Shown here piece after piece: positions 1 to 64,000 of a stretch of DNA of 64,000 bases; within the stretch, counting starts at the first letter, position 1; every line of letters begins with the position of its first letter. The notes under the pieces were generated by a model that worked only from the letters and a program-made list of their open reading frames with translations, made no database searches and had not been told where the DNA came from. The stretch is taken from contig NZ_QDKG01000002.1 of the NCBI RefSeq assembly GCF_003076635.1, positions 124,001 to 188,000 of the forward strand, read 5' to 3'. The DNA comes from Sphingobacterium corticibacter. GTDB lineage: Bacteria; Bacteroidota; Bacteroidia; Sphingobacteriales; Sphingobacteriaceae. A program made the translations under genes and the position numbers.

Positions 1-422
1 TCTTGTTCGTTTTTCTCAAAACCATAAGTCGGAGAATGATGACCGATCACGATTTCGCGCCCAACCTTTTCATTAATTTTCACTGCCGCTTTTTCGGCAA
101 CGCCCTCTGCTGCGCCCATCAAAAAGATTTTAACTGCATCATTATTACGGTGAAAATTATAGTAAGCTGGAAAGAATGAAGAACCGGGAATCACCTCTTT
201 CACAGGTTTTCCCAAAAATTTCAATCCAAGTTGTACAATTTTGCTATCGCAAATTACCCAATCCGTTTGTTGGTAGATTTGATACAATTCTGCGTCTTTC
301 TGCAGTTTAATTAAATGATCCACATTCGGCGTGATAAGAACACCTTCGTCGAAAGATTTTAATAATTCTTCCGTGCTGATATCGAGGATATCTATGTTTA
401 ACAGTTTAACTGTTCTTTTCAT
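1..422 (-). CDS. WecG/TagA/CpsF-family glycosyltransferase (partial, C-terminus outside window)
   Basis: About 140 N-terminal residues are present; the gene runs off the left edge. The visible part starts MKRTVKLLNIDI, then has an ITPNVDHLIKLQKD segment, VICDSKIVQLGLKFLG, and IFLMGAAEGVAEKAA. This order is that of the WecG/TagA/CpsF family, which adds ManNAc-type or related sugars to an undecaprenyl-diphosphate-linked acceptor at the inner membrane face. The usual aspartate-glycine pair is replaced by DSK here, so the donor is uncertain. The ATG overlaps the stop codon of the upstream GT2 gene by one base (TGATG), so translation is probably coupled. It is the most distal cluster A gene visible. 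Confidence 0.75.
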   Translation of the reverse strand, partial: MKRTVKLLNIDILDISTEELLKSFDEGVLITPNVDHLIKLQKDAELYQIYQQTDWVICDSKIVQLGLKFLGKPVKEVIPGSSFFPAYYNFHRNNDAVKIFLMGAAEGVAEKAAVKINEKVGREIVIGHHSPTYGFEKNEQ

Positions 423-1312
423 CAATTTTTACTTTTACGCTTATTTTCCCGATCAATCATTACCTTTTTGTAGTCGAATATCTTCTCTAAACCGATGAAG
501 ATATTACTTCGATTGCGAAGGATTTCTTTGGCAATGTATGATTTAACACCGAATTGGTGTGCTTTTGAGACAAAATATAAAACCGAGTATTGGTATGCGC
601 TCAATTTGCTTTGGCGAAGCATATTGTTCACTCGGATGGTTTCGTCAAATCGAGCCAGAAAATATTCGGGCTTAATAGTATTCACGATGCTTCCGTCTCG
701 GATGGTCACCGTGTATAAAACAAAATCAGATATCTCAAACGTTTTGGCCAGCACGCCACAACGACATGAAAACCACATATCGTTACCGGCAATCACTTCC
801 GCGAAACGGATGTGATGATCCTCAATAAATTGACGGCGGTAAATCTTACCCCAAGGCACGGAATACTTGTACAGCACATCACGTTTGCCCTTTTGCTGGT
901 GAGCATCGATTAAATCATTGAAGAACAAATGGCGATGACTTTCTTCGTAAGTATCCGAATCAGCAGAGTACACTTTATAATAGAAAACATCTATTTCTTT
1001 TTTAGCAACGCGATCCAGTTCATCATGGAAACCTTTGTTGAAAAAATCATCCGAATCCGCCAGTAACACGTATTTACCACGCGCATGCTCTAGGCCCACA
1101 TTCCGACTAGCGCCGGCTCCTCGCTTTCCTTTGTTGTGATATAGCGAAAATGCATAACCGGCTTGTAGTTTCTCAAGATTAGCAATTTCTTGCACATCGC
1201 TATTATCGTCCACTACGATCACTTCCAAATCAATTCGTTGCGGAATAGATTCTAACAAGCGTTGCAGCAGTTGGGTAGCATTTTTATGAGGTATAATTAT
1301 TGAGAAAACCAT
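422..1312 (-). CDS. Glycosyltransferase family 2
   Basis: A 296-residue cytoplasmic GT-A enzyme. It opens with SIIIPHKNATQLL, followed by the nucleotide-binding VVDDNSD around residue 33 and a DSDD metal-binding motif around residue 87, all typical of GT2. Its role would be to add one sugar to the lipid-linked repeat unit of cluster A; donor and linkage cannot be read from sequence. It follows the pyruvyltransferase-family gene by only a few bases and overlaps the next gene by one base, so it belongs to the same operon. Confidence 0.85.
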   Translation of the reverse strand: MVFSIIIPHKNATQLLQRLLESIPQRIDLEVIVVDDNSDVQEIANLEKLQAGYAFSLYHNKGKRGAGASRNVGLEHARGKYVLLADSDDFFNKGFHDELDRVAKKEIDVFYYKVYSADSDTYEESHRHLFFNDLIDAHQQKGKRDVLYKYSVPWGKIYRRQFIEDHHIRFAEVIAGNDMWFSCRCGVLAKTFEISDFVLYTVTIRDGSIVNTIKPEYFLARFDETIRVNNMLRQSKLSAYQYSVLYFVSKAHQFGVKSYIAKEILRNRSNIFIGLEKIFDYKKVMIDRENKRKSKN

Positions 1313-1314
1313 AC

Positions 1315-2451
1315 TTACGTTTTAAAAATATCCGACATGATGTTGATTGCCAGCTGATGATACGCAGATTCTTCGCTTTGCAACTTTGCCAGCAATAGTG
1401 TTTTATTTTGCAACACGTGAGCGACATTCGTAAGTGCGGTCGGCGTTCCCTTCTGCGTATCCACCAAGAGCTCTTTCAATCCAGCGTCCGAAAAGATTCC
1501 GTTGATTTTGGCGTGTTGCTGAATATCGGTGAGGATGATTGGTAGACACGCGAACTTATAAGCCAACAAAGCAACGTGCAGTCGATTCGTCAATACAAAA
1601 TCAGCCGAGCTATAATAACCCGCCCCTTGCAGATCAATCTGCTCTTGGCGTAAGGTAATTGGAAAACGGCTTTTAAATGTTTCATAAAGCTGTTTACTAA
1701 AATCCTTATCCGACGCAACTTGATAAGCTATTTCAAAATGAAATTGATCTTGATGAGTCATCAAAATTCGCTCTAGAATCTGTACTAGCGATTGTTCGTA
1801 GGCATCTACGGCAGATTCGCCATGAACCGCACTTCTAAATGATAGTACAACTTTCGGCAAAGCGCTGCTTGGGTATCCATCAGGTGTGGTGATGCGGGTT
1901 TCCGGATTAGGTTGATAACTCCAGCACAAATCCGGGAAGAACTTTGCATGGTTTACACCAATTCCTTTTGCGTATTTCAGGGAAATGGAATCTCGCACGT
2001 AGTAGTTTCTTACGAACCAAGCGCGAAAGCGTTCGCCAATCTTTCCCATACTACTCAGTGGCCCAATGGAAAACCCAATCTTGATAATTTCTACACCAAG
2101 AATATTCAACAACAAATAGAATAATCCGGTCAGGACATACTTGCATCCAGTTACAAAGGAATTATCGAATTGATGTCCCGGAGGCGAGGCCAAAAAGTAA
2201 ACCTTTTTCTGCGGATTGAAACATGCATTGAAGGCATCAGCGACCAAAGCGCTATGAAATCCTTTTCCCTTTTTTGACACACGTTCTGCATCCGTAACTT
2301 CTAAATTCTGCAGATAAAAATCAGGCATTTTAGCATCGCTTACTACGATCGATGCATGCTTGCGAAAATGATCAAGCAAACTTTTGTTAATCAACTGATC
2401 ACCAATATTGTGGTATTGCGTATAACCTTTGTAATATAAAATTCTATTCAT
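1315..2451 (-). CDS. Polysaccharide pyruvyl transferase family protein
   Basis: The protein starts MNRILYYKGYTQYHNIGDQLI; the NIGDQLI segment and the late LTNRLHVALLAYKF segment are hallmarks of the pyruvyl transferase family (PF04230). These enzymes transfer enolpyruvate from PEP to make ketal pyruvate on a glycan, though some members act as glycosyltransferases. An in-frame ATG at 2553 would extend the protein by 34 residues deep into the preceding gene; I chose the ATG at 2451 because the family fold begins there. It gives 378 residues and an 8-nt overlap with the upstream GT4. A second family member lies at 5884-7035. Confidence 0.8.
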   Translation of the reverse strand: MNRILYYKGYTQYHNIGDQLINKSLLDHFRKHASIVVSDAKMPDFYLQNLEVTDAERVSKKGKGFHSALVADAFNACFNPQKKVYFLASPPGHQFDNSFVTGCKYVLTGLFYLLLNILGVEIIKIGFSIGPLSSMGKIGERFRAWFVRNYYVRDSISLKYAKGIGVNHAKFFPDLCWSYQPNPETRITTPDGYPSSALPKVVLSFRSAVHGESAVDAYEQSLVQILERILMTHQDQFHFEIAYQVASDKDFSKQLYETFKSRFPITLRQEQIDLQGAGYYSSADFVLTNRLHVALLAYKFACLPIILTDIQQHAKINGIFSDAGLKELLVDTQKGTPTALTNVAHVLQNKTLLLAKLQSEESAYHQLAINIMSDIFKT

Positions 2452-3553
2452 GCAGCGATTGGTAATAAGAATAATAACTTGATTCGATTTGATAGATATT
2501 GAATTTCTCAGCGAATGTTGTGCGCTGTTCGGCAACTTGGCTATCCTCAGCATTTGCGTTGGATAACGTCAATAGTTTATCGGCTAGCGCATCCACATTT
2601 TCCACCACAAACTTTGGCTCAACTTGCTCAACTAATTCCTGCAATCCGCCTCCATCGCGCATCACTAAAACGGGTTTTCCGAGGTGCATACATTCGATAG
2701 CGACCAAACCAAATGGTTCTGAAACGGATGGAAAAACGCAAACATTCATCACCGATTGATACGCGGTTACTTCAGTTTGAAAACCCGCAAATATAACGGA
2801 GTCGCTAATTTTCAATTCTGCACTCAAATTTTCTAAAGATGCTCTTTCATCGCCATCCCCCACTAAAAGCAGGGTACCATCGCCGCCTTTTTCTAAAAAT
2901 TTAGAGAACGCTTGAATTAGATAATCTACGCGCTTCCAGCCAATAAACCTTGAGCTTGTACCAACGATAAATTTTGCTAGCTTAAGTTGTGGAAACGTTG
3001 CAAATGGCAAACTACGGTCGAAGTTTTCTTTAAAAAGCACGCCGTTGTAAATCACCTCGTTGTTTTTTTTCCGCACACCTTTTTCCAACCAATAATCTTG
3101 TGAATATTTCGAGTTGTTCACCACACCTAAACAGCACCTGTTCAATTGAGAAACTTGAAATTTCACTTTCAGCTTTGCATATTTAGATTGCTCACGACGT
3201 ACTGTACCGGCTGTGTGTACCGTAAAGATTACTGGTGTTTTTGAACGGCTGAGTGCCTCCAATAATAATGGTTTATAGATATGTAATTGTGCTAGATCGT
3301 AGTTATTTACGATTTGCTGAATGCGCCTGTATTTACTCAATCTCCATTCGAATGGTTTGATAGCTTCGTAATAGATTTTTACACCCAACGTTTTCATACG
3401 CGGATTCGCCACCTTTCTTTCTTCCTGACAGCATAATATTGCCACTTCCAAGTTCGGATTGGCAGACTGTGCTTGCACCAAATAATAGAGATAACTCTCT
3501 ATTCCGCCAAAAAGGAAATCGTGCACCACATGTATAATTTTCATTTTAGGCAT
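2444..3553 (-). CDS. Glycosyltransferase family 4 (GT-B)
   Basis: A 369-residue GT-B enzyme. The N-terminal half has GGIESYLYYL near residue 15, typical of GT4 acceptor domains. The C-terminal half has SRFIGWKRVDYLIQAF near residue 200 and EPFGLVAIECMHLGKPVL near residue 285; the first glutamate of this E-x7-E region contacts the nucleotide-sugar. It probably adds one sugar of the cluster A repeat unit. A second ATG at 3544 (MKIIHVV) is an equally good start. The spacer to the upstream GT2 is 6 nt. Confidence 0.85.
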   Translation of the reverse strand: MPKMKIIHVVHDFLFGGIESYLYYLVQAQSANPNLEVAILCCQEERKVANPRMKTLGVKIYYEAIKPFEWRLSKYRRIQQIVNNYDLAQLHIYKPLLLEALSRSKTPVIFTVHTAGTVRREQSKYAKLKVKFQVSQLNRCCLGVVNNSKYSQDYWLEKGVRKKNNEVIYNGVLFKENFDRSLPFATFPQLKLAKFIVGTSSRFIGWKRVDYLIQAFSKFLEKGGDGTLLLVGDGDERASLENLSAELKISDSVIFAGFQTEVTAYQSVMNVCVFPSVSEPFGLVAIECMHLGKPVLVMRDGGGLQELVEQVEPKFVVENVDALADKLLTLSNANAEDSQVAEQRTTFAEKFNIYQIESSYYSYYQSLHE

Positions 3554-3559
3554 GCTTTA

Positions 3560-4603
3560 TTAATATTTTGACGACAAAGTACCGACCAATCCGCGAACCA
3601 TTTTCTGTACTTTTCGCGTTTTCTTCTTCCAATTTATTTTTGATTTGATTTTTTCTAAGTACATCGATGGGTTTTGCTGAGGACGTTTCAAATTCTTTAA
3701 TAACACTTCTTTCAACGCATAGGAAGATTGCAAGTGCTCCACGAAATATGTGTAGTCCACCATAATTTCATCTTGTGTATATCCATCTACTCGTGCTGCA
3801 TAGACGAAGTAATCATCCACTAAATCGTTGATTACTTCTTTGTGGTAAGCTTGTAAATTAACCTTCTGTTTAAAGAGATTCTCTACCACTACTAATTGCG
3901 CTAATGCGCGGTTTCTACCCTTTTCCTTATTTTGCGCAGAACTATTTACGGCGGATGTAGGCACATCGTTGTATAAGTACAGCACACTACTGATGGTGAC
4001 CATGTTCGCGGTTCTCGTGAAAAATTTTAAGATGAAATCTTGATCTTCTGAGTACCGCAATTGTTCGTCAAACCTGATTTGATACGTTTCGATGATTCCT
4101 CTTTTAAATACATACGACCAAACCGCATGCGTATAATTTTCTACTGAAAAATATCGATTCAAATCATTGTACTGTTTTGATCGCGTTGGTGCGACCTGAT
4201 ATAAAATGCGATCGCCAATTCGTCGCTCGAACCCAATTTGTAAAACATCTGCTACGCAATATTTCAATGTGTTTTCTAGCTTAAGCACGTAATCTTCTGT
4301 CAGATGATCGTCGCTATCTACAAAACAGATATATTCTCCAGTTGCTCGTTCCAAACCCAAGTTTCGTGTTGGAGAAACGCCTGTGTTCTTTTTAGAAATA
4401 ACGATGATAGAATCATGAGCAGCTTCGAAATCGCGTAATATTTTTAAACTGTCGTCGGTTGATCCATCGTTTATCAGTATAATTTCAATTCCACTTGCGG
4501 CGTTTTTCGCGCTTCGCAAAATAGCCTCTATACATGCTCCAAGATGCTTTTCCGCATTGTAAACCGGAACAACAAAGGAAAACTTAATCTCTTTCTTTTT
4601 CAC
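3560..4603 (-). CDS. Glycosyltransferase family 2, GTG start
   Basis: A 347-residue GT2 enzyme with FVVPVYNAEKHLGACI at the start, INDGSTDDS near residue 44 and FVDSDDH near residue 95, the usual nucleotide and metal sites. No ATG precedes the first conserved strand, so the start is the GTG at 4603, which lies inside the 3' end of the upstream polymerase gene (20-nt overlap). The C-terminal 100 residues are basic and probably help membrane association. It belongs to the cluster A assembly line. Confidence 0.82.
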   Translation of the reverse strand: MKKKEIKFSFVVPVYNAEKHLGACIEAILRSAKNAASGIEIILINDGSTDDSLKILRDFEAAHDSIIVISKKNTGVSPTRNLGLERATGEYICFVDSDDHLTEDYVLKLENTLKYCVADVLQIGFERRIGDRILYQVAPTRSKQYNDLNRYFSVENYTHAVWSYVFKRGIIETYQIRFDEQLRYSEDQDFILKFFTRTANMVTISSVLYLYNDVPTSAVNSSAQNKEKGRNRALAQLVVVENLFKQKVNLQAYHKEVINDLVDDYFVYAARVDGYTQDEIMVDYTYFVEHLQSSYALKEVLLKNLKRPQQNPSMYLEKIKSKINWKKKTRKVQKMVRGLVGTLSSKY

Positions 4604-5861
4604 GTCGTCGAACTTTTTTAGTTTTTGATGGAAATAGCTTGGGTGAAAACACGTAACAACATATAATAAACACCGATAATGGCTGTTCGCTAAATGCCAA
4701 TGAGTTGTTGGTAGAACTTAACAGCAGAAAAACTCCGGTAATAAATAGCACTTGTATAGTCTTATAACCGCTAAACAAGCGACGGAACAAACGAACATAC
4801 ATAATGGTGAGCAACGCAGTGAAAATGACGCCGTAACGAACAATAAATATTAACCAATAATTTTCTACACGCGCCATACCAATTCGATCCAACACGCGCC
4901 CGAACGACTCTGCAGACGTTCCAAACAGAAAATCTTTTAAACTGTAATAATCGAAAATTGCCCAAACTTCTAAACGCGCTGCGGCACTGCTATCGTCAGA
5001 TAGATCAATCTCTAGCAATCTATTTCCCCAACCTGCCACGAAGAGTAGGTACATTAATGCAGAAACTGCGACCGCCATACCGAGAATTAATACAGGCTTC
5101 GCTTTCTTTACACGTTTTTTGTTCGACAATAACACGCCAATAAAATGGACGCCCAATATAACGCCCCAAAGCACAATGGAACTGCGCGTATTGAAACACA
5201 AAAGAGAAACAAAGCCTAGGCAAATTGCTCCGTATTTTTTTAACAACGGCAATGACTTGTCCCAAAGCAAAAAGCTCATAATGGTGGAAGTCATCAACGC
5301 ATTGTTCAAAGGGTGGTTTTGCAGCGCAGAACTTCTGAATGTACCATCTATCACACCTCCTCCCGTTTCACTTCCTGTAAAGGGAAAGAAATTGACGTAC
5401 AATAATCTTTCTGCTACCGCAAACAAGCTGTTAAATATCACAAATCCAATCACCCAAGGCCGGATCTTCCGAACCAATTGGATTGGCATGCCGCGGATGA
5501 TCAACGAGATAAGCGCTGGTAGCATTAAACCATTTGGAATTCCAGAAAGGCCTCCCGTGTTCCCGATGAGCACCATCATAAAAATGAGCGCTGCAATAGT
5601 CAGTAATATCTGTACTTCTTGGAGCCGAGTCTTTAGGATATTTTCTTTGTTCGAGATACCAACCAGTAATAGGACGAAATAGAATTGTGGCAGCAATTGC
5701 TGATACGATGCGGCACTTGGGGAACCTGTGCGCCAGCCGAAAGCATGCCAGATACTTGTGCCCACAAAAATGGTGCAGGCAATAACAAAGAAGAATACAT
5801 ACCGAAACCTATAGTTCGGATGGTAACTTCCTTTTTTTAGTATAGACAATTTGTTCAACAT
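4584..5861 (-). CDS. O-antigen polymerase/ligase-like membrane protein (Wzy, cluster A)
   Basis: A 425-residue protein with about ten to twelve hydrophobic segments and a large extracytoplasmic stretch, roughly residues 285-325, holding a FGTSAESFGRVLDRIG segment that resembles the O-antigen ligase/Wzy_C loop. In a Wzy-dependent pathway this protein joins flipped repeat units on the periplasmic side. It lies between a GT2 and a pyruvyltransferase-family gene and shares the operon with a flippase, a Wzc kinase and a Wza exporter. That context favours polymerase over ligase. A second polymerase candidate at 32092-33447 serves cluster B. Confidence 0.75.
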   Translation of the reverse strand: MLNKLSILKKGSYHPNYRFRYVFFFVIACTIFVGTSIWHAFGWRTGSPSAASYQQLLPQFYFVLLLVGISNKENILKTRLQEVQILLTIAALIFMMVLIGNTGGLSGIPNGLMLPALISLIIRGMPIQLVRKIRPWVIGFVIFNSLFAVAERLLYVNFFPFTGSETGGGVIDGTFRSSALQNHPLNNALMTSTIMSFLLWDKSLPLLKKYGAICLGFVSLLCFNTRSSIVLWGVILGVHFIGVLLSNKKRVKKAKPVLILGMAVAVSALMYLLFVAGWGNRLLEIDLSDDSSAAARLEVWAIFDYYSLKDFLFGTSAESFGRVLDRIGMARVENYWLIFIVRYGVIFTALLTIMYVRLFRRLFSGYKTIQVLFITGVFLLLSSTNNSLAFSEQPLSVFIICCYVFSPKLFPSKTKKVRRREKERD

Positions 5862-5883
5862 GCTACGACACTATTAAGTACTG

Positions 5884-7035
5884 CTATTCGGTCTTGCCCG
5901 AGACCGCCTTTGCCAAGAAATCAATGGATTCGTTACGCAAACTTTCGAGTTTCGAATTCACAGTTTCCCAATCGATCGCTTTCAAATCTGCGCTAGGTAA
6001 ATCGGATACATTTTCGACTAATCGATCTTCTAAACCGAACATCTTTAACAAGGAGCTCATGCGCGAAGTACCGCGTGTTTTGTTGGCTACAACAATGAAT
6101 GGTTTGTTGAATAAGATAGAGAATACACACGCGTGGAAAGAATCAGTGATAACAAAATCTGCTTCTGCAAAACCTTGCAGCCAATTTTCCACCGGCGGCG
6201 CGATTCGACTAGTCACATCCGGACCATTATCACCTATTTGTACATTTAATGGCACGAACGAAAGTCCGATTCTAGCGCTTACTTCGTCCAAGATTTGCTT
6301 CTTTTCGCCCGAATTATCCAGTACATATGTAATGCCTTTGCTGCCATATTTATTTTCTACCTGTCCGACTACGTTCAAGTAGTCTTCAGGCTGCAACAGC
6401 ATCGTTGGATCCAAAACGTGTACAGCATCTCTTCCAAAATTCTTTTTCACCATCTGAAGGGCAGAATCTTCCCGAACAGATACGCTATCAAATTTGCTGA
6501 GCAAATCTTTGCATAATTGCGTTTGTGCTTCGGAATATTCCCAAGCATCCGTTCCGAATGAAGGTGCATACGATATGCGACGCAACTTCCTATCTTTCAC
6601 AAAATCCAGATAAGCGTTTTCAATGGCGTGATAGTATCGTGGCCGCCAAATTTGGTCGCTTCCCACCACGATAGCGTCCAAGGAGAAACTTTTATCTGCC
6701 TTTATTTTTTCCAATTGGACAATATTCTTGAAGTACGATCCAATGAATTGATTGGTGTGTTGGGCAACAATCGGATATTCTTGCTTAATACGCTTTTCGC
6801 GAAATATCTCTACATTTTTGCGAAGCAGATACTTTTGAATACTTCTTTTTACGTAGCGCTTCAACATCTCTAAACCCGAAGGCTCTTTCTTGTTTTCACT
6901 ATCAATGATATATACGTGATTGCCCAAGCGCTTTAATGCCTCTTGTAAGGCATATGCCTGCAATATGCCGCCATAATTGGTATGAAGCGGCAGGCTCATG
7001 ATTCCGACCTTTTTCGTATTATCTATCGTTTTCAT
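5884..7035 (-). CDS. Polysaccharide pyruvyl transferase family protein
   Basis: A 383-residue member of PF04230. The N-terminus carries NYGGILQAYALQEAL around residues 19-33 and the C-terminal half ITDSFHACVFSILFNKPFIVV around residue 300, both conserved in this family. It probably puts pyruvate ketals, and so negative charge, on the cluster A glycan, but some relatives in capsule loci act as glycosyltransferases. It is one of two family members in the operon; the other (1315-2451) has NIGDQLI in place of NYGGILQ, so they are different subfamilies rather than recent duplicates. Confidence 0.82.
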   Translation of the reverse strand: MKTIDNTKKVGIMSLPLHTNYGGILQAYALQEALKRLGNHVYIIDSENKKEPSGLEMLKRYVKRSIQKYLLRKNVEIFREKRIKQEYPIVAQHTNQFIGSYFKNIVQLEKIKADKSFSLDAIVVGSDQIWRPRYYHAIENAYLDFVKDRKLRRISYAPSFGTDAWEYSEAQTQLCKDLLSKFDSVSVREDSALQMVKKNFGRDAVHVLDPTMLLQPEDYLNVVGQVENKYGSKGITYVLDNSGEKKQILDEVSARIGLSFVPLNVQIGDNGPDVTSRIAPPVENWLQGFAEADFVITDSFHACVFSILFNKPFIVVANKTRGTSRMSSLLKMFGLEDRLVENVSDLPSADLKAIDWETVNSKLESLRNESIDFLAKAVSGKTE

Positions 7036-7039
7036 TCTC

Positions 7040-7912
7040 TTAATCTCCTTTTAAACCTAATGATCGCCCGCCATCCACCATGATGTTTTGGCCTGTAATA
7101 AAGCTAGCTTCTGTTGTAGCAAGGAACATCGTCATGTTGGCAATATCTTCTGGCTTGCCATAATCCGCCAGGTAATTCGTTTTGGTTAATCGTTCCACTT
7201 GCTCGCCATTTACTTCTCCGCGAGGCACAATGCCCGGAGAAACACAGTTTACCCGAATTCCTAAAGGTCCAAGTTCCATCGCGATGGATTTTACGAAAGC
7301 AATAATTCCAGCTTTCGCCGCAGCGTACTCCGAGAATTTGGCTTTTCCGCGCTCTCCGATTACAGAGGTGATACAAACAATATTCCCTGCCTTTTTATCT
7401 ACCATATATTTGGACGCTTCGCGACAGCAAAGCATCGTTCCGCGCAGGTTGATCGTCAAAATGGTATCAATCACATTAATCGAAAGTTGATCGATTCTTG
7501 CATTTTTCTCGCGCGAACTTCCTCCTGCGCTATTAATCAATAAGTCGATTCTTCCTTCCGCGTCGTTGATTTCTTTAAACTTCGTTTTGATATCGTCTTC
7601 CGAAGAAAGGTCAATAACAAATGGAACTGCCTGACCGCCCAACGCGAGCACATCGTCTACCGTCACTTGCGCTTTTGCGAAGCTTGTTCCACAAACATAT
7701 AACTTAGCTCCTTCCGCTGCCAAACGACAGGCAATCGCCCGGCCGATGACACCGCTACCGCCAGTGACAACAGCAATCTGCCCATCCAACCGACGCAAAC
7801 CATTTTCTAGATGGATTTGATACGGCTTGGTGACCTCCGTGTAAGCGAATTTCTTTTTCAGCTTCCGGTCTATTTTATTGCGCAGAGACTTTGGAATTAG
7901 TTTTTTTATCAT
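7040..7912 (-). CDS. SDR-family oxidoreductase
   Basis: A classical short-chain dehydrogenase: VVTGGSGVIGRAIA (cofactor-binding TGxxxGxG), LLINSAGG (NSAG), a serine in CITSVIG, YAAAKAG (YxxxK catalytic pair) and SPGIVPRGE. The ATG at 7912 (MIKKLIPKSL) is preferred over 7951 because it shortens the overlap with the flippase gene to 38 nt. About 45 basic residues precede the Rossmann fold, an unusual extension for this family. It probably reduces a keto group on a sugar or on an acyl substituent. It lies in the same operon as the MenD-like enzyme, so the two may act in one pathway. Confidence 0.8.
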   Translation of the reverse strand: MIKKLIPKSLRNKIDRKLKKKFAYTEVTKPYQIHLENGLRRLDGQIAVVTGGSGVIGRAIACRLAAEGAKLYVCGTSFAKAQVTVDDVLALGGQAVPFVIDLSSEDDIKTKFKEINDAEGRIDLLINSAGGSSREKNARIDQLSINVIDTILTINLRGTMLCCREASKYMVDKKAGNIVCITSVIGERGKAKFSEYAAAKAGIIAFVKSIAMELGPLGIRVNCVSPGIVPRGEVNGEQVERLTKTNYLADYGKPEDIANMTMFLATTEASFITGQNIMVDGGRSLGLKGD

Positions 7913-9437
7913 TTGAAATTTTAATAGGAAGTTTCTTTTGAATTTTATCAATCAAACTAGCTCGTTCTTGTGCCGAAACACCGAACAAGATGGTCGCAAT
8001 AATGACCATAACTACGCTAGTCAAACAAACCACAATCGCATTGCCCAACGTATTTTCTAAATTATACCGAAGGATCACAGGTAATGGCACCGCGGTTGCC
8101 AACACCAAAAAGCATCGCCAAACGACTTGTTTTGCATATTGACGCAGGGAGAGCTCAATGGATTTCCGCAAAAAGAAAAGTCGCAAAATGGAAATAACAG
8201 CAGAAAGCGCAATGGAAATGAAAAGCACCGAATAAGGCGCAGCGCCTGTTTCCAACACCAAATAAGCGATGGGCAAATTCAACAATCCGACCGCGCTTAA
8301 CACGATATGGTACTGCTTTACCTTGCCCGTTGCTCCTTGTGCCGTGCCGTGTACGCTCGCAAATGATTCGACTAACGCTTGTATCAAGATCAATTGCACA
8401 AAGAACACCGCATAATCTGGCACTTCTTTCAGCCATGTGCTTAAAATCACATCGGCCTCGATCACGACTGGTAAGGCAATCAGTAATAATAAAATAAATG
8501 CTATGCGCGAACTGAACATCACTAGCTTGCGCATTTCTTCGAGACGACCTGCAGCGTAATCCTTTACGATCTGCGGATTGACCGAAAGCGTAAAGTTTGC
8601 GGTAAAACCCACAATAATCGCGTTGATTTGATTAGCTATACCTTGCGCAGCATTAATTACTGTGCCGAAAAATATATTGAGCAATACACTTGCTCCCTGA
8701 TTCCTTAACACAACGGAGAAACCGCTAATCAATGTCCAAACGGAAAATCCAAATAGCTTCTTCGCAATGTCGCCATCCCATTGTAGGCCTCCTTTACATT
8801 CTTTGAATTGGCTTTTTGAATAAAACCGATAAATTAGATTTACCGCTAACACCGATACCAAAAGCATAATCGCGTACCAAATCAATTTATCTCCAGAAAC
8901 CCATTGTATAACGAAGATAACCAGCAGCTTTAATAGTACTTCTACGATACTTATAACTGCGAAAACCGACATGCGCTCGTTTGCCAAAATCACGGATCGG
9001 TAGGGGACATTGGCGATGGTAAGCACGAACGACAGCACTGAAACATGAAACACCCAATTAGCTGCTTCAAGTCTTTCTGGTTCGATATTCAATTTGTAAT
9101 TTATAAACCATAAACCAATGGCCTCTACCAAAACCAATAAGCCGACAGCAATCAGCGCGTGAACGAAAACGCTAGTTCCGAAAACGCGTTTTACTTGATC
9201 TAGGTCTTCTTTTCCTTTTCCGAAGTTGAGAAAACGCTGTGTCGAAGACGACATCGTTCCGCTAATAAACGAGAAGAACGTAACCACGCCACCTACCAAG
9301 GCATACAAACCATAATCCTGAACACCTAGCACGCTAAGAACGACACGTGAGGTGTACAAAGACACCAATACCGTGATTAGCATCCGGAAGAAAAGGGAAA
9401 CTGTATTTCGTGCTATGCGCGTGTTGTTGCTCGACAT
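7875..9437 (-). CDS. Lipid-linked oligosaccharide flippase (Wzx, cluster A)
   Basis: A 520-residue protein with about 14 predicted membrane segments. The N-terminal NTVSLFFRMLITVLVSLYTSRVVLSVLG is typical of Bacteroidota Wzx proteins of the MOP superfamily, which move undecaprenyl-diphosphate-linked repeat units across the inner membrane. It is clearly paralogous to the flippase at 39908-41446, which shares LYTSRL/VVLxVLGVxDxGxYxLVxG and the NQGAS/NQGLA segment. Each flippase sits in its own cluster with its own polymerase and exporter. Confidence 0.85.
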   Translation of the reverse strand: MSSNNTRIARNTVSLFFRMLITVLVSLYTSRVVLSVLGVQDYGLYALVGGVVTFFSFISGTMSSSTQRFLNFGKGKEDLDQVKRVFGTSVFVHALIAVGLLVLVEAIGLWFINYKLNIEPERLEAANWVFHVSVLSFVLTIANVPYRSVILANERMSVFAVISIVEVLLKLLVIFVIQWVSGDKLIWYAIMLLVSVLAVNLIYRFYSKSQFKECKGGLQWDGDIAKKLFGFSVWTLISGFSVVLRNQGASVLLNIFFGTVINAAQGIANQINAIIVGFTANFTLSVNPQIVKDYAAGRLEEMRKLVMFSSRIAFILLLLIALPVVIEADVILSTWLKEVPDYAVFFVQLILIQALVESFASVHGTAQGATGKVKQYHIVLSAVGLLNLPIAYLVLETGAAPYSVLFISIALSAVISILRLFFLRKSIELSLRQYAKQVVWRCFLVLATAVPLPVILRYNLENTLGNAIVVCLTSVVMVIIATILFGVSAQERASLIDKIQKKLPIKISNDKKTNSKVSAQ

Positions 9438-9449
9438 TTTTTTTGCTAT

Positions 9450-11183
9450 CTAGAAGCGCTTTAAAATATTTTTCATTTTTGCCGCAGCTTTCATCTTCAC
9501 TTTATCCATCAATGTCTCTCGGTTTAGGCTTTTGAAGTACTCTTTCAGGATCCGTACATCGGTTTCTTTTTCTGTAAAAACCTCGAGAACGATTGGTCCT
9601 TCCTGAGAAAGATCGGTCAACTTCTCAATTCCTTCTAAACACGATTCTTGATCGTTGGCCGCCAAGTAGGTGAAACCAACAGACTCCAGCCAACCCTTTG
9701 CAGAAGTAACATGGCCTGCAGAAACGTGCTTAGGAAGGATGCTCGCTAAACGCTCGTGCAGCGGCATGTGCATCACCGCGCCTCCCTCGTTATTGAGTAA
9801 TAGGATTCGGAAGTTTTTGGATAAATGCCTGTTCCAAACCGCATTCATATCGTAGAAGAACGTCAAATCGCCAATCATCAGGAACGTAGCATTCGATGTA
9901 CCCGCAGCAAATCCTACCGCGGTAGACATGCATCCATCGATACCGTTCACGCCGCGATTACAATACACTTTTACTGATGGATCAATTTTGTAGGTCGACG
10001 CCATCCGAATGGGTGAACTGTTTGCGATGTGCAAATCCACGTTTTGCGGCAGCTTATGAATGAATTCACCGATAGCATACAATTCGCTGTAAGGCACATT
10101 GGGCTCTGGCAAAAGTTTAGAAATCTCGTTCCATTGATCGAAATAGTTGCTTTGGCTGTTTCCACTAAATGCGCTCAACTTATCAAAGAAAAGTTGCTCT
10201 GGCATTTCGAAAATATGCGTTAATCGACGGAATGGATCCACAATTTCTCCATTTGCACCAATCATCCAATGTTCTACCGATTTGCCCAAAGGTCTTAGCA
10301 ATTGTTTAATCTCGCCGTTGAAAACGTAATTGCCGTAAAGTGTGATAACAATGTCCGGCGAAAATTCGCATTTTTCACTGCGTTTTAGAGCACGCAGTAA
10401 TAAGAAAGTATCGTCCAGCGTGTTAGGTCCGTTGTAATTAGATAGGTTATCAGTAAGAACAACCGGATTAAAGGCTTCGACAAATTTTTCAAATGCAGCC
10501 GCAACTTCTGTCGGGATAAAATGCGTTTGTCCCCAAACAACCATTACCTTTTTATTACGCAACTTCTCTGCAAGATTCTGCCAAGAAGCATCCGTTTCGT
10601 ACGAAAACAAACGATTGATTTTACGAACCGTAGGCAAATCGGTTTTAGAAAATGTATCTAGGTGGTGATTTTCAATCGGAATATTTAATTGAACTGGACC
10701 TTGCCCGTTATGTTTAAGTGCCAACAAACCTTCGTTGATGATGCGGTTACAAAACCATTCATCAAAAGAATTTTTGATTTGCTTTAGTTGCCCATTGAAT
10801 TTCACGAAATGTTGGAACGTATCGCCTTGACGGAACATCTGATCCTCCATCTGCCCCAAAAACTCTGGTAAACGATCTGCCGTCAACAACAACAATGGCA
10901 ATTTTTGGTAAAATGCCTCAATTACTGCCGATCCATAGTTAATCACAGACGTACCCGACGTACAACAAACGGCTACCGGCTCGTTCGATTGTTGAATAAG
11001 TCCAACAGCAAAGAATGCAGCACTACGTTCGTCAACGACCGAGAAAAGTTCAAAAAAAGGATCACTCTCCATCGAATGAATGATCGAGAAATGTCTACTC
11101 CCTGGGGAAATCACTATTTTCCTGATGCCAAACTGCTTAAGTAAAGATAGGAGATTTGTAATCAATGGATTATCAGAATACAT
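9450..11183 (-). CDS. MenD-like thiamine-diphosphate enzyme in a polysaccharide operon
   Basis: A 577-residue ThDP enzyme that aligns along its length with MenD (SEPHCHC synthase). Visible features are ISPGSR at 25-30, the ThDP-activating glutamate E52 in VVDERSAAFF, TSGTSVINY, TADRLPEF, NSSPIRMA, CNRGVNGIDG and the GD...NNEGG ThDP/Mg motif near the C-terminus. The arginines that bind the substrates in E. coli MenD (SPGSR, ADR, PIR, NRG) appear to be kept. The start is the ATG at 11183; the codon at 11210 is TTG. No other menaquinone gene is nearby. It is probably a paralogue that decarboxylates 2-oxoglutarate and adds the product to a sugar-pathway acceptor. Confidence 0.78.
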   Translation of the reverse strand: MYSDNPLITNLLSLLKQFGIRKIVISPGSRHFSIIHSMESDPFFELFSVVDERSAAFFAVGLIQQSNEPVAVCCTSGTSVINYGSAVIEAFYQKLPLLLLTADRLPEFLGQMEDQMFRQGDTFQHFVKFNGQLKQIKNSFDEWFCNRIINEGLLALKHNGQGPVQLNIPIENHHLDTFSKTDLPTVRKINRLFSYETDASWQNLAEKLRNKKVMVVWGQTHFIPTEVAAAFEKFVEAFNPVVLTDNLSNYNGPNTLDDTFLLLRALKRSEKCEFSPDIVITLYGNYVFNGEIKQLLRPLGKSVEHWMIGANGEIVDPFRRLTHIFEMPEQLFFDKLSAFSGNSQSNYFDQWNEISKLLPEPNVPYSELYAIGEFIHKLPQNVDLHIANSSPIRMASTYKIDPSVKVYCNRGVNGIDGCMSTAVGFAAGTSNATFLMIGDLTFFYDMNAVWNRHLSKNFRILLLNNEGGAVMHMPLHERLASILPKHVSAGHVTSAKGWLESVGFTYLAANDQESCLEGIEKLTDLSQEGPIVLEVFTEKETDVRILKEYFKSLNRETLMDKVKMKAAAKMKNILKRF

Positions 11184-11233
11184 AAATGTTCTTTTTATAC
11201 TTTTCTTCAATATTCATTTCAAGAGTTTACTTA

Positions 11234-13603
11234 TTACTTTGTTTTCCAAAATTGCCACCAAGGGCGAACAACTCTATCCTCGCCATAATTGCCATAACCA
11301 AAGCCATAGCCGTACCCATAATTACCATAATACCCTCCTCTAGGCTTTACATCATTTATTACAAAATGAATAGGCTTGATCTTATTTTTAGCGACAAGAT
11401 CATTAGGAATGTATAATTGTTCTTTGTATGTGTAACCCTGCCGCACCAAGTAAAGACACGTATCAACATATCGAGATAAGAGTTGAGCATCAGTCACCAT
11501 ACCGATTGGAGGAGCATCTATTAGAATGTAATCATAACGCTCGGACAAATCATGCATTAAAGATGTCGCTCTAGCACTGACTAATAATTCGGCAGGGTTA
11601 GGCGGAATAGCTCCGGCCTGAATTAGATCCACATTCTCATGTTTCCCCGAAGGCATTATAATTTCCTCAACTCGCATATCTTGCCTGATTACGTATTGTG
11701 AAAATCCTTTACCTACTGCCAACCCCAATTTAGAAGTAATGGATGGTTTACGAAGATCAAGCTCCATGATTAACACTTTTTTGTCAAGTAAAGCAAGTGA
11801 AACAGCCAAATTTAGAGCCACATAAGACTTACCTTCGCCAGACATAGATGATGTAAAAAGAACTCGATTCCCACCATTTAATATAAATTCTAAATTAGTA
11901 CGCATGGCCCGAAACTGTTCAGCTATAGCAGAACGCGACGATTTAGTAATAACTACCTGCTCTTTATCGTCTGAATGTGAAATTGTCCCTAAAATCGGTA
12001 AACGACTTGTACGCTTAATATCTTCTATACTAACGACGCGAATATTAAGTAAGTCTTTAATGTATAGTACAACCACAGGGATCAATAGTCCAAAAAAAAG
12101 AGCGAGTGCATATACAATTTTTCCTTTAGGCGATATAGGGTATTCATCGGCGCGAGGTGAATCAATCACTTTGGAGTTTGAAACATTTGCAGTACGACCG
12201 ATTGCTGTTTCCTCCCATTTTTCTTGTAAAAAGATATACTGTGCCTGCTTAATTTGTTGCAAACGTGCTAGATCAATAAATCCACGCTCAATAGTTGGAA
12301 CCTCTTGAATACGTGAAGATAATTGAACTGACATCTGAGACTGCTTTTTTTTAGCCAATTCTAAGTTCTTTTTCGTAGAACTCAAACTGCTAATCATATC
12401 CTCACGCAATCCGGCAATCTGTTTATCTGCATTTAGTACTAATGGATTCGTTTCGGTATTCGCCAGTAACAGACGTTCCCTTTCTAAAACCAGCGAATTG
12501 TACTTGGTAATTAAGCCATTGAAAGCCAAATCCTGTTCCATTACCGATGAAGGCAATACTCGGGGATTTGCTGGGTTTTTTAGGTAAGCCAAGACAGCAT
12601 CAAGTGACGATAATTGCACATCAATTTCAGCTAAACTTTTTGTATACTCAGATGAATTCTGCAAAAGTAATCTACTTTGCTCAGTCATATCAGCCAATTG
12701 TGTCCTTTGCTTGTAGCCAGATATTTTATCTTCAACACCCGCCAACTCTATTGTGATAGCTTCTAGCCTCGTTTTTATAAAAGACAACGTAGAATCGGCG
12801 ATTACATTTTTATCATTGAGATTTCTATCCGTATACTTTTGCACCAATTTATTTAGTTGACGCACACCTCTGTCCGGGATGGAAGTATTTAATGATAGAT
12901 CGATAGTTGACACATTTTTATTGGTTACAGAAACTTCTAAAGCCTGCATAAAACTAGAAACGGCCTTATGCACAGGTTTTACGTAAAACCCATAACGTTC
13001 AGTTGGATCTATAGCGTTGATTCGTTCTACTCTTAACGTTCCGACTTCAGGATACATGAAAGGTTCGGACAGCCTAACATTGAAACTCGTATCAGAATCT
13101 TGGAAAATTAAATTTTCGTCCTCTCCAAAACTTATTTCGAAACCAATCCCTGATCTTATTGCCATCGGATTTGATAATACTTGTACTCGAAAGGGGGCAA
13201 CATCGATAGGTTCATCCCTTAAAGCGCCTTTTGTAAAATACCCAATGTACGACGTATCCGCCAATACCATTTCCTGCATCAAGTCCGTCGTGAGGAGCAC
13301 TTCTACTTCATTATCCACCGAACTTTTCGCTCCCATAAGTCCGGAAAAATCATCTAATGCTGACCCCGCTAAGCCTCCTGAACCTTTCCTTTCATCAGAT
13401 ACAAGAAGTTTAGCACGTATGGTATATGTCGGTACGGTGAAACGTAAATAGAAAAAAGCTAATACAATTCCCACAATCGCACATACAGCAAACCAATACC
13501 AATTCGAAAGTATCTTGCTGAAAAATCTGACGAAATCATTATTATCGGAGGAATTTATTTCATCAACAAATTCTTCATCCCAATCCATTTGCTTGTTAGC
13601 CAT
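11234..13603 (-). CDS. wzc: Wzc-type polysaccharide co-polymerase/tyrosine kinase
   Basis: A 789-residue inner-membrane protein. A Wzz domain follows the first membrane segment (WYWFAVCAIVGIVLAFFYL), then come coiled-coil repeats, a second membrane segment (ALALFFGLLIPVVVLYI) and a BY-kinase domain. The kinase has Walker A SSMSGEGKSYVALN, Walker A' LIMELDLRKPS and Walker B YILIDAPPIG. The extreme C-terminus is a tyrosine- and glycine-rich tail with about nine tyrosines, the usual autophosphorylation cluster. The ATG at 13603 is preferred; 13672 is a TTG. It controls polymer length and export with the Wza and PHP phosphatase upstream. Confidence 0.92.
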   Translation of the reverse strand: MANKQMDWDEEFVDEINSSDNNDFVRFFSKILSNWYWFAVCAIVGIVLAFFYLRFTVPTYTIRAKLLVSDERKGSGGLAGSALDDFSGLMGAKSSVDNEVEVLLTTDLMQEMVLADTSYIGYFTKGALRDEPIDVAPFRVQVLSNPMAIRSGIGFEISFGEDENLIFQDSDTSFNVRLSEPFMYPEVGTLRVERINAIDPTERYGFYVKPVHKAVSSFMQALEVSVTNKNVSTIDLSLNTSIPDRGVRQLNKLVQKYTDRNLNDKNVIADSTLSFIKTRLEAITIELAGVEDKISGYKQRTQLADMTEQSRLLLQNSSEYTKSLAEIDVQLSSLDAVLAYLKNPANPRVLPSSVMEQDLAFNGLITKYNSLVLERERLLLANTETNPLVLNADKQIAGLREDMISSLSSTKKNLELAKKKQSQMSVQLSSRIQEVPTIERGFIDLARLQQIKQAQYIFLQEKWEETAIGRTANVSNSKVIDSPRADEYPISPKGKIVYALALFFGLLIPVVVLYIKDLLNIRVVSIEDIKRTSRLPILGTISHSDDKEQVVITKSSRSAIAEQFRAMRTNLEFILNGGNRVLFTSSMSGEGKSYVALNLAVSLALLDKKVLIMELDLRKPSITSKLGLAVGKGFSQYVIRQDMRVEEIIMPSGKHENVDLIQAGAIPPNPAELLVSARATSLMHDLSERYDYILIDAPPIGMVTDAQLLSRYVDTCLYLVRQGYTYKEQLYIPNDLVAKNKIKPIHFVINDVKPRGGYYGNYGYGYGFGYGNYGEDRVVRPWWQFWKTK

Positions 13604-13662
13604 AAGTCTTTTAATTAATGATAGTTTTGTTGAATCGAAAGTTACAGTAGGGAAACACGTAG

Positions 13663-14481
13663 TTATCTCCAACGCGTAATCAATACGATCAGTAAAGAAA
13701 GTGCAGAACCAATTATCGCGTAAGTTTGTGTTCTAGCCGCATTGTTGGTAGCTGCTTTAGCTTTGCCCGGCTCTACATAGATAACATCATTCTGCCGTAG
13801 ATAATAGTAAGGGGACTGAAAAATATCGCTATCCGCAAGATTTAACCTTACCATTGCTTTTTGTCCATTTTCTTCACGGATGAGAAGCACATTCTCCCGC
13901 TTACCATAGATAGTTAAGTCACCAGCCAAACCTAGAGCATCTAATATAGTCACCTTCTCATTGGGCACGGTGTAGGTTGCTGGACGAGTCACCTCCCCAA
14001 GTATTGTAATTTTATAATTGGCAAATCGAACCTGGACCGTGGGATCGCGATAGAATTCTTGAGCCTTTTGGGTTATTAACTCGCGCGCTTTATAAGTTGT
14101 TAATCCAGCTACTTTAACTTTACCCAATAAAGTCATATGCACATAACCGTCTTTATCTACTAGGAAACCGGAAATCACCTGATTTCCAACATTTGATGCA
14201 CTACTAGCACCAACCGCTTGTATAGCCTCTGTTTGGTTGGCGATGTTACTTGTTGTTGGATCTAATGTTTGTACAGTAATGCTTAATAAATCGTCCGACT
14301 GTATTATCGGTTCACTAAAGTCCGCGGCAGACTTTATTACTTTAAGGGTGTCTGATGGAAGATCCTTGAAATACACGACATTTTTCACTGAACAACTACC
14401 CAATAGGATCGTAAATAATAGACCACTGAGTAGACCCCAAACGGGTAGTCGTGGTAAAGTCTTTTTTAAATTGTTAGTCAT
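13663..14481 (-). CDS. wza: Wza-type polysaccharide export lipoprotein
   Basis: A 272-residue outer-membrane lipoprotein. The ATG at 14481 gives a clean lipoprotein signal peptide ending LLGSC; the longer reading frame to 14598 would bury it behind 39 residues overlapping the phosphatase gene. After the lipidated Cys come a Poly_export domain (VVYFKDLPSD ... IIQSDDLLSITVQ), an SLBB domain (ITILGEVTRPATYTVP) and a C-terminal hydrophobic helix (YAIIGSALSLLIVLITRW) that could span the membrane as in Wza. It partners the Wzc kinase immediately downstream. Confidence 0.9.
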   Translation of the reverse strand: MTNNLKKTLPRLPVWGLLSGLLFTILLGSCSVKNVVYFKDLPSDTLKVIKSAADFSEPIIQSDDLLSITVQTLDPTTSNIANQTEAIQAVGASSASNVGNQVISGFLVDKDGYVHMTLLGKVKVAGLTTYKARELITQKAQEFYRDPTVQVRFANYKITILGEVTRPATYTVPNEKVTILDALGLAGDLTIYGKRENVLLIREENGQKAMVRLNLADSDIFQSPYYYLRQNDVIYVEPGKAKAATNNAARTQTYAIIGSALSLLIVLITRWR

Positions 14482-14513
14482 TGTGATTGTAGTTGTAGTT
14501 TTAATATGTCGTG

Positions 14514-15257
14514 TTAGGCATGTGTCATGTCGAATAATGCCTGATTTTGCAAATTGCACTGTTTGAAAGAGGGCCACAGATCTTCTTTTCCGATCCAATG
14601 TTCCAATGCTTTGATATGCCGCATATGATGCACATCGCTACCGACCAGATCCACCAAACCTTTTTCGGTTAATTGCTTCGCTGCCTTTCTTTCGTTAGGC
14701 CCATAATAGCCGTAAAGTGATAGCAGATTGAGCTGTAACAAGCATCCTAATTCGCGTAAGCGTTTTACGGCTTTTAGATTGCCATGGTAGAAAACATAAC
14801 GCTCTGGATGCGCCAAAATCGGCCTGTAACCATTCATCTGTAAGTCGAAAATGACTTTCTCAATCAACGAGCTTTCCTGAATGTATGACATCTCGATGAG
14901 GACATGATTGTCGGGCAAGGTGGCCAACGGATCTCCTTTTTGTATTAGACCATCAAAATACGTGTCGACCATATATTCTGCGGCATAACCTCCAAGGGTA
15001 TCTGCATATCTGCTATTCAAAATGCTTTCGTATGCCGAAGCGATACGTGCTGGTGTGTTGGGATACATGCCTTGAAAAATATGGGGAGTGAAAAAGAATT
15101 TTCTAATCCCCAATCCATTCAAGCGTTCTATCAATTGTAAACTATCTTCCAAAGTTGCAGCGCCATCGTCTAAGTTGGGCAAGATGTGCGAATGCATATC
15201 AATCTGCATCCATTCTAAATTCTGAAACTTTCTTTTTGCTCGGAAGATGTTTAGCAT
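14514..15257 (-). CDS. PHP-type tyrosine-protein phosphatase (CpsB/YwqE-like)
   Basis: A 247-residue PHP-domain protein with MQIDMHSHILPNLDDGA near residue 17 (HxH metal site), FTPHIFQGMYPN, LIEMSY, ILAHPERY and VGSDVHHMRH, the ordered metal ligands of CpsB/YwqE phosphatases. It would remove phosphate from the tyrosine tail of the Wzc kinase two genes downstream, replacing the Wzb phosphatase of Proteobacteria. A strong RNA hairpin precedes the gene (15280-15331). Confidence 0.88.
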   Translation of the reverse strand: MLNIFRAKRKFQNLEWMQIDMHSHILPNLDDGAATLEDSLQLIERLNGLGIRKFFFTPHIFQGMYPNTPARIASAYESILNSRYADTLGGYAAEYMVDTYFDGLIQKGDPLATLPDNHVLIEMSYIQESSLIEKVIFDLQMNGYRPILAHPERYVFYHGNLKAVKRLRELGCLLQLNLLSLYGYYGPNERKAAKQLTEKGLVDLVGSDVHHMRHIKALEHWIGKEDLWPSFKQCNLQNQALFDMTHA

Positions 15258-15279
15258 ATGTTCTCCTGATAAGCAAGGT

Positions 15280-15331
15280 AATTGTAGAAATACCCGGCCG
15301 GAGCGACCGTCCGGGATATTTCCCTACAATT
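15280..15331 (-). promoter_or_regulatory. Strong leader hairpin before the PHP phosphatase gene
   Basis: The arms AATTGTAG (15280-15287) and CTACAATT (15324-15331) pair perfectly, and inner AATA/TATT and CCGG/CCGG pairs extend the stem around a short GC-rich loop. It lies after the lipoprotein gene and about 23 nt before the phosphatase ATG. The transcript has no U tract after the stem, so a plain intrinsic terminator is unlikely; mRNA processing, stability or translational control are the alternatives. Confidence 0.55.
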
Positions 15332-15443
15332 ACAAGCTAACACTTGTTTCTTTTGTAAACCATACTGGTTTTATCCTCCAAACTATCATTAGAAGAGTTT
15401 CTAGAAACCAGATGGAATACCATTTTTTCACGTTTAATTTATA

Positions 15444-17069
15444 TTATAATTTTCCACACTCTTCGGTCAGGATGGCCAAGTTGGTCGCACCCGCTTTTTC
15501 GCCGATAATATCGCCTGGTTGTATACCAACAGTAGCCGTGTTGTCTACACTGATTGTTTTGCCGCCAACCACTTTCACTCGGTTGTTCCAGATTGCTCTA
15601 AAATCGTATCGAGTACCATCTGTGCGCAACAAGGTTGTTCTCAAAAATCCATTAGTAACGGTGCCTAAGAATTGGAAATCTTTAGTTCCTGTAACCCGGT
15701 GATACAACTGGAAGGTTGGCAACAAGGTGATTGGATCTACTTTCTCTGGACAGCGTACATACAATTGTAAAGTCGCAGTCGGGTTAGTAGGATCACCCGG
15801 ATTAGGCAACGCGATCTGCGTAGTCTGACCACATGCCCCAAGTACTGTCTCCGCGATAACTGTTCCAGCAGCATTTTTCACGACAATCGTAACGCCTGAA
15901 GTAGGCAAGTCTGCAACGCTGATATCTTTCATGCTGCTAGAAATAGAATACTGTCCAGAAGCGATGACATTTCCTCCCCATACCGCTTCTACGGTAACTG
16001 GGTAAGTAGAACCATTGGCCATCCAATCACCAGTAAAACTGATGACAGGCTGAACGTTACAGGCTGCACCAAACTCTCCAGCTAGGAAGAAGGTTAAGTG
16101 AGTGATCGGGAAGGTGACGCGGTAACCTGCACCAGTATCGCCTGTTACAACCGCATTTTGCTCGAATCTCCAGATTCTATCGCTACTACTATTGGTGAAC
16201 ACTTGGAAGCTTTCTGCTGTACTGATCGCACGATTTGTTAGCGGACTAACGTAATCACTCGATACTGGTAATCCAAGAGATAGTGGTTGGCTAAATTGTC
16301 TTACCGCAATGCCATTGATCACCATATTGATACGTGTTACAGCTGCTGGGCTAAATGTACCCGCTGAACTAGCACCGCCTTCTAAAACAACATTGCTACT
16401 TCTAAGACTACCGCCCGGTAGAATAGATTGTGCATCGCGGTTACGTCCATCGATACTACCAACAACCACTTCAAGATTTGTACCTACGATCAGGTTACCA
16501 TTTGCATCGCGAAATTGTGTTCCTGCTGGAATATCTAATGAAACTTGGCCGCCGCCTTCTGCTGCAGGCAAAGAAATTGTGATAGGCTCTAATGTAGCGC
16601 CGTTAGCACCTAAGGCAATATTACGACGCACCTCGCTGACCCCATCAGGAAGCTGTGATGGTTTTCTTAAAATAATCGTTTCGATACCAGCAGAGGCATC
16701 AGTAATGGATACAGGAACAATTTGTGTCGTATATCCACTGGCGCTGATGGCTACCATGAAACGTACTGGTGCTGCTGCGGAAGCAACTCGTTTTGGATCC
16801 AAACCAAATGTTACCAAGTTTTCCGTAGGCTTGAAATCACGGAAACCATTCATGTTGTAGATGTCTTGGGTATCACCAGATTCTAGTGCAACCGAAACTC
16901 CGTTAATCGTACTTCCATTTTCGTCAACAATACGTAAGGTTGCTGAATGCCTAATAACCTCCGTACTGATAAGAAGATCAAAATCTTTTAGTGGGTTCTC
17001 ACAAGAACCAGCAACACTTATCAAAATAAGTGCGCATATATATGTAGCTAATTTTTTCATTTTTGTCAT
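15444..17069 (-). CDS. Large lipoprotein of unknown function in EPS operon
   Basis: A 541-residue protein with a lipoprotein signal peptide ending ISVAGSC; a second ATG at 17060 (MKKLATY) is an equally good start. The region after the Cys (ATLRIVDENGSTINGVSVALESG) resembles a carboxypeptidase-regulatory or Ig-like fold. The rest is rich in Thr, Val, Gly and Asn, as in beta-sandwich surface proteins. No catalytic motif was recognised. Its place between an outer-membrane barrel gene and the Wza/Wzc genes suggests a surface or periplasmic partner of export or polymer attachment, which is inference. Confidence 0.7.
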   Translation of the reverse strand: MTKMKKLATYICALILISVAGSCENPLKDFDLLISTEVIRHSATLRIVDENGSTINGVSVALESGDTQDIYNMNGFRDFKPTENLVTFGLDPKRVASAAAPVRFMVAISASGYTTQIVPVSITDASAGIETIILRKPSQLPDGVSEVRRNIALGANGATLEPITISLPAAEGGGQVSLDIPAGTQFRDANGNLIVGTNLEVVVGSIDGRNRDAQSILPGGSLRSSNVVLEGGASSAGTFSPAAVTRINMVINGIAVRQFSQPLSLGLPVSSDYVSPLTNRAISTAESFQVFTNSSSDRIWRFEQNAVVTGDTGAGYRVTFPITHLTFFLAGEFGAACNVQPVISFTGDWMANGSTYPVTVEAVWGGNVIASGQYSISSSMKDISVADLPTSGVTIVVKNAAGTVIAETVLGACGQTTQIALPNPGDPTNPTATLQLYVRCPEKVDPITLLPTFQLYHRVTGTKDFQFLGTVTNGFLRTTLLRTDGTRYDFRAIWNNRVKVVGGKTISVDNTATVGIQPGDIIGEKAGATNLAILTEECGKL

Positions 17070-17090
17070 GTGCTTATGGATGATCCCCCC

Positions 17091-17831
17091 TTACCAAAAA
17101 CGGTAACTAAATCCAATTTCTACACGTGGCAAATAGCGGTAGTTGCGAATGTTGTTTTCGATTCGCGACGCATTGGCCACATTTTCTTCCAGTAAACCGC
17201 TGGCTTCCATACTAACTGACGGCTTTGATAAGTAATAAGCTCCCAAGTCAATATTCATGGAGAATCTGCTATCAATTACGATATTGCTCCAACCTATACC
17301 TGCGTAAGGACTGACTGTCTCTTTCCAGTTGACATGTGTGGTAATCGTACCTACGTACTCTGGATCGACCGCTATCTCCCCATAACGGTATGGATCAGCA
17401 AGGCGCGTCTCCAATCTGCCATCTAATTTGAAGAAATACGCTCCACCTAATTGCACATTAAATGAGCGAAAAAAGCCCGTTCTAGACGCAAAAGGAGTCC
17501 AGCCAAATAGTAAAGACACATTATGTGCTTTCGCAAATACATTTGTTCTGGTATCGCGGCCACTGTAGTTGCCTGCAATTTTAGTATTAAATGGCATAAA
17601 ACTACCTGCCAGACGCGCTCCGAAGTGTGTTCCAAGCGGTTGATAATAGTGTAAGCCGACGCCGGTAGTCCCAACGTGAACACCTAATCCTACAGGGTAT
17701 GGATAACCATACTCATAGGCCGATGCAGGGATACTATCTCGATCGCCACCTTTAGCAAGCACGCTAGTGCTCGCGAATAGGCTGCAGAGACCGAACAGCA
17801 TCATCACGACAAATGTGAATTTAAATTTCAT
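17091..17831 (-). CDS. Outer-membrane beta-barrel protein
   Basis: A 246-residue protein. The ATG at 17831 starts a signal peptide (MKFKFTFVVMMLFGLCSLFA, cleaved near VLAKG). Alternating hydrophobic residues and aromatic girdles follow (VGLHYYQPLGTHFGARLAG, VSLLFGWTPFASRTGFF, VEIGFSYRFW), and the C-terminus is the aromatic residue expected of a BAM-inserted barrel. Length suits an 8- to 10-stranded barrel. No substrate can be inferred. It lies just after the priming transferase gene, with the lipoprotein gene 21 nt downstream, so these two may form an outer-membrane pair used by the exopolysaccharide system. Confidence 0.72.
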   Translation of the reverse strand: MKFKFTFVVMMLFGLCSLFASTSVLAKGGDRDSIPASAYEYGYPYPVGLGVHVGTTGVGLHYYQPLGTHFGARLAGSFMPFNTKIAGNYSGRDTRTNVFAKAHNVSLLFGWTPFASRTGFFRSFNVQLGGAYFFKLDGRLETRLADPYRYGEIAVDPEYVGTITTHVNWKETVSPYAGIGWSNIVIDSRFSMNIDLGAYYLSKPSVSMEASGLLEENVANASRIENNIRNYRYLPRVEIGFSYRFW

Positions 17832-17866
17832 AAAGGTTGATTTGATATTATAAATAGATGTAAATG

Positions 17867-19285
17867 TTAATAAGCGTTTTCCTCCCCCTTGATCATATTG
17901 ATCGCAGTCATACACACAATCTTAAAATCAAGCATAGCTGACCAGTTTCTTAAGTATTCAATATCATACTCCACACGCTTAGCCATCAATGCTGGATCTT
18001 TAGTTTCTCCTCTAAAACCATTGACCTGAGCCCAACCGGTAATTCCTGGTTTTACGAAATGACGAACCATATAATGTTGGATCAATTGACTGTAATGCTC
18101 TGTGTGCGATAGCATATGCGGTCGCGGACCAACAACACTCATTTGACCTAGAAATACGTTGATAAATTGTGGAAACTCGTCCAAATTAGTTTTTCGTAGA
18201 AATTGGCCTATTGGTGTAATGCGTTTGTCACCTTTGCTTGCCTGTTGCGCATTGGATTGCTTATTGACTACCATGCTGCGGAATTTGTAACAGCCAAAAG
18301 CACGGTTATTCCTGCCGGAACGTGGTTGCTTAAAGAAAATAGGACCAGGACTTTGTATTTTGATGATCAAACCAAAAAGAGGTATCATCCAGCTTAGAAT
18401 AAAGATAATGACCATGCTACTAATGAATAAGTCGATCAAACGCTTTTTAAACCGATTTTCCATCGTAGACATGGGCTCCTCATGCGATTTGAGCACCGGC
18501 AGATCAAACTTCAACGTCGTATTTTCACTACCATTGTAGGTAATCCGTGCACTAATCGCTGGAACGAAGTTCAATTGAACACACTGAAAATCGGCCGCTA
18601 CAATAAGATCTTCGCTATAAGCGCTAACCTCAGGTGTGGTTACTAGAAAGACATCGTGAATACCGTCTCTGGATACGGTTTCGAAATACTCCTTAAAGCG
18701 CTGTAGCGTCTTTTCTTTATTATCCAGCGCATCTTGATCTTTGTAACCGATCGTATTGATACTGTAGAAATCTCCTTGTTTTTCAAAATATTCGGCAACA
18801 GGTGCCAAATGATCCCCATGACCAATGATCGCGACGCGCTTGGACCAATTAAATCGCTTGGCAAACGCAGGGTATATATAAGTCATGAAAAAGCGAGATA
18901 CTATAAAATACGTGGCCAAACCAACTGAAAGGATAGCAACAAATGGCCAAGCATGGGCCAATTGAAAACCTGACATCACACAGATACCAAAAGATATAAT
19001 CAAACCTGTTCCGCCACGAAGTGTGGCGCGGAACATATTTTCGAGACGTTCCATCGAAATATCACGATACAGATGCGACAGAAGTGCTGCTAAGACTGCT
19101 AAAAGATTATACATCATCCAAAGTGACTGAAAAGCGGATGACGACTTGTCGATGTATTTTATCAAATTCAACTCTAACGCTAAATCAAAAGCTAAGAGAA
19201 AGGCTAAATTCACACAAATAAAATCCGTTGCTATCCAAAAGGCTCGCAAGTATACTAATACTCGATTTTGCACGTACCTAAACAT
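17867..19285 (-). CDS. Undecaprenyl-phosphate sugar-phosphate transferase (WcaJ-like)
   Basis: A 472-residue polyprenyl-phosphate hexose-1-phosphate transferase. Four N-terminal membrane segments and a CoA-binding-like domain (RVAIIGHGDHLAPVAEYF) precede a membrane helix and the catalytic PF02397 domain. That domain has KRLIDLFISS, SPGPIFFKQPRSGRN, CYKFRSM, TNLDEFPQFINVFLGQMSVVGPRPH and the C-terminal KPGITGWAQVNG. It starts repeat-unit assembly by putting probably glucose-1-phosphate on undecaprenyl phosphate. As first gene of cluster A it lies behind a predicted promoter and a 200-nt leader. Confidence 0.92.
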   Translation of the reverse strand: MFRYVQNRVLVYLRAFWIATDFICVNLAFLLAFDLALELNLIKYIDKSSSAFQSLWMMYNLLAVLAALLSHLYRDISMERLENMFRATLRGGTGLIISFGICVMSGFQLAHAWPFVAILSVGLATYFIVSRFFMTYIYPAFAKRFNWSKRVAIIGHGDHLAPVAEYFEKQGDFYSINTIGYKDQDALDNKEKTLQRFKEYFETVSRDGIHDVFLVTTPEVSAYSEDLIVAADFQCVQLNFVPAISARITYNGSENTTLKFDLPVLKSHEEPMSTMENRFKKRLIDLFISSMVIIFILSWMIPLFGLIIKIQSPGPIFFKQPRSGRNNRAFGCYKFRSMVVNKQSNAQQASKGDKRITPIGQFLRKTNLDEFPQFINVFLGQMSVVGPRPHMLSHTEHYSQLIQHYMVRHFVKPGITGWAQVNGFRGETKDPALMAKRVEYDIEYLRNWSAMLDFKIVCMTAINMIKGEENAY

Positions 19286-19334
19286 AGTTTTTCATGAGTT
19301 AGTGGATAATTCTGTAAAAACTCCTTAATATTTG

Positions 19335-19390
19335 GAATAGATTTTTGTGAATCTCTTCTCCCTGGAAGGCAATACACAAAAAATCTATTC
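19335..19390 (-). promoter_or_regulatory. Long inverted repeat in the 5' leader of cluster A
   Basis: The arms at 19335-19349 and 19375-19390 are complementary over 15 bases with one bulged base; the loop is 25 nt. The hairpin sits about 50 nt before the ATG of the priming transferase and inside the transcript predicted from the promoter at 19490. The stem is AT-rich and no U tract follows directly, so it may be an antitermination, stability or protein-binding element rather than a terminator. Confidence 0.55.
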
Positions 19391-19489
19391 AGTAATCGAA
19401 CTCAACACTTTTTTGAAACTTTAAACACATCAAAAAATCTTCGTAAATAGTTTTACGGACTTGCCGAATCCTAATTTTCGATTACTCGC

Positions 19490-19520
19490 CAAAGATACAT
19501 GCAGATTTCGCTTGAAACAA
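19490..19520 (-). promoter_or_regulatory. Predicted Bacteroidota-type promoter of cluster A
   Basis: On the minus strand TATCTTTG (19497-19490) matches the Bacteroidota -7 consensus TAnnTTTG at every fixed position. A TTG lies 20 nt upstream (19520-19518) at the place of the -33 element. Transcription would start near 19483, giving a leader of about 200 nt before the WcaJ-like gene that contains the 19335-19390 hairpin. Confidence 0.55.
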
Positions 19521-19537
19521 CGATTCAGCACGCCTCA

Positions 19538-19630
19538 GGGGTAGACAAATAAGGGACAATTGGAAAAATACGACGTCAGGAGCTCTGAGAGCAGCATTTA
19601 TAAATGCCATGTCCACCCTTTGTCCACCCC
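19538..19630. promoter_or_regulatory. Candidate operator region: GGTGGACA-type repeats and two palindromes
   Basis: Immediately upstream of the cluster A promoter lie a direct pair GGGGTAGACAAAT/AAGGGACAAT (19538-19560, plus strand) and an opposed pair GGGGTGGACAAA/GGGTGGACAT (19630-19609, minus strand). Between them are an 11-bp dyad GCTCTGAGAGC (19582-19592) and a perfect 14-bp palindrome GCATTTATAAATGC (19594-19607). The same GGTGGACA word is repeated at the cluster B promoter. The regulator is unknown. The remaining DNA between 19391 and 19730 shows nothing else I can name. Confidence 0.5.
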
Positions 19631-19730
19631 ACGACATGTTAACAAAAACACAAAATTATACACGCTATTTTAACAATAACGTAACGTAAGGCCGTAAAAT
19701 TTAAAATTTTTGATGTTATAACAACTATGC

Positions 19731-21449
19731 TTATTCGGAAGGATCTTCCATTTTCTTTTTGAGACGCTGCTTTCCTTTCTTAACACCATCCATTGAGATA
19801 CCTAATAGGGAGGACATTCCCATATTGCTGTACTTCAATTTCATTAATGCAAGTAGTCTCAAATCTCCTTCGGTAAGTCGGGGATACTTTGCCTTTTTCT
19901 TCTTCAAATAATCGGGAAAAACTTGATCAAAGGTGAGCTTGAATTTTGTCCACCGATCATCAGTCATAATTGGTTCTTTCAATAATTCATCCAGTACCTC
20001 AACGGAACGAACTTTTATATCCGTATTTTCTTTACCCAACTTCTCTAAGTCATTCTGAAGTCCTGCAATCAGCGAGGTGCTTTCTTTCGATTTCTCATCG
20101 GCTTCTTTCCATGAATTTGTTATTTTCTCCAGTTCCTTATTCAATACTTCGCGCTCCAGTGCGTAGGTCAACTGTTCCTTCTCCAACATGGTGGATTTAA
20201 TTTTATGCCTATTTTTACTTCTATTGAGGAGTAGGATAACAATTATCAAAACGGAGGTGAGGAGGAGTCCAAATGCTAGTTCCAAAAGTAGAGACGTTTT
20301 TCTCTCTTCATGCGCTGCCGCAATAGAACGTTGAAAGTCGTCGGATTGCCACTGCCAGTATGCGCGCTGCAATTCATCATAACGTTCGGTAGCGCGCAAA
20401 CTATCGTCGTAATGTACGTATTGCTTCAGATATAGCAACTCATCTGCCTGATAGCCTTTGATGCTTGCGATCTCAGAGCGCAATTTGGCAATTCTTGTTT
20501 TAATGGGCAGGAAGAATGGTTTGGATTTGACATACACTTCGCTACGCGTAAGATATCCCTCGGCCTCTTGCCAACCGCCTACATCAATCAACACATCTGC
20601 TAGCTTGATCATTGATCGCATCGCATCTAAATGCTCGCTATACTTGACCGATAAACGTACATTTTCTTTCAGTAAACGTATGGCTTTATAAGGATTTCCT
20701 TTTTGCTCTTCAATAGAAGCGAGGTTACCAAATATAATTCCCATCCATAGGCTGTCTTGATTGCGTTCGGCGATGCCGAGTGCGCGTTGAAAATGCACGA
20801 CAGCCTGACCCAGCAGTTGTTGCTTCTCGCTATACACGCCCATGGAATTAACCATGCTAATATGTAATGCTGTACCATCCTTACAATAAGGAAGACCTTC
20901 TTGTAAAAGGTTGATAGCACCAGAATAATTGCCGATATATCCGTAAAAAGAGGAAATCTGATGTATATGCCGACTGAATAAGGGCACTGCTTTGTAATCA
21001 ACTTGTCCAATTAATTCGCCCGCTTGCAGAAAGTAAGGAATAGCTGCCTCTAACTCTCGATATACAAAATAGTAATATCCTTGCCTGATAAGTACAATGA
21101 GACGAAGTTCATCATTTTGAATACGTTTGGCAGAAGATAAGGCTTTCTTATAGCAAAGGTCTGATCTCGGATTAACCTTATCACTCAATTTAGAGTAATA
21201 ATCAGCGGCCAACAAATCGTGGATAATTTCTAGTTCAGCACTTTTCTTTGCTTTTGCTGTTTGCAGTAGTTCATTTAAGTGATCAACGACCACAGTACTA
21301 TCTTTAGATCTAAAATTCTGATCCATTAAAATAGTTTCTAGAGAAGATACGCTACCTACGCTATTAGATTTATTCGAGAAGGATCTATGTTGGGCTTGCA
21401 CGATCGCATGGCACAACAAGAAAGCTATCACGCAAAGTAAACGAGACAT
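19731..21449 (-). CDS. TPR-repeat regulator with C-terminal HTH
   Basis: A 572-residue protein. The ATG at 21449 gives a signal peptide (MSRLLCVIAFLLCHAIVQAQ); the codon at 21470 is TTG. About six TPR-like helical pairs follow (for example AVVHFQRALGIAERNQDSLWMGIIFGN), then one membrane segment (LLTSVLIIVILLL), a coiled coil and a C-terminal LuxR-like helix-turn-helix (LTEGDLRLLALMKLKYSNMG, ISMDGVKKGKQRLKKK). Such membrane-anchored TPR-HTH proteins are common in Bacteroidota and are thought to sense a periplasmic signal. Its position between both polysaccharide clusters makes it the local candidate regulator. Confidence 0.8.
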   Translation of the reverse strand: MSRLLCVIAFLLCHAIVQAQHRSFSNKSNSVGSVSSLETILMDQNFRSKDSTVVVDHLNELLQTAKAKKSAELEIIHDLLAADYYSKLSDKVNPRSDLCYKKALSSAKRIQNDELRLIVLIRQGYYYFVYRELEAAIPYFLQAGELIGQVDYKAVPLFSRHIHQISSFYGYIGNYSGAINLLQEGLPYCKDGTALHISMVNSMGVYSEKQQLLGQAVVHFQRALGIAERNQDSLWMGIIFGNLASIEEQKGNPYKAIRLLKENVRLSVKYSEHLDAMRSMIKLADVLIDVGGWQEAEGYLTRSEVYVKSKPFFLPIKTRIAKLRSEIASIKGYQADELLYLKQYVHYDDSLRATERYDELQRAYWQWQSDDFQRSIAAAHEERKTSLLLELAFGLLLTSVLIIVILLLNRSKNRHKIKSTMLEKEQLTYALEREVLNKELEKITNSWKEADEKSKESTSLIAGLQNDLEKLGKENTDIKVRSVEVLDELLKEPIMTDDRWTKFKLTFDQVFPDYLKKKKAKYPRLTEGDLRLLALMKLKYSNMGMSSLLGISMDGVKKGKQRLKKKMEDPSE

Positions 21450-21586
21450 GGATAGAGCTAATCTTTTCAAAGGTTGACACTACAATGATACCGATTGTGA
21501 ATCGAAAATCAAATAGTTGCCACAAAGTATTCGAAAAGCTTTTTTAAAGGAATTTTTGGATGATTTACTTTTAATAGAGGATCAAA

Positions 21587-23563
21587 CTATGCCGATCTCT
21601 CCGTATTGGCCAAATAGTCTGGAGTGTCAGTGTCCAAAACTGCAAATGCTGAGTTTTGTGACTTAAATTCGGGTACAATTTCTTTCATTTTAGAGACCAA
21701 CTCATGATTACAATAATTTACACGCATAGATTGAGTATATTGGCACAAATCATTGATCTGAATATATCGCTGCGCAAGATCATCTGTATTCACTTTAGCG
21801 ATCATAATCTTTTCATGGTATGTCTTGATGGTATTCTCACCATTTGCCAGCAGTTCCTCGTAGACTTTCTCTCCCGGTCGTAGGCCAACAATCTTGATAT
21901 CAATATCAACAGGATATTGAAGTCCTTTGAGGGCAATCATTTTTTTTGCCAACTCCATGATACGAACTGGCCGCCCCATATCAAACACAAATACTTCTCC
22001 TCCCTTACCCATTACAGCAGCTTCTTGAACCAATTGACAAGCTTCTGGGATGGTCATAAAATATCGAGTGATCTCAGGGTGTGTAATAGTAAGGGGACCG
22101 CCTTCCTTTATCTGCTTCTCAAAAAGTGGTATAACCGAACCATTTGAGCCTAGCACATTACCAAATCTTGTGACAATAAAAGAGGTTTTAGAAGCCCTAT
22201 TTAATGCTGCCACAAAAATTTCCGCGATGCGCTTTGTCGCTCCCATAACATTCGTAGGATTAACAGCCTTGTCGGTAGAAATCATCACAAACTTTTCGAC
22301 CATATATTTATCAGCTAGCCGAGCAATCACGCTAGTCCCGACGACATTTGTCCACACGGCCTCGTAAGGATTATCTTCCATTAAAGGTACGTGTTTATAG
22401 GCTGCCGCGTGAAATATCAAGTCTGGACGCTCCCTCTCAAAAAGGGCGTCCATAAAAATGGTATCTCTAACATCACCTACCACCGGATTCATCCTTTTAG
22501 AATCAAGAATGCATTTGAGCTCTTGTTGAATATCATACAAGGCCGACTCAGCTTGATCTACAATAATTAGCTTTTTACAGTTTGATCGCGCTATTTGCCG
22601 CACTAATTCGGAACCTATTGAACCTGCGCCACCAGTCACTAGTATTGTCTTATCGCGCAACGCTTCCGATACAATCGGATTCTCAATATTGATAGTCTTT
22701 CTACCCAGCAAATCCTCGATCTTCAAAGTTCGGATATGCTGTGCCGCAACGGCGCCTTCTATATATTTGGATGAAGGTGGAATAACCTTAATTTTCAAGG
22801 GAAGTTTTTCTGCTACACTAGAAATCCGACTCAGTCGTTCAGGATCTACATCATCAATAGCTATAATAAGTTCCTGCGCACCACCAACCTGCTCTAATAA
22901 AGCCCAATTTAACTGACTTAATGGGCGAACGATGACACCATTAATGTGTTTTCCAATTCGATTAGGATTATCGTCAACAATAGCCACTACACGATATCTA
23001 TTTCTCGAGCCCAAATGCAAAAGATTATAGGTATTGTGCCCCATATTGCCTGCACCGAACAAGATAACGGCGATAGCATTATCCTTATTATACCAAAACA
23101 ATTGATGAAATAATTCTCTATACAACAACCGCAGACCACTCATGGCTATACCTACCATCATACCATGAACAAATAGTTGCGTATGAGAAAAATGAAAAAT
23201 GTTGTGCTTTATAGAGAATGGAGCAGCATGATCAAAAAACAATAAATCGACACTATAGGCCGACACGAAAAGGATAAGCAAGGAGAGCAATATACTATTC
23301 CCTATCAAAAACAAGTCATTTAAACTCGTTCTCCTGATGATCCCTTTAAACGGTTTGTACACTAAAAAAGAAAAAGCGTATACGAGCGAAACCAGACCTC
23401 CTTGTCTGAGCATTGTACTCACATTTATCTCACCAAGCACACGCATAATTAGAAGATAGCTCAAACAGAAGCAACACCAAACTACGAAAAAATCAATTAA
23501 TAACACCAACCACCGGGGTCCGTGCATTAGCAATTTTGATTTTAAAATTGGGCTTATAAACAT
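21587..23563 (-). CDS. UDP-N-acetylhexosamine 4,6-dehydratase (WbpM/CapD/PglF-like)
   Basis: A 658-residue membrane enzyme. Four N-terminal membrane helices are followed by a CoA-binding-like Rossmann domain (AVILFGAGNMGHNTYNLL) and the large SDR domain: ILVTGGAGSIGSELVRQIA near residue 310, VGDVRD, FHAAAYKHVPLMEDNP, MISTDKAVNPTNVMGATKR and TRFGNVLGSNGSVIPLF. In this family the SDR tyrosine is replaced by the methionine of the NVMGATK segment, as seen here. It converts UDP-GlcNAc to the 4-keto-6-deoxy sugar. It ends the WbpV-WbpL-FdtA-WbpM-like cassette. Confidence 0.9.
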   Translation of the reverse strand: MFISPILKSKLLMHGPRWLVLLIDFFVVWCCFCLSYLLIMRVLGEINVSTMLRQGGLVSLVYAFSFLVYKPFKGIIRRTSLNDLFLIGNSILLSLLILFVSAYSVDLLFFDHAAPFSIKHNIFHFSHTQLFVHGMMVGIAMSGLRLLYRELFHQLFWYNKDNAIAVILFGAGNMGHNTYNLLHLGSRNRYRVVAIVDDNPNRIGKHINGVIVRPLSQLNWALLEQVGGAQELIIAIDDVDPERLSRISSVAEKLPLKIKVIPPSSKYIEGAVAAQHIRTLKIEDLLGRKTINIENPIVSEALRDKTILVTGGAGSIGSELVRQIARSNCKKLIIVDQAESALYDIQQELKCILDSKRMNPVVGDVRDTIFMDALFERERPDLIFHAAAYKHVPLMEDNPYEAVWTNVVGTSVIARLADKYMVEKFVMISTDKAVNPTNVMGATKRIAEIFVAALNRASKTSFIVTRFGNVLGSNGSVIPLFEKQIKEGGPLTITHPEITRYFMTIPEACQLVQEAAVMGKGGEVFVFDMGRPVRIMELAKKMIALKGLQYPVDIDIKIVGLRPGEKVYEELLANGENTIKTYHEKIMIAKVNTDDLAQRYIQINDLCQYTQSMRVNYCNHELVSKMKEIVPEFKSQNSAFAVLDTDTPDYLANTERSA

Positions 23564-23690
23564 CGCATTCTACTACCGAATATTTTCACTCATCAGATCA
23601 AATAATGAGCAATAAAGTTGTAAAGATAAGAAAATAACCAAACAAGATCTGGCAAAATACCGTGAACAGGCTTGATTGCGGTTGTGAAAT

Positions 23691-24116
23691 TTAAATAAAG
23701 TAATCAGATGGCCACAGATGGTCATCCAAAGCAGCGTGCTCTACTCCATAATCAGCAAAAACCAATAGCTCTGAATTATTCTCCTTGGACTGAAAAGCTG
23801 TAGCATACCCTGCCGGAACATGCAAAACTTGACCTTCAGAAGCTGTCAATAAAAACTGCTCAATGGGCAAATTAGCCGAGGGATTATTCCAGTTGTCGAT
23901 CTTGACTAAACGAGCCGAAAAGACACCTGATATGGCATAGAACCAACGTTGTTCGATCTTATGCCCGCGCCAACCGCGGATCAGTTCAAGGTTTGCATTT
24001 TGAATAAGGTAAAACCGCTTCACCTCTGTCATGTCAAAGGCATTGACAAAACGAATTTGCCCACGTGCGTCTTTCGCAACTCCGCCTGGAATAAAGCTGT
24101 AATCTGAATTTTGCAT
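23691..24116 (-). CDS. WxcM-like/FdtA-type sugar 3,4-ketoisomerase
   Basis: A 141-residue single-domain cupin. RFVNAFDMTEVKRFYLIQN, RGWRGHKIEQRWFYAISG and LHVPAGYATAFQSKE are the conserved blocks of the FdtA/QdtA/WxcM-like family, including the histidine in the RGHK block. Family members move a keto group from C4 to C3 on a nucleotide-activated 6-deoxysugar. It is translated from an ATG at 24116 (24119 is a GTG) and starts just after the stop of the WecA-like gene. The nearest substrate source is the dehydratase downstream, which makes a UDP-sugar and not the dTDP-sugar used by FdtA; the true substrate is open. Confidence 0.75.
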   Translation of the reverse strand: MQNSDYSFIPGGVAKDARGQIRFVNAFDMTEVKRFYLIQNANLELIRGWRGHKIEQRWFYAISGVFSARLVKIDNWNNPSANLPIEQFLLTASEGQVLHVPAGYATAFQSKENNSELLVFADYGVEHAALDDHLWPSDYFI

Positions 24117-24118
24117 CA

Positions 24119-25093
24119 CTAACTTGTCTGCTGGTTACTTCGAATGTGTTTTTTTAATATAGATTCCTTCAGAAGGAGATAAACTATACTGAGTACTAAT
24201 AATGAAACAACTGAAAACAAAATTTGTGCTTTAACATCAAAATTAGTTGCGTAAATAACTAGCATGCCGAAAACAAACTGAAGAATACCATATATCGCCG
24301 AAACTAGAAGCTTAGGTACACCTGCTTCATTAGCCAAATATTGATATAAATGTGATCGATGGGCTTGAAATATGTTTTCCTTTAGATAGAGCCTTCGGAC
24401 GATTGTCCATACAGCGTCAATACCGTAAATCCCAAGGAATAGAATATAAAGAAAGTTTCCAGTCTGCAAGATCAACTTCGCCAGCGCAAACATCAGTATG
24501 AAAGCAATCGCGACCGAACCGACATCTCCTGCAAAGCATTTGGCTTTTTTACGGAAATTGAAGAACGCAAAGGCAAGTACACCAAGCATTGTATAAGATA
24601 GGAGATCTGGATCAATGAAGCCTACCGTACTGTTGACCAGCATCAGAAGCCCACCCACCGCTAAGCTATATGCGGCTGTAATACCGTTGATACCATCCAT
24701 AAAATTATACGCATTGATAACTCCAACGACCAGCACGAACGTTGAAAGTAGGTAAAACCAAGGCATCGCAAACAAATCTAACTCATACGACATCAATAGA
24801 ACTGACAGGAAATGGATTAATAGACGAAGTTTGTTTGAAAGTGTCAATAAATCGTCCGCAAAAGAAACGACCGTCATCAAGGTTAATCCAAGAAAAAACC
24901 ACGGATAAGAAAAGCCTGATACGATAAAGTAGATCAGAGCCGCAAAGTAAAACACGATACCTCCGCCGCGTAAGGTTATTTCTGTATGCGACGACCTTTC
25001 ATTGGGCTTGTCAATAATATTGAAATGATCCGCAATACGAAAATAGAATAATTCAAATAGGATGAATGCAGCTAATAGCAGAATGTAATGCAT
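24119..25093 (-). CDS. WecA/WbpL-like undecaprenyl-phosphate HexNAc-1-phosphate transferase
   Basis: A 324-residue MraY/WecA-family integral membrane enzyme with about ten helices. Family motifs are DKPNERSSHTEITLRGGG near residue 33, SFADDLLTLSNKLRLLIHF, NAYNFMDGINGIT near residue 127 and CFAGDVGSVAIAF, followed by the basic HRSHLYQYL loop. It transfers a HexNAc-1-phosphate to undecaprenyl phosphate. It is the second priming transferase of the window and of a different superfamily from the WcaJ-like one. Flanked by a WbpV-like reductase and a WbpM-like dehydratase, it probably uses a 6-deoxy-HexNAc donor. Confidence 0.88.
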   Translation of the reverse strand: MHYILLLAAFILFELFYFRIADHFNIIDKPNERSSHTEITLRGGGIVFYFAALIYFIVSGFSYPWFFLGLTLMTVVSFADDLLTLSNKLRLLIHFLSVLLMSYELDLFAMPWFYLLSTFVLVVGVINAYNFMDGINGITAAYSLAVGGLLMLVNSTVGFIDPDLLSYTMLGVLAFAFFNFRKKAKCFAGDVGSVAIAFILMFALAKLILQTGNFLYILFLGIYGIDAVWTIVRRLYLKENIFQAHRSHLYQYLANEAGVPKLLVSAIYGILQFVFGMLVIYATNFDVKAQILFSVVSLLVLSIVYLLLKESILKKHIRSNQQTS

Positions 25094-25126
25094 GTTAGAT
25101 TATGGTATTTAGCGAAAATAGCAGAA

Positions 25127-26050
25127 TTACCTCTTATTAACTACAAATGATTGGATTGTTTTTTCCATACCTTCTCGAGCCGTAAGCGGAAGTTTATCTA
25201 TGCCTAAGGCGTCTTTTATTTTTTGATTGGAGACTAATAGTGTGCTAGTCATCTTCTTAAGTCGATTTGTGTTTAAAGGCACGAAGGAAAAGTAATCCCC
25301 ACTTTTAGCAACAAGTTTAATGAGCCATTTTGGTATATCCATTTTGATTGAGCTCTTTTCAGTTACCAACTTGATAATATCTATAATTTCATTCGTAGCC
25401 ATTGGCTCATCATCAGCCACATGATAAATACCAGATTCCAACAGATCTGATTTTTCGATAATCTGCTCGATTAAATAGCAAAGATTTGTAATAGAAATAA
25501 AAGAACGTCGGTTATTAAACTTAGAAAGTGGGTATGGCAATCCTTTCGACACGAATTTGTACAAAAGACCCAAATTACCCTTGTCGCCAGGCCCATGAAT
25601 CATGGGAGGGCGAAGAATTATCAGTTTTTTACCCTCGGGCACCTCTTGGGCTAAAAGCCATTTTTCAGCCTCTCGTTTAGATTGCCCATACCAAGATACT
25701 GGTCGGCAATCATTTTCTTCGCCTAGTGCTTTCTCAGACTCAAACTCCTCGATTGCCGCTAATGAACTTATGTGAATGAAAAGAGTGGCATTACTTGAGC
25801 AGAAAACGCGAAAAATATCTTGTGTTAAGTTTAAGTTAGTATGAAAATAGTCATTTTCTGTTGCACGGCGATCATGGTCGTGCGCCTTACCCACAAGATT
25901 AATAATGACATCTCCGTCATCAATCAGCTGAGATTTCCATGTATCATTTTCTCGAAGGGATATACCGTAAACATCAGCATCATGAAGTGACAAATATCTA
26001 CCTAAATGTCTCCCTACGAACCCAGATGCTCCTAGAATTTTAATTTGCAT
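25127..26050 (-). CDS. NAD-dependent epimerase/reductase (WbpV-like)
   Basis: A 307-residue SDR. IKILGASGFVGRHLGRYLS binds the cofactor, DVIINLVGKAHDH and FIHISSLAAIEEF follow, and YGQSKREAEKW is the YxxxK site. The ATG at 26050 (MQIKILG) is chosen since the fold starts there; 26056 and 26089 are longer options. Its sequence and order before WbpL-like and WbpM-like genes match the Pseudomonas aeruginosa wbpV-wbpL-wbpM cassette, where WbpV reduces UDP-4-keto-6-deoxy-HexNAc to UDP-QuiNAc or a related sugar. The exact stereochemistry is not readable. Confidence 0.75.
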   Translation of the reverse strand: MQIKILGASGFVGRHLGRYLSLHDADVYGISLRENDTWKSQLIDDGDVIINLVGKAHDHDRRATENDYFHTNLNLTQDIFRVFCSSNATLFIHISSLAAIEEFESEKALGEENDCRPVSWYGQSKREAEKWLLAQEVPEGKKLIILRPPMIHGPGDKGNLGLLYKFVSKGLPYPLSKFNNRRSFISITNLCYLIEQIIEKSDLLESGIYHVADDEPMATNEIIDIIKLVTEKSSIKMDIPKWLIKLVAKSGDYFSFVPLNTNRLKKMTSTLLVSNQKIKDALGIDKLPLTAREGMEKTIQSFVVNKR

Positions 26051-26189
26051 AAACATTGGTAAGTTATCTAAATTATTGAGATAGTACAAACAGTCTTCTT
26101 ATAAAAAAAAGTTTAAAAAATTAACAAAAAAAATATTTTACAAAATGAGAATAACAGAAAAAATGAATTATAATTGCAAAAAAATAAAA

Positions 26190-27389
26190 ATGAAAACCCT
26201 CAATACTAGAGCCTTATTATTGCTGCTTTACATTATCTTAACTTCATGCGCAAAAGATAAACCTCTTAAAATTGATGAACCGATAGACTTTGTCCCTGTA
26301 AGCAGAATAGGAATCGACAAGATGGCTCATACATCTTCACTTTATACTGACGATTATGCAAAAGATGGCACGATGTGGGCCGTATACATGGCGAGCGAAA
26401 ATGATTTATTTGAAACAATCGAATCAGATGCTTCTACCTACTTGGTCAAACTAAATGGAAAAGATAAATCTGTTATTGAGCGGCACAAGATATTGAGTCG
26501 CGGAGAATTAGTAGATAACTTTCAAGTTTCAACCAAATATAGCCCCTATGATCCTCTAGCTATTGTCTTTAAAGATTTCGTGCGTTGTTATTCTGTTTGC
26601 GCAAATGAAAATGACCAAGAAGGATTGAGATACATCTACAGGGACTTTAATAAAAAAACAAAAACGTTTGGCGAAGTAAAGTCTGTATACTTCATCACCG
26701 ATAAAGCTGGTACTGAACAAGGAACGCTTATGAGTAACAAAACTTTTTTCGATTTTTTTTCAAAGAATCAAGCACTAAGTAATGACGGAGTAAAATACTT
26801 AATTATGGCAGGAGGACTGATTAGTTATCGGGGATATTACTATACTTTTCTCGGCGCCTATCCTGCGGGTATGTCAGGAGCTATAGTCCGTTCGAGAAAT
26901 GGAATAGAATGGGAAACGGTGTTTCCCTTACCTACAGTTTTTGGACATATTTTCGAAGCTTCATTTGTTATTCGCGACAATAAGCTGATATTGATATCGA
27001 GAAATGATACAAGGCGTGAATATGTTATCGCAAAATTCAACATGACTGGAAGCATGGAGACATCCCGGACAATTACTGATTGTTCTCCTTCTAGACCACG
27101 TATCTTCATCCATAAAAATGAAATATTCACTATGTACAACGGAAGCGAAACCTATCTTGACAAGATACAAGTAACTCGGAATAGGGTGATTCTAGAAAAA
27201 ATTAATATCAATACATTAGCAGCCGAAACGAGCAGAGAAATACTCACAAACTTCAGTTTTCAATATTATTCTACGGCATTCAATAACAGCAATGATAAAC
27301 TATACATCATGTGGACCAATGGAATGCAATTGAATATGCCAGCACAAATGAAAGATGCGATCGTTTGGAAGCTCTTTGATTACTTTTAG
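26190..27389 (+). CDS. Lipoprotein of unknown function, only plus-strand gene in cluster B
   Basis: A 399-residue protein. The ATG at 26190 gives a lipoprotein signal (MKTLNTRALLLLLYIILTSC); upstream ATGs at 26145 and 26163 only add an AT-rich leader. The mature part has a repeated pattern of short beta-strand-like segments (SKNQALSNDGVKYLIMAGG, SRNGIEWETVFPLPTVFGH, YDKIQV-like blocks), as in sialidase-like or other beta-propeller proteins. No catalytic motif was recognised. It runs opposite to its neighbours and separates the priming cassette (21587-26050) from the rest of cluster B. Confidence 0.65.
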   Translation: MKTLNTRALLLLLYIILTSCAKDKPLKIDEPIDFVPVSRIGIDKMAHTSSLYTDDYAKDGTMWAVYMASENDLFETIESDASTYLVKLNGKDKSVIERHKILSRGELVDNFQVSTKYSPYDPLAIVFKDFVRCYSVCANENDQEGLRYIYRDFNKKTKTFGEVKSVYFITDKAGTEQGTLMSNKTFFDFFSKNQALSNDGVKYLIMAGGLISYRGYYYTFLGAYPAGMSGAIVRSRNGIEWETVFPLPTVFGHIFEASFVIRDNKLILISRNDTRREYVIAKFNMTGSMETSRTITDCSPSRPRIFIHKNEIFTMYNGSETYLDKIQVTRNRVILEKININTLAAETSREILTNFSFQYYSTAFNNSNDKLYIMWTNGMQLNMPAQMKDAIVWKLFDYF

Positions 27390-27409
27390 CATCTACAAAA
27401 TGCTTTTTT
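27388..27409 (+). terminator. Weak candidate terminator after the plus-strand lipoprotein gene
   Basis: AGCAT (27388-27392) pairs with ATGCT (27400-27404) and is followed by a run of T. The 5-bp stem is short, so this is weak, but it sits exactly between two convergent genes where a terminator is expected. Confidence 0.3.
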
Positions 27410-27426
27410 ACTTTACCAATAATTAA

Positions 27427-28458
27427 TTAGTCTTTCAATACTTTTTCCCAATAATTCGACTTGCGCAAGTCAAAAACTTCTTCCAACCAACCTCTTAAAG
27501 ACATTGCCGCATAAAGCTGTGGTTCAAAGTTTAGAAATTCAGTCTCAAAAAAAGCAGGATCAAAGTCTACCTGTTCCCTATCTATAATCATTACATTTTG
27601 AGTATTATAAAAGGGATACTTTTTAATATTTGGATTAGTTGTTATTAATTTTCGACCCGCTCCTAGCGTCTCGAACGTTCTCATTGTTAAACCATCCTGA
27701 TCAGGATGGTTTATATCTAGAATTGCGACAGAACGTCTATAGATCTCTTTTATTTCGAGATGGGAAAGACTATGAAATGAAATATGCCGAATGCGAAAAC
27801 CCCTGAATGACTTTTTAATCAATCGGTTTATGTAAAATAAGAGCTCGCTAGGTGAAAAATAGAATGCAAACATATTTTTTCCGTTGCTTTCGCACCACTG
27901 GCGAACACGTTCACTAATGCTATATCTATCAGAATGTGCAGTTCCTATAAAAGCAACAGTATATTTGAGATCGTCCCTCTCTCTATACAAGCTTGCGTAG
28001 TCTCCAGCAAAAAACAATGGTCTAAAATTGATTCCGTAGGAAATAGCATCCTTTCTGTCGAATGTATAAGATGAGTCAAAAAGATGTAGATTATTCAGGC
28101 CGTTCTTATTATTTTTAAATGAATCATAGGTGTAATAAATCATCTTTATATTCTCATTATTTTCGCGTAAAAAATCGATAAAAAAAGATGGAATTGCCTC
28201 CCCTTTGATCAATAAAAAATAATCGTAAGATTTAAATTGAAGTTTCTCCATAAGCTTTTCGTAGTATCTCTTTATGGAAGTCCTATATAAATCCTTTTTT
28301 AAGCGAATAACAACTTTACTCAAAAATGAATTGGAAGGGCGTTCATCGTAGATATCAACATAAGCTCCCATTTGAGTCAACTCCTCTTTTATTAAATTTT
28401 CATAATTGAAAAATTTCACTGAAAGGATTAATATTGACTTATTGTTCAATAAATCCAT
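27427..28458 (-). CDS. CgeB-like glycosyltransferase-family protein
   Basis: A 343-residue GT-B-like protein. Visible blocks are KSILILSVKFFNYENLIKEEL, YDYFLLIKGEAIPSFFIDFL, IYYTYDSFKNN, VAFIGTAHSDR and LTMRTFETLGAGRKLITTN, the last matching the CgeB/Glyco_trans_1_2 C-terminal signature. It is related to the two proteins at 60293-61327 and 61472-62503, which share the block order. The ATG at 28458 overlaps the stop of the upstream epimerase gene by one base; the longer frame to 28539 would overlap far more. Probably a glycosyltransferase of cluster B. Confidence 0.7.
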   Translation of the reverse strand: MDLLNNKSILILSVKFFNYENLIKEELTQMGAYVDIYDERPSNSFLSKVVIRLKKDLYRTSIKRYYEKLMEKLQFKSYDYFLLIKGEAIPSFFIDFLRENNENIKMIYYTYDSFKNNKNGLNNLHLFDSSYTFDRKDAISYGINFRPLFFAGDYASLYRERDDLKYTVAFIGTAHSDRYSISERVRQWCESNGKNMFAFYFSPSELLFYINRLIKKSFRGFRIRHISFHSLSHLEIKEIYRRSVAILDINHPDQDGLTMRTFETLGAGRKLITTNPNIKKYPFYNTQNVMIIDREQVDFDPAFFETEFLNFEPQLYAAMSLRGWLEEVFDLRKSNYWEKVLKD

Positions 28459-29597
28459 TATTTGTATAAACCCTTTTCTTTCATTTCTTGAATAGACTTC
28501 GCATACTGGTCTTCGTGAACAGCTTGTGTGTTCACCCAATTTGTAAATCGCTGCAAACCTTCGTCAAAAGACACTTTAGGTGTAAAACCTAATAGATTTT
28601 TAATCTTAGTAAGATCCGCATAATTGTGTCGTATATCACCTAACCTATAATTGCCAGACACTGTTATAGGAACTTTTATTCCATAGTATTCACTGAGTTG
28701 CTTTGCCACAGTCATGACATCCACTGCCTGCCCGTAACCAACGTTGAACACCTGATTATTAGCATTATCATTTTCTAAGCCCAAAATAGTAGCATCTACC
28801 ACATCGTCTATGAATACGAAATCTCTACTTTCTTTACCATCCTCGAATATATTTATTCCATGACCATTTTTAATTTGTGTTGAAAAAATAGATAATATGC
28901 CTGTGTATGGATTCTTCAGAGACTGTCCAGGACCATATACATTTTGATAGCGAAATGCTACTCCAGCCACACCGATTGTCGGACATACTGTCATGACCAT
29001 TTGCTCTTGATTTTGTTTAGTAATTCCGTAGACGGATGATGGGTGAATCTTTGATTCTTCATCTGTACCAACCAGCTCCAAATCTCCGACACCATCGTAT
29101 TTAACTTCAAAATCACCACTGTCCATATCAACTGATTCACGCTGCTTTGGGTATACTGGGCCTAAATCTTTACAAAGATATTTTCCTTCACCATAAATTG
29201 AGCGGGACGACGCAACAATCACTTTTTTGACAGTATGCACACTATTAACCAATAGATCCAACATGATAGCGGTGCCATTTATGTTTACCTCGACATATTT
29301 ATTCACCTCATACATTGATTGTCCGGTACCCGTTTCAGCAGCGTAATGAATAATAGCGTCCTGTCCTGCCAAAGCTAGCTCCCAATCAACTTTACTTGTA
29401 ACCGTACCTTTGATGAATTTTACTTTATCTATTATGCTAAGGTAGAGTGACGAAGTTTTTTCAGGATCTTCTCCATGTATCTGAGTCGATAGATTATCTA
29501 AAACAGTTACTTGATACCCCCTTTTGACTAATTTTAATGCTAAGTTGGAGCCTATAAACCCAGCTCCTCCCGTTATCAATATGTTTTTAATGCACAT
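28458..29597 (-). CDS. NAD-dependent epimerase, dTDP-L-rhamnose 4-epimerase-like
   Basis: A 379-residue extended SDR: ILITGGAGFIGSNLALKLV, IIHYAAETGTGQSM, VASSRSIYGEG, YGITKQNQEQM (YxxxK), FRYQNVYGPGQSLKNPYTG and RDFVFIDDVV. An insertion of about 45 residues (YLCKDLGPVYPKQRESV) after the active-site strand is found in Tll/WbmF-type epimerases. Since rmlABCD is in the same cluster, a dTDP-L-rhamnose to dTDP-6-deoxy-L-talose reaction is a reasonable guess. The ATG at 29597 is preferred over 29621 because the Rossmann strand starts just after it. Confidence 0.7.
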   Translation of the reverse strand: MCIKNILITGGAGFIGSNLALKLVKRGYQVTVLDNLSTQIHGEDPEKTSSLYLSIIDKVKFIKGTVTSKVDWELALAGQDAIIHYAAETGTGQSMYEVNKYVEVNINGTAIMLDLLVNSVHTVKKVIVASSRSIYGEGKYLCKDLGPVYPKQRESVDMDSGDFEVKYDGVGDLELVGTDEESKIHPSSVYGITKQNQEQMVMTVCPTIGVAGVAFRYQNVYGPGQSLKNPYTGILSIFSTQIKNGHGINIFEDGKESRDFVFIDDVVDATILGLENDNANNQVFNVGYGQAVDVMTVAKQLSEYYGIKVPITVSGNYRLGDIRHNYADLTKIKNLLGFTPKVSFDEGLQRFTNWVNTQAVHEDQYAKSIQEMKEKGLYK

Positions 29598-29605
29598 AAA
29601 CTTTA

Positions 29606-30163
29606 TTATATCTTCTCCCAATTTTTAGTTTCAAAATTATATCTTTTGACAACACGCGCCGGCGTCCCCACAATTACGCAGTAATCAGGAAAAGAACCTC
29701 TTACAACTGAATTTGCACCGACAATACATTGCTTACCTAAGATAGTACCCGCCTGAATACATGCACCAATTCCTATAAAGCAATTTTCACCTATAATCGT
29801 TTCTTTTACATTCCACGATTGATCAAGTACTTTCATATCAACTTGACTATACTGATGATCGATATTAGTTATAAAAACATTTGCTAATATAGTAGAAGAT
29901 CGCCCTATACGCAATTTCGCACCGCTAGTAATATGAACATTTTGAGCAATCCCAACCTCGTCTTCAATATATATAGATGACTTCGATCCATGACATTCCA
30001 TTCGAACGTGGGGGAATATTCTTACTTTCTTCCCAATAGAAATATTTCTTGCTCCCAATATTATAATAGGTTTACCTATATATGATAATGCACCTATCTT
30101 TTTAAAGAAAGGTTTGTACAATAGGGCTCTTATACCCCAAAAAAGCTTTATGAGACCAAACAT
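29606..30163 (-). CDS. Hexapeptide-repeat acyltransferase (LbetaH)
   Basis: A 185-residue left-handed beta-helix protein. Hexapeptide turns are seen throughout (ISIGKKVRIFPHVRM, VGIAQNVHITSGAKLRIGRSS, GENCFIGIGACIQAGTILG, CIVGANSVVRGSFP), ending in VIVGTPARVVKRY, as in WcaF/maltose-acetyltransferase-type enzymes. It probably O-acetylates a sugar of the cluster B repeat. The stop codon overlaps the longer start of the epimerase gene and its start overlaps the GT2 gene by 16 nt, so it is in the same operon. Confidence 0.8.
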   Translation of the reverse strand: MFGLIKLFWGIRALLYKPFFKKIGALSYIGKPIIILGARNISIGKKVRIFPHVRMECHGSKSSIYIEDEVGIAQNVHITSGAKLRIGRSSTILANVFITNIDHQYSQVDMKVLDQSWNVKETIIGENCFIGIGACIQAGTILGKQCIVGANSVVRGSFPDYCVIVGTPARVVKRYNFETKNWEKI

Positions 30164-30960
30164 TTTCTCCGAATATATTTTGCTTGAGAATATACCTTAA
30201 AAAAGTAATACTCTAATAAATTTATATTACCTCTTTTAAACATTTGTCGGATATTTGTCTGAACCCCGCGTTCCATCTCGACTAAATTACTCGACAAGCC
30301 TGAAGAACCAAAATTTGGTTTTCCTTGTCCTGTTATAACTAATCTTTCATTTAGAACGACCATCTTATAATGCTCACAAACTCGCATCCAGAAGTTAGCA
30401 TCTTCTGAAAACTTTTGATCTTCAGAAAATACGTCCGTTAATTTCAGTACCTCTCTGCGAAATATTGCCGTAGACGTCTGCCCTACTATTTTGATAAGAA
30501 GCTTCTTGATAGTTACATGAGCATATAAATTGTTTATTAGCACATAAGGAAAAGATAGCACATCATCATTCCTTAGGGCTGTCACAAAACTAAAATCAGA
30601 AAATTTCAATAAAAAGTTTATTTGCACACTTGTTTTTCTATCCAACCATTCGTCGTCAGCATCTAGAAAAGCAATGTATTCCCCTGTGGCAATATTTAAT
30701 CCGACATTACGAGCTTTTGAAACCCCGCCATTTGCTTGATCAATAATTTTAAAAGCATGATGACTACTTTTGCATTGAGAAACGAACGCCTCAACTATTG
30801 CTAATGAATCATCAGTAGATCCATCATTGATTATTATAACTTCAAAATTACCATTGTAACTCTGCTTCATGATGGACTCTAAAGCTCGCAAAACAAATTT
30901 CTCTGCGTTATACATAGGTATTATTACCGACACTGTTGGAAGGTTCACATCATCATTCAT
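30148..30960 (-). CDS. Glycosyltransferase family 2
   Basis: A 270-residue GT2 with TVSVIIPMYNAEKFVLRAL, IINDGSTDDSL near residue 44 and FLDADDEW near residue 93 (DxD-type metal site). The start is the ATG at 30960; the frame's first codon at 30969 is TTG. It adds one sugar to the cluster B repeat unit. Confidence 0.85.
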   Translation of the reverse strand: MNDDVNLPTVSVIIPMYNAEKFVLRALESIMKQSYNGNFEVIIINDGSTDDSLAIVEAFVSQCKSSHHAFKIIDQANGGVSKARNVGLNIATGEYIAFLDADDEWLDRKTSVQINFLLKFSDFSFVTALRNDDVLSFPYVLINNLYAHVTIKKLLIKIVGQTSTAIFRREVLKLTDVFSEDQKFSEDANFWMRVCEHYKMVVLNERLVITGQGKPNFGSSGLSSNLVEMERGVQTNIRQMFKRGNINLLEYYFFKVYSQAKYIRRKCLVS

Positions 30961-31033
30961 ACTGAACAAACTAAATACTTTTATTAAGTCTTTTTAACCA
31001 TTAAGACAGTGATATTGTTGTCTGATACGCCTC

Positions 31034-32104
31034 TCAAAACACTTTCCATAAACGTTCAAACTCGGCAACCCTTGTCCTCAAATCATAATTTGACTCCGCA
31101 TATTTTTTCAACACGTCTTGATTAAGAGGAGTATTGTACGCATTTGCTAACTTACAAAACAAATCATTTGGATTGTCTAGGCTTGCAGAGATATATCCAT
31201 ATTTACCATGTTTTAAAATATCGATCGCTCCCAAGGTAGGAGTAGATACTATTGTTTTGCCTAATGATAAGCTTTCTAACAAGACTGTAGGAAATGCTTC
31301 AGATATTGATGACAACACAATAACTTTCGCGTTATTAATATACGGAAAGGGATTTGACTTTATGCCTAAATTCTTCACAGCATTCTCTAATCCCAATTCT
31401 TGAATATACGAAGTTATAAACTGTTCCTCAGGCCCCCCACCTATCAAAAGTAATTTTACATTACTGTAAGCCTGATGAAATTTACTAAACGCATCCAAAA
31501 GCAATGGTATATTTTTGACTTTCTCAAAACGTCCGACGAATAATAGATATTCTTGCGGCAAATCACACACAGGGTCTAAAGCATATTTATTAATCAGTGA
31601 TAAGTCAATAGGATTATAAATCTTAACAACTCTATCTGCTTTTAGATGAAAGTTTTTGATAAGCATTGACCTAATCCCTTCTGAAACAGCAACAACTTTG
31701 AAACACAATGGGAATATATACTTCGCTACAAATGTTTGCTTAACACCCACTTTCGCATAAATATCATAATAATTGTGCTGAGAACTTATTATTTTAAAAG
31801 AGACACCACTTAACAATTTTGCAACGTAAACAATCAAAGTAGCATCATTAGCAACAAACACGATGTCAGGTCTATTATTTCTAAAATAGCGAACTAATGC
31901 GAAAAGTGAGTCTCGCAATCTCTTTGTACCCAAATGTTGATATTCTAGATTATCCGATGCTACTATATCCAACTCTCCTTTGCTATAAACAGTCAGGTAA
32001 GTCACTGGATATCCTTTTTCTGCTAACCCTTTAGCATATGTATTCAGCACTCGTTCGATACCTCCAATATTTAGCGAGGGCGTAAAAACTGTTATCTTTT
32101 CCAT
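31034..32104 (-). CDS. Glycosyltransferase family 4 (GT-B)
   Basis: A 356-residue GT4 enzyme: TPSLNIGGIERVLNTYAKGLAEKGY at the start, VAVSEGIRSML, YLLFVGRFEKVKNIPLLLDAF near residue 190 and SISEAFPTVLLESLSLGKTIV near residue 270 (E-x7-E type donor site). It overlaps the upstream polymerase gene by 13 nt, so the two are translationally coupled. Adds a sugar to the cluster B repeat unit. Confidence 0.86.
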   Translation of the reverse strand: MEKITVFTPSLNIGGIERVLNTYAKGLAEKGYPVTYLTVYSKGELDIVASDNLEYQHLGTKRLRDSLFALVRYFRNNRPDIVFVANDATLIVYVAKLLSGVSFKIISSQHNYYDIYAKVGVKQTFVAKYIFPLCFKVVAVSEGIRSMLIKNFHLKADRVVKIYNPIDLSLINKYALDPVCDLPQEYLLFVGRFEKVKNIPLLLDAFSKFHQAYSNVKLLLIGGGPEEQFITSYIQELGLENAVKNLGIKSNPFPYINNAKVIVLSSISEAFPTVLLESLSLGKTIVSTPTLGAIDILKHGKYGYISASLDNPNDLFCKLANAYNTPLNQDVLKKYAESNYDLRTRVAEFERLWKVF

Positions 32105-33447
32105 GAGCTTTGTATGAGTCGATTAAGATATGCTAAAACTAAAGCTAAAACTACAAAACGAAGGGGATGGACATATCCTGCTCTAACAATAAATATCGCA
32201 TTTCCAAGCATAGTTCCCAACATAATGATGGCATAATAATCCAGTGACAAACTTCTTTGAGTTATCTTATTAATGTACAAACCTAAACCAAACATTAGAA
32301 ATATAGAACCTAATAGCCCAAAGGATAAATATATATCCGCTATTATAGTCGTACCCAAACCTATTCGAAACTCTTCGGGTGTGTTCAGATCTTCAAAAGT
32401 AAATGCTGTTAGAACTTCAGCTGATCCATCTTGTAGATCAGGGAAAATACTTTTGACCAGTGATGGCATAAGTGGTACTACACCTGACACTCCCAGCAGC
32501 ATGGATTCTCCATAAGTAAATCCATGAGAATCTACATATTGAAATACCGTATAGGTATTCCTAACAGGAATCGTCAGATCTAAAATCAACATGATTGGAT
32601 TTGAAAGATCTAAAGATTGATCACTCGTTCGCATCCGCTGTATAAACCACATAAATACGATTCCAGAAAATGCAAATAGAATAAACTTTTTAAAACTTAT
32701 ATTCTTGAATAAAAGTGTATACAATCCTAAAACCGGCAATATTAATTGACTTGTGGCGGTTCTATTTCCCGCCCATAGCAGCATCCCAGCCAACAGAAAC
32801 AAAGCTGAAAATGCGAGCCAACTTATGTGATACGAAGCCGAAGCCTTTTTATTATAAAGTTCAGTACCAATCAATGCTGTAGCAGCAGCAATCAATAAAA
32901 TTAAAATATGCTTGGCAATACCTGCTTCTTGATCAGCTACGGCATCATTATACTCTGACCTGTAGTACGAAACACCTCCAGACGCAATGAATACTAAAAT
33001 GAGCAAAATGATTACAATAACTAGAGGCGTAGTCTTAAAAACCTTAGGATCTGTGGATACAAACTCATCTTTTATCAGGACTAAATTACCTACTAAATAA
33101 GACTGAAGACCGATTAGGGCTAAAAAATTACCTTTATTAACATATTCTTCCGGTATTTGAAACCCCAAAAATACTGCTCTAAAAAGATCTTCATCGTGAT
33201 AAAGAAATGTCGTCGAAAAGCCAACCAGACAATATACTAATATGAAGAGTGTATCAAAATCAAGATAATTTTGCTTTTGCTTAGCTTTGAAATAAATGAA
33301 GTTTGATAGCAGCATTAATGAAAAACACACGTAAAAAAGAGACAAAGATACTTCTCCTTTTACTGGTATAAATAAATATACCATAATTGTCAAACATAGT
33401 AATACTGACAAAGATACTCGCAGAATCTGAACTCTCGACACCACCAT
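32092..33447 (-). CDS. O-antigen polymerase-like membrane protein (Wzy, cluster B)
   Basis: A 451-residue protein with about 12 hydrophobic segments and a periplasmic stretch around residues 305-355 (YVDSHGFTYGESMLLGVSG, FPDLQDGSAEVLTAFTFED). A WAGNRTATSQLILPVLG segment near residue 225 resembles the conserved arginine-containing loop of oligosaccharide repeat-unit polymerases. With its own flippase, Wzz and Wza in the cluster it is the second Wzy of the window. Assignment rests on topology and context more than on residue motifs. Confidence 0.72.
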   Translation of the reverse strand: MVVSRVQILRVSLSVLLCLTIMVYLFIPVKGEVSLSLFYVCFSLMLLSNFIYFKAKQKQNYLDFDTLFILVYCLVGFSTTFLYHDEDLFRAVFLGFQIPEEYVNKGNFLALIGLQSYLVGNLVLIKDEFVSTDPKVFKTTPLVIVIILLILVFIASGGVSYYRSEYNDAVADQEAGIAKHILILLIAAATALIGTELYNKKASASYHISWLAFSALFLLAGMLLWAGNRTATSQLILPVLGLYTLLFKNISFKKFILFAFSGIVFMWFIQRMRTSDQSLDLSNPIMLILDLTIPVRNTYTVFQYVDSHGFTYGESMLLGVSGVVPLMPSLVKSIFPDLQDGSAEVLTAFTFEDLNTPEEFRIGLGTTIIADIYLSFGLLGSIFLMFGLGLYINKITQRSLSLDYYAIIMLGTMLGNAIFIVRAGYVHPLRFVVLALVLAYLNRLIQSSWKR

Positions 33448-33505
33448 ACTTTTTCGACTTAGTTACCTAAATTTTATCATCGCTGCAAACTCTGTCAACA
33501 AGAAA

Positions 33506-34513
33506 TCACCTTAGATTATTCGGAACCAACTTCAACTTTAAATTATACAGTTTTACATATATAAATCTATATACTAAGAATACTTTTAAATACTTCTTTT
33601 TAATCATTTCGAAGATGATCTTATCTCGTTGCAAAAGAAATGACGTATCCTTCATATGATTCGTTTCCGGGAATAATTTTATAAGTTCGTCCAAATATGC
33701 GATCTCCGCATAGAAAAGTAAATCCATTTTCTTTCTCAACTTCCCCCTCAACAGCGCTACCTCATACAAATGGTAGTCTTCCTTATTTGAAAAAAAGCCT
33801 GTCAAGTCATTCAGCACAAAGATAACATTATCAATACTATTCTTGGATAATTTCTTGGTCGTATAGGATTCCGGATTTGTTTGTAAATAATGGTATAGAG
33901 GAGAGTCAACTTTCGTGATCCTCCTAGCAAAATACACCAACTTTGACACAATCAAAAAGTCTTCACCATAATTTATCCCTCGAGGTACCGATATGTCATT
34001 TTCAATGAAAAGATTCCTTTTGATCAACTTATTAGGAAGGCCTAACATAGTCTTGGCTGACAGCAGCAGCTGCAGAAAATCAACTTTAGTTTCGCCTACT
34101 TTCTGAACCGCCAGTGTTCTGTAATTTTGCCACTCTATCCAAATGTCACACACTACAATATCAGCATCTTCCTGCAATGCTTTTGCGTACATTAATTCTA
34201 CTAAGTTGATTTCCAGATAATCGTCACTATCTACAAACAATACATAATCTCCACTCGCATTACTTACTAGCGTATTACGTGTTTCTCCTATACCTTTATT
34301 ATGGTCATTTTCGATTATGCGAATCTGATTTTTCCGATGAGGATAACGAGTTATAACATTATTTAATATTTCAATCGAATTATCTAAAGTACAATCATTA
34401 ACAAATATATACTCTAGGTTTTCAAAAGATTGCTCAAATAGGGATTTCGCACACCTTGCAATGAAATTTTCAACTCCGTAAATCGGAACCAAAATAGAGA
34501 CTTTTGGAAACAT
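33506..34513 (-). CDS. Glycosyltransferase family 2
   Basis: A 335-residue GT2: KVSILVPIYGVENFIARCAK, FVNDCTLDNSI, FVDSDDYLEINL (metal site) and a basic C-terminus (YKLFNLKLKLVPNN-like) likely near the membrane. It stands between the Wzy and WbsX-like genes and adds a sugar to the cluster B repeat. The spacers on both sides (58 and 79 nt) are the longest in this stretch but show no clear promoter. Confidence 0.84.
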   Translation of the reverse strand: MFPKVSILVPIYGVENFIARCAKSLFEQSFENLEYIFVNDCTLDNSIEILNNVITRYPHRKNQIRIIENDHNKGIGETRNTLVSNASGDYVLFVDSDDYLEINLVELMYAKALQEDADIVVCDIWIEWQNYRTLAVQKVGETKVDFLQLLLSAKTMLGLPNKLIKRNLFIENDISVPRGINYGEDFLIVSKLVYFARRITKVDSPLYHYLQTNPESYTTKKLSKNSIDNVIFVLNDLTGFFSNKEDYHLYEVALLRGKLRKKMDLLFYAEIAYLDELIKLFPETNHMKDTSFLLQRDKIIFEMIKKKYLKVFLVYRFIYVKLYNLKLKLVPNNLR

Positions 34514-34592
34514 GAGCTTTTTTTTATAAGTAGTTTACTGTATCTTCATTAGACAACAAAGTAATGGCGAAAAACAAAAGGTAGTAACCTAA

Positions 34593-35693
34593 TTATTTAT
34601 TATGAAACAAGGTCTTATCTTTCACTTTTCTGATAACCTCTAAAAAGGCATGTCCATAACGTAAATCTGGCTCTAGATAATTACCTTCTGCCCATTCGTT
34701 CCATGACTTTATGAAGATGATTCTATTCTTTTTTCTAGACACGTTACTCATAACATTACTTACATGTGTTTTGAAACTTTCTGGTGTAAATTCATCTAAA
34801 ACCAGTCCTTCTCTGCCACTTCTTGGCGTATGATCCCATCCAGTAATGATACTAGGATAAACACGCTCATTCATATCGATTTCTTTATTAAAGAAATAAG
34901 GTGCAACTTTCGAAAAGTTAAATCGATTTGGCTGATTAAAGAATATTCGATTAAGCTTGTTAAAGATTTTGGATCCTAAGGATCTTTTTTTGTAAATATC
35001 AGCTATTCGCACAGTATTCACGGCATCTACTCCTGAGGCCAAAACGTCCTGATAATTAGACTCTGGGCTATTGATATGACCAATGAAATAGAAGTCATTT
35101 AAGTCATTTTCTTTTGCTAATTGTCTCCAAGTAGTGATAAAGTCAGGTATTGATTCATCTCCTAAAGGGCGATATATAACAAAAGCAATCTTGCCATCTA
35201 TTCGCAAATAACGTTTATCCTTAAATGCTTCCAATAATGCATAGAAATGATTGCGTACATCTTCTTCTCCCGGATACAATTGTTCGATAAGAGTATTCCT
35301 GTTTTTCAGACCGTGGGCGAAACCTTTCCAAGATTCATTTGCCCAGCCCAAGCAGAAAGGAAAATCAGGTTCGCCAGATTTCACCATTTCTTCAAAAGGA
35401 CGCTCCATTAATCGCTTGCCATTACCAAACCAATAATGCCAGTAACAAAAAGCGTCAATACCATGCATCCTTGCCAAATCTGTTTGTTCTTTCCTTACTT
35501 CTGGAACACGCAAATCATAATAGCCTAAATCAGCAGGCACTCTAGGTTGATAGTGACCTCTGAATAAAGATTTTGCTTTACCAACGTTAGTCCATTCAGT
35601 AAATCCTTTTCCCCACCATTCATCATTTTCGGGGAAGGGGTGAAATTGTGGCAGATAATAAGCAATGATTTTTGTATTCTCGTCTTTTCCCAT
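34593..35693 (-). CDS. WbsX-like protein (GH99-like domain)
   Basis: A 366-residue protein with IIAYYLPQFHPFPENDEWWG, GFTEWTNVGKAKSLFRGHYQ, FCYWHYWFGNGKRLMERPFE, WDHTPRSGREG and SWNEWAEGNYLEPD, the full set of WbsX/glycosyltransferase-WbsX (PF14307) blocks. The fold is related to GH99 endomannosidases. Its role in O-antigen and capsule loci is unsettled: a glycosyltransferase has been assumed, but hydrolase or trimming activity fits the fold. The ATG at 35693 is used; 35699 is a GTG. Confidence 0.85.
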   Translation of the reverse strand: MGKDENTKIIAYYLPQFHPFPENDEWWGKGFTEWTNVGKAKSLFRGHYQPRVPADLGYYDLRVPEVRKEQTDLARMHGIDAFCYWHYWFGNGKRLMERPFEEMVKSGEPDFPFCLGWANESWKGFAHGLKNRNTLIEQLYPGEEDVRNHFYALLEAFKDKRYLRIDGKIAFVIYRPLGDESIPDFITTWRQLAKENDLNDFYFIGHINSPESNYQDVLASGVDAVNTVRIADIYKKRSLGSKIFNKLNRIFFNQPNRFNFSKVAPYFFNKEIDMNERVYPSIITGWDHTPRSGREGLVLDEFTPESFKTHVSNVMSNVSRKKNRIIFIKSWNEWAEGNYLEPDLRYGHAFLEVIRKVKDKTLFHNK

Positions 35694-35699
35694 AGTCAC

Positions 35700-36974
35700 T
35701 TAGTTATTCAAAATTTTATTATAATCATTTGCACCAATTCTTACAAACTGATTAACAAACAAATTGATTTCTTCGTTATATTCTTCAATATTTCTCTCCT
35801 TTATAGCATTCAAATTATCGATTAAGTCTTGACAATCTGAAAAGGAATCTCTTGGCATCCCGAAGGGGATATCTTTTTCATTCAAGGAAAATCTAAATGC
35901 TACCAAATTATTAAGATAATATTCATAGTAGATCGTAGAGTTGTAAACTACCGTAAAATCTGGTTGATATCTTATTATCGTATCTGCAACATTCAAATTT
36001 ACATCTGCACACTCTAAATCTAGTTCGTCAATTAAGGATCTATATCTACTTATATCGCTATTGGGATGCAATTTGAGAATGGGACTGTATCCCGTATCAC
36101 GCATTTCCGCTACTATGTTAATAAGCAACTTGTTTTCCTCTGTGTACAAATCTCTTGCTAAGCAAACAATAAACCTAGTACCTTCGGGTATTTTGATATG
36201 AATCTGTTTAATGTGAGCATACTTAGGATTACCTGCTACGATACATTTCTTATTGTTATACCCTGCCTCATCAAAAACTCTCTTAGTAAAGTCTCCCCAG
36301 CCAAGAAGATAGTCGGCCTGAAAGTTTTCAAGATTAACAAAGTCCATAGGTAATGGTTTACTATAGAGGTTCTCACTTAGAAGAACACCATGTTGTAAAC
36401 CATACGTAGGGATTTTACATGCTTGGAAAAATTGGCAGAAAAGACTTTCCAGAAGCAAGGAGCAGTTAAACCCAACAAAAGACTTAATACTGACTTGGTC
36501 TTTGTGCTTATCAAGCTCATCTAATACGTTTTTATAAAAAGTCAAGCAAGCAAAATAGTAAACTCGACTTTTTATATCCGGGCAACAAAATTTCTTTGAA
36601 AAAGCTTCTTTAAAAGAAGATATTATGTTCTTCAGACTATATCTGAATTTATGTTTAAACCTCGTAGGAAGTATATGTGTGTTATCTACTGTTGAAATGA
36701 TATCCTTTATGAAATCAAAGTAATCATTTCTAGTTGTTTGATAGAAAAAGACAACTTGATCTTTCCGGAGATCCTCTACCATACTTTGAAAATCATACGT
36801 GACACATATCTTAAGCAGCTGACGAACGATGGTATATGATGACTTGCTAATTGGCGAATAGCTATTGAAAAGGAAAAAATTAGCCATCAGCGGTTTCATA
36901 TCATAACCATTGTGCTTGGACTCGAAAGTGCATTTTAGTTTTTTATAATAATCATAAGCGCTTTTGTCCATCAT
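35700..36974 (-). CDS. GT-B-like capsule transferase, candidate ulosonic acid transferase
   Basis: A 424-residue protein. The C-terminal half has KIPTYGLQHGVLLSENLYSK near residue 190, YLLGWGDFTKRVFDEAG, SPILKLHPNSDISRYRSL and VVYNSTIYYEYY. These HG and HP blocks occur in CDP-glycerol glycerophosphotransferase-like and polysialyltransferase-like GT-B enzymes. It directly follows the NeuB-fusion gene (no spacer; ATG touches the stop). I infer that it uses the CMP-activated product of the neighbouring genes, but the family has not been firmly placed. Confidence 0.6.
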   Translation of the reverse strand: MMDKSAYDYYKKLKCTFESKHNGYDMKPLMANFFLFNSYSPISKSSYTIVRQLLKICVTYDFQSMVEDLRKDQVVFFYQTTRNDYFDFIKDIISTVDNTHILPTRFKHKFRYSLKNIISSFKEAFSKKFCCPDIKSRVYYFACLTFYKNVLDELDKHKDQVSIKSFVGFNCSLLLESLFCQFFQACKIPTYGLQHGVLLSENLYSKPLPMDFVNLENFQADYLLGWGDFTKRVFDEAGYNNKKCIVAGNPKYAHIKQIHIKIPEGTRFIVCLARDLYTEENKLLINIVAEMRDTGYSPILKLHPNSDISRYRSLIDELDLECADVNLNVADTIIRYQPDFTVVYNSTIYYEYYLNNLVAFRFSLNEKDIPFGMPRDSFSDCQDLIDNLNAIKERNIEEYNEEINLFVNQFVRIGANDYNKILNN

Positions 36975-38546
36975 TTAATTTACATTATCATTGGCTTTAT
37001 ACTTGTGATGCTCAAAGCTATGTACTACCTTTTCCTTGTTTCCGCACATAATTTCTGCTTTACGTATGTCGGCCACGAAATTTTTGAACTGATCATTGTA
37101 AAGATCAAGTGCTACTGAATCAAAATGAACCCAATCCAGATCTCCAAGTTTTACATGCTTCTCTACCATGCGTGCCCCAGCTGCCACCGCCATCATACAA
37201 CCGATGCTACCTAGGTCGTGAGATGAATATCCAGGGACAATATTAGCATGCTTTTCGCGGAGTTGTTCGTAGTGTCTTACAACAGATATTTGACAACCTT
37301 CTGGCGGAGTTGGATAAGACGACGTACATTGTAGCAAAAATAGCTTCCTATCATTTACCAGATTATCTAGAACAAAGTCCTCATAAGACTGTTCGGTAAA
37401 ACCAGTGCTTACAACAAGTTCACCTTTGAAGTGCTGTGCTACCTTTTTCAAATAATTTCTATGATTTGAAATCGTAGAAGGTAATTTGACCATAGGACAA
37501 TCAAGCTTCTCCATGTGTAGATACGAATTCCAATCCAGAACAGAAGCAAACCACGGAATATTTCTTTTACGACACTCTACATCCAGGAGTTCAAACATAT
37601 CATCAGTTAACTCGACGCCAAATCTGTAATCCGCTAAGGTCTCTCCAAACGGAGAAGAATATGGCGAAGCGAGCTCTTCTTCTGTATAAAAGGTATTTAC
37701 GTCCCTCTTTTGAACTTTGATCATATCCGCACCGGCCTCCACAGCCAATTCAATCATCTTCAGTAAGCGGTTTCGATCTCCAATATGATTATTGGTAAAC
37801 TCAGCAACGACAATAACGTGATTGCTACTATTCAACTTTTCTAGCAGTTTCCCATATATCACTGAGTTTGTTGGCAAATCCTTTGATAACAGATTATGTT
37901 CTAAAGAAGCATTAAATTGATCTATTGTGAATTTACTGTACTTCTTGTTACCAACATGGGAAAACCTAAGGTCTGGGTTTTTAAATTCCAAATCCTTTCT
38001 AAGCGTGATAAAGATCGATTCTTGGGTTTTTAGATGCGCATTACGATACTCAAGTCCTAATACATCACCCTTATTAACAGAATCTATAAAGAAATCAAAC
38101 CCCAAAAATACTGTTTCCAATAAGTTATCCTTTACTTTTTGAAAAAGCATTGACAACTTAATAGCGGATAGTAATGTAAAATCTAAAATGTAAAAGTCGG
38201 GTGTATAAAAATAAGAATAAACTCTTTCTAACCCCTCTTGATCAAGTGAAACGTACTCTGCAGGAATGTGTTTTCCTGATGGTAATTCTAGACTCTTAGG
38301 AGCCAAGTAATATCTTGAACTAAATCCACCTTCTACAAAAGTCTGTACAAGTTGAGGTTTGTAAAATACAGTGATATCTGCTGCAAAGGGCAGGTCAACA
38401 TCGTTCAACGCAATTACAAAGTAATCCTTCTCTAATTCGACCAGATTTATTTGCTCTAGAGACGTTCCTTTACCTACAATCGCTACCTTATTTTTGTTCG
38501 ATTCTGAAAATATATGTTTGATCTGGTCTAAGGAGTTCTCCATCAT
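36975..38546 (-). CDS. NeuB-like synthase fused to an N-terminal GT42/DUF115-like domain; SAF domain absent
   Basis: A 523-residue fusion. Residues 244-510 form a NeuB-type TIM barrel that joins PEP to an aldose: VAEFTNNHIGD near 247-257, AGADMIKVQKR, VKLPST, GYSSHDLGS and MVEKHVKLGD. The usual C-terminal SAF (antifreeze-like) domain of about 60 residues is missing; the chain ends about 50 residues after the barrel motif. Residues 20-235 resemble GT42 sialyltransferases or DUF115: VGKGTSL at 24-30, N48, a late FLGFDFF at 147-153 and H197 in FSHVGN. Such a fusion is unusual. It overlaps the upstream IMPase gene by 59 nt; a second ATG at 38543 is equivalent. Confidence 0.72.
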   Translation of the reverse strand: MMENSLDQIKHIFSESNKNKVAIVGKGTSLEQINLVELEKDYFVIALNDVDLPFAADITVFYKPQLVQTFVEGGFSSRYYLAPKSLELPSGKHIPAEYVSLDQEGLERVYSYFYTPDFYILDFTLLSAIKLSMLFQKVKDNLLETVFLGFDFFIDSVNKGDVLGLEYRNAHLKTQESIFITLRKDLEFKNPDLRFSHVGNKKYSKFTIDQFNASLEHNLLSKDLPTNSVIYGKLLEKLNSSNHVIVVAEFTNNHIGDRNRLLKMIELAVEAGADMIKVQKRDVNTFYTEEELASPYSSPFGETLADYRFGVELTDDMFELLDVECRKRNIPWFASVLDWNSYLHMEKLDCPMVKLPSTISNHRNYLKKVAQHFKGELVVSTGFTEQSYEDFVLDNLVNDRKLFLLQCTSSYPTPPEGCQISVVRHYEQLREKHANIVPGYSSHDLGSIGCMMAVAAGARMVEKHVKLGDLDWVHFDSVALDLYNDQFKNFVADIRKAEIMCGNKEKVVHSFEHHKYKANDNVN

Positions 38547-39171
38547 ACTTTTTGTTATTAACTGTTACTTTTAATTTATGCTCTAATGCTAGATTGAGAC
38601 CGGGCAAAATATCCCAAACTTTTGCCCCTTTTGGATTTTCAAACACACAAAATGATCCGGTTAAAACATTGTACATATTATAGACGCAACATCCAATGAT
38701 ACGGTACTCAAATCCATCATCTAATCTAAGTAGTTCCTCCTTTGTTAAGCTGGAAGATATTCCTACTATCCGAGAGCTGTGCTTTTGAAAAGTGTCTCCG
38801 TTTTTCATATACAAATCAAGTTCTGGCAAAGCTAGCATCGATTCCACGTGTTTACCGCTCTCATAGACACAAACAGCTACCCCCCATTCTTTAAGTCCCG
38901 AAATGAAGTTTTCAGTTCCATCTATAGGGTCTAAAACGATCACCTTATCGGCATTAATTGCTTTTAGATTTTCTTCAGGAGACTCCTCTGACACCAATGC
39001 GTAATCAGGATAATTTTGCCTAATCATTGACTTAACCAGTGATTCCATCAGCAAATCTCCCTCAGAAACATAGCTCCCATCCGATTTTAGCTTTTTTGTG
39101 CTCCTAAGTTTTAGAATATCCTTTAAATTCTCTCTTATGATTCCCTTTACTTGTGTACAAATATTTGACAT
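38488..39171 (-). CDS. Inositol-monophosphatase-family phosphatase
   Basis: A 227-residue IMPase/CysQ-type enzyme: VSEESPEENL near residue 65, VIVLDPIDGTENFISG near residue 79 (metal-binding DPIDGT) and KVWDILPGLNLALEH near the C-terminus (WD motif). Family members remove phosphate from small sugar or nucleotide phosphates. Lying between a CMP-sugar synthetase and a NeuB-like synthase, it is a candidate for dephosphorylating the ulosonic-acid phosphate intermediate, a step done by HAD phosphatases in known pathways. That role is inference. Confidence 0.82.
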   Translation of the reverse strand: MSNICTQVKGIIRENLKDILKLRSTKKLKSDGSYVSEGDLLMESLVKSMIRQNYPDYALVSEESPEENLKAINADKVIVLDPIDGTENFISGLKEWGVAVCVYESGKHVESMLALPELDLYMKNGDTFQKHSSRIVGISSSLTKEELLRLDDGFEYRIIGCCVYNMYNVLTGSFCVFENPKGAKVWDILPGLNLALEHKLKVTVNNKKYDGELLRPDQTYIFRIEQK

Positions 39172-39175
39172 GATC

Positions 39176-39880
39176 CTAAAATAGATATTTTTTTACGTCC
39201 TCTAATCCTGATTCAACTAAACACTTCACTATATTGAAATCTGATTCATCATCAATATCTAATCCACAAATCTTATCAGTGACTAACCCTAGTACATTTC
39301 TACCTAAGAAATCATCTCCAAGATTCTCTTTATTAAATCGAAATATGTCTGTACTGTAAACTTTGTAACGGCTCCCAACATCCTGTCTCCTTATCATCGA
39401 CTTATTTTGATCATCAAACGTAGGAATTAATTTACCATCTTCTAATCTGTACAATCTAGATTCTGTTTCACAGATTGTACGAACAGAAGAATATTCTGGG
39501 TGTTGTATCAAAGTTTGAATCCCCTGCTGTATCAGTTCTAAATCCCTAAATACAAAGGTTGGTCTGAGCCACACTATGATATCAGGAACTTCGATCTGAT
39601 ACTGTATAAATTTCTCGTACAAATCTTTGAGTACATCTTGCTCCATGGCAGTATCCCTAGCAGCAAAGTCACTCCTAAGAAATGGCACCTCGGCGCCGTG
39701 AATTTCTGCTATATCGCGATATACTTCCGAATCGGTAGAGCATATTACCCTATCACAACCTAATGCTTGTGCAAATCGAATCGAGTAAGCAATTAGCGGA
39801 CTTCCATTTATCTGCTGTACATTTTTATTTTTAAAACCCTTTGAACCTGATCTTGCAGGAACTATTGCGTAGACTTTCAT
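39176..39880 (-). CDS. CMP-sugar synthetase (NeuA/KdsB-like cytidylyltransferase)
   Basis: A 234-residue cytidylyltransferase. KVYAIVPARSGSKGFKNKNV binds CTP, ICSTDSEVYRDIAEIHGAEV and RPTFVFRD follow, and GLDIDDESDFNI is the C-terminal metal-site block of acylneuraminate cytidylyltransferases. The ATG at 39880 starts directly before the first strand. It would couple CMP to the acid made by the NeuB-like neighbour. The spacer to the IMPase gene is 4 nt. Confidence 0.85.
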   Translation of the reverse strand: MKVYAIVPARSGSKGFKNKNVQQINGSPLIAYSIRFAQALGCDRVICSTDSEVYRDIAEIHGAEVPFLRSDFAARDTAMEQDVLKDLYEKFIQYQIEVPDIIVWLRPTFVFRDLELIQQGIQTLIQHPEYSSVRTICETESRLYRLEDGKLIPTFDDQNKSMIRRQDVGSRYKVYSTDIFRFNKENLGDDFLGRNVLGLVTDKICGLDIDDESDFNIVKCLVESGLEDVKKYLF

Positions 39881-39907
39881 CCTTTGTATATTATATAATT
39901 CTACCAA

Positions 39908-41446
39908 CTAACGTTCAATAATTTTATTGCAACCCATTTTTTGGCTGACAAAGTCCTTAATTACTGCTTTTTCTTCTCGGGATAGACCTAAGAAATAGAT
40001 TACTGTAATCAATGCCAATTCTATAATAAGCGTTCCGACTAATATTTGGGGTATAGTATAAACTTGATCAATAGAAGACAAAAGTAAAACAACAAACAAC
40101 ACCGCAAAAACACTCACCAAATTCATAAAATAAATGAATAATTCCTTGAACGAGAATCTTAGGTATCTATTTACAAAAATGTACCGAAAAACCTGTATTA
40201 CAATGTTAATGAAAAACTTCGCAACATACACGATCGTTGGATCATACCCTCTTTTCAACAAAATATAAGCCAACGGTAGTAATGAGATATTAATTAAAGA
40301 CAGTACAATACTATACACTTTTATGACGCCGATGGCTGTCGCCGCCATCCAGAATGGACCAGAAATTGCATCAATCAAAGAGCAAAAGATCACTACCTGC
40401 ACAAACACTTCAACGTACATAGGCAAATTATCGCCTAACCAAATCGTTAAAATAGTGTGGGTAAAAAATAAGATCGGTGCCGACAGTAGGGTCATCAGAA
40501 AAAAAGAGTATTTTGATGTACTAAATATCAATTCCCTGCTTCGACCAAGATCTCCCAACGAATAACTTTGTACTATTTGGGGATTGAATGCAATCTGAAA
40601 ATTACCGACAAATCCATAGATTGCAGCATTAACCTGATTAGCTATTCCAAGAGCGGCATTTACAACTACCCCATGAAAGATATTAAGTATCATGGCTAGA
40701 CCTTGATTGGCACCGACGTAGGCGACCTGTCCTAACAAAGTCCATCCTGAAAAGAAAAGCATTTCTTTTTGTCTTGCTGGATCTTTGTAAAAACCAAGTG
40801 TTGTCTCAGTCCGAAATTGTCTACGGCAGTAAGAAAGCATAATTCCGCTTGAAAACATTTCTGCTATTAGATACAGTGCCGCATAAACAGGCAGATGTTC
40901 TACATTAGGAACCAAATACAAAAATACAGCTATACTTAATCTTGATAGGGTTTCAAATACCCCAACAAATGCATAGTATGCCATTTTCTCATGTGCGACG
41001 ATAATGGCATTTAAAGGCATTCTCATAATTCCTAAAATTGTCGTTGCTATCGATATCTGATATACAATGTTAGCCTGAGCTATCTTGGCATCAGGTATAT
41101 TAAGCTTATTGTTTAAAAACCACAAACCAACAGATTCTGCCAAGGCCAATACAAATAGAGAGATTATTAAATGGTTTTTAACGCTTAGGTTAAAAACGCG
41201 CTTGACATTTTCCGAAAGCTTAGTTGCTCTCTCAACATTAATAAACCGTTGAGTAGCGCTACTCATGGAGTTGTTTAGAAACGAGAATAAAACTACTACC
41301 CCGGCAACCAAATTGTATATACCAAAATCCTCTACACCTAATACTTTTAAGATGAGACGTGATGTGTAAAGTGACACGCCCATATTGAAAAGCATCCTAG
41401 AATAAAGAAAAATTGTATTCCTAAATATCGTTTTATTGCCAGTCAT
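39908..41446 (-). CDS. Lipid-linked oligosaccharide flippase (Wzx, cluster B)
   Basis: A 512-residue MOP-superfamily transporter with about 14 membrane segments. The start FRNTIFLYSRMLFNMGVSLYTSRLILKVLG and the middle VGANQGLAMILNIFHG match the cluster A flippase at 7875-9437. It moves the cluster B lipid-linked repeat unit across the inner membrane. It is placed between the Wzz-like gene and the CMP-sugar synthetase. Confidence 0.86.
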   Translation of the reverse strand: MTGNKTIFRNTIFLYSRMLFNMGVSLYTSRLILKVLGVEDFGIYNLVAGVVVLFSFLNNSMSSATQRFINVERATKLSENVKRVFNLSVKNHLIISLFVLALAESVGLWFLNNKLNIPDAKIAQANIVYQISIATTILGIMRMPLNAIIVAHEKMAYYAFVGVFETLSRLSIAVFLYLVPNVEHLPVYAALYLIAEMFSSGIMLSYCRRQFRTETTLGFYKDPARQKEMLFFSGWTLLGQVAYVGANQGLAMILNIFHGVVVNAALGIANQVNAAIYGFVGNFQIAFNPQIVQSYSLGDLGRSRELIFSTSKYSFFLMTLLSAPILFFTHTILTIWLGDNLPMYVEVFVQVVIFCSLIDAISGPFWMAATAIGVIKVYSIVLSLINISLLPLAYILLKRGYDPTIVYVAKFFINIVIQVFRYIFVNRYLRFSFKELFIYFMNLVSVFAVLFVVLLLSSIDQVYTIPQILVGTLIIELALITVIYFLGLSREEKAVIKDFVSQKMGCNKIIER

Positions 41447-41466
41447 AACTTCGGCTTACATGCTCA

Positions 41467-42561
41467 CTAAAGGTTCTCCTCTTCCATAACTAAGTGAAAC
41501 AAACGAGTGCAGACAAGAGCTCCTAACGCAAGGAATAGAGATATGAATCCTCCAATTGTTATCGCTTTAGCTTTACCCAATCGACTTTTTTCAAGAGGAT
41601 AAATTGGCTCATCTACGACTTGAATTAATGGTTGTTCTTGCAGTTGGTTCATTTTGGATAATTCCAGATTCTGCACTAATTGTCCTAATATTGCTTTGTT
41701 AGTTTCGGTTGAGAATTGGGCTTGTTGACTTGGAACTATCCGCTGTCGGGCTTGGCGAGTTGGGTTAATATTTGGCGTGGCATCAATAACATTAGCTGCT
41801 CTATTGATAGAGCCAGTCATAATAGCTCTAACAGAGTCGACCTTTTCTTGTAATATATCTATCGTTTTTAAGGATTTGATTGTCTTAGTTTGAATGTAGA
41901 ACTCGTTTACATGCCCCACTAGAGCTTCATTAAATGTTTTTGAAAAAATTTCATCGGGGGATGATACATCAACTTTATAAATGGTAGATTTCTTGTTCTC
42001 GGTACCTACAGTAAGCATCTTACTATTAATAGCATCTGTAACAGAGCCAAGTACACTATCACGAAGCCTTAAGGTGCTAACAGTCAGCGCGCTACGATCA
42101 ACATTAAAATCAAGAGCTAATAATTGTTCTTTTCTTTTTTTCCGCCATTGCTCTCTCATCTCGCTAAAGGTTATAAATCGTTCGATTAATAATTCCGATG
42201 AATCAGAATACGTTTTTGACAAAAGTGCCTTCTCTAGCATTGCGCGAGATTTATAAAGCGCTTGAATGTTATTTCCCTGAAATATTCCACCACCACTACC
42301 ACTCCCGCCAATGTTCAATCCCATCATGGCGGCCATACCTGCATACTGAGATAACCCACCGCCATCATTAGTTTCTAAAACAAATGTAGTTGTCGCTGTA
42401 TAACTTGGATCGATTGATTTCGCGTAGATATATCCCACACCTCCACCTAGTAGTGCAGCACCCAAAAAAATATACCATTTCGAAAGCAGATAACGATACC
42501 ATACTGCTATACTCGAAATTAATTTCCGCAATGACACCTCGTCTGTATTTTTATTGACCAT
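41467..42561 (-). CDS. wzz: Wzz-type chain-length determinant
   Basis: A 364-residue inner-membrane protein with a first membrane helix (WYIFLGAALLGGGVGYIYA), a Wzz domain (SYTATTTFVLETND), a periplasmic coiled-coil region and a second helix (AKAITIGGFISLFLALGALV) followed by a short cytoplasmic tail. No Walker A or kinase domain is present, unlike the cluster A Wzc. A proline-rich PIYPLEKSRLGKAKA segment before the last helix is typical of the family. It likely sets polymer length with the Wzy of cluster B. Confidence 0.86.
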   Translation of the reverse strand: MVNKNTDEVSLRKLISSIAVWYRYLLSKWYIFLGAALLGGGVGYIYAKSIDPSYTATTTFVLETNDGGGLSQYAGMAAMMGLNIGGSGSGGGIFQGNNIQALYKSRAMLEKALLSKTYSDSSELLIERFITFSEMREQWRKKRKEQLLALDFNVDRSALTVSTLRLRDSVLGSVTDAINSKMLTVGTENKKSTIYKVDVSSPDEIFSKTFNEALVGHVNEFYIQTKTIKSLKTIDILQEKVDSVRAIMTGSINRAANVIDATPNINPTRQARQRIVPSQQAQFSTETNKAILGQLVQNLELSKMNQLQEQPLIQVVDEPIYPLEKSRLGKAKAITIGGFISLFLALGALVCTRLFHLVMEEENL

Positions 42562-42578
42562 ATGTATATAAAAGAGCG

Positions 42579-45089
42579 CTACCTCAACAAACTAACAATA
42601 ATCGCAGCCAAAGAAGCTACTCCTGTGCCCATACCTATCCAGCCTTGTGCGCTAATTCGCTCTCGAGGTGGCCTCTTCGGGACAATGATAGATGAGCCCG
42701 GTTTTACCTCTGGATAGAACATATTTGTACCCTCTACACTACCATTCGCATGTTGTACAAAAGTTTTCTTTTTTAACGCTTCTTTTGTAAACCCACCGGC
42801 CTGACTAATATAGTAACCTAGGCTTTTTCCTGGGCGGTATACTACATTGTTAGGATTTAACACTTCACCAGAAACCTGTACGGTCTGCAATTCCTTTGGA
42901 ACGGTAATCACATCGCCATCTAAGACTAATAGGTTTTGTCTACTGTGTGCATCATCCAATATCTTTTGCAAGTTTATCCCGACCAGATCACTTGCTTCCT
43001 TAATTTCAGCGTTATTTTGAGAATATGAGCCTGCCAACTCATTAAGATTTTGATCAGCGCGACTCGTACCATTCGCAAATCCCGAAAAAGTAGTATCATC
43101 GCTTAGTTCATCATTTCTCCTTCTCTCTTCGTTTGCTTTTTCTTCCTTGGCGGTAGCCAATGATTTACCAGTACGCCGAAGCGATGCTCCGTCGACATAG
43201 GCATAAGGTGTCAAACCTCCGGCTCGAGCAATAATATCAGAGATCTTCTCATCTTCTCGCGTCACAGTATAGATGCCGGGATACATGACCTCGCCATCTA
43301 TTTTCACTTGACGCTGCGTTCTAAATCCAGCATCTCCTAATACCGTTACAATATCGAAGGGGCTTAAAACAACATTCGCATCGGCCACCACTTGTCCATC
43401 TCGCACATCTACGACAAAAACTTCTGATGTTGTGCTATCAATACCACCGCCCTCTCTTTTGATTCGTCTACTCACCTCGATTCTTGAATTAGCTCCAGCC
43501 TCCGTAAAACCTCCTGCTAACTGAACTAAATCCGCCGCTGTCATGGCTTCAGCGAAAGTAAAATCTCCCGGCTCTCTTACTTCGCCCTGTATCGTAAGAC
43601 GATATTCGTCTCGTAAATCAAAAATAGATGAAATCGTGATTTGATCCTCTCTTTTTAAAGTAATATCCCCATTCCCATTCAGCACATCTCGAACATTGAA
43701 ATGAATAACTTCTAAATTATTATCCGCCTTAAGGCGTGTAATTAGACCTCGATCCATATAAGCATCTTCTTTCAGTCCCTGTGCTTGATTGATGAGATCC
43801 ACAAGCGTCATACCTGGGTCTAATCCATAAAAACCGGGTTGAAATACGGCACCGACAACTTCAACTCTATTTTCAAAACGGTCTAAAAGTTCTCCTACAA
43901 TGACATAATCACCATTCTTCGGAGAATAAGTAGAAAATGCATTATCATATACATCTTTGATACGTCTCTCTTTAGAGGTTGTTCCTACGATTTGTACGCG
44001 AGCCGTGTAGGCTTTGGCATCAAATCCACCCGCATAACTAATAAGCTGATCTAGATGTTCTTCAGACAACGTCTCAAAGATTCCAGGCCTTTTGACGGCA
44101 CCGGCCAATTCAACTCTATTGACATATACGGGAATATGAATCACATCTTGATCCTGCAATCTAATATTTCCGCGTTGGATACCGTTCACCAGAAAGTCGT
44201 AAACATCTACGGTTGATACCACCTGATTGTTTCTGATCACCTGGATTGTACGATAAGTACCATTTTCTGCTGGACCACCAGATGCATACAACGCATGATA
44301 AACTGATGCTAGGGATGGTAGCGTATAGGTTCCTGGACGGTTAACCGCTCCAGTTAGTAAAACCTGAATGCTTCTAATATTCCCAATGTTTACGTCCACA
44401 AGTGTTCGCCCAGACGATATACCGCCATAAACACTTTGCAATCGGCTTTTAATTTTTGCTGTTGCAGCTTGCACAGATAAGCCTGCGACCTGAACTAGAC
44501 CTGCATATTCAATGTTTATGCTTCCATTAGTATTTACATCCAACGTATAATTAGCTATATTATCACCGGTAATATCGATAATCAACTGATCATCAGGACC
44601 AATCACATAATTCTGAGGCGTAGCCATACGCATGTCCGGCTCAAATGTTATCCGAGAGTTGCGAAACAGTTCAGAACCGAAGATCTTAGGCTTATTTGCC
44701 TGCAATAAACTATCTTTGTGAAGCTCATTATACAAGCTATCTTGGATCCGGAGTGAATCCAGAGACATACTATTTCTGCTTAAACGACGGCTATTACTTG
44801 ATATGTTTGAAGGGTCGCTCTGCTTGCCGCGACGTTCGATATCAGCGATACGCTGCTTCAGTTTCTGCACTTCAGCTGCGGGCATTCCTTGGGCTTTTGC
44901 TAATTGATCAATTTGATTGGTGGTATACCCTACCTGCGATGCTTGCCGCATGTATTGCTGAATTTGTGCATCGCTCATCTGATCAACTTTTATATCGGCG
45001 TAATTCATTTGAGCAAACACGCTAATTGATAAAATTAGTTGAACACATAGCAAAAGTACACCCCTAACCATCCTTATATAACTTGTCAT
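42579..45089 (-). CDS. Large SLBB-repeat polysaccharide export protein (Wza-like)
   Basis: An 836-residue protein with a signal peptide (VRGVLLLCVQLILSISVFAQ), a Gln/Ser-rich coiled segment, a Poly_export domain (PQNYVIGPDDQLIIDITGD, about residue 160) and six SLBB-type repeats (GAVNRPGTYTL, GAVKRPGIFE, GAVFQPGFYGL, GEVREPGDFTF, GEVMYPGIYTV, GEVLNPNNVVY). A C-terminal membrane helix (GWIGMGTGVASLAAIIVSLL) follows PPRERISAQ. It lacks a lipobox and is three times the length of the cluster A Wza. Such long multi-SLBB forms are common in Bacteroidota and would form a tall periplasmic channel. Confidence 0.88.
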   Translation of the reverse strand: MTSYIRMVRGVLLLCVQLILSISVFAQMNYADIKVDQMSDAQIQQYMRQASQVGYTTNQIDQLAKAQGMPAAEVQKLKQRIADIERRGKQSDPSNISSNSRRLSRNSMSLDSLRIQDSLYNELHKDSLLQANKPKIFGSELFRNSRITFEPDMRMATPQNYVIGPDDQLIIDITGDNIANYTLDVNTNGSINIEYAGLVQVAGLSVQAATAKIKSRLQSVYGGISSGRTLVDVNIGNIRSIQVLLTGAVNRPGTYTLPSLASVYHALYASGGPAENGTYRTIQVIRNNQVVSTVDVYDFLVNGIQRGNIRLQDQDVIHIPVYVNRVELAGAVKRPGIFETLSEEHLDQLISYAGGFDAKAYTARVQIVGTTSKERRIKDVYDNAFSTYSPKNGDYVIVGELLDRFENRVEVVGAVFQPGFYGLDPGMTLVDLINQAQGLKEDAYMDRGLITRLKADNNLEVIHFNVRDVLNGNGDITLKREDQITISSIFDLRDEYRLTIQGEVREPGDFTFAEAMTAADLVQLAGGFTEAGANSRIEVSRRIKREGGGIDSTTSEVFVVDVRDGQVVADANVVLSPFDIVTVLGDAGFRTQRQVKIDGEVMYPGIYTVTREDEKISDIIARAGGLTPYAYVDGASLRRTGKSLATAKEEKANEERRRNDELSDDTTFSGFANGTSRADQNLNELAGSYSQNNAEIKEASDLVGINLQKILDDAHSRQNLLVLDGDVITVPKELQTVQVSGEVLNPNNVVYRPGKSLGYYISQAGGFTKEALKKKTFVQHANGSVEGTNMFYPEVKPGSSIIVPKRPPRERISAQGWIGMGTGVASLAAIIVSLLR

Positions 45090-45090
45090 T

Positions 45091-45954
45091 CTATTTCTTT
45101 ACTATATTTTTCAAGTACAATCCATACCCAGATTTCACCAATGGTTCTGCCAACTTAATAAGCTGGGCAGCGTCAATAAATCCCATCCGATACGCTACTT
45201 CTTCAATGGCTCCAATTTTTGTTCCAGTCCGTTCTTCTATGACTTGAACAAATTGTCCAGCTTGCATCAAAGATTGAATAGTGCCCGTATCTAACCAGGC
45301 TGTTCCTCGATCGAATACACCAACCTGTAATTCCCCTCGCTCTAAATACACCTTATTAACGTCGGTGATCTCTAATTCGCCACGATGAGATGGTTTTATA
45401 TTTTTCGCAATTTGAACAACTTCGTTATCGTAAAAATACAATCCGGGAACGGCATAGTTCGATTTAGGATTTGTCGGCTTCTCTTCGATGGAAACTACTT
45501 TCTTATCCTCATCGAAATCCACTACTCCGTACCGCTCTGGATCATGTACTTGATACGCAAATACACATCCGCCATCTGGGTCAGCGTTGGATTGTAACAA
45601 CTTGGACATGCCCGATCCATAAAAAATATTATCTCCTAAAATTAACGCGACTTTATCGTCACCAATAAACTCCTCACCTAAAATAAATGCTTGTGCCAAT
45701 CCGTCTGGAGAAGGCTGTTCTTTATAACTGAATGAACATCCTAATTGTGAACCATCACCGAGCAACTTCTCGAAATGTGGCAAATCCTGCGGAGTGGAAA
45801 TAATAAGTATCTCCTTTATCCCGGCCAGCATCAACGTGGATAAAGGATAATAGATCATGGGTTTGTCGTAAACCGGCATCAACTGCTTACTTACCGCCAA
45901 TGTTAAAGGATGCAGACGTGTACCGGAACCGCCAGCAAGAATTATTCCCTTCAT
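45091..45954 (-). CDS. rmlA: Glucose-1-phosphate thymidylyltransferase
   Basis: A 287-residue Rml[38 protein letters not shown] is the nucleotide-binding start, with [30 protein letters not shown] and [10 protein letters not shown] following. It makes dTDP-glucose from glucose-1-phosphate and dTTP, the first step of dTDP-L-rhamnose. All four rml genes are present nearby in the order B, C, D, A along the transcript. Confidence 0.95.
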
Positions 45955-45987
45955 ATATTTATATTATAATAAAGTCAAATTTGGAGT

Positions 45988-46836
45988 TCATAATTTTCCC
46001 ACCATCACCCTCAAGCTTTCTTCCCATTTTGGAATTTCTACTGCAAAGGTATCTTTAATCTTTGTCTTGTCCAAAAGAGAATATTTAGGGCGCTTGGCTG
46101 GTGTAGGATATTGTTCTGTCGGAATAGGATTAATCTCACAATCCAAATTAGCAATTTCACGGATAGCTACTGCAAAATCATACCATGAAATTTGGCCTTC
46201 GTTACTATAATGATAGATCCCTGAATTCCATTTTTCACTATGCGCAATAGTCATGATAGCGCTAGCTAGATCATGCGCATAAGTGGGTGAGCCAATTTGA
46301 TCTGAGATAACCGAGATCTCATTTCGCTCAGTCATTAACCTGATCATGGTTTTTACGAAATTGGAGCCATAAATAGAATACACCCAGGCAGTTCGGATAA
46401 TTACCGCATCTGCACCAGATTTTACAATAGCCTGCTCTCCCTTTTGCTTCGTTAAGCCATACACATTAATAGGATTGGTTTTTTCGCTTTCAGTAAGCGC
46501 AACGCTACTATTACCTTGAAAAACATAATCCGTAGAAATATGAATCAATTTAGCATCGTGGATCTTAACCCAATCTGCTATTTTTGCTACCGCAAGATGG
46601 TTCACCATGTCCGCCAACTCAGGTTCAGACTCTGCTTTGTCGACAGCAGTATATGCCCCTGCGTTGATGACCAAATCGGGATTATATTGATCTAAAATTT
46701 GATTAATTTTCGCAAGATCATCCAGAGGCACTTCCTCACGAGTGACAAAGCTAAAATCATCTTGTGGATGATTTTTAACTAGGTTTCGTAATTCACTTCC
46801 TAATTGTCCGTTAGCTCCCGTTACTAAAATCTTCAT
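45988..46836 (-). CDS. rmlD: dTDP-4-dehydrorhamnose reductase
   Basis: A 282-residue SDR with ILVTGANGQLGSELRNL, NAGAYTAVDKAES, HISTDYVFQG, YGLTKQKGEQA (YxxxK) and RTAWVYSIYGSNFVKTM. It reduces dTDP-4-dehydro-L-rhamnose to dTDP-L-rhamnose with NAD(P)H, the last step of the pathway. Confidence 0.94.
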   Translation of the reverse strand: MKILVTGANGQLGSELRNLVKNHPQDDFSFVTREEVPLDDLAKINQILDQYNPDLVINAGAYTAVDKAESEPELADMVNHLAVAKIADWVKIHDAKLIHISTDYVFQGNSSVALTESEKTNPINVYGLTKQKGEQAIVKSGADAVIIRTAWVYSIYGSNFVKTMIRLMTERNEISVISDQIGSPTYAHDLASAIMTIAHSEKWNSGIYHYSNEGQISWYDFAVAIREIANLDCEINPIPTEQYPTPAKRPKYSLLDKTKIKDTFAVEIPKWEESLRVMVGKL

Positions 46837-46857
46837 ATAGTTTACGTATGCTGTGTT

Positions 46858-47415
46858 TTATTTTACTGATTTCCCAAATACCTCAGTAAAAGTTGGCAGT
46901 ATTTCGTCTTTATCCGAAATCAACAACTCGTTGTGTGGCAAAACCCAATCAATTCCTAATGCTGGATCATCAAATCGAACGCCCTGTTCGGCATCTTTGT
47001 GGTAAAAGTTATCGCATTTGTAGAAAAAAGTAGCCGTCTCACTCAACACCACAAAGCCGTGCAAAAAACCGCGAGGAACAAACAATTGCAGGTTATTTTC
47101 AGCTGATAATTCTACCGCCACGTGTTGACCAAATGTCGCAGATCCTTTTCTAGCATCGACCGCTACGTCCAAAACTTTTCCCGCTAACACGCGAACCAAT
47201 TTGGCTTGCGCATGTTCACCTGCCTGAGCATGCAGACCTCGTAAGACTCCTTTTGTAGAATAAGATTGATTATCCTGCACAAACCGAGTTTGCGTTTTCG
47301 TAACGTCATTAAATGTTTGTTCGTTGAAACTTTCAAAAAAGTATCCTCGGCTATCGCCGAATTTTTTCGGCTCCAAAATGAAACAGCCTTTCAGCTTGGT
47401 CTCGGTTGCTTTCAT
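46858..47415 (-). CDS. rmlC: dTDP-4-dehydrorhamnose 3,5-epimerase
   Basis: A 185-residue RmlC. GCFILEPKKFGDSRGYFFESFN, FVQDNQSYSTKGVLRGLHAQ (catalytic His), KLVRVLAGKVLDVAVDAR, FVPRGFLHGFVVLSE and YKCDNFYHKDAEQGVRFDDP are the conserved cupin blocks. It epimerises C3 and C5 of dTDP-4-keto-6-deoxyglucose. Confidence 0.95.
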   Translation of the reverse strand: MKATETKLKGCFILEPKKFGDSRGYFFESFNEQTFNDVTKTQTRFVQDNQSYSTKGVLRGLHAQAGEHAQAKLVRVLAGKVLDVAVDARKGSATFGQHVAVELSAENNLQLFVPRGFLHGFVVLSETATFFYKCDNFYHKDAEQGVRFDDPALGIDWVLPHNELLISDKDEILPTFTEVFGKSVK

Positions 47416-47461
47416 GTTTTTGGGTTAAGAGAGTTAATAAAGTAAATAAGATTCATACAGT

Positions 47462-47833
47462 TTAGATAGTTGACGTGTTCGTTTCTTGTGATTTTAGGCT
47501 TTTGATTAAACTCGATAACATGCTCTTAATCTGTCTAACTCTTGCTTCGAAAGTAGCAGACTCAGTAATGAAGCCTAATCTACGAGCAATTTCTATTTGA
47601 GTTTCTAATTCGCTAGCAGAGCCTAAAGCGATGTAGAGAAATCTAACATACTCAGCATTACTTTGTCGACCAGCTCCTTCGGCAATATTAGAAGGAATAG
47701 ACACCACAGCTCTCTTGACTTGGCTAGTCAGACCAAAAAGTTCTTCTTTCGGAAAATCATTCAACTTGGCGTATATCTCTACAACCAAATTCATTGACTC
47801 CTGCCAAACTTTTAAATCCTTATGACTTCCCAT
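47462..47833 (-). CDS. Four-helix-bundle protein (S23/IVP family)
   Basis: A 123-residue member of the S23 ribosomal intervening-sequence/four-helix-bundle family: HKDLKVWQESMNLVVEIY, LFGLTSQVKRAVVSIPSNIAEGAGR and ARVRQIKSMLSSLIKSL. The ATG at 47833 is used (47836 is a GTG). It sits between rmlB and rmlC, a location also common in other Bacteroidota, but no function is known. It folds as a small pentameric bundle in known members. Confidence 0.85.
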   Translation of the reverse strand: MGSHKDLKVWQESMNLVVEIYAKLNDFPKEELFGLTSQVKRAVVSIPSNIAEGAGRQSNAEYVRFLYIALGSASELETQIEIARRLGFITESATFEARVRQIKSMLSSLIKSLKSQETNTSTI

Positions 47834-47887
47834 CACCTATCTACTCTATCAACCAATAATATGAACTTTATCAACCAGTACTATCTA

Positions 47888-48937
47888 CTAATTATACTGT
47901 TTCTTGTAATAATTCTGATAATCGCCACTAGTCACATTTTGTAACCACTCTTGATTGCTCAGAAACCAATCGATAGTCAGCGATAAACCTTGTTGAAAAG
48001 TGACAGATGGCATATAACCCAACTCCTTGTTGATTTTTGTAGCATCGATCGCATAGCGAAGATCATGACCCGGTCTGTCTTTTACGTACGTGATTAAGCT
48101 TTCGGAAGTCCCTTTTGCTCTACCCAACTTTTCGTCCATTTGTTGGCACAATTCCTTTACTAAATCAATATTTTGCCATTCGTTGAATCCACCGACATTG
48201 TAAGAATCGCCATTTTTACCTTTGTGATACACTAGATCAATGGCCTTGGCGTGATCGATCACGAATAACCAATCGCGTGTATATTTACCATCACCGTAAA
48301 TTGGCAATGGTTTATTATTCAAAATATTGTGAATACACAACGGGATCAATTTTTCTGGAAAATGGTTTGGCCCGTAGTTATTCGAGCAGTTCGTCACCAC
48401 AATTGGCAAGCCGTACGTATCATGGTATGCGCGCACGAAGTGATCCGATGAGGCTTTGGAAGCGGAATATGGCGAATGCGGATCGTAACTTGTTTCTTCT
48501 GTAAACAAACCAGTACTACCTAAGGCACCAAAAACCTCATCCGTAGATACGTGATGAAAACGTTTTCCTTCGAAATTGTCTTTCCAGATTTCACGAGCGG
48601 CATTCAATAAATTGACAGTACCAATCACATTGGTCATCACAAAGGCAGATGGATCTGCAATCGAACGATCCACGTGAGATTCTGCTGCCAAATGGATCAC
48701 GCCATCGGGTTGGTATTTTTTAAATACTTCCAGAATATGAGCCGCATCGGTAATGTCTGCTTTGACGAAGATATAATTTGACTTGTCTTCAACATCCTTT
48801 AGGTTCTCTAAGTTCCCAGCATAGGTCAAGGCGTCTAAATTTATAATGCGATAGTCAGCATATTTCGTGACAAATTCTCTGACCACATGGGAACCAATAA
48901 ATCCGGCTCCGCCGGTAATCAATATTGTTTTTGGCAT
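47888..48937 (-). CDS. rmlB: dTDP-glucose 4,6-dehydratase
   Basis: A 349-residue extended SDR: ILITGGAGFIGSHVVREFV, HLAAESHVDRSI, HVSTDEVFGALG (catalytic D-E), PYSASKASSDHFVRAYHDTY (YxxxK) and NCSNNYGPNHFPEKLIP. It makes dTDP-4-keto-6-deoxyglucose, the common intermediate for rhamnose and other 6-deoxyhexoses. Confidence 0.96.
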   Translation of the reverse strand: MPKTILITGGAGFIGSHVVREFVTKYADYRIINLDALTYAGNLENLKDVEDKSNYIFVKADITDAAHILEVFKKYQPDGVIHLAAESHVDRSIADPSAFVMTNVIGTVNLLNAAREIWKDNFEGKRFHHVSTDEVFGALGSTGLFTEETSYDPHSPYSASKASSDHFVRAYHDTYGLPIVVTNCSNNYGPNHFPEKLIPLCIHNILNNKPLPIYGDGKYTRDWLFVIDHAKAIDLVYHKGKNGDSYNVGGFNEWQNIDLVKELCQQMDEKLGRAKGTSESLITYVKDRPGHDLRYAIDATKINKELGYMPSVTFQQGLSLTIDWFLSNQEWLQNVTSGDYQNYYKKQYN

Positions 48938-48970
48938 AGCTATGTTTAGATAACTTTAAAAGTTAGCGAT

Positions 48971-49435
48971 CTACTTATTATTCTTTGCAGCTTCTTTTTC
49001 TGCTACAATCCGTCTTAATCCTGAACTAGAGAAACGGTGATCTCGACTATTAAAATACAAATCGATACCTTTTTGCTCGCAATACGCGCGACCCGTAAAA
49101 TCTTTCTCCGCATATTCGTCCCCCACGATACGTACGTCAAGTTTGAACGACTTCAAAATATCTTCCAAATCTTGCTCTGTGGAATAAGGCACAATTTCGT
49201 CTACATATTCACATCCACGCAATTGAATATAGCGTTCTACAACGGTTTGTGTCGGCGCATTCTTCTCTGGACGATCTAATGTGGGATCCATTTGCAATCC
49301 GCAGATCAAATAATCACATTGTCGTTTTGCTTCTGCCAACATCATGATGTGACCAGCATGAAGGAGGTCGAAAGTAGAAAACGTAATGCCCACGCGAGGG
49401 CCAGGATTGTAATCTTGTCTTTTATTTTTTTCCAT
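48971..49435 (-). CDS. Cytidylyltransferase-family nucleotidyltransferase (copy 2 of 2)
   Basis: A 154-residue cytidylyltransferase-like enzyme with GITFSTFDLLHAGHIMML (HxGH nucleotide site) and RFSSSGLRRIV in place of the usual RTxGISTT. Similar proteins are annotated glycerol-3-phosphate cytidylyltransferase or adenylyltransferase; the substrate here is not clear. It is nearly identical in protein sequence to 50935-51411. The two flank the nucleotide-sugar dehydrogenase. In this copy the C-terminus ends EKEAAKNNK. Confidence 0.8.
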   Translation of the reverse strand: MEKNKRQDYNPGPRVGITFSTFDLLHAGHIMMLAEAKRQCDYLICGLQMDPTLDRPEKNAPTQTVVERYIQLRGCEYVDEIVPYSTEQDLEDILKSFKLDVRIVGDEYAEKDFTGRAYCEQKGIDLYFNSRDHRFSSSGLRRIVAEKEAAKNNK

Positions 49436-49510
49436 AGCGAATGATTGATCTATGTATCTAATCTTATCTACTGTATAACTCTAAATTTTAGTGGAACTCA
49501 CATCGGAAGG

Positions 49511-49532
49511 TGGGCGGTACACATAGCGCCCA
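49511..49532. repeat. Short dyad between dehydrogenase and cytidylyltransferase genes
   Basis: TGGGCG (49511-49516) and CGCCCA (49527-49532) form a 6-bp stem with a 10-nt loop in the 137-nt spacer. No T tract follows on either strand within a few bases, so it is not a clear terminator. Confidence 0.3.
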
Positions 49533-49572
49533 AACTTCAAAAAATATGCCAAGCAACGGAATCTCTTTGCTA

Positions 49573-50865
49573 TTAAAGTCGCGCGTCGACTATAGCTCTG
49601 TCTAGCACTCCTTTAATATCAAAAACAACGACACGCTCCTTACAAAAGTTCTTCAAATCCAATTTTAAAAACTCGTGATGTGATACCGCCATGATAACCG
49701 CATCATAAGCACCCGATTGCAATACATCCTCCATTGATTTCAAACGTAAGCCATATTCATGCTGCACCTCTTCCCTACTTGCCCAAGGATCTACAATATC
49801 CGTCTGAACGCCATAATCCTCTAAGGCTGTATGCAAATCTTTCACTTTCGTGTTGCGAATATCTGGACAGTTTTCTTTGAACGTAATTCCCAAGACCAGG
49901 GCTTTAGCTCCTTTCACGGCAATGTCTTTGCGAATCATTAGTTTGACAACCTTAGAAGCAATAAATTCTGCTACAGAATCATTGACACGTCGGCCGGAAA
50001 GAATCACGTTAGGATGATAGCCGAGCTGAACTGCTTTGTGCGCCAGATAATACGGATCTACTGAAATGCAGTGTCCGCCAACTAAACCTGGCTTATAGGG
50101 AAGAAAATTAAACTTAGTGCCAGCTGCGGCCAATACATCTTGTGTATCGATGCCGACCCGATCAAAGATGAGCGCCAATTCATTGACAAAGGAAATATTA
50201 ACATCCCGTTGTGCATTTTCGATCGCTTTGGACGCCTCTGCTACCTTAATGCTCGGTGCTTTGTGCGTACCCGCATGAATAATAACTTGATATAGTTGAT
50301 CGATTTCTTCGGCAATAGCCAGTGTAGAACCGGAAGTCACCTTCTTGATTGTGGTCAGTGTATTGACCTTATCTCCCGGATTGATTCGTTCCGGTGAATA
50401 GCCCGCAAAAAAGTCTTGATTGAATATCAGTCCCGATTCTTGCTCCAAAATAGGCACACAATCTTCCTCGGTGCATCCTGGATATACTGTGGATTCGTAA
50501 ATCACGATATCACCTTTTTTCAAGACCTTGCCCAACATGCGCGTTGCACTGCGCAAAGGCCTGAGATCCGGCGCATTAAATTCATCGATTGGCGTAGGAA
50601 CGGTGACGATGTAGATCGTGCACGAACGCAGATCTTCCACAGCACATGAAGCGATATAACCTTTCTGACCGTCTGTATCTACCGAAAATTGGCGTGCTGA
50701 CAGTAATACTCCCGCATCTGCCTCCTTGGTACGGTCAACGCCATTATTAAGTTCATTGACACGCGCTTCATCAATATCAAATCCAACTACTTGCGTGTGC
50801 GAAGCAAACGCTAATGCCAAAGGCAACCCGACGTATCCTTGTCCGATAACGGCTATTTTCTTCAT
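49573..50865 (-). CDS. Nucleotide-sugar dehydrogenase (UDP-HexNAc/UDP-Glc 6-dehydrogenase family)
   Basis: A 430-residue UDP-sugar 6-dehydrogenase: KKIAVIGQGYVGLPLALAFA (NAD site), VTVPTPIDEFN, ESTVYPGCTEED, GYSPERINPGDK, EASKAIENAQRDVNISFVNE, GLVGGHCISVDPYYLA (catalytic Cys) and LGITFKENCPDIRNTKV. The ERINPGD and YYLA blocks are typical of the WbpA/WbpO/TviB subgroup acting on UDP-GlcNAc or UDP-GalNAc. It makes a uronic acid donor, so an acidic sugar is expected in one polymer. Confidence 0.88.
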   Translation of the reverse strand: MKKIAVIGQGYVGLPLALAFASHTQVVGFDIDEARVNELNNGVDRTKEADAGVLLSARQFSVDTDGQKGYIASCAVEDLRSCTIYIVTVPTPIDEFNAPDLRPLRSATRMLGKVLKKGDIVIYESTVYPGCTEEDCVPILEQESGLIFNQDFFAGYSPERINPGDKVNTLTTIKKVTSGSTLAIAEEIDQLYQVIIHAGTHKAPSIKVAEASKAIENAQRDVNISFVNELALIFDRVGIDTQDVLAAAGTKFNFLPYKPGLVGGHCISVDPYYLAHKAVQLGYHPNVILSGRRVNDSVAEFIASKVVKLMIRKDIAVKGAKALVLGITFKENCPDIRNTKVKDLHTALEDYGVQTDIVDPWASREEVQHEYGLRLKSMEDVLQSGAYDAVIMAVSHHEFLKLDLKNFCKERVVVFDIKGVLDRAIVDARL

Positions 50866-50934
50866 TCTCTACGAATGTACTAAATAGTCTGATAATTCAG
50901 AAAATTGAAAATCCGTAATGTAGTTTTTGTCGCA

Positions 50935-51411
50935 CTACGGGGCGATCTCGCGCACCATCTTTTCCGCCTCCTTTTCGGCAACGATACGGCGCAAACCTGA
51001 ACTCGAAAATCGGTGATCTCGACTGTTGAAATACAATTCAATTCCTTTTTGTTCACAATATTGTCTACCCGTAAAGTTTTTGTCCTGATACTCATCCCCT
51101 ACAATACGCACATCGAGTTTGAAAGACCTTAAGATATCTTCCAAATCCTGTTCTGTAGAATAAGGCACGATTTCATCAACATAATGACAGCCACGAAGCT
51201 GTATATAGCGCTCTACGACGGTTTGTGTAGGCGCATTTTTCTCTGGACGATCTAAGGTAGGATCCATCTGTAAACCGCAAATCAAATAATCACATTGCCG
51301 CTTGGCTTCTGCCAACATCATGATATGACCAGCATGCAATAAATCGAAAGTAGAGAAAGTAATGCCAATACGTGGCCCGGGATTGTAGTCAGGGTGATTC
51401 TTTTTTTCCAT
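50935..51411 (-). CDS. Cytidylyltransferase-family nucleotidyltransferase (copy 1 of 2), first gene of cluster B
   Basis: A 158-residue protein from an ATG at 51411 (MEKKNHPDYNPGPRIG); a longer open frame to 51633 runs into the promoter and riboswitch region and is not used. Motifs are the same as in 48971-49435 (HAGH, RFSSSGLRR); the two differ at about fifteen positions plus the extreme C-terminus, which here ends EKMVREIAP. It lies directly behind the predicted cluster B promoter (51440-51469). Confidence 0.8.
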   Translation of the reverse strand: MEKKNHPDYNPGPRIGITFSTFDLLHAGHIMMLAEAKRQCDYLICGLQMDPTLDRPEKNAPTQTVVERYIQLRGCHYVDEIVPYSTEQDLEDILRSFKLDVRIVGDEYQDKNFTGRQYCEQKGIELYFNSRDHRFSSSGLRRIVAEKEAEKMVREIAP

Positions 51412-51439
51412 ATCGATATGAGTTGTTTGTTTGTGTTCA

Positions 51440-51469
51440 CAAGGATAAATTATTTTTTTAGTACACAAG
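51440..51469 (-). promoter_or_regulatory. Predicted promoter of cluster B
   Basis: On the minus strand TATCCTTG (51447-51440) matches TAnnTTTG at five of six fixed positions; CTTG (51469-51466) lies 18 nt upstream at the -33 position. Transcription would start near 51433, about 20 nt before the ATG of the first gene. The GGTGGACA word at 51469-51476 abuts the -33 element. Confidence 0.45.
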
Positions 51470-51510
51470 GTGGACATCATCGAAACGACCGTGGACAAAA
51501 GGTGGACAAA
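51469..51510. promoter_or_regulatory. GGTGGACA repeats at the cluster B promoter
   Basis: Three copies of GTGGACA on the plus strand: GGTGGACA at 51469-51476, GTGGACAAAA at 51491-51500 and GGTGGACAAA at 51501-51510. The same word is repeated upstream of the cluster A promoter. They lie between the divergent cluster B promoter and the metF promoter and could act on either. Confidence 0.5.
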
Positions 51511-51540
51511 GCACGATCTCGAATTAAAATCGCTCTGCAT

Positions 51541-51571
51541 TTTGTTATCCCACACCCTTTTCCCATATTTG
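51541..51571 (+). promoter_or_regulatory. Predicted Bacteroidota promoter of metF
   Basis: TTTG (51541-51544), exactly 19 nt, then CATATTTG (51564-51571), which matches TAnnTTTG at five of six fixed positions. Transcription would start within a few bases of the riboswitch 5' end, which supports both calls. Confidence 0.6.
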
Positions 51572-51576
51572 CCTAT

Positions 51577-51680
51577 GCTTATAGAGAAAGGCTGAGGGAT
51601 TAGACCCGCGGACGCCTTAGCAACCTGACCCATGTCAAGGTGCTACAATCTACCCGTTCACAACGAAGGGAATGATAAGC
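51577..51680 (+). ncRNA. SAM-I riboswitch upstream of metF
   Basis: The leader has the SAM-I (S-box) landmarks in order: a closing stem GCTTAT/ATAAGC (51577-51582 and 51675-51680), AGAG, GCTGAGGGAT, TAGACCC, the GCAACC core after CCTTA, and AAGGTGCTACAATC. The gene downstream is metF, a usual S-box target. In Bacteroidota these elements more often act on translation; no clear terminator hairpin was seen between 51681 and the ATG at 51742. Confidence 0.88.
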
Positions 51681-51741
51681 GAACAGGAGCACTAACCAGC
51701 ACCTCTTCTCTGCAAGCCTTCCATTCAAGAAACAGATACAT

Positions 51742-52698
51742 ATGAAGATCATCGATCATATCACGAATGCACAAGGAAAAACCTTGTTTTCTTTTGAGCT
51801 GCTACCTCCTGCAAAAGGTCAGGGAATCCAAAACATCTTCCAGACGATGGATGAGCTGATGGAATTCAAACCACCTTTTATCGACGTTACCTATCACCGC
51901 GAAGATTATTTATATAAACAACATGCAAATGGCTTGCTAGAGCGCGTTTCCTATCGTAAGCGCCCAGGTACAGTAGCCATCTGTGCCGCCATCATGAATA
52001 AATACAAGGTCGATGCTGTACCGCATTTGATCTGTGGCGGATTTACCAAAGAAGAAACCGAAAATGCATTAATCGATCTGGATTTCTTGGGAATAGATAA
52101 CGTATTGGTACTTCGTGGCGATGCACGCAAAGGCGATGCTGATTTTATCCCGACAGAAGGTGGACATGCCTATGCCACCGATTTGTTGCAGCAGGTAAAA
52201 GATATGAATGAGGGCAAATATTTACATGAAGATATCACGACTTCGTCGAAAACAGATTTCTGTATTGGCGTAGCTGGTTACCCCGAGAAACACTTTGAAG
52301 CACCCAATGCACAGACCGATTTTAAATGGTTGAAAAAGAAAGTAGATATGGGTGCCGAATTTATCGTGACGCAAATGTTCTTCAATGTTGAGCGTTACAA
52401 AGAATTCGTGACCAAATGTCGTGAGCACGATATCCATGTGCCGATTATCCCCGGATTAAAGCCATTAACTACTAAAAAACAACTCATCACCTTGCCCCGT
52501 ATATTTCACTTAGATATACCCGAAGAACTGTCTGAGGCCGTAGAAGGATGTAAGAACAATGCAGAAGTACGACAAGTTGGAGAAGAATGGCTCGTAAATC
52601 AATGTCGGGAGCTTATTGCCTTTGGCGCTCCAGTGCTACATTTTTACACGATGAGTAATCCTGGACCGACCAAAAACATTGTGCAACAGCTGGCTTAG
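51742..52698 (+). CDS. metF: 5,10-methylenetetrahydrofolate reductase
   Basis: A 318-residue MetF: TLFSFELLPPAKG at the start (catalytic Glu), DVTYHRED, PHLICGGFTKEE, LVLRGDARKGD, DFCIGVAGYPEKHFEAPN, FIVTQMFFNVERYKEF and PIIPGLKPLTTKKQL. It makes 5-methyl-THF for methionine synthesis, consistent with the SAM riboswitch before it. It marks the end of the polysaccharide region. Confidence 0.95.
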   Translation: MKIIDHITNAQGKTLFSFELLPPAKGQGIQNIFQTMDELMEFKPPFIDVTYHREDYLYKQHANGLLERVSYRKRPGTVAICAAIMNKYKVDAVPHLICGGFTKEETENALIDLDFLGIDNVLVLRGDARKGDADFIPTEGGHAYATDLLQQVKDMNEGKYLHEDITTSSKTDFCIGVAGYPEKHFEAPNAQTDFKWLKKKVDMGAEFIVTQMFFNVERYKEFVTKCREHDIHVPIIPGLKPLTTKKQLITLPRIFHLDIPEELSEAVEGCKNNAEVRQVGEEWLVNQCRELIAFGAPVLHFYTMSNPGPTKNIVQQLA

Positions 52699-52735
52699 CT
52701 AAACAATCATTAGCGATTCCTGTTTAGGTAGTTGT

Positions 52736-54271
52736 ATGGTCAAACATCTACCAAAAAAAATTGCCATTGTGGGTTCGGGAGCTAGCGGCGTAGCCTGCTT
52801 TATCCAACTGGTACAAAAGCATCTTACGCAGGGAAACCCGTTTCCGATTTCCATCACACTGTTTGAAAAGCGGAAGGAATTTGGTGACGGGCTGGCCTTT
52901 GGCACGGAGCAACAAGGTCATCTACTCAACACGAAAGCAGGGCTCATGGGCATTTTCCCAAAAGAGCGCATGCACTTCGTGCAATGGATGCATCAAAATA
53001 GTGATTGGATTGAAGAAAATTATCCGCAGGTAAGCACACATCCTGACAGCTATCCGCCGCGGATGTTGTACGGCAATTATGTGCAAGCGATGTTGGATAG
53101 GTATCGCACATGGGGATTGGAAGCTGGTATCGATATCAAAACAGAACCCACTGAAATCATCGCCGCGGATATCACTCCAGAAAACACCGTGATACTACAA
53201 ACCGAAGACGACCGCAAGTTATCATTTGACTACGTCATCCTTGCCACAGGAAATCCAGAATCTTCTACATTTGCGAAGCTAAAGAAGACCGATCATTTCT
53301 TTTGCTCGCCTTGGCCTACCAGTCGCTTGCTCCAAGAGATTCAAAACAAGCAGGCGCGCGTCAGCATCGTCGGTAGTAGCCTGACGGCCATTGACGCCTT
53401 AATCACTTTGGTGGACAATGGACATGAAGGGCCGATCGAATTTTTCTCACTCACTGGCTTATTGCCTCGCGTGCAGACGCCTTCTGAGATACCGTACGAA
53501 CGGAAGGTGTTGACTTTGTCCAGCATTCGCAGCATCATCCGCCAACAGCAAAGAACCCTTCGCATCATCGATCTTATCCGACTTTTCCGTTCGGAAGTAG
53601 AAAGCACTTTGGAAAAACAAGTAGATTGGAGCGGCGAAGATCGCATCAATAAAGATCAGTTGACCTTGTTGGAAAAAGACATTCAAGAGGCGACCGGCGA
53701 CGGCAATATTTTTCAGACGATACTGTATTCCTTACGCGAAGACTCTTACAGCATTTGGCGCTTATTGCCGCCTGATCAGAAAATGCTTTTTGGCAAATGG
53801 GTAAAACCTCATTTCGACATCAACCGACACGCCATTCCGCTGGAAAATGCCATCAAGATCCGCAACATTTTACGCTCGGGACAGTTAGAAATCATTGGGC
53901 ATACCGACGACATTGAGTGGGAAAACGATCGATTTATCCTGAAAAAGCAAGATGGTAGAACGCACGAAGCAGATTACGTCATCAACGCTTCTGGTCCGTC
54001 CAGCGATATTGAAAAAATGCAGGATCAACCGTTGTGGCCCGATTTACTGGCGAAACAATACATCGAACCGCATCCAATCGCAGGAGTATTAGCTGATCTG
54101 AATACGATGCGCGTATGGACTTCATCCCGGAATGAATTATCCCCTTTCTATGTGATTGGCCATCAGCTTGCTGGCGCACAGCTAGACATCAATTCACTGT
54201 GGTTCAACGTCGAACAGGCAGACCTTCTGACCAACGACTTACTCTTACAGCTCGGCCATGGATATCATTAA
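52736..54271 (+). CDS. FAD/NAD(P)-binding protein (PF13454-type)
   Basis: A 511-residue flavoprotein-like protein. KKIAIVGSGASGVACFIQL is the FAD site near residue 6, LFEKRKEFGDGLAFG follows, FDYVILATGNPES and ARVSIVGSSLTAIDALITL mark the second nucleotide site, and YVINASGPSSDIEKM the C-terminal block. The family is poorly characterised. It overlaps the next gene by 14 nt, so the two are probably co-translated. It is not obviously linked to polysaccharide synthesis. Confidence 0.8.
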   Translation: MVKHLPKKIAIVGSGASGVACFIQLVQKHLTQGNPFPISITLFEKRKEFGDGLAFGTEQQGHLLNTKAGLMGIFPKERMHFVQWMHQNSDWIEENYPQVSTHPDSYPPRMLYGNYVQAMLDRYRTWGLEAGIDIKTEPTEIIAADITPENTVILQTEDDRKLSFDYVILATGNPESSTFAKLKKTDHFFCSPWPTSRLLQEIQNKQARVSIVGSSLTAIDALITLVDNGHEGPIEFFSLTGLLPRVQTPSEIPYERKVLTLSSIRSIIRQQQRTLRIIDLIRLFRSEVESTLEKQVDWSGEDRINKDQLTLLEKDIQEATGDGNIFQTILYSLREDSYSIWRLLPPDQKMLFGKWVKPHFDINRHAIPLENAIKIRNILRSGQLEIIGHTDDIEWENDRFILKKQDGRTHEADYVINASGPSSDIEKMQDQPLWPDLLAKQYIEPHPIAGVLADLNTMRVWTSSRNELSPFYVIGHQLAGAQLDINSLWFNVEQADLLTNDLLLQLGHGYH

Positions 54272-55175
54272 CGAATTAGCGACTCGTGTGCTGCCGCTTT
54301 ACGGATTTATCCTAGTAGGCTGGTTTGCACATGCCAAATGGAACCTGAAGAGCAAATGGATTTCCAAAGTCTTGCTATTCGCATTGATTCCGATTCTGAT
54401 TATTGAGAATTTGCTGAAAGCAGATCTGACCGAAACAGCGGTATCTGGTTCCATGATATTTTTATTGGCTTTAGCGATGAACATTCCAGCGATTATTGCG
54501 AATAAAAGTTTTGCTTCGGATTATGATGGCAGCCTTTTAAAGGGATCATTTTCCTATTATAATATTGGTTGGTTTGGTATCCCAGTGGTGATGGCACTAT
54601 TTGGCGAAAAGCAAATGCCGTTGATTATCTCAGCGTATGTGGGCAATGCCTTGTATGGCGATACCATTGGATTCTATTTGATGTCGCGCACCAAAGATGT
54701 GCCAACCAAAGAAGCGGTTAAAAAAGTGTTTCAAATTCCCGCTGTCTATGCATGCATTGTCGCGATCGGGCTCAATTTACTTTCTGTAGAACTTCCTGAA
54801 AGCGTTGAACCCGTCGGAAAAGTAGTGAGTTGGATCGTTTCTGCTTTGGGAATGCTCATTATTGGCGTTACGCTCGGTGGTATCAACTTCAAAAAGGTAG
54901 CTTACGCCACGTTTAGCAAGATATTAGGGTTGCGTTATGTGGCTGGCGCCATATTCTTAGGCTTTCTGGTTTTCGCGGAAGCGCAATGGGTCGGCGTGTT
55001 GGATGATGATCAATCGATGTTAATGTTGCTCATGGCCAGTTTTCCTATCGCAGCCAATCTCGTAGTATTTGCATCATTTTTAGAAACGGAGGAAGAAAAC
55101 GCCGCCTTGCTGGTGGGTATTTCATCCATTGTATCATTAATCCTCATTCCGATCGTCAGCGTACTATTATTCTAG
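54258..55175 (+). CDS. AEC-family permease
   Basis: A 305-residue membrane protein with about ten hydrophobic segments; LPLYGFILVGWFAHAKWNLKSKWISKVLLFALIPILIIENLL is split here by its basic loop, and the C-terminal FPIAANLVVFASFLETEEENAALLVGI fits the auxin efflux carrier (PF03547) family. Substrates of bacterial members are mostly organic acids; none can be assigned here. Confidence 0.78.
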   Translation: MDIINELATRVLPLYGFILVGWFAHAKWNLKSKWISKVLLFALIPILIIENLLKADLTETAVSGSMIFLLALAMNIPAIIANKSFASDYDGSLLKGSFSYYNIGWFGIPVVMALFGEKQMPLIISAYVGNALYGDTIGFYLMSRTKDVPTKEAVKKVFQIPAVYACIVAIGLNLLSVELPESVEPVGKVVSWIVSALGMLIIGVTLGGINFKKVAYATFSKILGLRYVAGAIFLGFLVFAEAQWVGVLDDDQSMLMLLMASFPIAANLVVFASFLETEEENAALLVGISSIVSLILIPIVSVLLF

Positions 55176-55314
55176 CTGGCTTTAGCATTCGTTATTCATA
55201 ATCGTTTTGACTCAATTAGCTGTTTTTGCAACTCATATCGTAAAATAAACAGTTCACCGACATTTACTTGTTGCCCATCGCATCGCCGACTAATTTCGGT
55301 CGAAACGATGCATT

Positions 55315-57477
55315 ATGCGGTACATATTAATTTTCATTTGTCTTTTTCAAGCCCTTCCAGCGACTTCGCAAGAAAGCAACCAATCACAAATTGTAAAAGG
55401 TATTGTTCAGAACACGAAGAAAGCGGGTATTGCTGGCGCTAATGTCTTTATTGATGGCAGCTACGATGGTGCAACGACAGATCGTAATGGCCATTTCAGT
55501 TTTTCCAGCGCACAAACAGATTCTGTCTTACTTCAGGTCACAGCTATGGGATTTGAAGCAAAATCTATATGGCTTCAAATTCCATTATCAGAATCGCTCG
55601 TCTTTACCTTAATCGAAGATCAGCACATCATTCCCGAAGTGGTGGTAAAAGCAGGTGAATTTCGGATTGGAAATCAAGCGAACGCAGCGCTAAGTGCATT
55701 GGATATTGTATCCACAGCAGGCAGCATGGGCAATATTATTGCGGCTCTGCAAACTTTGCCTGGAGCACAAGTAGCTGGCGAAAATGGAAGATTGATGGTG
55801 CGAGGTGGCGATCCGCATGAAACACAAACGTACATTAATGGTATTCGCGTTGGACAACCTTATACGATATCAGGAAATAATCTGCCAGTACGCGGCCGCT
55901 TCTCTCCTATGCTATTTCAGGGCACGAACTTTTCGACAGGCGCTTATTCTGCCGAATTCGGCAATGCGCTTTCCAGTATTCTAAACCTCAACACGTCTCC
56001 CGAACCCGAAGATGCTAAGACGGATCTTTCTATATCTGCTTTGGGACTGGCGGCAGGACATACGAGTCGAATGGGCAAAACTTCTGTTAGCGTCAATACG
56101 AACTATATTTCATTAAAGCCATTTACAAAACTATTCAAGCAGAATATTGATTGGACGCAACCTTACGAACAATGGAGTGGAGAAGCTGTTATTCGGCGGC
56201 GTTCAGAAAAACACGCGCTTAATGTATATGCTTCGTTTGCCGGAGAAAGAGTCGGTTTTCGAGATTACCAAGCCGATTTCGCCCGCGATGTGGAAACCCA
56301 TGTACGATCCCATAATCTTTATACCAACGCGAGTTACACGCGTTATTTGGCCAACAACTGGAAATGGGATCTTGGCATTGGTGCAGGTTACATGCAACGA
56401 ACCGCGACCTTGGATACATTACAGATTCCCAACAAAACAAAGGATTTACACATCAAGAATAAATGGTCCAAATCCGTGAACAATTCATTCCGCTATTTCT
56501 TTGGCCTGGATTACTTTTATCAAAACTATCAAGAGAAGGTTTCCTTTGGATCAATTACTACACCAGCATATGGCTTCACCAATCAGATTGCAGCTGGTTT
56601 TGGTGAACTGTCTTATCGGATATTCCCGAAATGGCATCTAGACGCAGGAATGCGCTACACACTCAACACCCAAGCCGTGTCTTTTCTAGAGCCAAGAGCA
56701 GCATTAAGTTTTCAGTTGGATAAACAACAAACTGCATCATTATCCTATGGCATTTTTCATCAGCAGCCAACCGAAGATATACAGAAATTCCAGCCCGATC
56801 TTCCTTGGCAAATGGCGAATCACCTCATATTGCAATACAGCTACGCCACCGCTGGAAAACAACTGCGCCTGGAACTGTTTCGCAAATCGTACGCGCAACT
56901 TGTGCGTTTTGAGCGTGGGGATCCCAACTTTGCTCGACCATACCACACAGATGGTGATGGTTCCGTCAATGGGCTTGATGTATTCTGGCGCGACAATCGC
57001 TCTGTTCGGAATTTGCAATATTGGATTTCTTACTCTTGGACGCATGCACGCAAGTGGGAGCGAGATTATGCCTTCGCAGTACAACCGCCTTATGTTGCCG
57101 AACATTATGGCTCGCTTGTCGCGAAATACTGGATCAGTTCATTGCGATCACAAGTTGGAATCACGAACACAATCAGTTCTGGCCGTCCGTATCATGACCC
57201 GAACCAAGCTGGTTATGTTCAAGAATTTACCAAACCGATTAATACCTTATCCATGAACTGGTCTTATCTGATAACGCAACAGAAGATTATTCATATTTCG
57301 GTTTCCAATGTATTGGGAAATGAACCCGTCTACAGCTATCAATACGCGCAGAACAGAAATGCTGCTGGCGTATTCGATCGTCAAGCGATGACGCCTACCG
57401 CCAAACGATTTGTCTTCGTCGGATTCTTCTGGACAATCAGCCGAAACAAAAAAGACAATCAATTGGACAATTTGTAA
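55315..57477 (+). CDS. TonB-dependent receptor with carboxypeptidase-like N-terminal domain
   Basis: A 720-residue outer-membrane receptor. A signal peptide (ILIFICLFQALPATSQ) is followed by a carboxypeptidase-regulatory-like domain (GIVQNTKKAGIAGANVFIDG), a plug (IIAALQTLPGAQVAGENG, LMVRGGDPHETQTYINGIRV) and a 22-stranded-type barrel. No SusD partner is adjacent, so it is probably not a glycan-uptake pair; metal chelate or another ligand is possible. The C-terminus ends in a polar tail after FVFVGFFWTIS. Confidence 0.88.
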   Translation: MRYILIFICLFQALPATSQESNQSQIVKGIVQNTKKAGIAGANVFIDGSYDGATTDRNGHFSFSSAQTDSVLLQVTAMGFEAKSIWLQIPLSESLVFTLIEDQHIIPEVVVKAGEFRIGNQANAALSALDIVSTAGSMGNIIAALQTLPGAQVAGENGRLMVRGGDPHETQTYINGIRVGQPYTISGNNLPVRGRFSPMLFQGTNFSTGAYSAEFGNALSSILNLNTSPEPEDAKTDLSISALGLAAGHTSRMGKTSVSVNTNYISLKPFTKLFKQNIDWTQPYEQWSGEAVIRRRSEKHALNVYASFAGERVGFRDYQADFARDVETHVRSHNLYTNASYTRYLANNWKWDLGIGAGYMQRTATLDTLQIPNKTKDLHIKNKWSKSVNNSFRYFFGLDYFYQNYQEKVSFGSITTPAYGFTNQIAAGFGELSYRIFPKWHLDAGMRYTLNTQAVSFLEPRAALSFQLDKQQTASLSYGIFHQQPTEDIQKFQPDLPWQMANHLILQYSYATAGKQLRLELFRKSYAQLVRFERGDPNFARPYHTDGDGSVNGLDVFWRDNRSVRNLQYWISYSWTHARKWERDYAFAVQPPYVAEHYGSLVAKYWISSLRSQVGITNTISSGRPYHDPNQAGYVQEFTKPINTLSMNWSYLITQQKIIHISVSNVLGNEPVYSYQYAQNRNAAGVFDRQAMTPTAKRFVFVGFFWTISRNKKDNQLDNL

Positions 57478-57593
57478 CGTGCATTTTTACAACTCATCCC
57501 AATAATTCGACAGTTCACTAGGATAATTTTTGCCATCGCTAAAAGTGTCCCTAATTTTCGATGAATAAATGAAACCTTAATCATTCAAAAAAT

Positions 57594-58211
57594 ATGAAAG
57601 CACTATTGATCATCATCCTCACTTTTTACAGCTATGGCAGCTTTGCACAAACTGCTTATGAAAAAGCGATGAGCGAAGCCTTGCAGCTTTGGGAAGCAGG
57701 CAACAGCACAGAAGCTGCCGCAAAATTAGAACGCATTGCGGCAGCAGAAAAAACACAATGGCTCCCATCGTACTATCAAGCGCTGATCCTGATTACAGAA
57801 TCATTCCGTGCCACAGACGCCACTCAAAGAGCGCAACTAATACAACGTGGTAATACCATCATTTCGCAAAAAAGTGCGCTAGGTTCTTCATCGGAATGGC
57901 TGGTATTGAAAGCGCTTTCGCTCACTTCAGAGTTGACGGCTGATCCAATGAATTTAGGGCAAAAATTATCGCCGAAGATCATCGAAACCTATCAACAAGC
58001 TTTGAAAGCCGACCCTGAAAACCCCAGAGCCCTATCTGGATTAGCAGAATTTCAGATACAGACCAAAAAGTTTACAGGCGGCAATAGCGACAAAGAGTAT
58101 AAAGACTTGCAGAAAGCCTTATCTTTATACGAGAAAGATCAGCACAAAGAGCCTTTCTACCCGACTTGGGGAAGGGATAGAGCCGAAGCGATGATTCAAA
58201 AACAACCTTAG
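57594..58211 (+). CDS. Secreted TPR-like protein
   Basis: A 205-residue protein with a signal peptide (MKALLIIILTFYSYGSFAQ) and TPR-like helical repeats (ALQLWEAGNSTEAAAKLERI, YQQALKADPENPRALSGLAE). It precedes the LytS/LytTR pair by 18 nt and may be co-transcribed with it. No further function is visible. Confidence 0.72.
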   Translation: MKALLIIILTFYSYGSFAQTAYEKAMSEALQLWEAGNSTEAAAKLERIAAAEKTQWLPSYYQALILITESFRATDATQRAQLIQRGNTIISQKSALGSSSEWLVLKALSLTSELTADPMNLGQKLSPKIIETYQQALKADPENPRALSGLAEFQIQTKKFTGGNSDKEYKDLQKALSLYEKDQHKEPFYPTWGRDRAEAMIQKQP

Positions 58212-58229
58212 ATAATAAGCAAACCTACT

Positions 58230-59249
58230 GTGAACGCGAGAAAATTAGTTCCCGATTTATTCATATCACTGCTTTTCGGATTGGTGATTATGCTGATCAT
58301 TTCTATGCAAGAATGCGGATGCAATATCTCCAACATTCCGGTAGAATGGTTAGCATTCACCTTGTTACTGAGCACCTCCTTATATTTAATCAACAAAAAT
58401 TTTGCGATAGCACTGCAAAAGCACCTTGCAAAGAGGTGGCATCGTTTCTTTGTGTATCTATGCGCGAGTCCCGTTGTTACTTCTGTGGTACTATTCCTAA
58501 TTCGATACTTGATTTTCGGACGCGAATCCAACTATCAACCTGTGGACTTCTTGTTGGGAGAATCGTTGCAGTTTTATCTATTAAGTGCAGCTATTGCATT
58601 AGTTACTGGCGGTATTTTTTATGCCTTCAATGCATTAAAAGCATTGAAGGATGCACAGATCACGACAGAAAAAGCCAAGTCGAGTCTTTCGGAAACTAAA
58701 TTTATTCATCTTAAAAACCAGATTGATCCACATTTCTTATTCAACAGCTTAAATGTATTGAGTGGCCTGATTGAGGAAGATGCGGAGAAGGCATTCCGCT
58801 ATACGAATAGCTTATCGGCTATTTATCGGAGTATGTTGAGTCAGAAAGACAAAGATTTGGTACCATTACGAGAAGAACTGGCAACGGGCAAGGAGTTTCT
58901 TTATCTTTTACAAATCCGCTTTGAAGGAGCGTTGACCTATGAAATAGAATCAGGCTTGGAGCAAGAGCAGAAATTTGTCGTACCGTTGTGCTTGCAATTA
59001 TTATTGGAGAATGCCGTCAAGCATAATGAAGCTTCGGAAGTTCGCTCATTGCACATCAAGATCTTCAGTGATTCAGATTATTTGGTAGTAGAAAACAACT
59101 TACAACCGCGCAATTCTTTTGTTGAATCCAACAAGCTAGGATTATCGATCATCACCGAACGGTATCGCAGCCTGACGGAGAAGCCGGTTCGAATCGAGCA
59201 AAACGACGGAATATTTCGTGTAGCACTTCCACTGATGACAAAAATTTAA
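58230..59249 (+). CDS. LytS-type sensor histidine kinase, GTG start
   Basis: A 339-residue membrane kinase with four N-terminal helices and a PF06580 His-kinase domain: LKNQIDPHFLFNSLNVLSGL carries the phosphorylated His near residue 165, and LCLQLLLENAVKHNEA is the N-box of the ATPase domain. No ATG precedes the first helix, so the GTG at 58230 is used. It partners the LytTR regulator 4 nt downstream. Confidence 0.88.
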   Translation: MNARKLVPDLFISLLFGLVIMLIISMQECGCNISNIPVEWLAFTLLLSTSLYLINKNFAIALQKHLAKRWHRFFVYLCASPVVTSVVLFLIRYLIFGRESNYQPVDFLLGESLQFYLLSAAIALVTGGIFYAFNALKALKDAQITTEKAKSSLSETKFIHLKNQIDPHFLFNSLNVLSGLIEEDAEKAFRYTNSLSAIYRSMLSQKDKDLVPLREELATGKEFLYLLQIRFEGALTYEIESGLEQEQKFVVPLCLQLLLENAVKHNEASEVRSLHIKIFSDSDYLVVENNLQPRNSFVESNKLGLSIITERYRSLTEKPVRIEQNDGIFRVALPLMTKI

Positions 59250-59253
59250 TGCT

Positions 59254-59994
59254 ATGCACTTTCTAATAGTCGAAGACGAAAAACCTGCAGCACGCCTTTT
59301 ACAACGCAAACTGGAAAAAGCGGGATATCATCATACAAGCATGGTACATTCTGTAGCAGAAGCGGATATGTGGTTTATCAATAACAAAGCGCCAGATCTC
59401 ATTTTCATGGACATCCAGTTGTCTGACGGCACGGCTTTCGATTTGTTAGAGAAGCGAAATATTCCTTCAGCCATTATCTTCACCACAGCCTTTGATGCGT
59501 ACACATTGCGCGCTTTCAAGGAAAACAGCGTTGACTATCTACTCAAGCCAATTGTAGAAGAGGAACTTACTAATGCTATTGACAAGTACTTGTCGCGCAC
59601 ATCAACTGTTTATGATTTTGCCGAAATCCGAAACCTATTAACAACAAATCATCCGGCATATAAAGATCGCTTCACCGTCAAGATTGGACAGCTATTGCGC
59701 CCAGTAGAAGCGAAAAATATTGCTTGTTTCTACAGCGCGAACGGGGGCACCTATATACGTACGGTAGATGAGCATGATTACTTGATGGATCATACACTGG
59801 ATCAACTATCCGCCATGCTAAATCCAAAGGATTTCTTTCGCATCAACCGCAGCCATATTGTTCAGCTGCATTGTATTCGAGATATTGCGATCCACTCCAA
59901 TTCGCGTCTAAAGGTAAGCTTGCTGAACTATTCGAATCCGGATCTCATCGTTAGCCGAGAACGGGTCGTAGCGTTTAAGGATTGGTTGGGGTGA
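59254..59994 (+). CDS. LytTR-type response regulator
   Basis: A 246-residue regulator: a receiver domain with the acidic start VEDEKPAARLL, phosphoacceptor Asp in PDLIFMDIQLSDG, TTAFDAYTLRAF and the lysine in DYLLKPI, then a LytTR DNA-binding domain (AKNIACFYSANGGTYIRT, DFFRINRSHIVQL). It is the cognate partner of the LytS-type kinase. Confidence 0.9.
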   Translation: MHFLIVEDEKPAARLLQRKLEKAGYHHTSMVHSVAEADMWFINNKAPDLIFMDIQLSDGTAFDLLEKRNIPSAIIFTTAFDAYTLRAFKENSVDYLLKPIVEEELTNAIDKYLSRTSTVYDFAEIRNLLTTNHPAYKDRFTVKIGQLLRPVEAKNIACFYSANGGTYIRTVDEHDYLMDHTLDQLSAMLNPKDFFRINRSHIVQLHCIRDIAIHSNSRLKVSLLNYSNPDLIVSRERVVAFKDWLG

Positions 59995-60222
59995 GAAGTT
60001 CTCTTAAAAAATCTTCCTAATCTTTAATGCTAAGAATATTGCATAAGCTTTAATGGCGTAAAAGATATCCCCATCTTTCCTGAATTGTTTCGCGATGTAC
60101 GGTATCTTGAATTTTATAGTCCAGACTTAAAATGATCGTCATCATCATTTTCCTTATAGCGTCTAAAATATTTGTCAGCTATACAGGATTATAGATGGTA
60201 ATTATTCACAAATCTATTTACT

Positions 60223-60230
60223 TAACTTTG
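60223..60230 (+). promoter_or_regulatory. Candidate -7 element before the CgeB-like genes
   Basis: TAACTTTG matches TAnnTTTG at every fixed position and lies about 60 nt before the GTG at 60293. No good -33 element is seen 19 nt upstream, so this is tentative. The rest of the spacer 59995-60292 shows no gene or structure that I can name. Confidence 0.3.
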
Positions 60231-60292
60231 TAACTATTAAGAAAAAATTTCGTTTAATCTAAAACATTACACATTAAATTGATTCGAACAAC

Positions 60293-61327
60293 GTGATAAA
60301 AACTTTTCAAGGAAAATCAATAATAGTAGGAACTCCAAAGGACTTTGATATCAACAAAATGATTATCAAAGAGTTAAGAAACACTGGTTTTGAATCTGTG
60401 TTCGAAATTTCTTTCAATTATCAAAAATTCAAATACAAAAACATTTGGCAACATGCTAAAAGTTTTTACAAAAAGAATTTTGGAAACCGACCTCACTACA
60501 AACAACTACTAAGATTCCAACAAATCGAGTCCAACCTGATTCAAGAGCTGAATGAAATTCAAGATGTGGACTATGTTCTCTTAATTCGACCTGATATTTA
60601 TTCTCCGACTTTTATAGATGCGTTGAAAAAGAAATCAAAAACAATTGTGGCTTATCAATGGGATGGGCTAAATCGCTTTCCCGCCGTAAATGATGTGATT
60701 CAAAAATTTGATCGTTTTTTTATTTTTGATCCAGCCGATCTTGGGGTAGAAGGAGTTTTGCCTTTGACTAATTTCAGCCCAATATCCTACACGGCTGAAG
60801 AGCTGTTCGATAGTGAACGAATCACAGATGTTTACTTTTCTGGATCGTATTTTCCCAAAAGAGCAGCGGTATTGGGGAAAATTTTAAGTCAGCTTAATAG
60901 GTTGGGTAAAAGCATAAAATATCGTCTAAATGCGTGGAAACCGCGTGAAAATAAAAAATATAATCTCACAACAACTAAGGAGTTTATCACTTTCGAAGAG
61001 AACTTAAAAAACTCTTACAATGCTGAAGTTGTTATTGATCTTGTTTTTACAGGGCACAAGGGCTTATCATTTCGAATCTTTGAGGCAATAAGGTTTGACA
61101 AAAAAGTTATAACGACCAACCAAGCAATATTAAAGTATGATTTTTATGACCCAGACAATATCTTCATCTGGTCTTCAAACTCTAAAATTCAAGAACTAAA
61201 AAGATTTTTAGAAACACCTGTAAATCCATTGTCTGACGTCCTAAAAAGAAAGTACGGATTTGAAAATTGGATTAAATATGTTCTTGATGAAGGTGATTTT
61301 ATTCCGATAGATTTACCCGAGAATTGA
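60293..61327 (+). CDS. CgeB-like glycosyltransferase-family protein (tandem copy 1), GTG start
   Basis: A 344-residue GT-B-like protein: GKSIIVGTPKDFDINKMII at the start, DYVLLIRPDIYSPTFIDAL near residue 97, AYQWDGLNRFP, IFDPADL, VYFSGSYFPKR and GLSFRIFEAIRFDKKVITTN near the C-terminus, the last typical of CgeB/Glyco_trans_1_2. It is clearly paralogous to 61472-62503 over its whole length and distantly to 27427-28458. Only a GTG start is available before the first strand. The region is AT-rich compared with the genes to its left. Confidence 0.7.
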   Translation: MIKTFQGKSIIVGTPKDFDINKMIIKELRNTGFESVFEISFNYQKFKYKNIWQHAKSFYKKNFGNRPHYKQLLRFQQIESNLIQELNEIQDVDYVLLIRPDIYSPTFIDALKKKSKTIVAYQWDGLNRFPAVNDVIQKFDRFFIFDPADLGVEGVLPLTNFSPISYTAEELFDSERITDVYFSGSYFPKRAAVLGKILSQLNRLGKSIKYRLNAWKPRENKKYNLTTTKEFITFEENLKNSYNAEVVIDLVFTGHKGLSFRIFEAIRFDKKVITTNQAILKYDFYDPDNIFIWSSNSKIQELKRFLETPVNPLSDVLKRKYGFENWIKYVLDEGDFIPIDLPEN

Positions 61328-61471
61328 AATAAGTTATCTAATAAAACCTATTTGAAATAATTACGTTTATAACTAAATACACGTGTTGATCGTATCGACG
61401 CGTAGCAAAATCCCCATATTCCACGTTACTTTAAGTAAATTGGTAATGTTTAATATACAAATGCTAGCTTA

Positions 61472-62503
61472 GTGAGAGACAATTTTAAAGGCAAATCCAT
61501 CATTTTAGGAGCACCTAAATACTTTAATATCAATGACTTTTTAAAAAGAGAGTTATATCATTTGGGCTTTGACCAAGTAATAGAAGTGTCTTTCGATTAT
61601 TATAAATTTAGGTATAAGAACATCTTCCAGCATACTAAAAGTTTTATAGAGAAGACATTCAATAATCGACCCCACTATAAGCAATATTTAATGTTTAAGG
61701 CCATCGAACCACAACTAATCGAATCCTTGAAAGATGTTAACAAAGTGGATTATGCGCTTCTAATTAGACCAGACACGTACTCGTCGTCTTTTATTGATGT
61801 TCTTCGTACCAAGGCAAAAAAAGTGATAGCTTACCAATGGGATGGCTTAAATCGATATCCTGCGACTTACCCTCTTATACCAAAATTTGACAGCTTTTTC
61901 ACTTTTAACCCAGCAGATGTCAGTCTAGATGGCGTTTTGCCGGTTACAAATTTTGGCCCTACATCGTATTCTAGGGAAGAACTGGAGGACAAAAACCGCT
62001 CGAGTGATATATATTTTTCAGGTAGTTATGAATCAAAAAGGATGATTACTTTGGGAAGAATGATTGAACAATGTACGATTCTAGGATTGAATAATAAATT
62101 TATAATAAATTCTAGCAAAACTCGCATTTTAAAAACGTGTCCACTATCTGTTACCAAAAAACAGATCTCATTTGAGGAAAACATACGTAATTCCTACAAT
62201 GCTAAAATTATTGCCGATGTTGTATTTGAGGGGCACACTGGTTTATCCTTTAGGATATTTGAAGCGTTAGCATTCGATAAAAAAATTATTACCACGAATA
62301 AACAAATCTGCAAATACGAATTTTACGATCCCTCAAATATTTTGATTTGGACAGAAGATACTTCTTGTGAAGAATTGAAACAATTTATTGAAAAACCATA
62401 TAAACCTGTACATCAAAATATCAAGAAAAAGTACAGCTTTGATAATTGGATTAAATATATTCTTGACCATGGTAATTTCACTCCAATTTCCCTACCTGAA
62501 TAG
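61472..62503 (+). CDS. CgeB-like glycosyltransferase-family protein (tandem copy 2), GTG start
   Basis: A 343-residue paralogue of the preceding gene, with the same order of blocks: GKSIILGAPKYFNINDFLK, DYALLIRPDTYSSSFIDVL, AYQWDGLNRYP, TFNPADV, IYFSGSYESKR and GLSFRIFEALAFDKKIITTN. It also begins with GTG. A 144-nt spacer separates the copies. The pair may add two related sugars or be a recent duplication that has diverged. Confidence 0.7.
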   Translation: MRDNFKGKSIILGAPKYFNINDFLKRELYHLGFDQVIEVSFDYYKFRYKNIFQHTKSFIEKTFNNRPHYKQYLMFKAIEPQLIESLKDVNKVDYALLIRPDTYSSSFIDVLRTKAKKVIAYQWDGLNRYPATYPLIPKFDSFFTFNPADVSLDGVLPVTNFGPTSYSREELEDKNRSSDIYFSGSYESKRMITLGRMIEQCTILGLNNKFIINSSKTRILKTCPLSVTKKQISFEENIRNSYNAKIIADVVFEGHTGLSFRIFEALAFDKKIITTNKQICKYEFYDPSNILIWTEDTSCEELKQFIEKPYKPVHQNIKKKYSFDNWIKYILDHGNFTPISLPE

Positions 62504-62544
62504 TTGAACATCATTAGGCTTGGAAAATGTGGGATTATATTATG

Positions 62545-63408
62545 CTATATATTTTTTTTTCTCATCACACATATTCCGCAGAAATACCATTTTACAAGAC
62601 CATTTTTGAGCTTTTTCTTTCTCCCAATTGGCAGACCTAAAATGAAATATAAGGCATTGACACCGGTATCTTCTCCAAGATTATATACCTTGAATTTCTT
62701 TTGAAAGGACTGCTTGAATTCTCTCACGGGAGCCAGTCCTTTATTACGGTCTACTCGATTACTTTGATTAAATAGTGCAAGTGCGGATCCTGCTCGGTGT
62801 TTATAAAAATATAAAGACTTATCTTGTAAGACTAATCGATTGGCAAGGTAAACAGCTTGAATGGAGAACACCAGATCTTCCCCAATACGAATCTTTTCAT
62901 CAAAATAAATAGAGTGGCTTACTAAAAAATCTTTTCTAAGTAAGTATTTAAAACAATGTCCATCTTCTCCTACTTTAGCCAACATCATCTTATCTTCTGC
63001 ATTTGAAGCTACAAAGATTCCATTCCTCTCATGCGACCAGATAGATGATTTTTCATGATAGATACTACAACAAACTACATCTGCGTCGTATTTACAAGCA
63101 CTATTAATCAACTCTTCGTAAAAACAGTGATTAATCAAATCATCTACATCTAGGAAATGTAGATATTGACCCGCCGCACCACTTATACCTGTATTCCTAG
63201 CCGCCGAGACACCTCTATTACTCTGACTAATTACTTTTACATTAAAAGAGTTTGCAATTTCGACGGTTTCATCAGTGGAGCCGTCATCAACAACTAAGAT
63301 CTCAATATCTTTATAAGTCTGAAATTTTACGTTTTCAATGCATTGAGCTATATAAGTAGCAGCATTAAAAGCTGGTATAATCACCGTTATTAGAGGAGTA
63401 TCAGACAT
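62545..63408 (-). CDS. Glycosyltransferase family 2
   Basis: A 287-residue GT2: LITVIIPAFNAATYIAQCI, LVVDDGSTDETVEIA, SQSNRGVSAARNTGISGA and FLDVDDLINH (metal site). The start is the ATG at 63408; 63414 is a GTG. It converges with the CgeB-like genes. Together with the truncated gene at the right edge it suggests another glycan locus beyond the window. Confidence 0.84.
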   Translation of the reverse strand: MSDTPLITVIIPAFNAATYIAQCIENVKFQTYKDIEILVVDDGSTDETVEIANSFNVKVISQSNRGVSAARNTGISGAAGQYLHFLDVDDLINHCFYEELINSACKYDADVVCCSIYHEKSSIWSHERNGIFVASNAEDKMMLAKVGEDGHCFKYLLRKDFLVSHSIYFDEKIRIGEDLVFSIQAVYLANRLVLQDKSLYFYKHRAGSALALFNQSNRVDRNKGLAPVREFKQSFQKKFKVYNLGEDTGVNALYFILGLPIGRKKKLKNGLVKWYFCGICVMRKKNI

Positions 63409-63519
63409 TAGCACAATTAACTAGATTATTCACAAAAACTTTTAAAAGATTATATCGCCAATTTATTATGTACAACGTGTGTAGAAGATTACGTGTCGAT
63501 TTTGCATCCCTCACTTCCT

Positions 63520-64000
63520 CTATTCGTCGGTTTGCTGTACATGACTCTCATTTTTCTTAACCTCTACCCTATCGACATTTCTAAAATAATACCTTAACCT
63601 CGTAAGCTGCTCATCATTTAGATATGTCAGCTTGTGAATAGACGTAATATCTAAAAGATTAGATGGTGCAATAACATTTTCGTGCCCATCTACAACTAAT
63701 CGCAATAAATGAGGATACGTATCCGATACAATAGGGCATTTTTCCTTTTTAAATTTATCACTTACTAGTTCATTATACAAAATTTGCAAAATAAAATAAT
63801 GACGAATTCTACTTTCCGTCTTCCAATAATAGACAATGAGATCAAGTAAAGTTTGTATCATTTCGCTATTGGCTTTTGCAAATATGACGCTGGACAACAT
63901 CCGCACCTTAAATCTTGGATTGGACGACCAGTATTTGAGGTCAGGACTTGGCCAATTTGATTCATCAAAAACTTGATCATCACGTTGAAAAACAAAATAA
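63520..64000 (-). CDS. Capsular polysaccharide synthesis-like protein (partial, N-terminus outside window)
   Basis: The open frame continues past the right edge; the 159 visible residues are the C-terminal part. NPRFKVRMLSSVIFAKANSE, LIVYYWKTESRIRHYFILQI and CPIVSDTYPHLLRL resemble the C-terminal part of the Caps_synth (PF05704) family of GT32-like transferases. The catalytic DxD region would lie upstream, outside the window. The GTG at 63906 is inside the gene and not its start. Confidence 0.6.
   Translation of the reverse strand, partial: YFVFQRDDQVFDESNWPSPDLKYWSSNPRFKVRMLSSVIFAKANSEMIQTLLDLIVYYWKTESRIRHYFILQILYNELVSDKFKKEKCPIVSDTYPHLLRLVVDGHENVIAPSNLLDITSIHKLTYLNDEQLTRLRYYFRNVDRVEVKKNESHVQQTDE

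Follow-up and report, generated by a model that had tools for sequence, protein, structure and literature searches.

A SAF-less NeuB barrel fused to a GT42/DUF115-like domain in a conserved three-gene cassette of Bacteroidota and Enterobacteriaceae

Within the 64-kb stretch of Sphingobacterium DNA analysed here (the window), one open reading frame encodes a NeuB barrel that ends the chain, with no SAF domain behind it, and that is preceded by about 240 residues which resemble, in their predicted fold, transferases of the GT42 and DUF115 type. The fused architecture is real and conserved: ten distinct proteins have it, each beside a phosphatase gene and with a cytidylyltransferase gene in the same cluster. 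It is assembled from known parts, the partner domain being the new element. From this arrangement we infer the substrates, the product and a transferase activity, and propose, with somewhat better than even confidence, that the three-gene cassette makes an ulosonic acid and installs it in a surface polysaccharide, the N-terminal domain acting as the transferase.

Architecture and distribution of the fused protein

The features of the locus are as follows.
36975..38546, minus strand: fused open reading frame, 523 residues, GT42/DUF115-like N-terminal domain followed by a SAF-less NeuB barrel
37827..38546, minus strand: N-terminal domain, residues 1-240, with GKGTS (25-29), ND (48-49), GFDF (149-152), QE (175-176) and H197
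36978..37826, minus strand: NeuB barrel, residues 241-523, with the Pfam NeuB match at 264-506 and no SAF
36999..37013, minus strand: C-terminal EHHKY, residues 512-516, invariant in all ten fused proteins, also found in the phage synthase of contig L047
38488..39171, minus strand: inositol-monophosphatase-like phosphatase (PF00459), 227 residues, 71.3 against 27 bits, overlapping the fused frame by 59 bases
39176..39907, minus strand: cytidylyltransferase (PF02348), 243 residues, best NCBIfam relative PseF, under cut-off
35700..36974, minus strand: downstream neighbour, 424 residues, no credible Pfam family, a candidate glycosyltransferase from its position alone

Pfam matches the fused frame to NeuB (PF03102, E 1.4e-43, 149.5 bits against a cut-off of 22.1, over the whole model from 1 to 241) and to nothing else at E-values up to 1; SAF (PF08666) is absent, and the same domain is recovered in the unfused NeuB locus L010, which served as positive control (E 1.9e-10). 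Only 17 residues follow the NeuB match, and in all ten fused proteins the chain runs just a few residues past the invariant EHHKY behind the barrel, which leaves no room for SAF. An earlier note on this DNA had described a NeuB-like synthase without SAF whose barrel ends the chain, and this description is borne out. The nearest NCBIfam models are NeuB/NnaB and PseI, with scores far under their cut-offs: 127.6 against 399.65 bits for N-acetylneuraminate synthase (TIGR03569) and 110.3 against 340.25 bits for pseudaminate synthase (TIGR03586).

The absence of SAF, which the earlier note had taken to be unusual, proved commonplace among the closest relatives. In 25 of the 26 next-best matches (L006-L031, all unfused and all of the window's NeuB family) the 281-286 residues from barrel motif to frame end leave no room for the domain, and only L010 is long enough, Pfam confirming SAF there; weaker matches with frames of ~340 residues lie outside these 26 and may well have SAF. 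The open frames of 23 of the 26 loci hold 196-243 residues ahead of the barrel motif, which in L006, the one tested, form a HAD hydrolase, while L020 and L025 are short SAF-less barrels. Judged by frame length and motif position, SAF-less barrels with an N-terminal partner are ordinary near the fused protein, and what is new is the identity of the partner.

A search for the same architecture in other genomes yielded nine further fused proteins, ten distinct ones with that of the window; in an alignment the nine are 41-69% identical to the window's. The holders are Sphingobacterium, Flavobacterium, Mucilaginibacter, two more Bacteroidota (G735 and G400), E. coli, on chromosome and plasmid, and an Enterobacter plasmid. 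The whole protein finds a match in 154 of 400 genomes of the order, and among the matches listed three besides the window's own cover the full length (56-69% identity). The N-terminal domain, searched against 395 genomes of the phylum, added the two further fused proteins of G735 and G400, a barrel-only search of 390 genomes at E 1e-35 returned the same fused proteins only, and a scan of named genomes gave four loci, in Sphingobacterium corticibacterium, S. wenxiniae, Mucilaginibacter glaciei and a Flavobacterium. Among five weak matches of the N-terminal domain in the phylum genomes four are also hits of PF01973 (DUF115), and G591 is DUF115-like by eye. The match L035 (E 9e-4) was considered as a fused relative and rejected, being by eye a channel protein.

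Three of 72,556 plasmid records carry the fusion, namely an E. coli plasmid, a chromosome-sized E. coli record labelled as a plasmid and an Enterobacter roggenkampii plasmid. The cassette is present in 11 of 5,426 complete E. coli genomes, all chromosomal, a count that covers close DNA relatives of the chromosomal L037 cassette only and leaves the plasmid variant outside. In one chromosomal carrier, E. coli AHB2 (L078:3081-31727), the annotation places the cassette within an ABC-transporter capsule locus with rfbBDAC; the plasmid cassettes L036 and L038 also lie in ABC-transporter capsule loci, with insertion sequences nearby. In the records examined the E. coli and Enterobacter fused proteins bear the database name 'N-acetylneuraminate synthase family protein', and we found no described NeuB-GT42/DUF115 fusion in the titles and abstract openings of the openly licensed PMC literature.

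Residues and predicted fold of the N-terminal domain

The N-terminal domain is the less conserved part: across the nine homologues its identity to the window protein is 25-58%, that of the barrel 53-81%. Invariant positions of the domain in all ten proteins are GKG (25-27), N48, D49, Y80, A128, K130, GFDF (149-152), E166, QE (175-176), H197, G199 and S204; S29 is kept in nine, and so is the pattern GKGxS, L033 having GKGPT. Four of these landmarks, GKG, N48, GFDF and H197, had been picked out in the earlier note from the window protein by itself; they stand at the positions claimed, and their invariance across ten such diverged proteins makes them more than chance.

Comparison with CstII shows where the domain departs from GT42. 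N48 aligns with CstII N31 and D151 with D154, while the position of N9 is Lys in all ten proteins (GNG becoming GKG) and, by eye, that of N51 is K, R, S, A or H and that of Y156 is F, Y, H, D or T. The CstII segment compared ends at residue 174, short of H188, the residue to set against H197; neither Y162 nor H188 has an aligned counterpart in this comparison. N9, N51, Y156, Y162 and H188 are what we take to be the catalytic residues of GT42. The first motif of eight DUF115 comparators likewise reads NGPSL where the fused proteins have GKG. With the GT42 signature residues changed, we do not claim membership of GT42 or DUF115, and another activity is possible; on the aligned residues, the pocket looks kept but altered.

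Profile searches gave a similar picture. No Pfam family passes its cut-off over the N-terminal domain; five of the ten fused proteins have a very weak MptE-like match (DUF115, PF01973, best E 0.045), and the domain of the window reaches 12.2 bits against the 34.6 required. The CST-I family of GT42 (PF06002) has no match in the window protein, in the other fused proteins or in 148 phylum genomes; as it missed the controls too, the genome scan is uninformative. When the ten N-terminal domains were compared by hhalign with eight Bacteroidota DUF115 proteins, the probability was 92% over a stretch of 40 columns at the first motif, falling to 32% with three phage DUF115 proteins and to 0.3% with the phosphatase alignment used as control. 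The DUF115 profile itself matches CstI (E 2.3e-4) and CstII (E 0.0045) by sequence, and weak sequence matches of the N-terminal domain in the PDB are to Fl3F/FjoF (E 0.018).

An AlphaFold (AF2) model of the N-terminal domain, built from five input sequences, has a mean pLDDT of 66.2 and a pTM of 0.67 and is the best of five (pLDDT 53, 41, 35 and 33 for the others); the single-sequence model of the whole protein (pLDDT 33) was left unused. Plain Foldseek against the PDB gave nothing under 1e-3, the matches being at E 0.025 or worse and mostly of Rossmann type, and in a viral library it gave two matches under 1e-3, both unnamed phage proteins, with an MptE-like protein at rank 8. VIA-align of Foldseek's first 1000 chains placed Maf first (5mu5, Z 9.0 over 172 residues), followed by M. 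jannaschii HPPK (8sd5, Z 8.3), thiamine pyrophosphokinase and CstI (both 7.8), SteA (7.7), and GT29 and CstII (both 7.5). Just two Z values exceed 8, and by the tool's own caveat values below this may mean a common arrangement only. The structural argument, as far as a predicted model can carry it, is that a single fold group occupies the highest ranks: the first 25 rows consist of Maf, archaeal HPPK, thiamine pyrophosphokinases, CstI/CstII, GT29 and one SteA, with Z at 6.4 in row 25 and 5.1 in row 26. The model suggests a likeness to the GT42/GT29/DUF115/pyrophosphokinase fold group. Of the earlier description of the domain as GT42/DUF115-like, the likeness in fold has support, with Maf at the top and the hhalign match behind it, and membership of either family has none.

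The cassette and its phage relatives

A phosphatase gene lies directly upstream of the fusion in all ten loci, identified with Pfam in the window and L037, by alignment in six others and by eye in L084 and L086, with annotation in addition for L036 and L038. Its EE, DPIDGT and WD motifs, presumably the active-site and metal-site motifs of the inositol monophosphatase superfamily, are invariant in the seven aligned loci, and both the Pfam cut-off and these motifs place the window's gene (38488-39171) in that superfamily. A cytidylyltransferase above the Pfam cut-off is present in the cluster of every fused locus. The order cytidylyltransferase-phosphatase-fusion is unbroken in eight of the ten; the exceptions are E. 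coli L037, with an O-acetyltransferase in between, and L034/L082, with the cytidylyltransferase downstream. The next gene downstream encodes a GT29-family protein in two of the ten loci. The window's 424-residue neighbour has a 427-residue counterpart, again without a credible Pfam family, at L084:6872-8152, and one polysaccharide cluster with a fused gene also holds a separate MptE-like/DUF115 protein (L083:5952-6752).

Neither Epimerase_2 nor DegT aminotransferase genes occur in the 64-kb window; the genome's only Epimerase_2 gene adjoins its strongest DegT gene at a distance of about 265 kb from the cassette. Neither neuC nor an aminotransferase is listed in the annotated E. coli locus, and L041 has an aminotransferase-like gene, identified by eye, two genes before the cassette. 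Going by gene content, amino-sugar routes look absent.

The same cassette occurs in a viral contig with the N-terminal domain missing. In L047 (1678-3902) a phosphatase, a 286-residue synthase and a cytidylyltransferase lie together; the synthase has neither SAF nor the N-terminal domain and is 53% identical to the window's barrel. The contig is 58 kb long, with under 2 kb of sequence ahead of the phosphatase; no N-terminal domain was found in it, nor by a search of it for GKG-type DNA motifs, nor in any of the other viral contigs searched. The neighbours of this cassette are by eye helicase, RecA-like and cytosine methyltransferase proteins. In our midpoint-rooted tree, whose branches are long, the L047 synthase is placed provisionally within the fused clade, grouped with six Bacteroidota proteins (support 99/99).

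Eight other viral contigs (L087-L094) hold related barrels, five of which were included in the tree and form a sister group. Pfam finds NeuB and no SAF in seven of the eight, and the eighth, L090, is too short for SAF. A cytidylyltransferase is encoded in the flanks analysed of all eight, and none has an inositol-monophosphatase-like phosphatase. Profiles built from bacterial proteins detect DUF115 in three of these contigs (30.0-33.9 bits in Pfam, just under the cut-off of 34.6) and GT29 in two, Pfam adding GT29 in two more, so that a separate DUF115 or GT29 gene lies near the synthase in seven of eight; L091 shows neither. No such neighbours occur at the 26 other NeuB loci, a weak control as flanks there were 1.5 kb against up to 5 kb in the phage contigs. 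The pattern of genes separate in phages and fused in bacteria, in the manner of a Rosetta stone, is the strongest hint of function and supports a link between synthase and transferase. All eight contigs also carry an RraA-like aldolase-family gene upstream of the SAF-less NeuB, in addition to the cytidylyltransferase; an example of such a pair is L044:4372-5001 and L044:4998-5870, where the RraA-like protein is over the Pfam cut-off.

Putative function, alternatives and known systems

In the pathway we propose, the NeuB barrel would condense PEP with an aldose phosphate drawn from central metabolism, most likely Man-6-P to give Kdn-9-P, the inositol-monophosphatase-like enzyme would strip the phosphate from the ulosonate, and the cytidylyltransferase would form the CMP-sugar. 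The N-terminal domain would then move the sugar from CMP onto the growing glycan and would form a new family within the CMP-sialyltransferase-like fold group of GT42, GT29 and DUF115. Man-6-P is preferred because the window lacks Epimerase_2 and DegT genes, which together with the adjacent phosphatase points to a putative Kdn-9-P synthase; the aminotransferase-like gene of L041 and the phosphatase-free phage relatives speak against Man-6-P as a general rule. The earlier note had suggested that one polypeptide might make and transfer an ulosonic acid. Of the readings considered this has the best support, as in seven of eight contigs with phage relatives of the synthase a DUF115 or GT29 gene stands separately nearby; the family membership attached to it does not hold. 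We regard the transferase role as the likelier one for the N-terminal domain. Against it stand the altered GT42 hallmarks, the separate GT29 adjoining two fused genes, the L047 cassette that does without the domain, the absence of DUF115 and GT29 in L091, the presence of pyrophosphokinases in the fold group, a model that is the best of five with most Z values under 8, and the fact that synthase and transferase act at non-consecutive steps of the pathway.

Several of these points would fit an active enzyme of another kind within the same fold group, for example a phosphotransferase acting on the phosphorylated aldose, with the transferase encoded separately, as by the GT29 gene found at two fused loci. 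HPPK and the thiamine pyrophosphokinases rank as high as CstI/II, the invariant Lys of GKG corresponds to an Asn in CstII and in the eight DUF115 comparators, and the HAD phosphatase-NeuB fusion L006 shows a neighbouring pathway step fused to the barrel. We nevertheless think this improbable, since in the phage relatives the synthase is accompanied by DUF115/GT29 proteins, a dedicated kinase is unnecessary for Man-6-P and no ATP or metal motif is recognisable by eye in the domain. A bolder form, which we also consider unlikely, is that the domain represents a new catalytic family whose invariant GKG marks a chemistry new to the fold, for instance on a phosphorylated aldose or ulosonate, coupled to its own synthase. 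The domain could instead be catalytically dead, a scaffold, donor-binding or regulatory part that, for example, tethers the synthase to a polysaccharide assembly complex, and its faster divergence than the barrel, together with its absence from the same-clade synthase of L047, would agree with this; it seems doubtful, since twenty positions invariant in ten diverged proteins, N48, D49, D151, E166, E176 and H197 among them, look like an active site that has been kept.

Far less probable are two explanations centred on the barrel. Replacement of SAF by the N-terminal domain, which would then complete the active site of the partner synthase subunit, had been raised as an alternative in the earlier note, and only the coincidence of a missing SAF with an added domain speaks for it. 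SAF-less NeuB proteins are common among the next-best matches, those of L047, the eight related phage contigs, L020 and L025 have no such domain, and Kdn-type substrates have no N-acetyl group for the SAF arginine to meet; with a phage synthase of the same clade possessing neither SAF nor the N-terminal domain, we reject this reading. An ordinary Neu5Ac, Leg or Pse synthase carrying a decayed extra domain, working on an unphosphorylated route beside an unrelated phosphatase, is similarly very unlikely: the nearest NCBIfam models are indeed NeuB/NnaB and PseI, but both scores are far under cut-off, the phosphatase adjoins the fusion at all ten loci and the window is free of Epimerase_2 and DegT genes.

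The phosphatase of the known Kdn-9-P systems of B. thetaiotaomicron and Prymnesium parvum is of the HAD type, and to our knowledge these systems have no transferase-like domain fused; the one in the present cassette is inositol-monophosphatase-like. In bifunctional CMP-Neu5Ac synthetase/transferase fusions an ulosonate enzyme is joined to a glycosyltransferase, whereas in the present protein the enzyme joined is the synthase, which acts earlier. Sphingobacteriaceae also have HAD phosphatase-NeuB fusions (L006, and others judged by length alone), two-domain proteins that likewise end in a SAF-less NeuB barrel, but their N-terminal domain is a HAD hydrolase and their barrel, about 30% identical, belongs to a distant clade. 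A natural route through Kdn-9-P synthase, phosphatase and CMP-Kdn is described in PMC6200933; in the B. thetaiotaomicron BT1714 system and the Prymnesium parvum enzymes the same three steps as proposed here fall to an enzyme of the sialic-acid-synthase type, a phosphatase and a synthetase for the CMP-ulosonate. According to PMC11339370, the PF01973 domain of Maf resembles CstII, and Maf proteins take nonulosonic acids in CMP-activated form. The N-terminal domain appears to share the fold and the first motif region of these Maf/DUF115 transferases, and differs from them in falling under the Pfam cut-off, in having GKG against NGPSL and in being fused to a synthase; with GT42 CstI/CstII and GT29 it appears to share the fold, and it has the equivalents of N31 and D154, while the CstI/CstII equivalents of N9, N51 and Y156 are not kept. 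The B. subtilis sps genes, as presented in PMC7439481, were considered for comparison and have no bearing.

If the proposed function is true, one enzyme of Bacteroidota and Enterobacteriaceae, encoded in polysaccharide clusters that also occur on plasmids, would both make and attach an ulosonic acid, in company with an uncommon phosphatase. An unassigned capsule sugar would become predictable from the genes, glycoengineers would have a compact cassette at hand, and the protein would show how the Maf/GT42 transferase fold became joined to sugar synthesis. Hexapeptide or CatB-type acetyltransferases are encoded near the cassette in G400 (L082:6932-7750, a weak Pfam match under cut-off) and, by annotation, in E. 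coli (L078:14677-15513), which suggests that the ulosonic acid is O-acetylated there.
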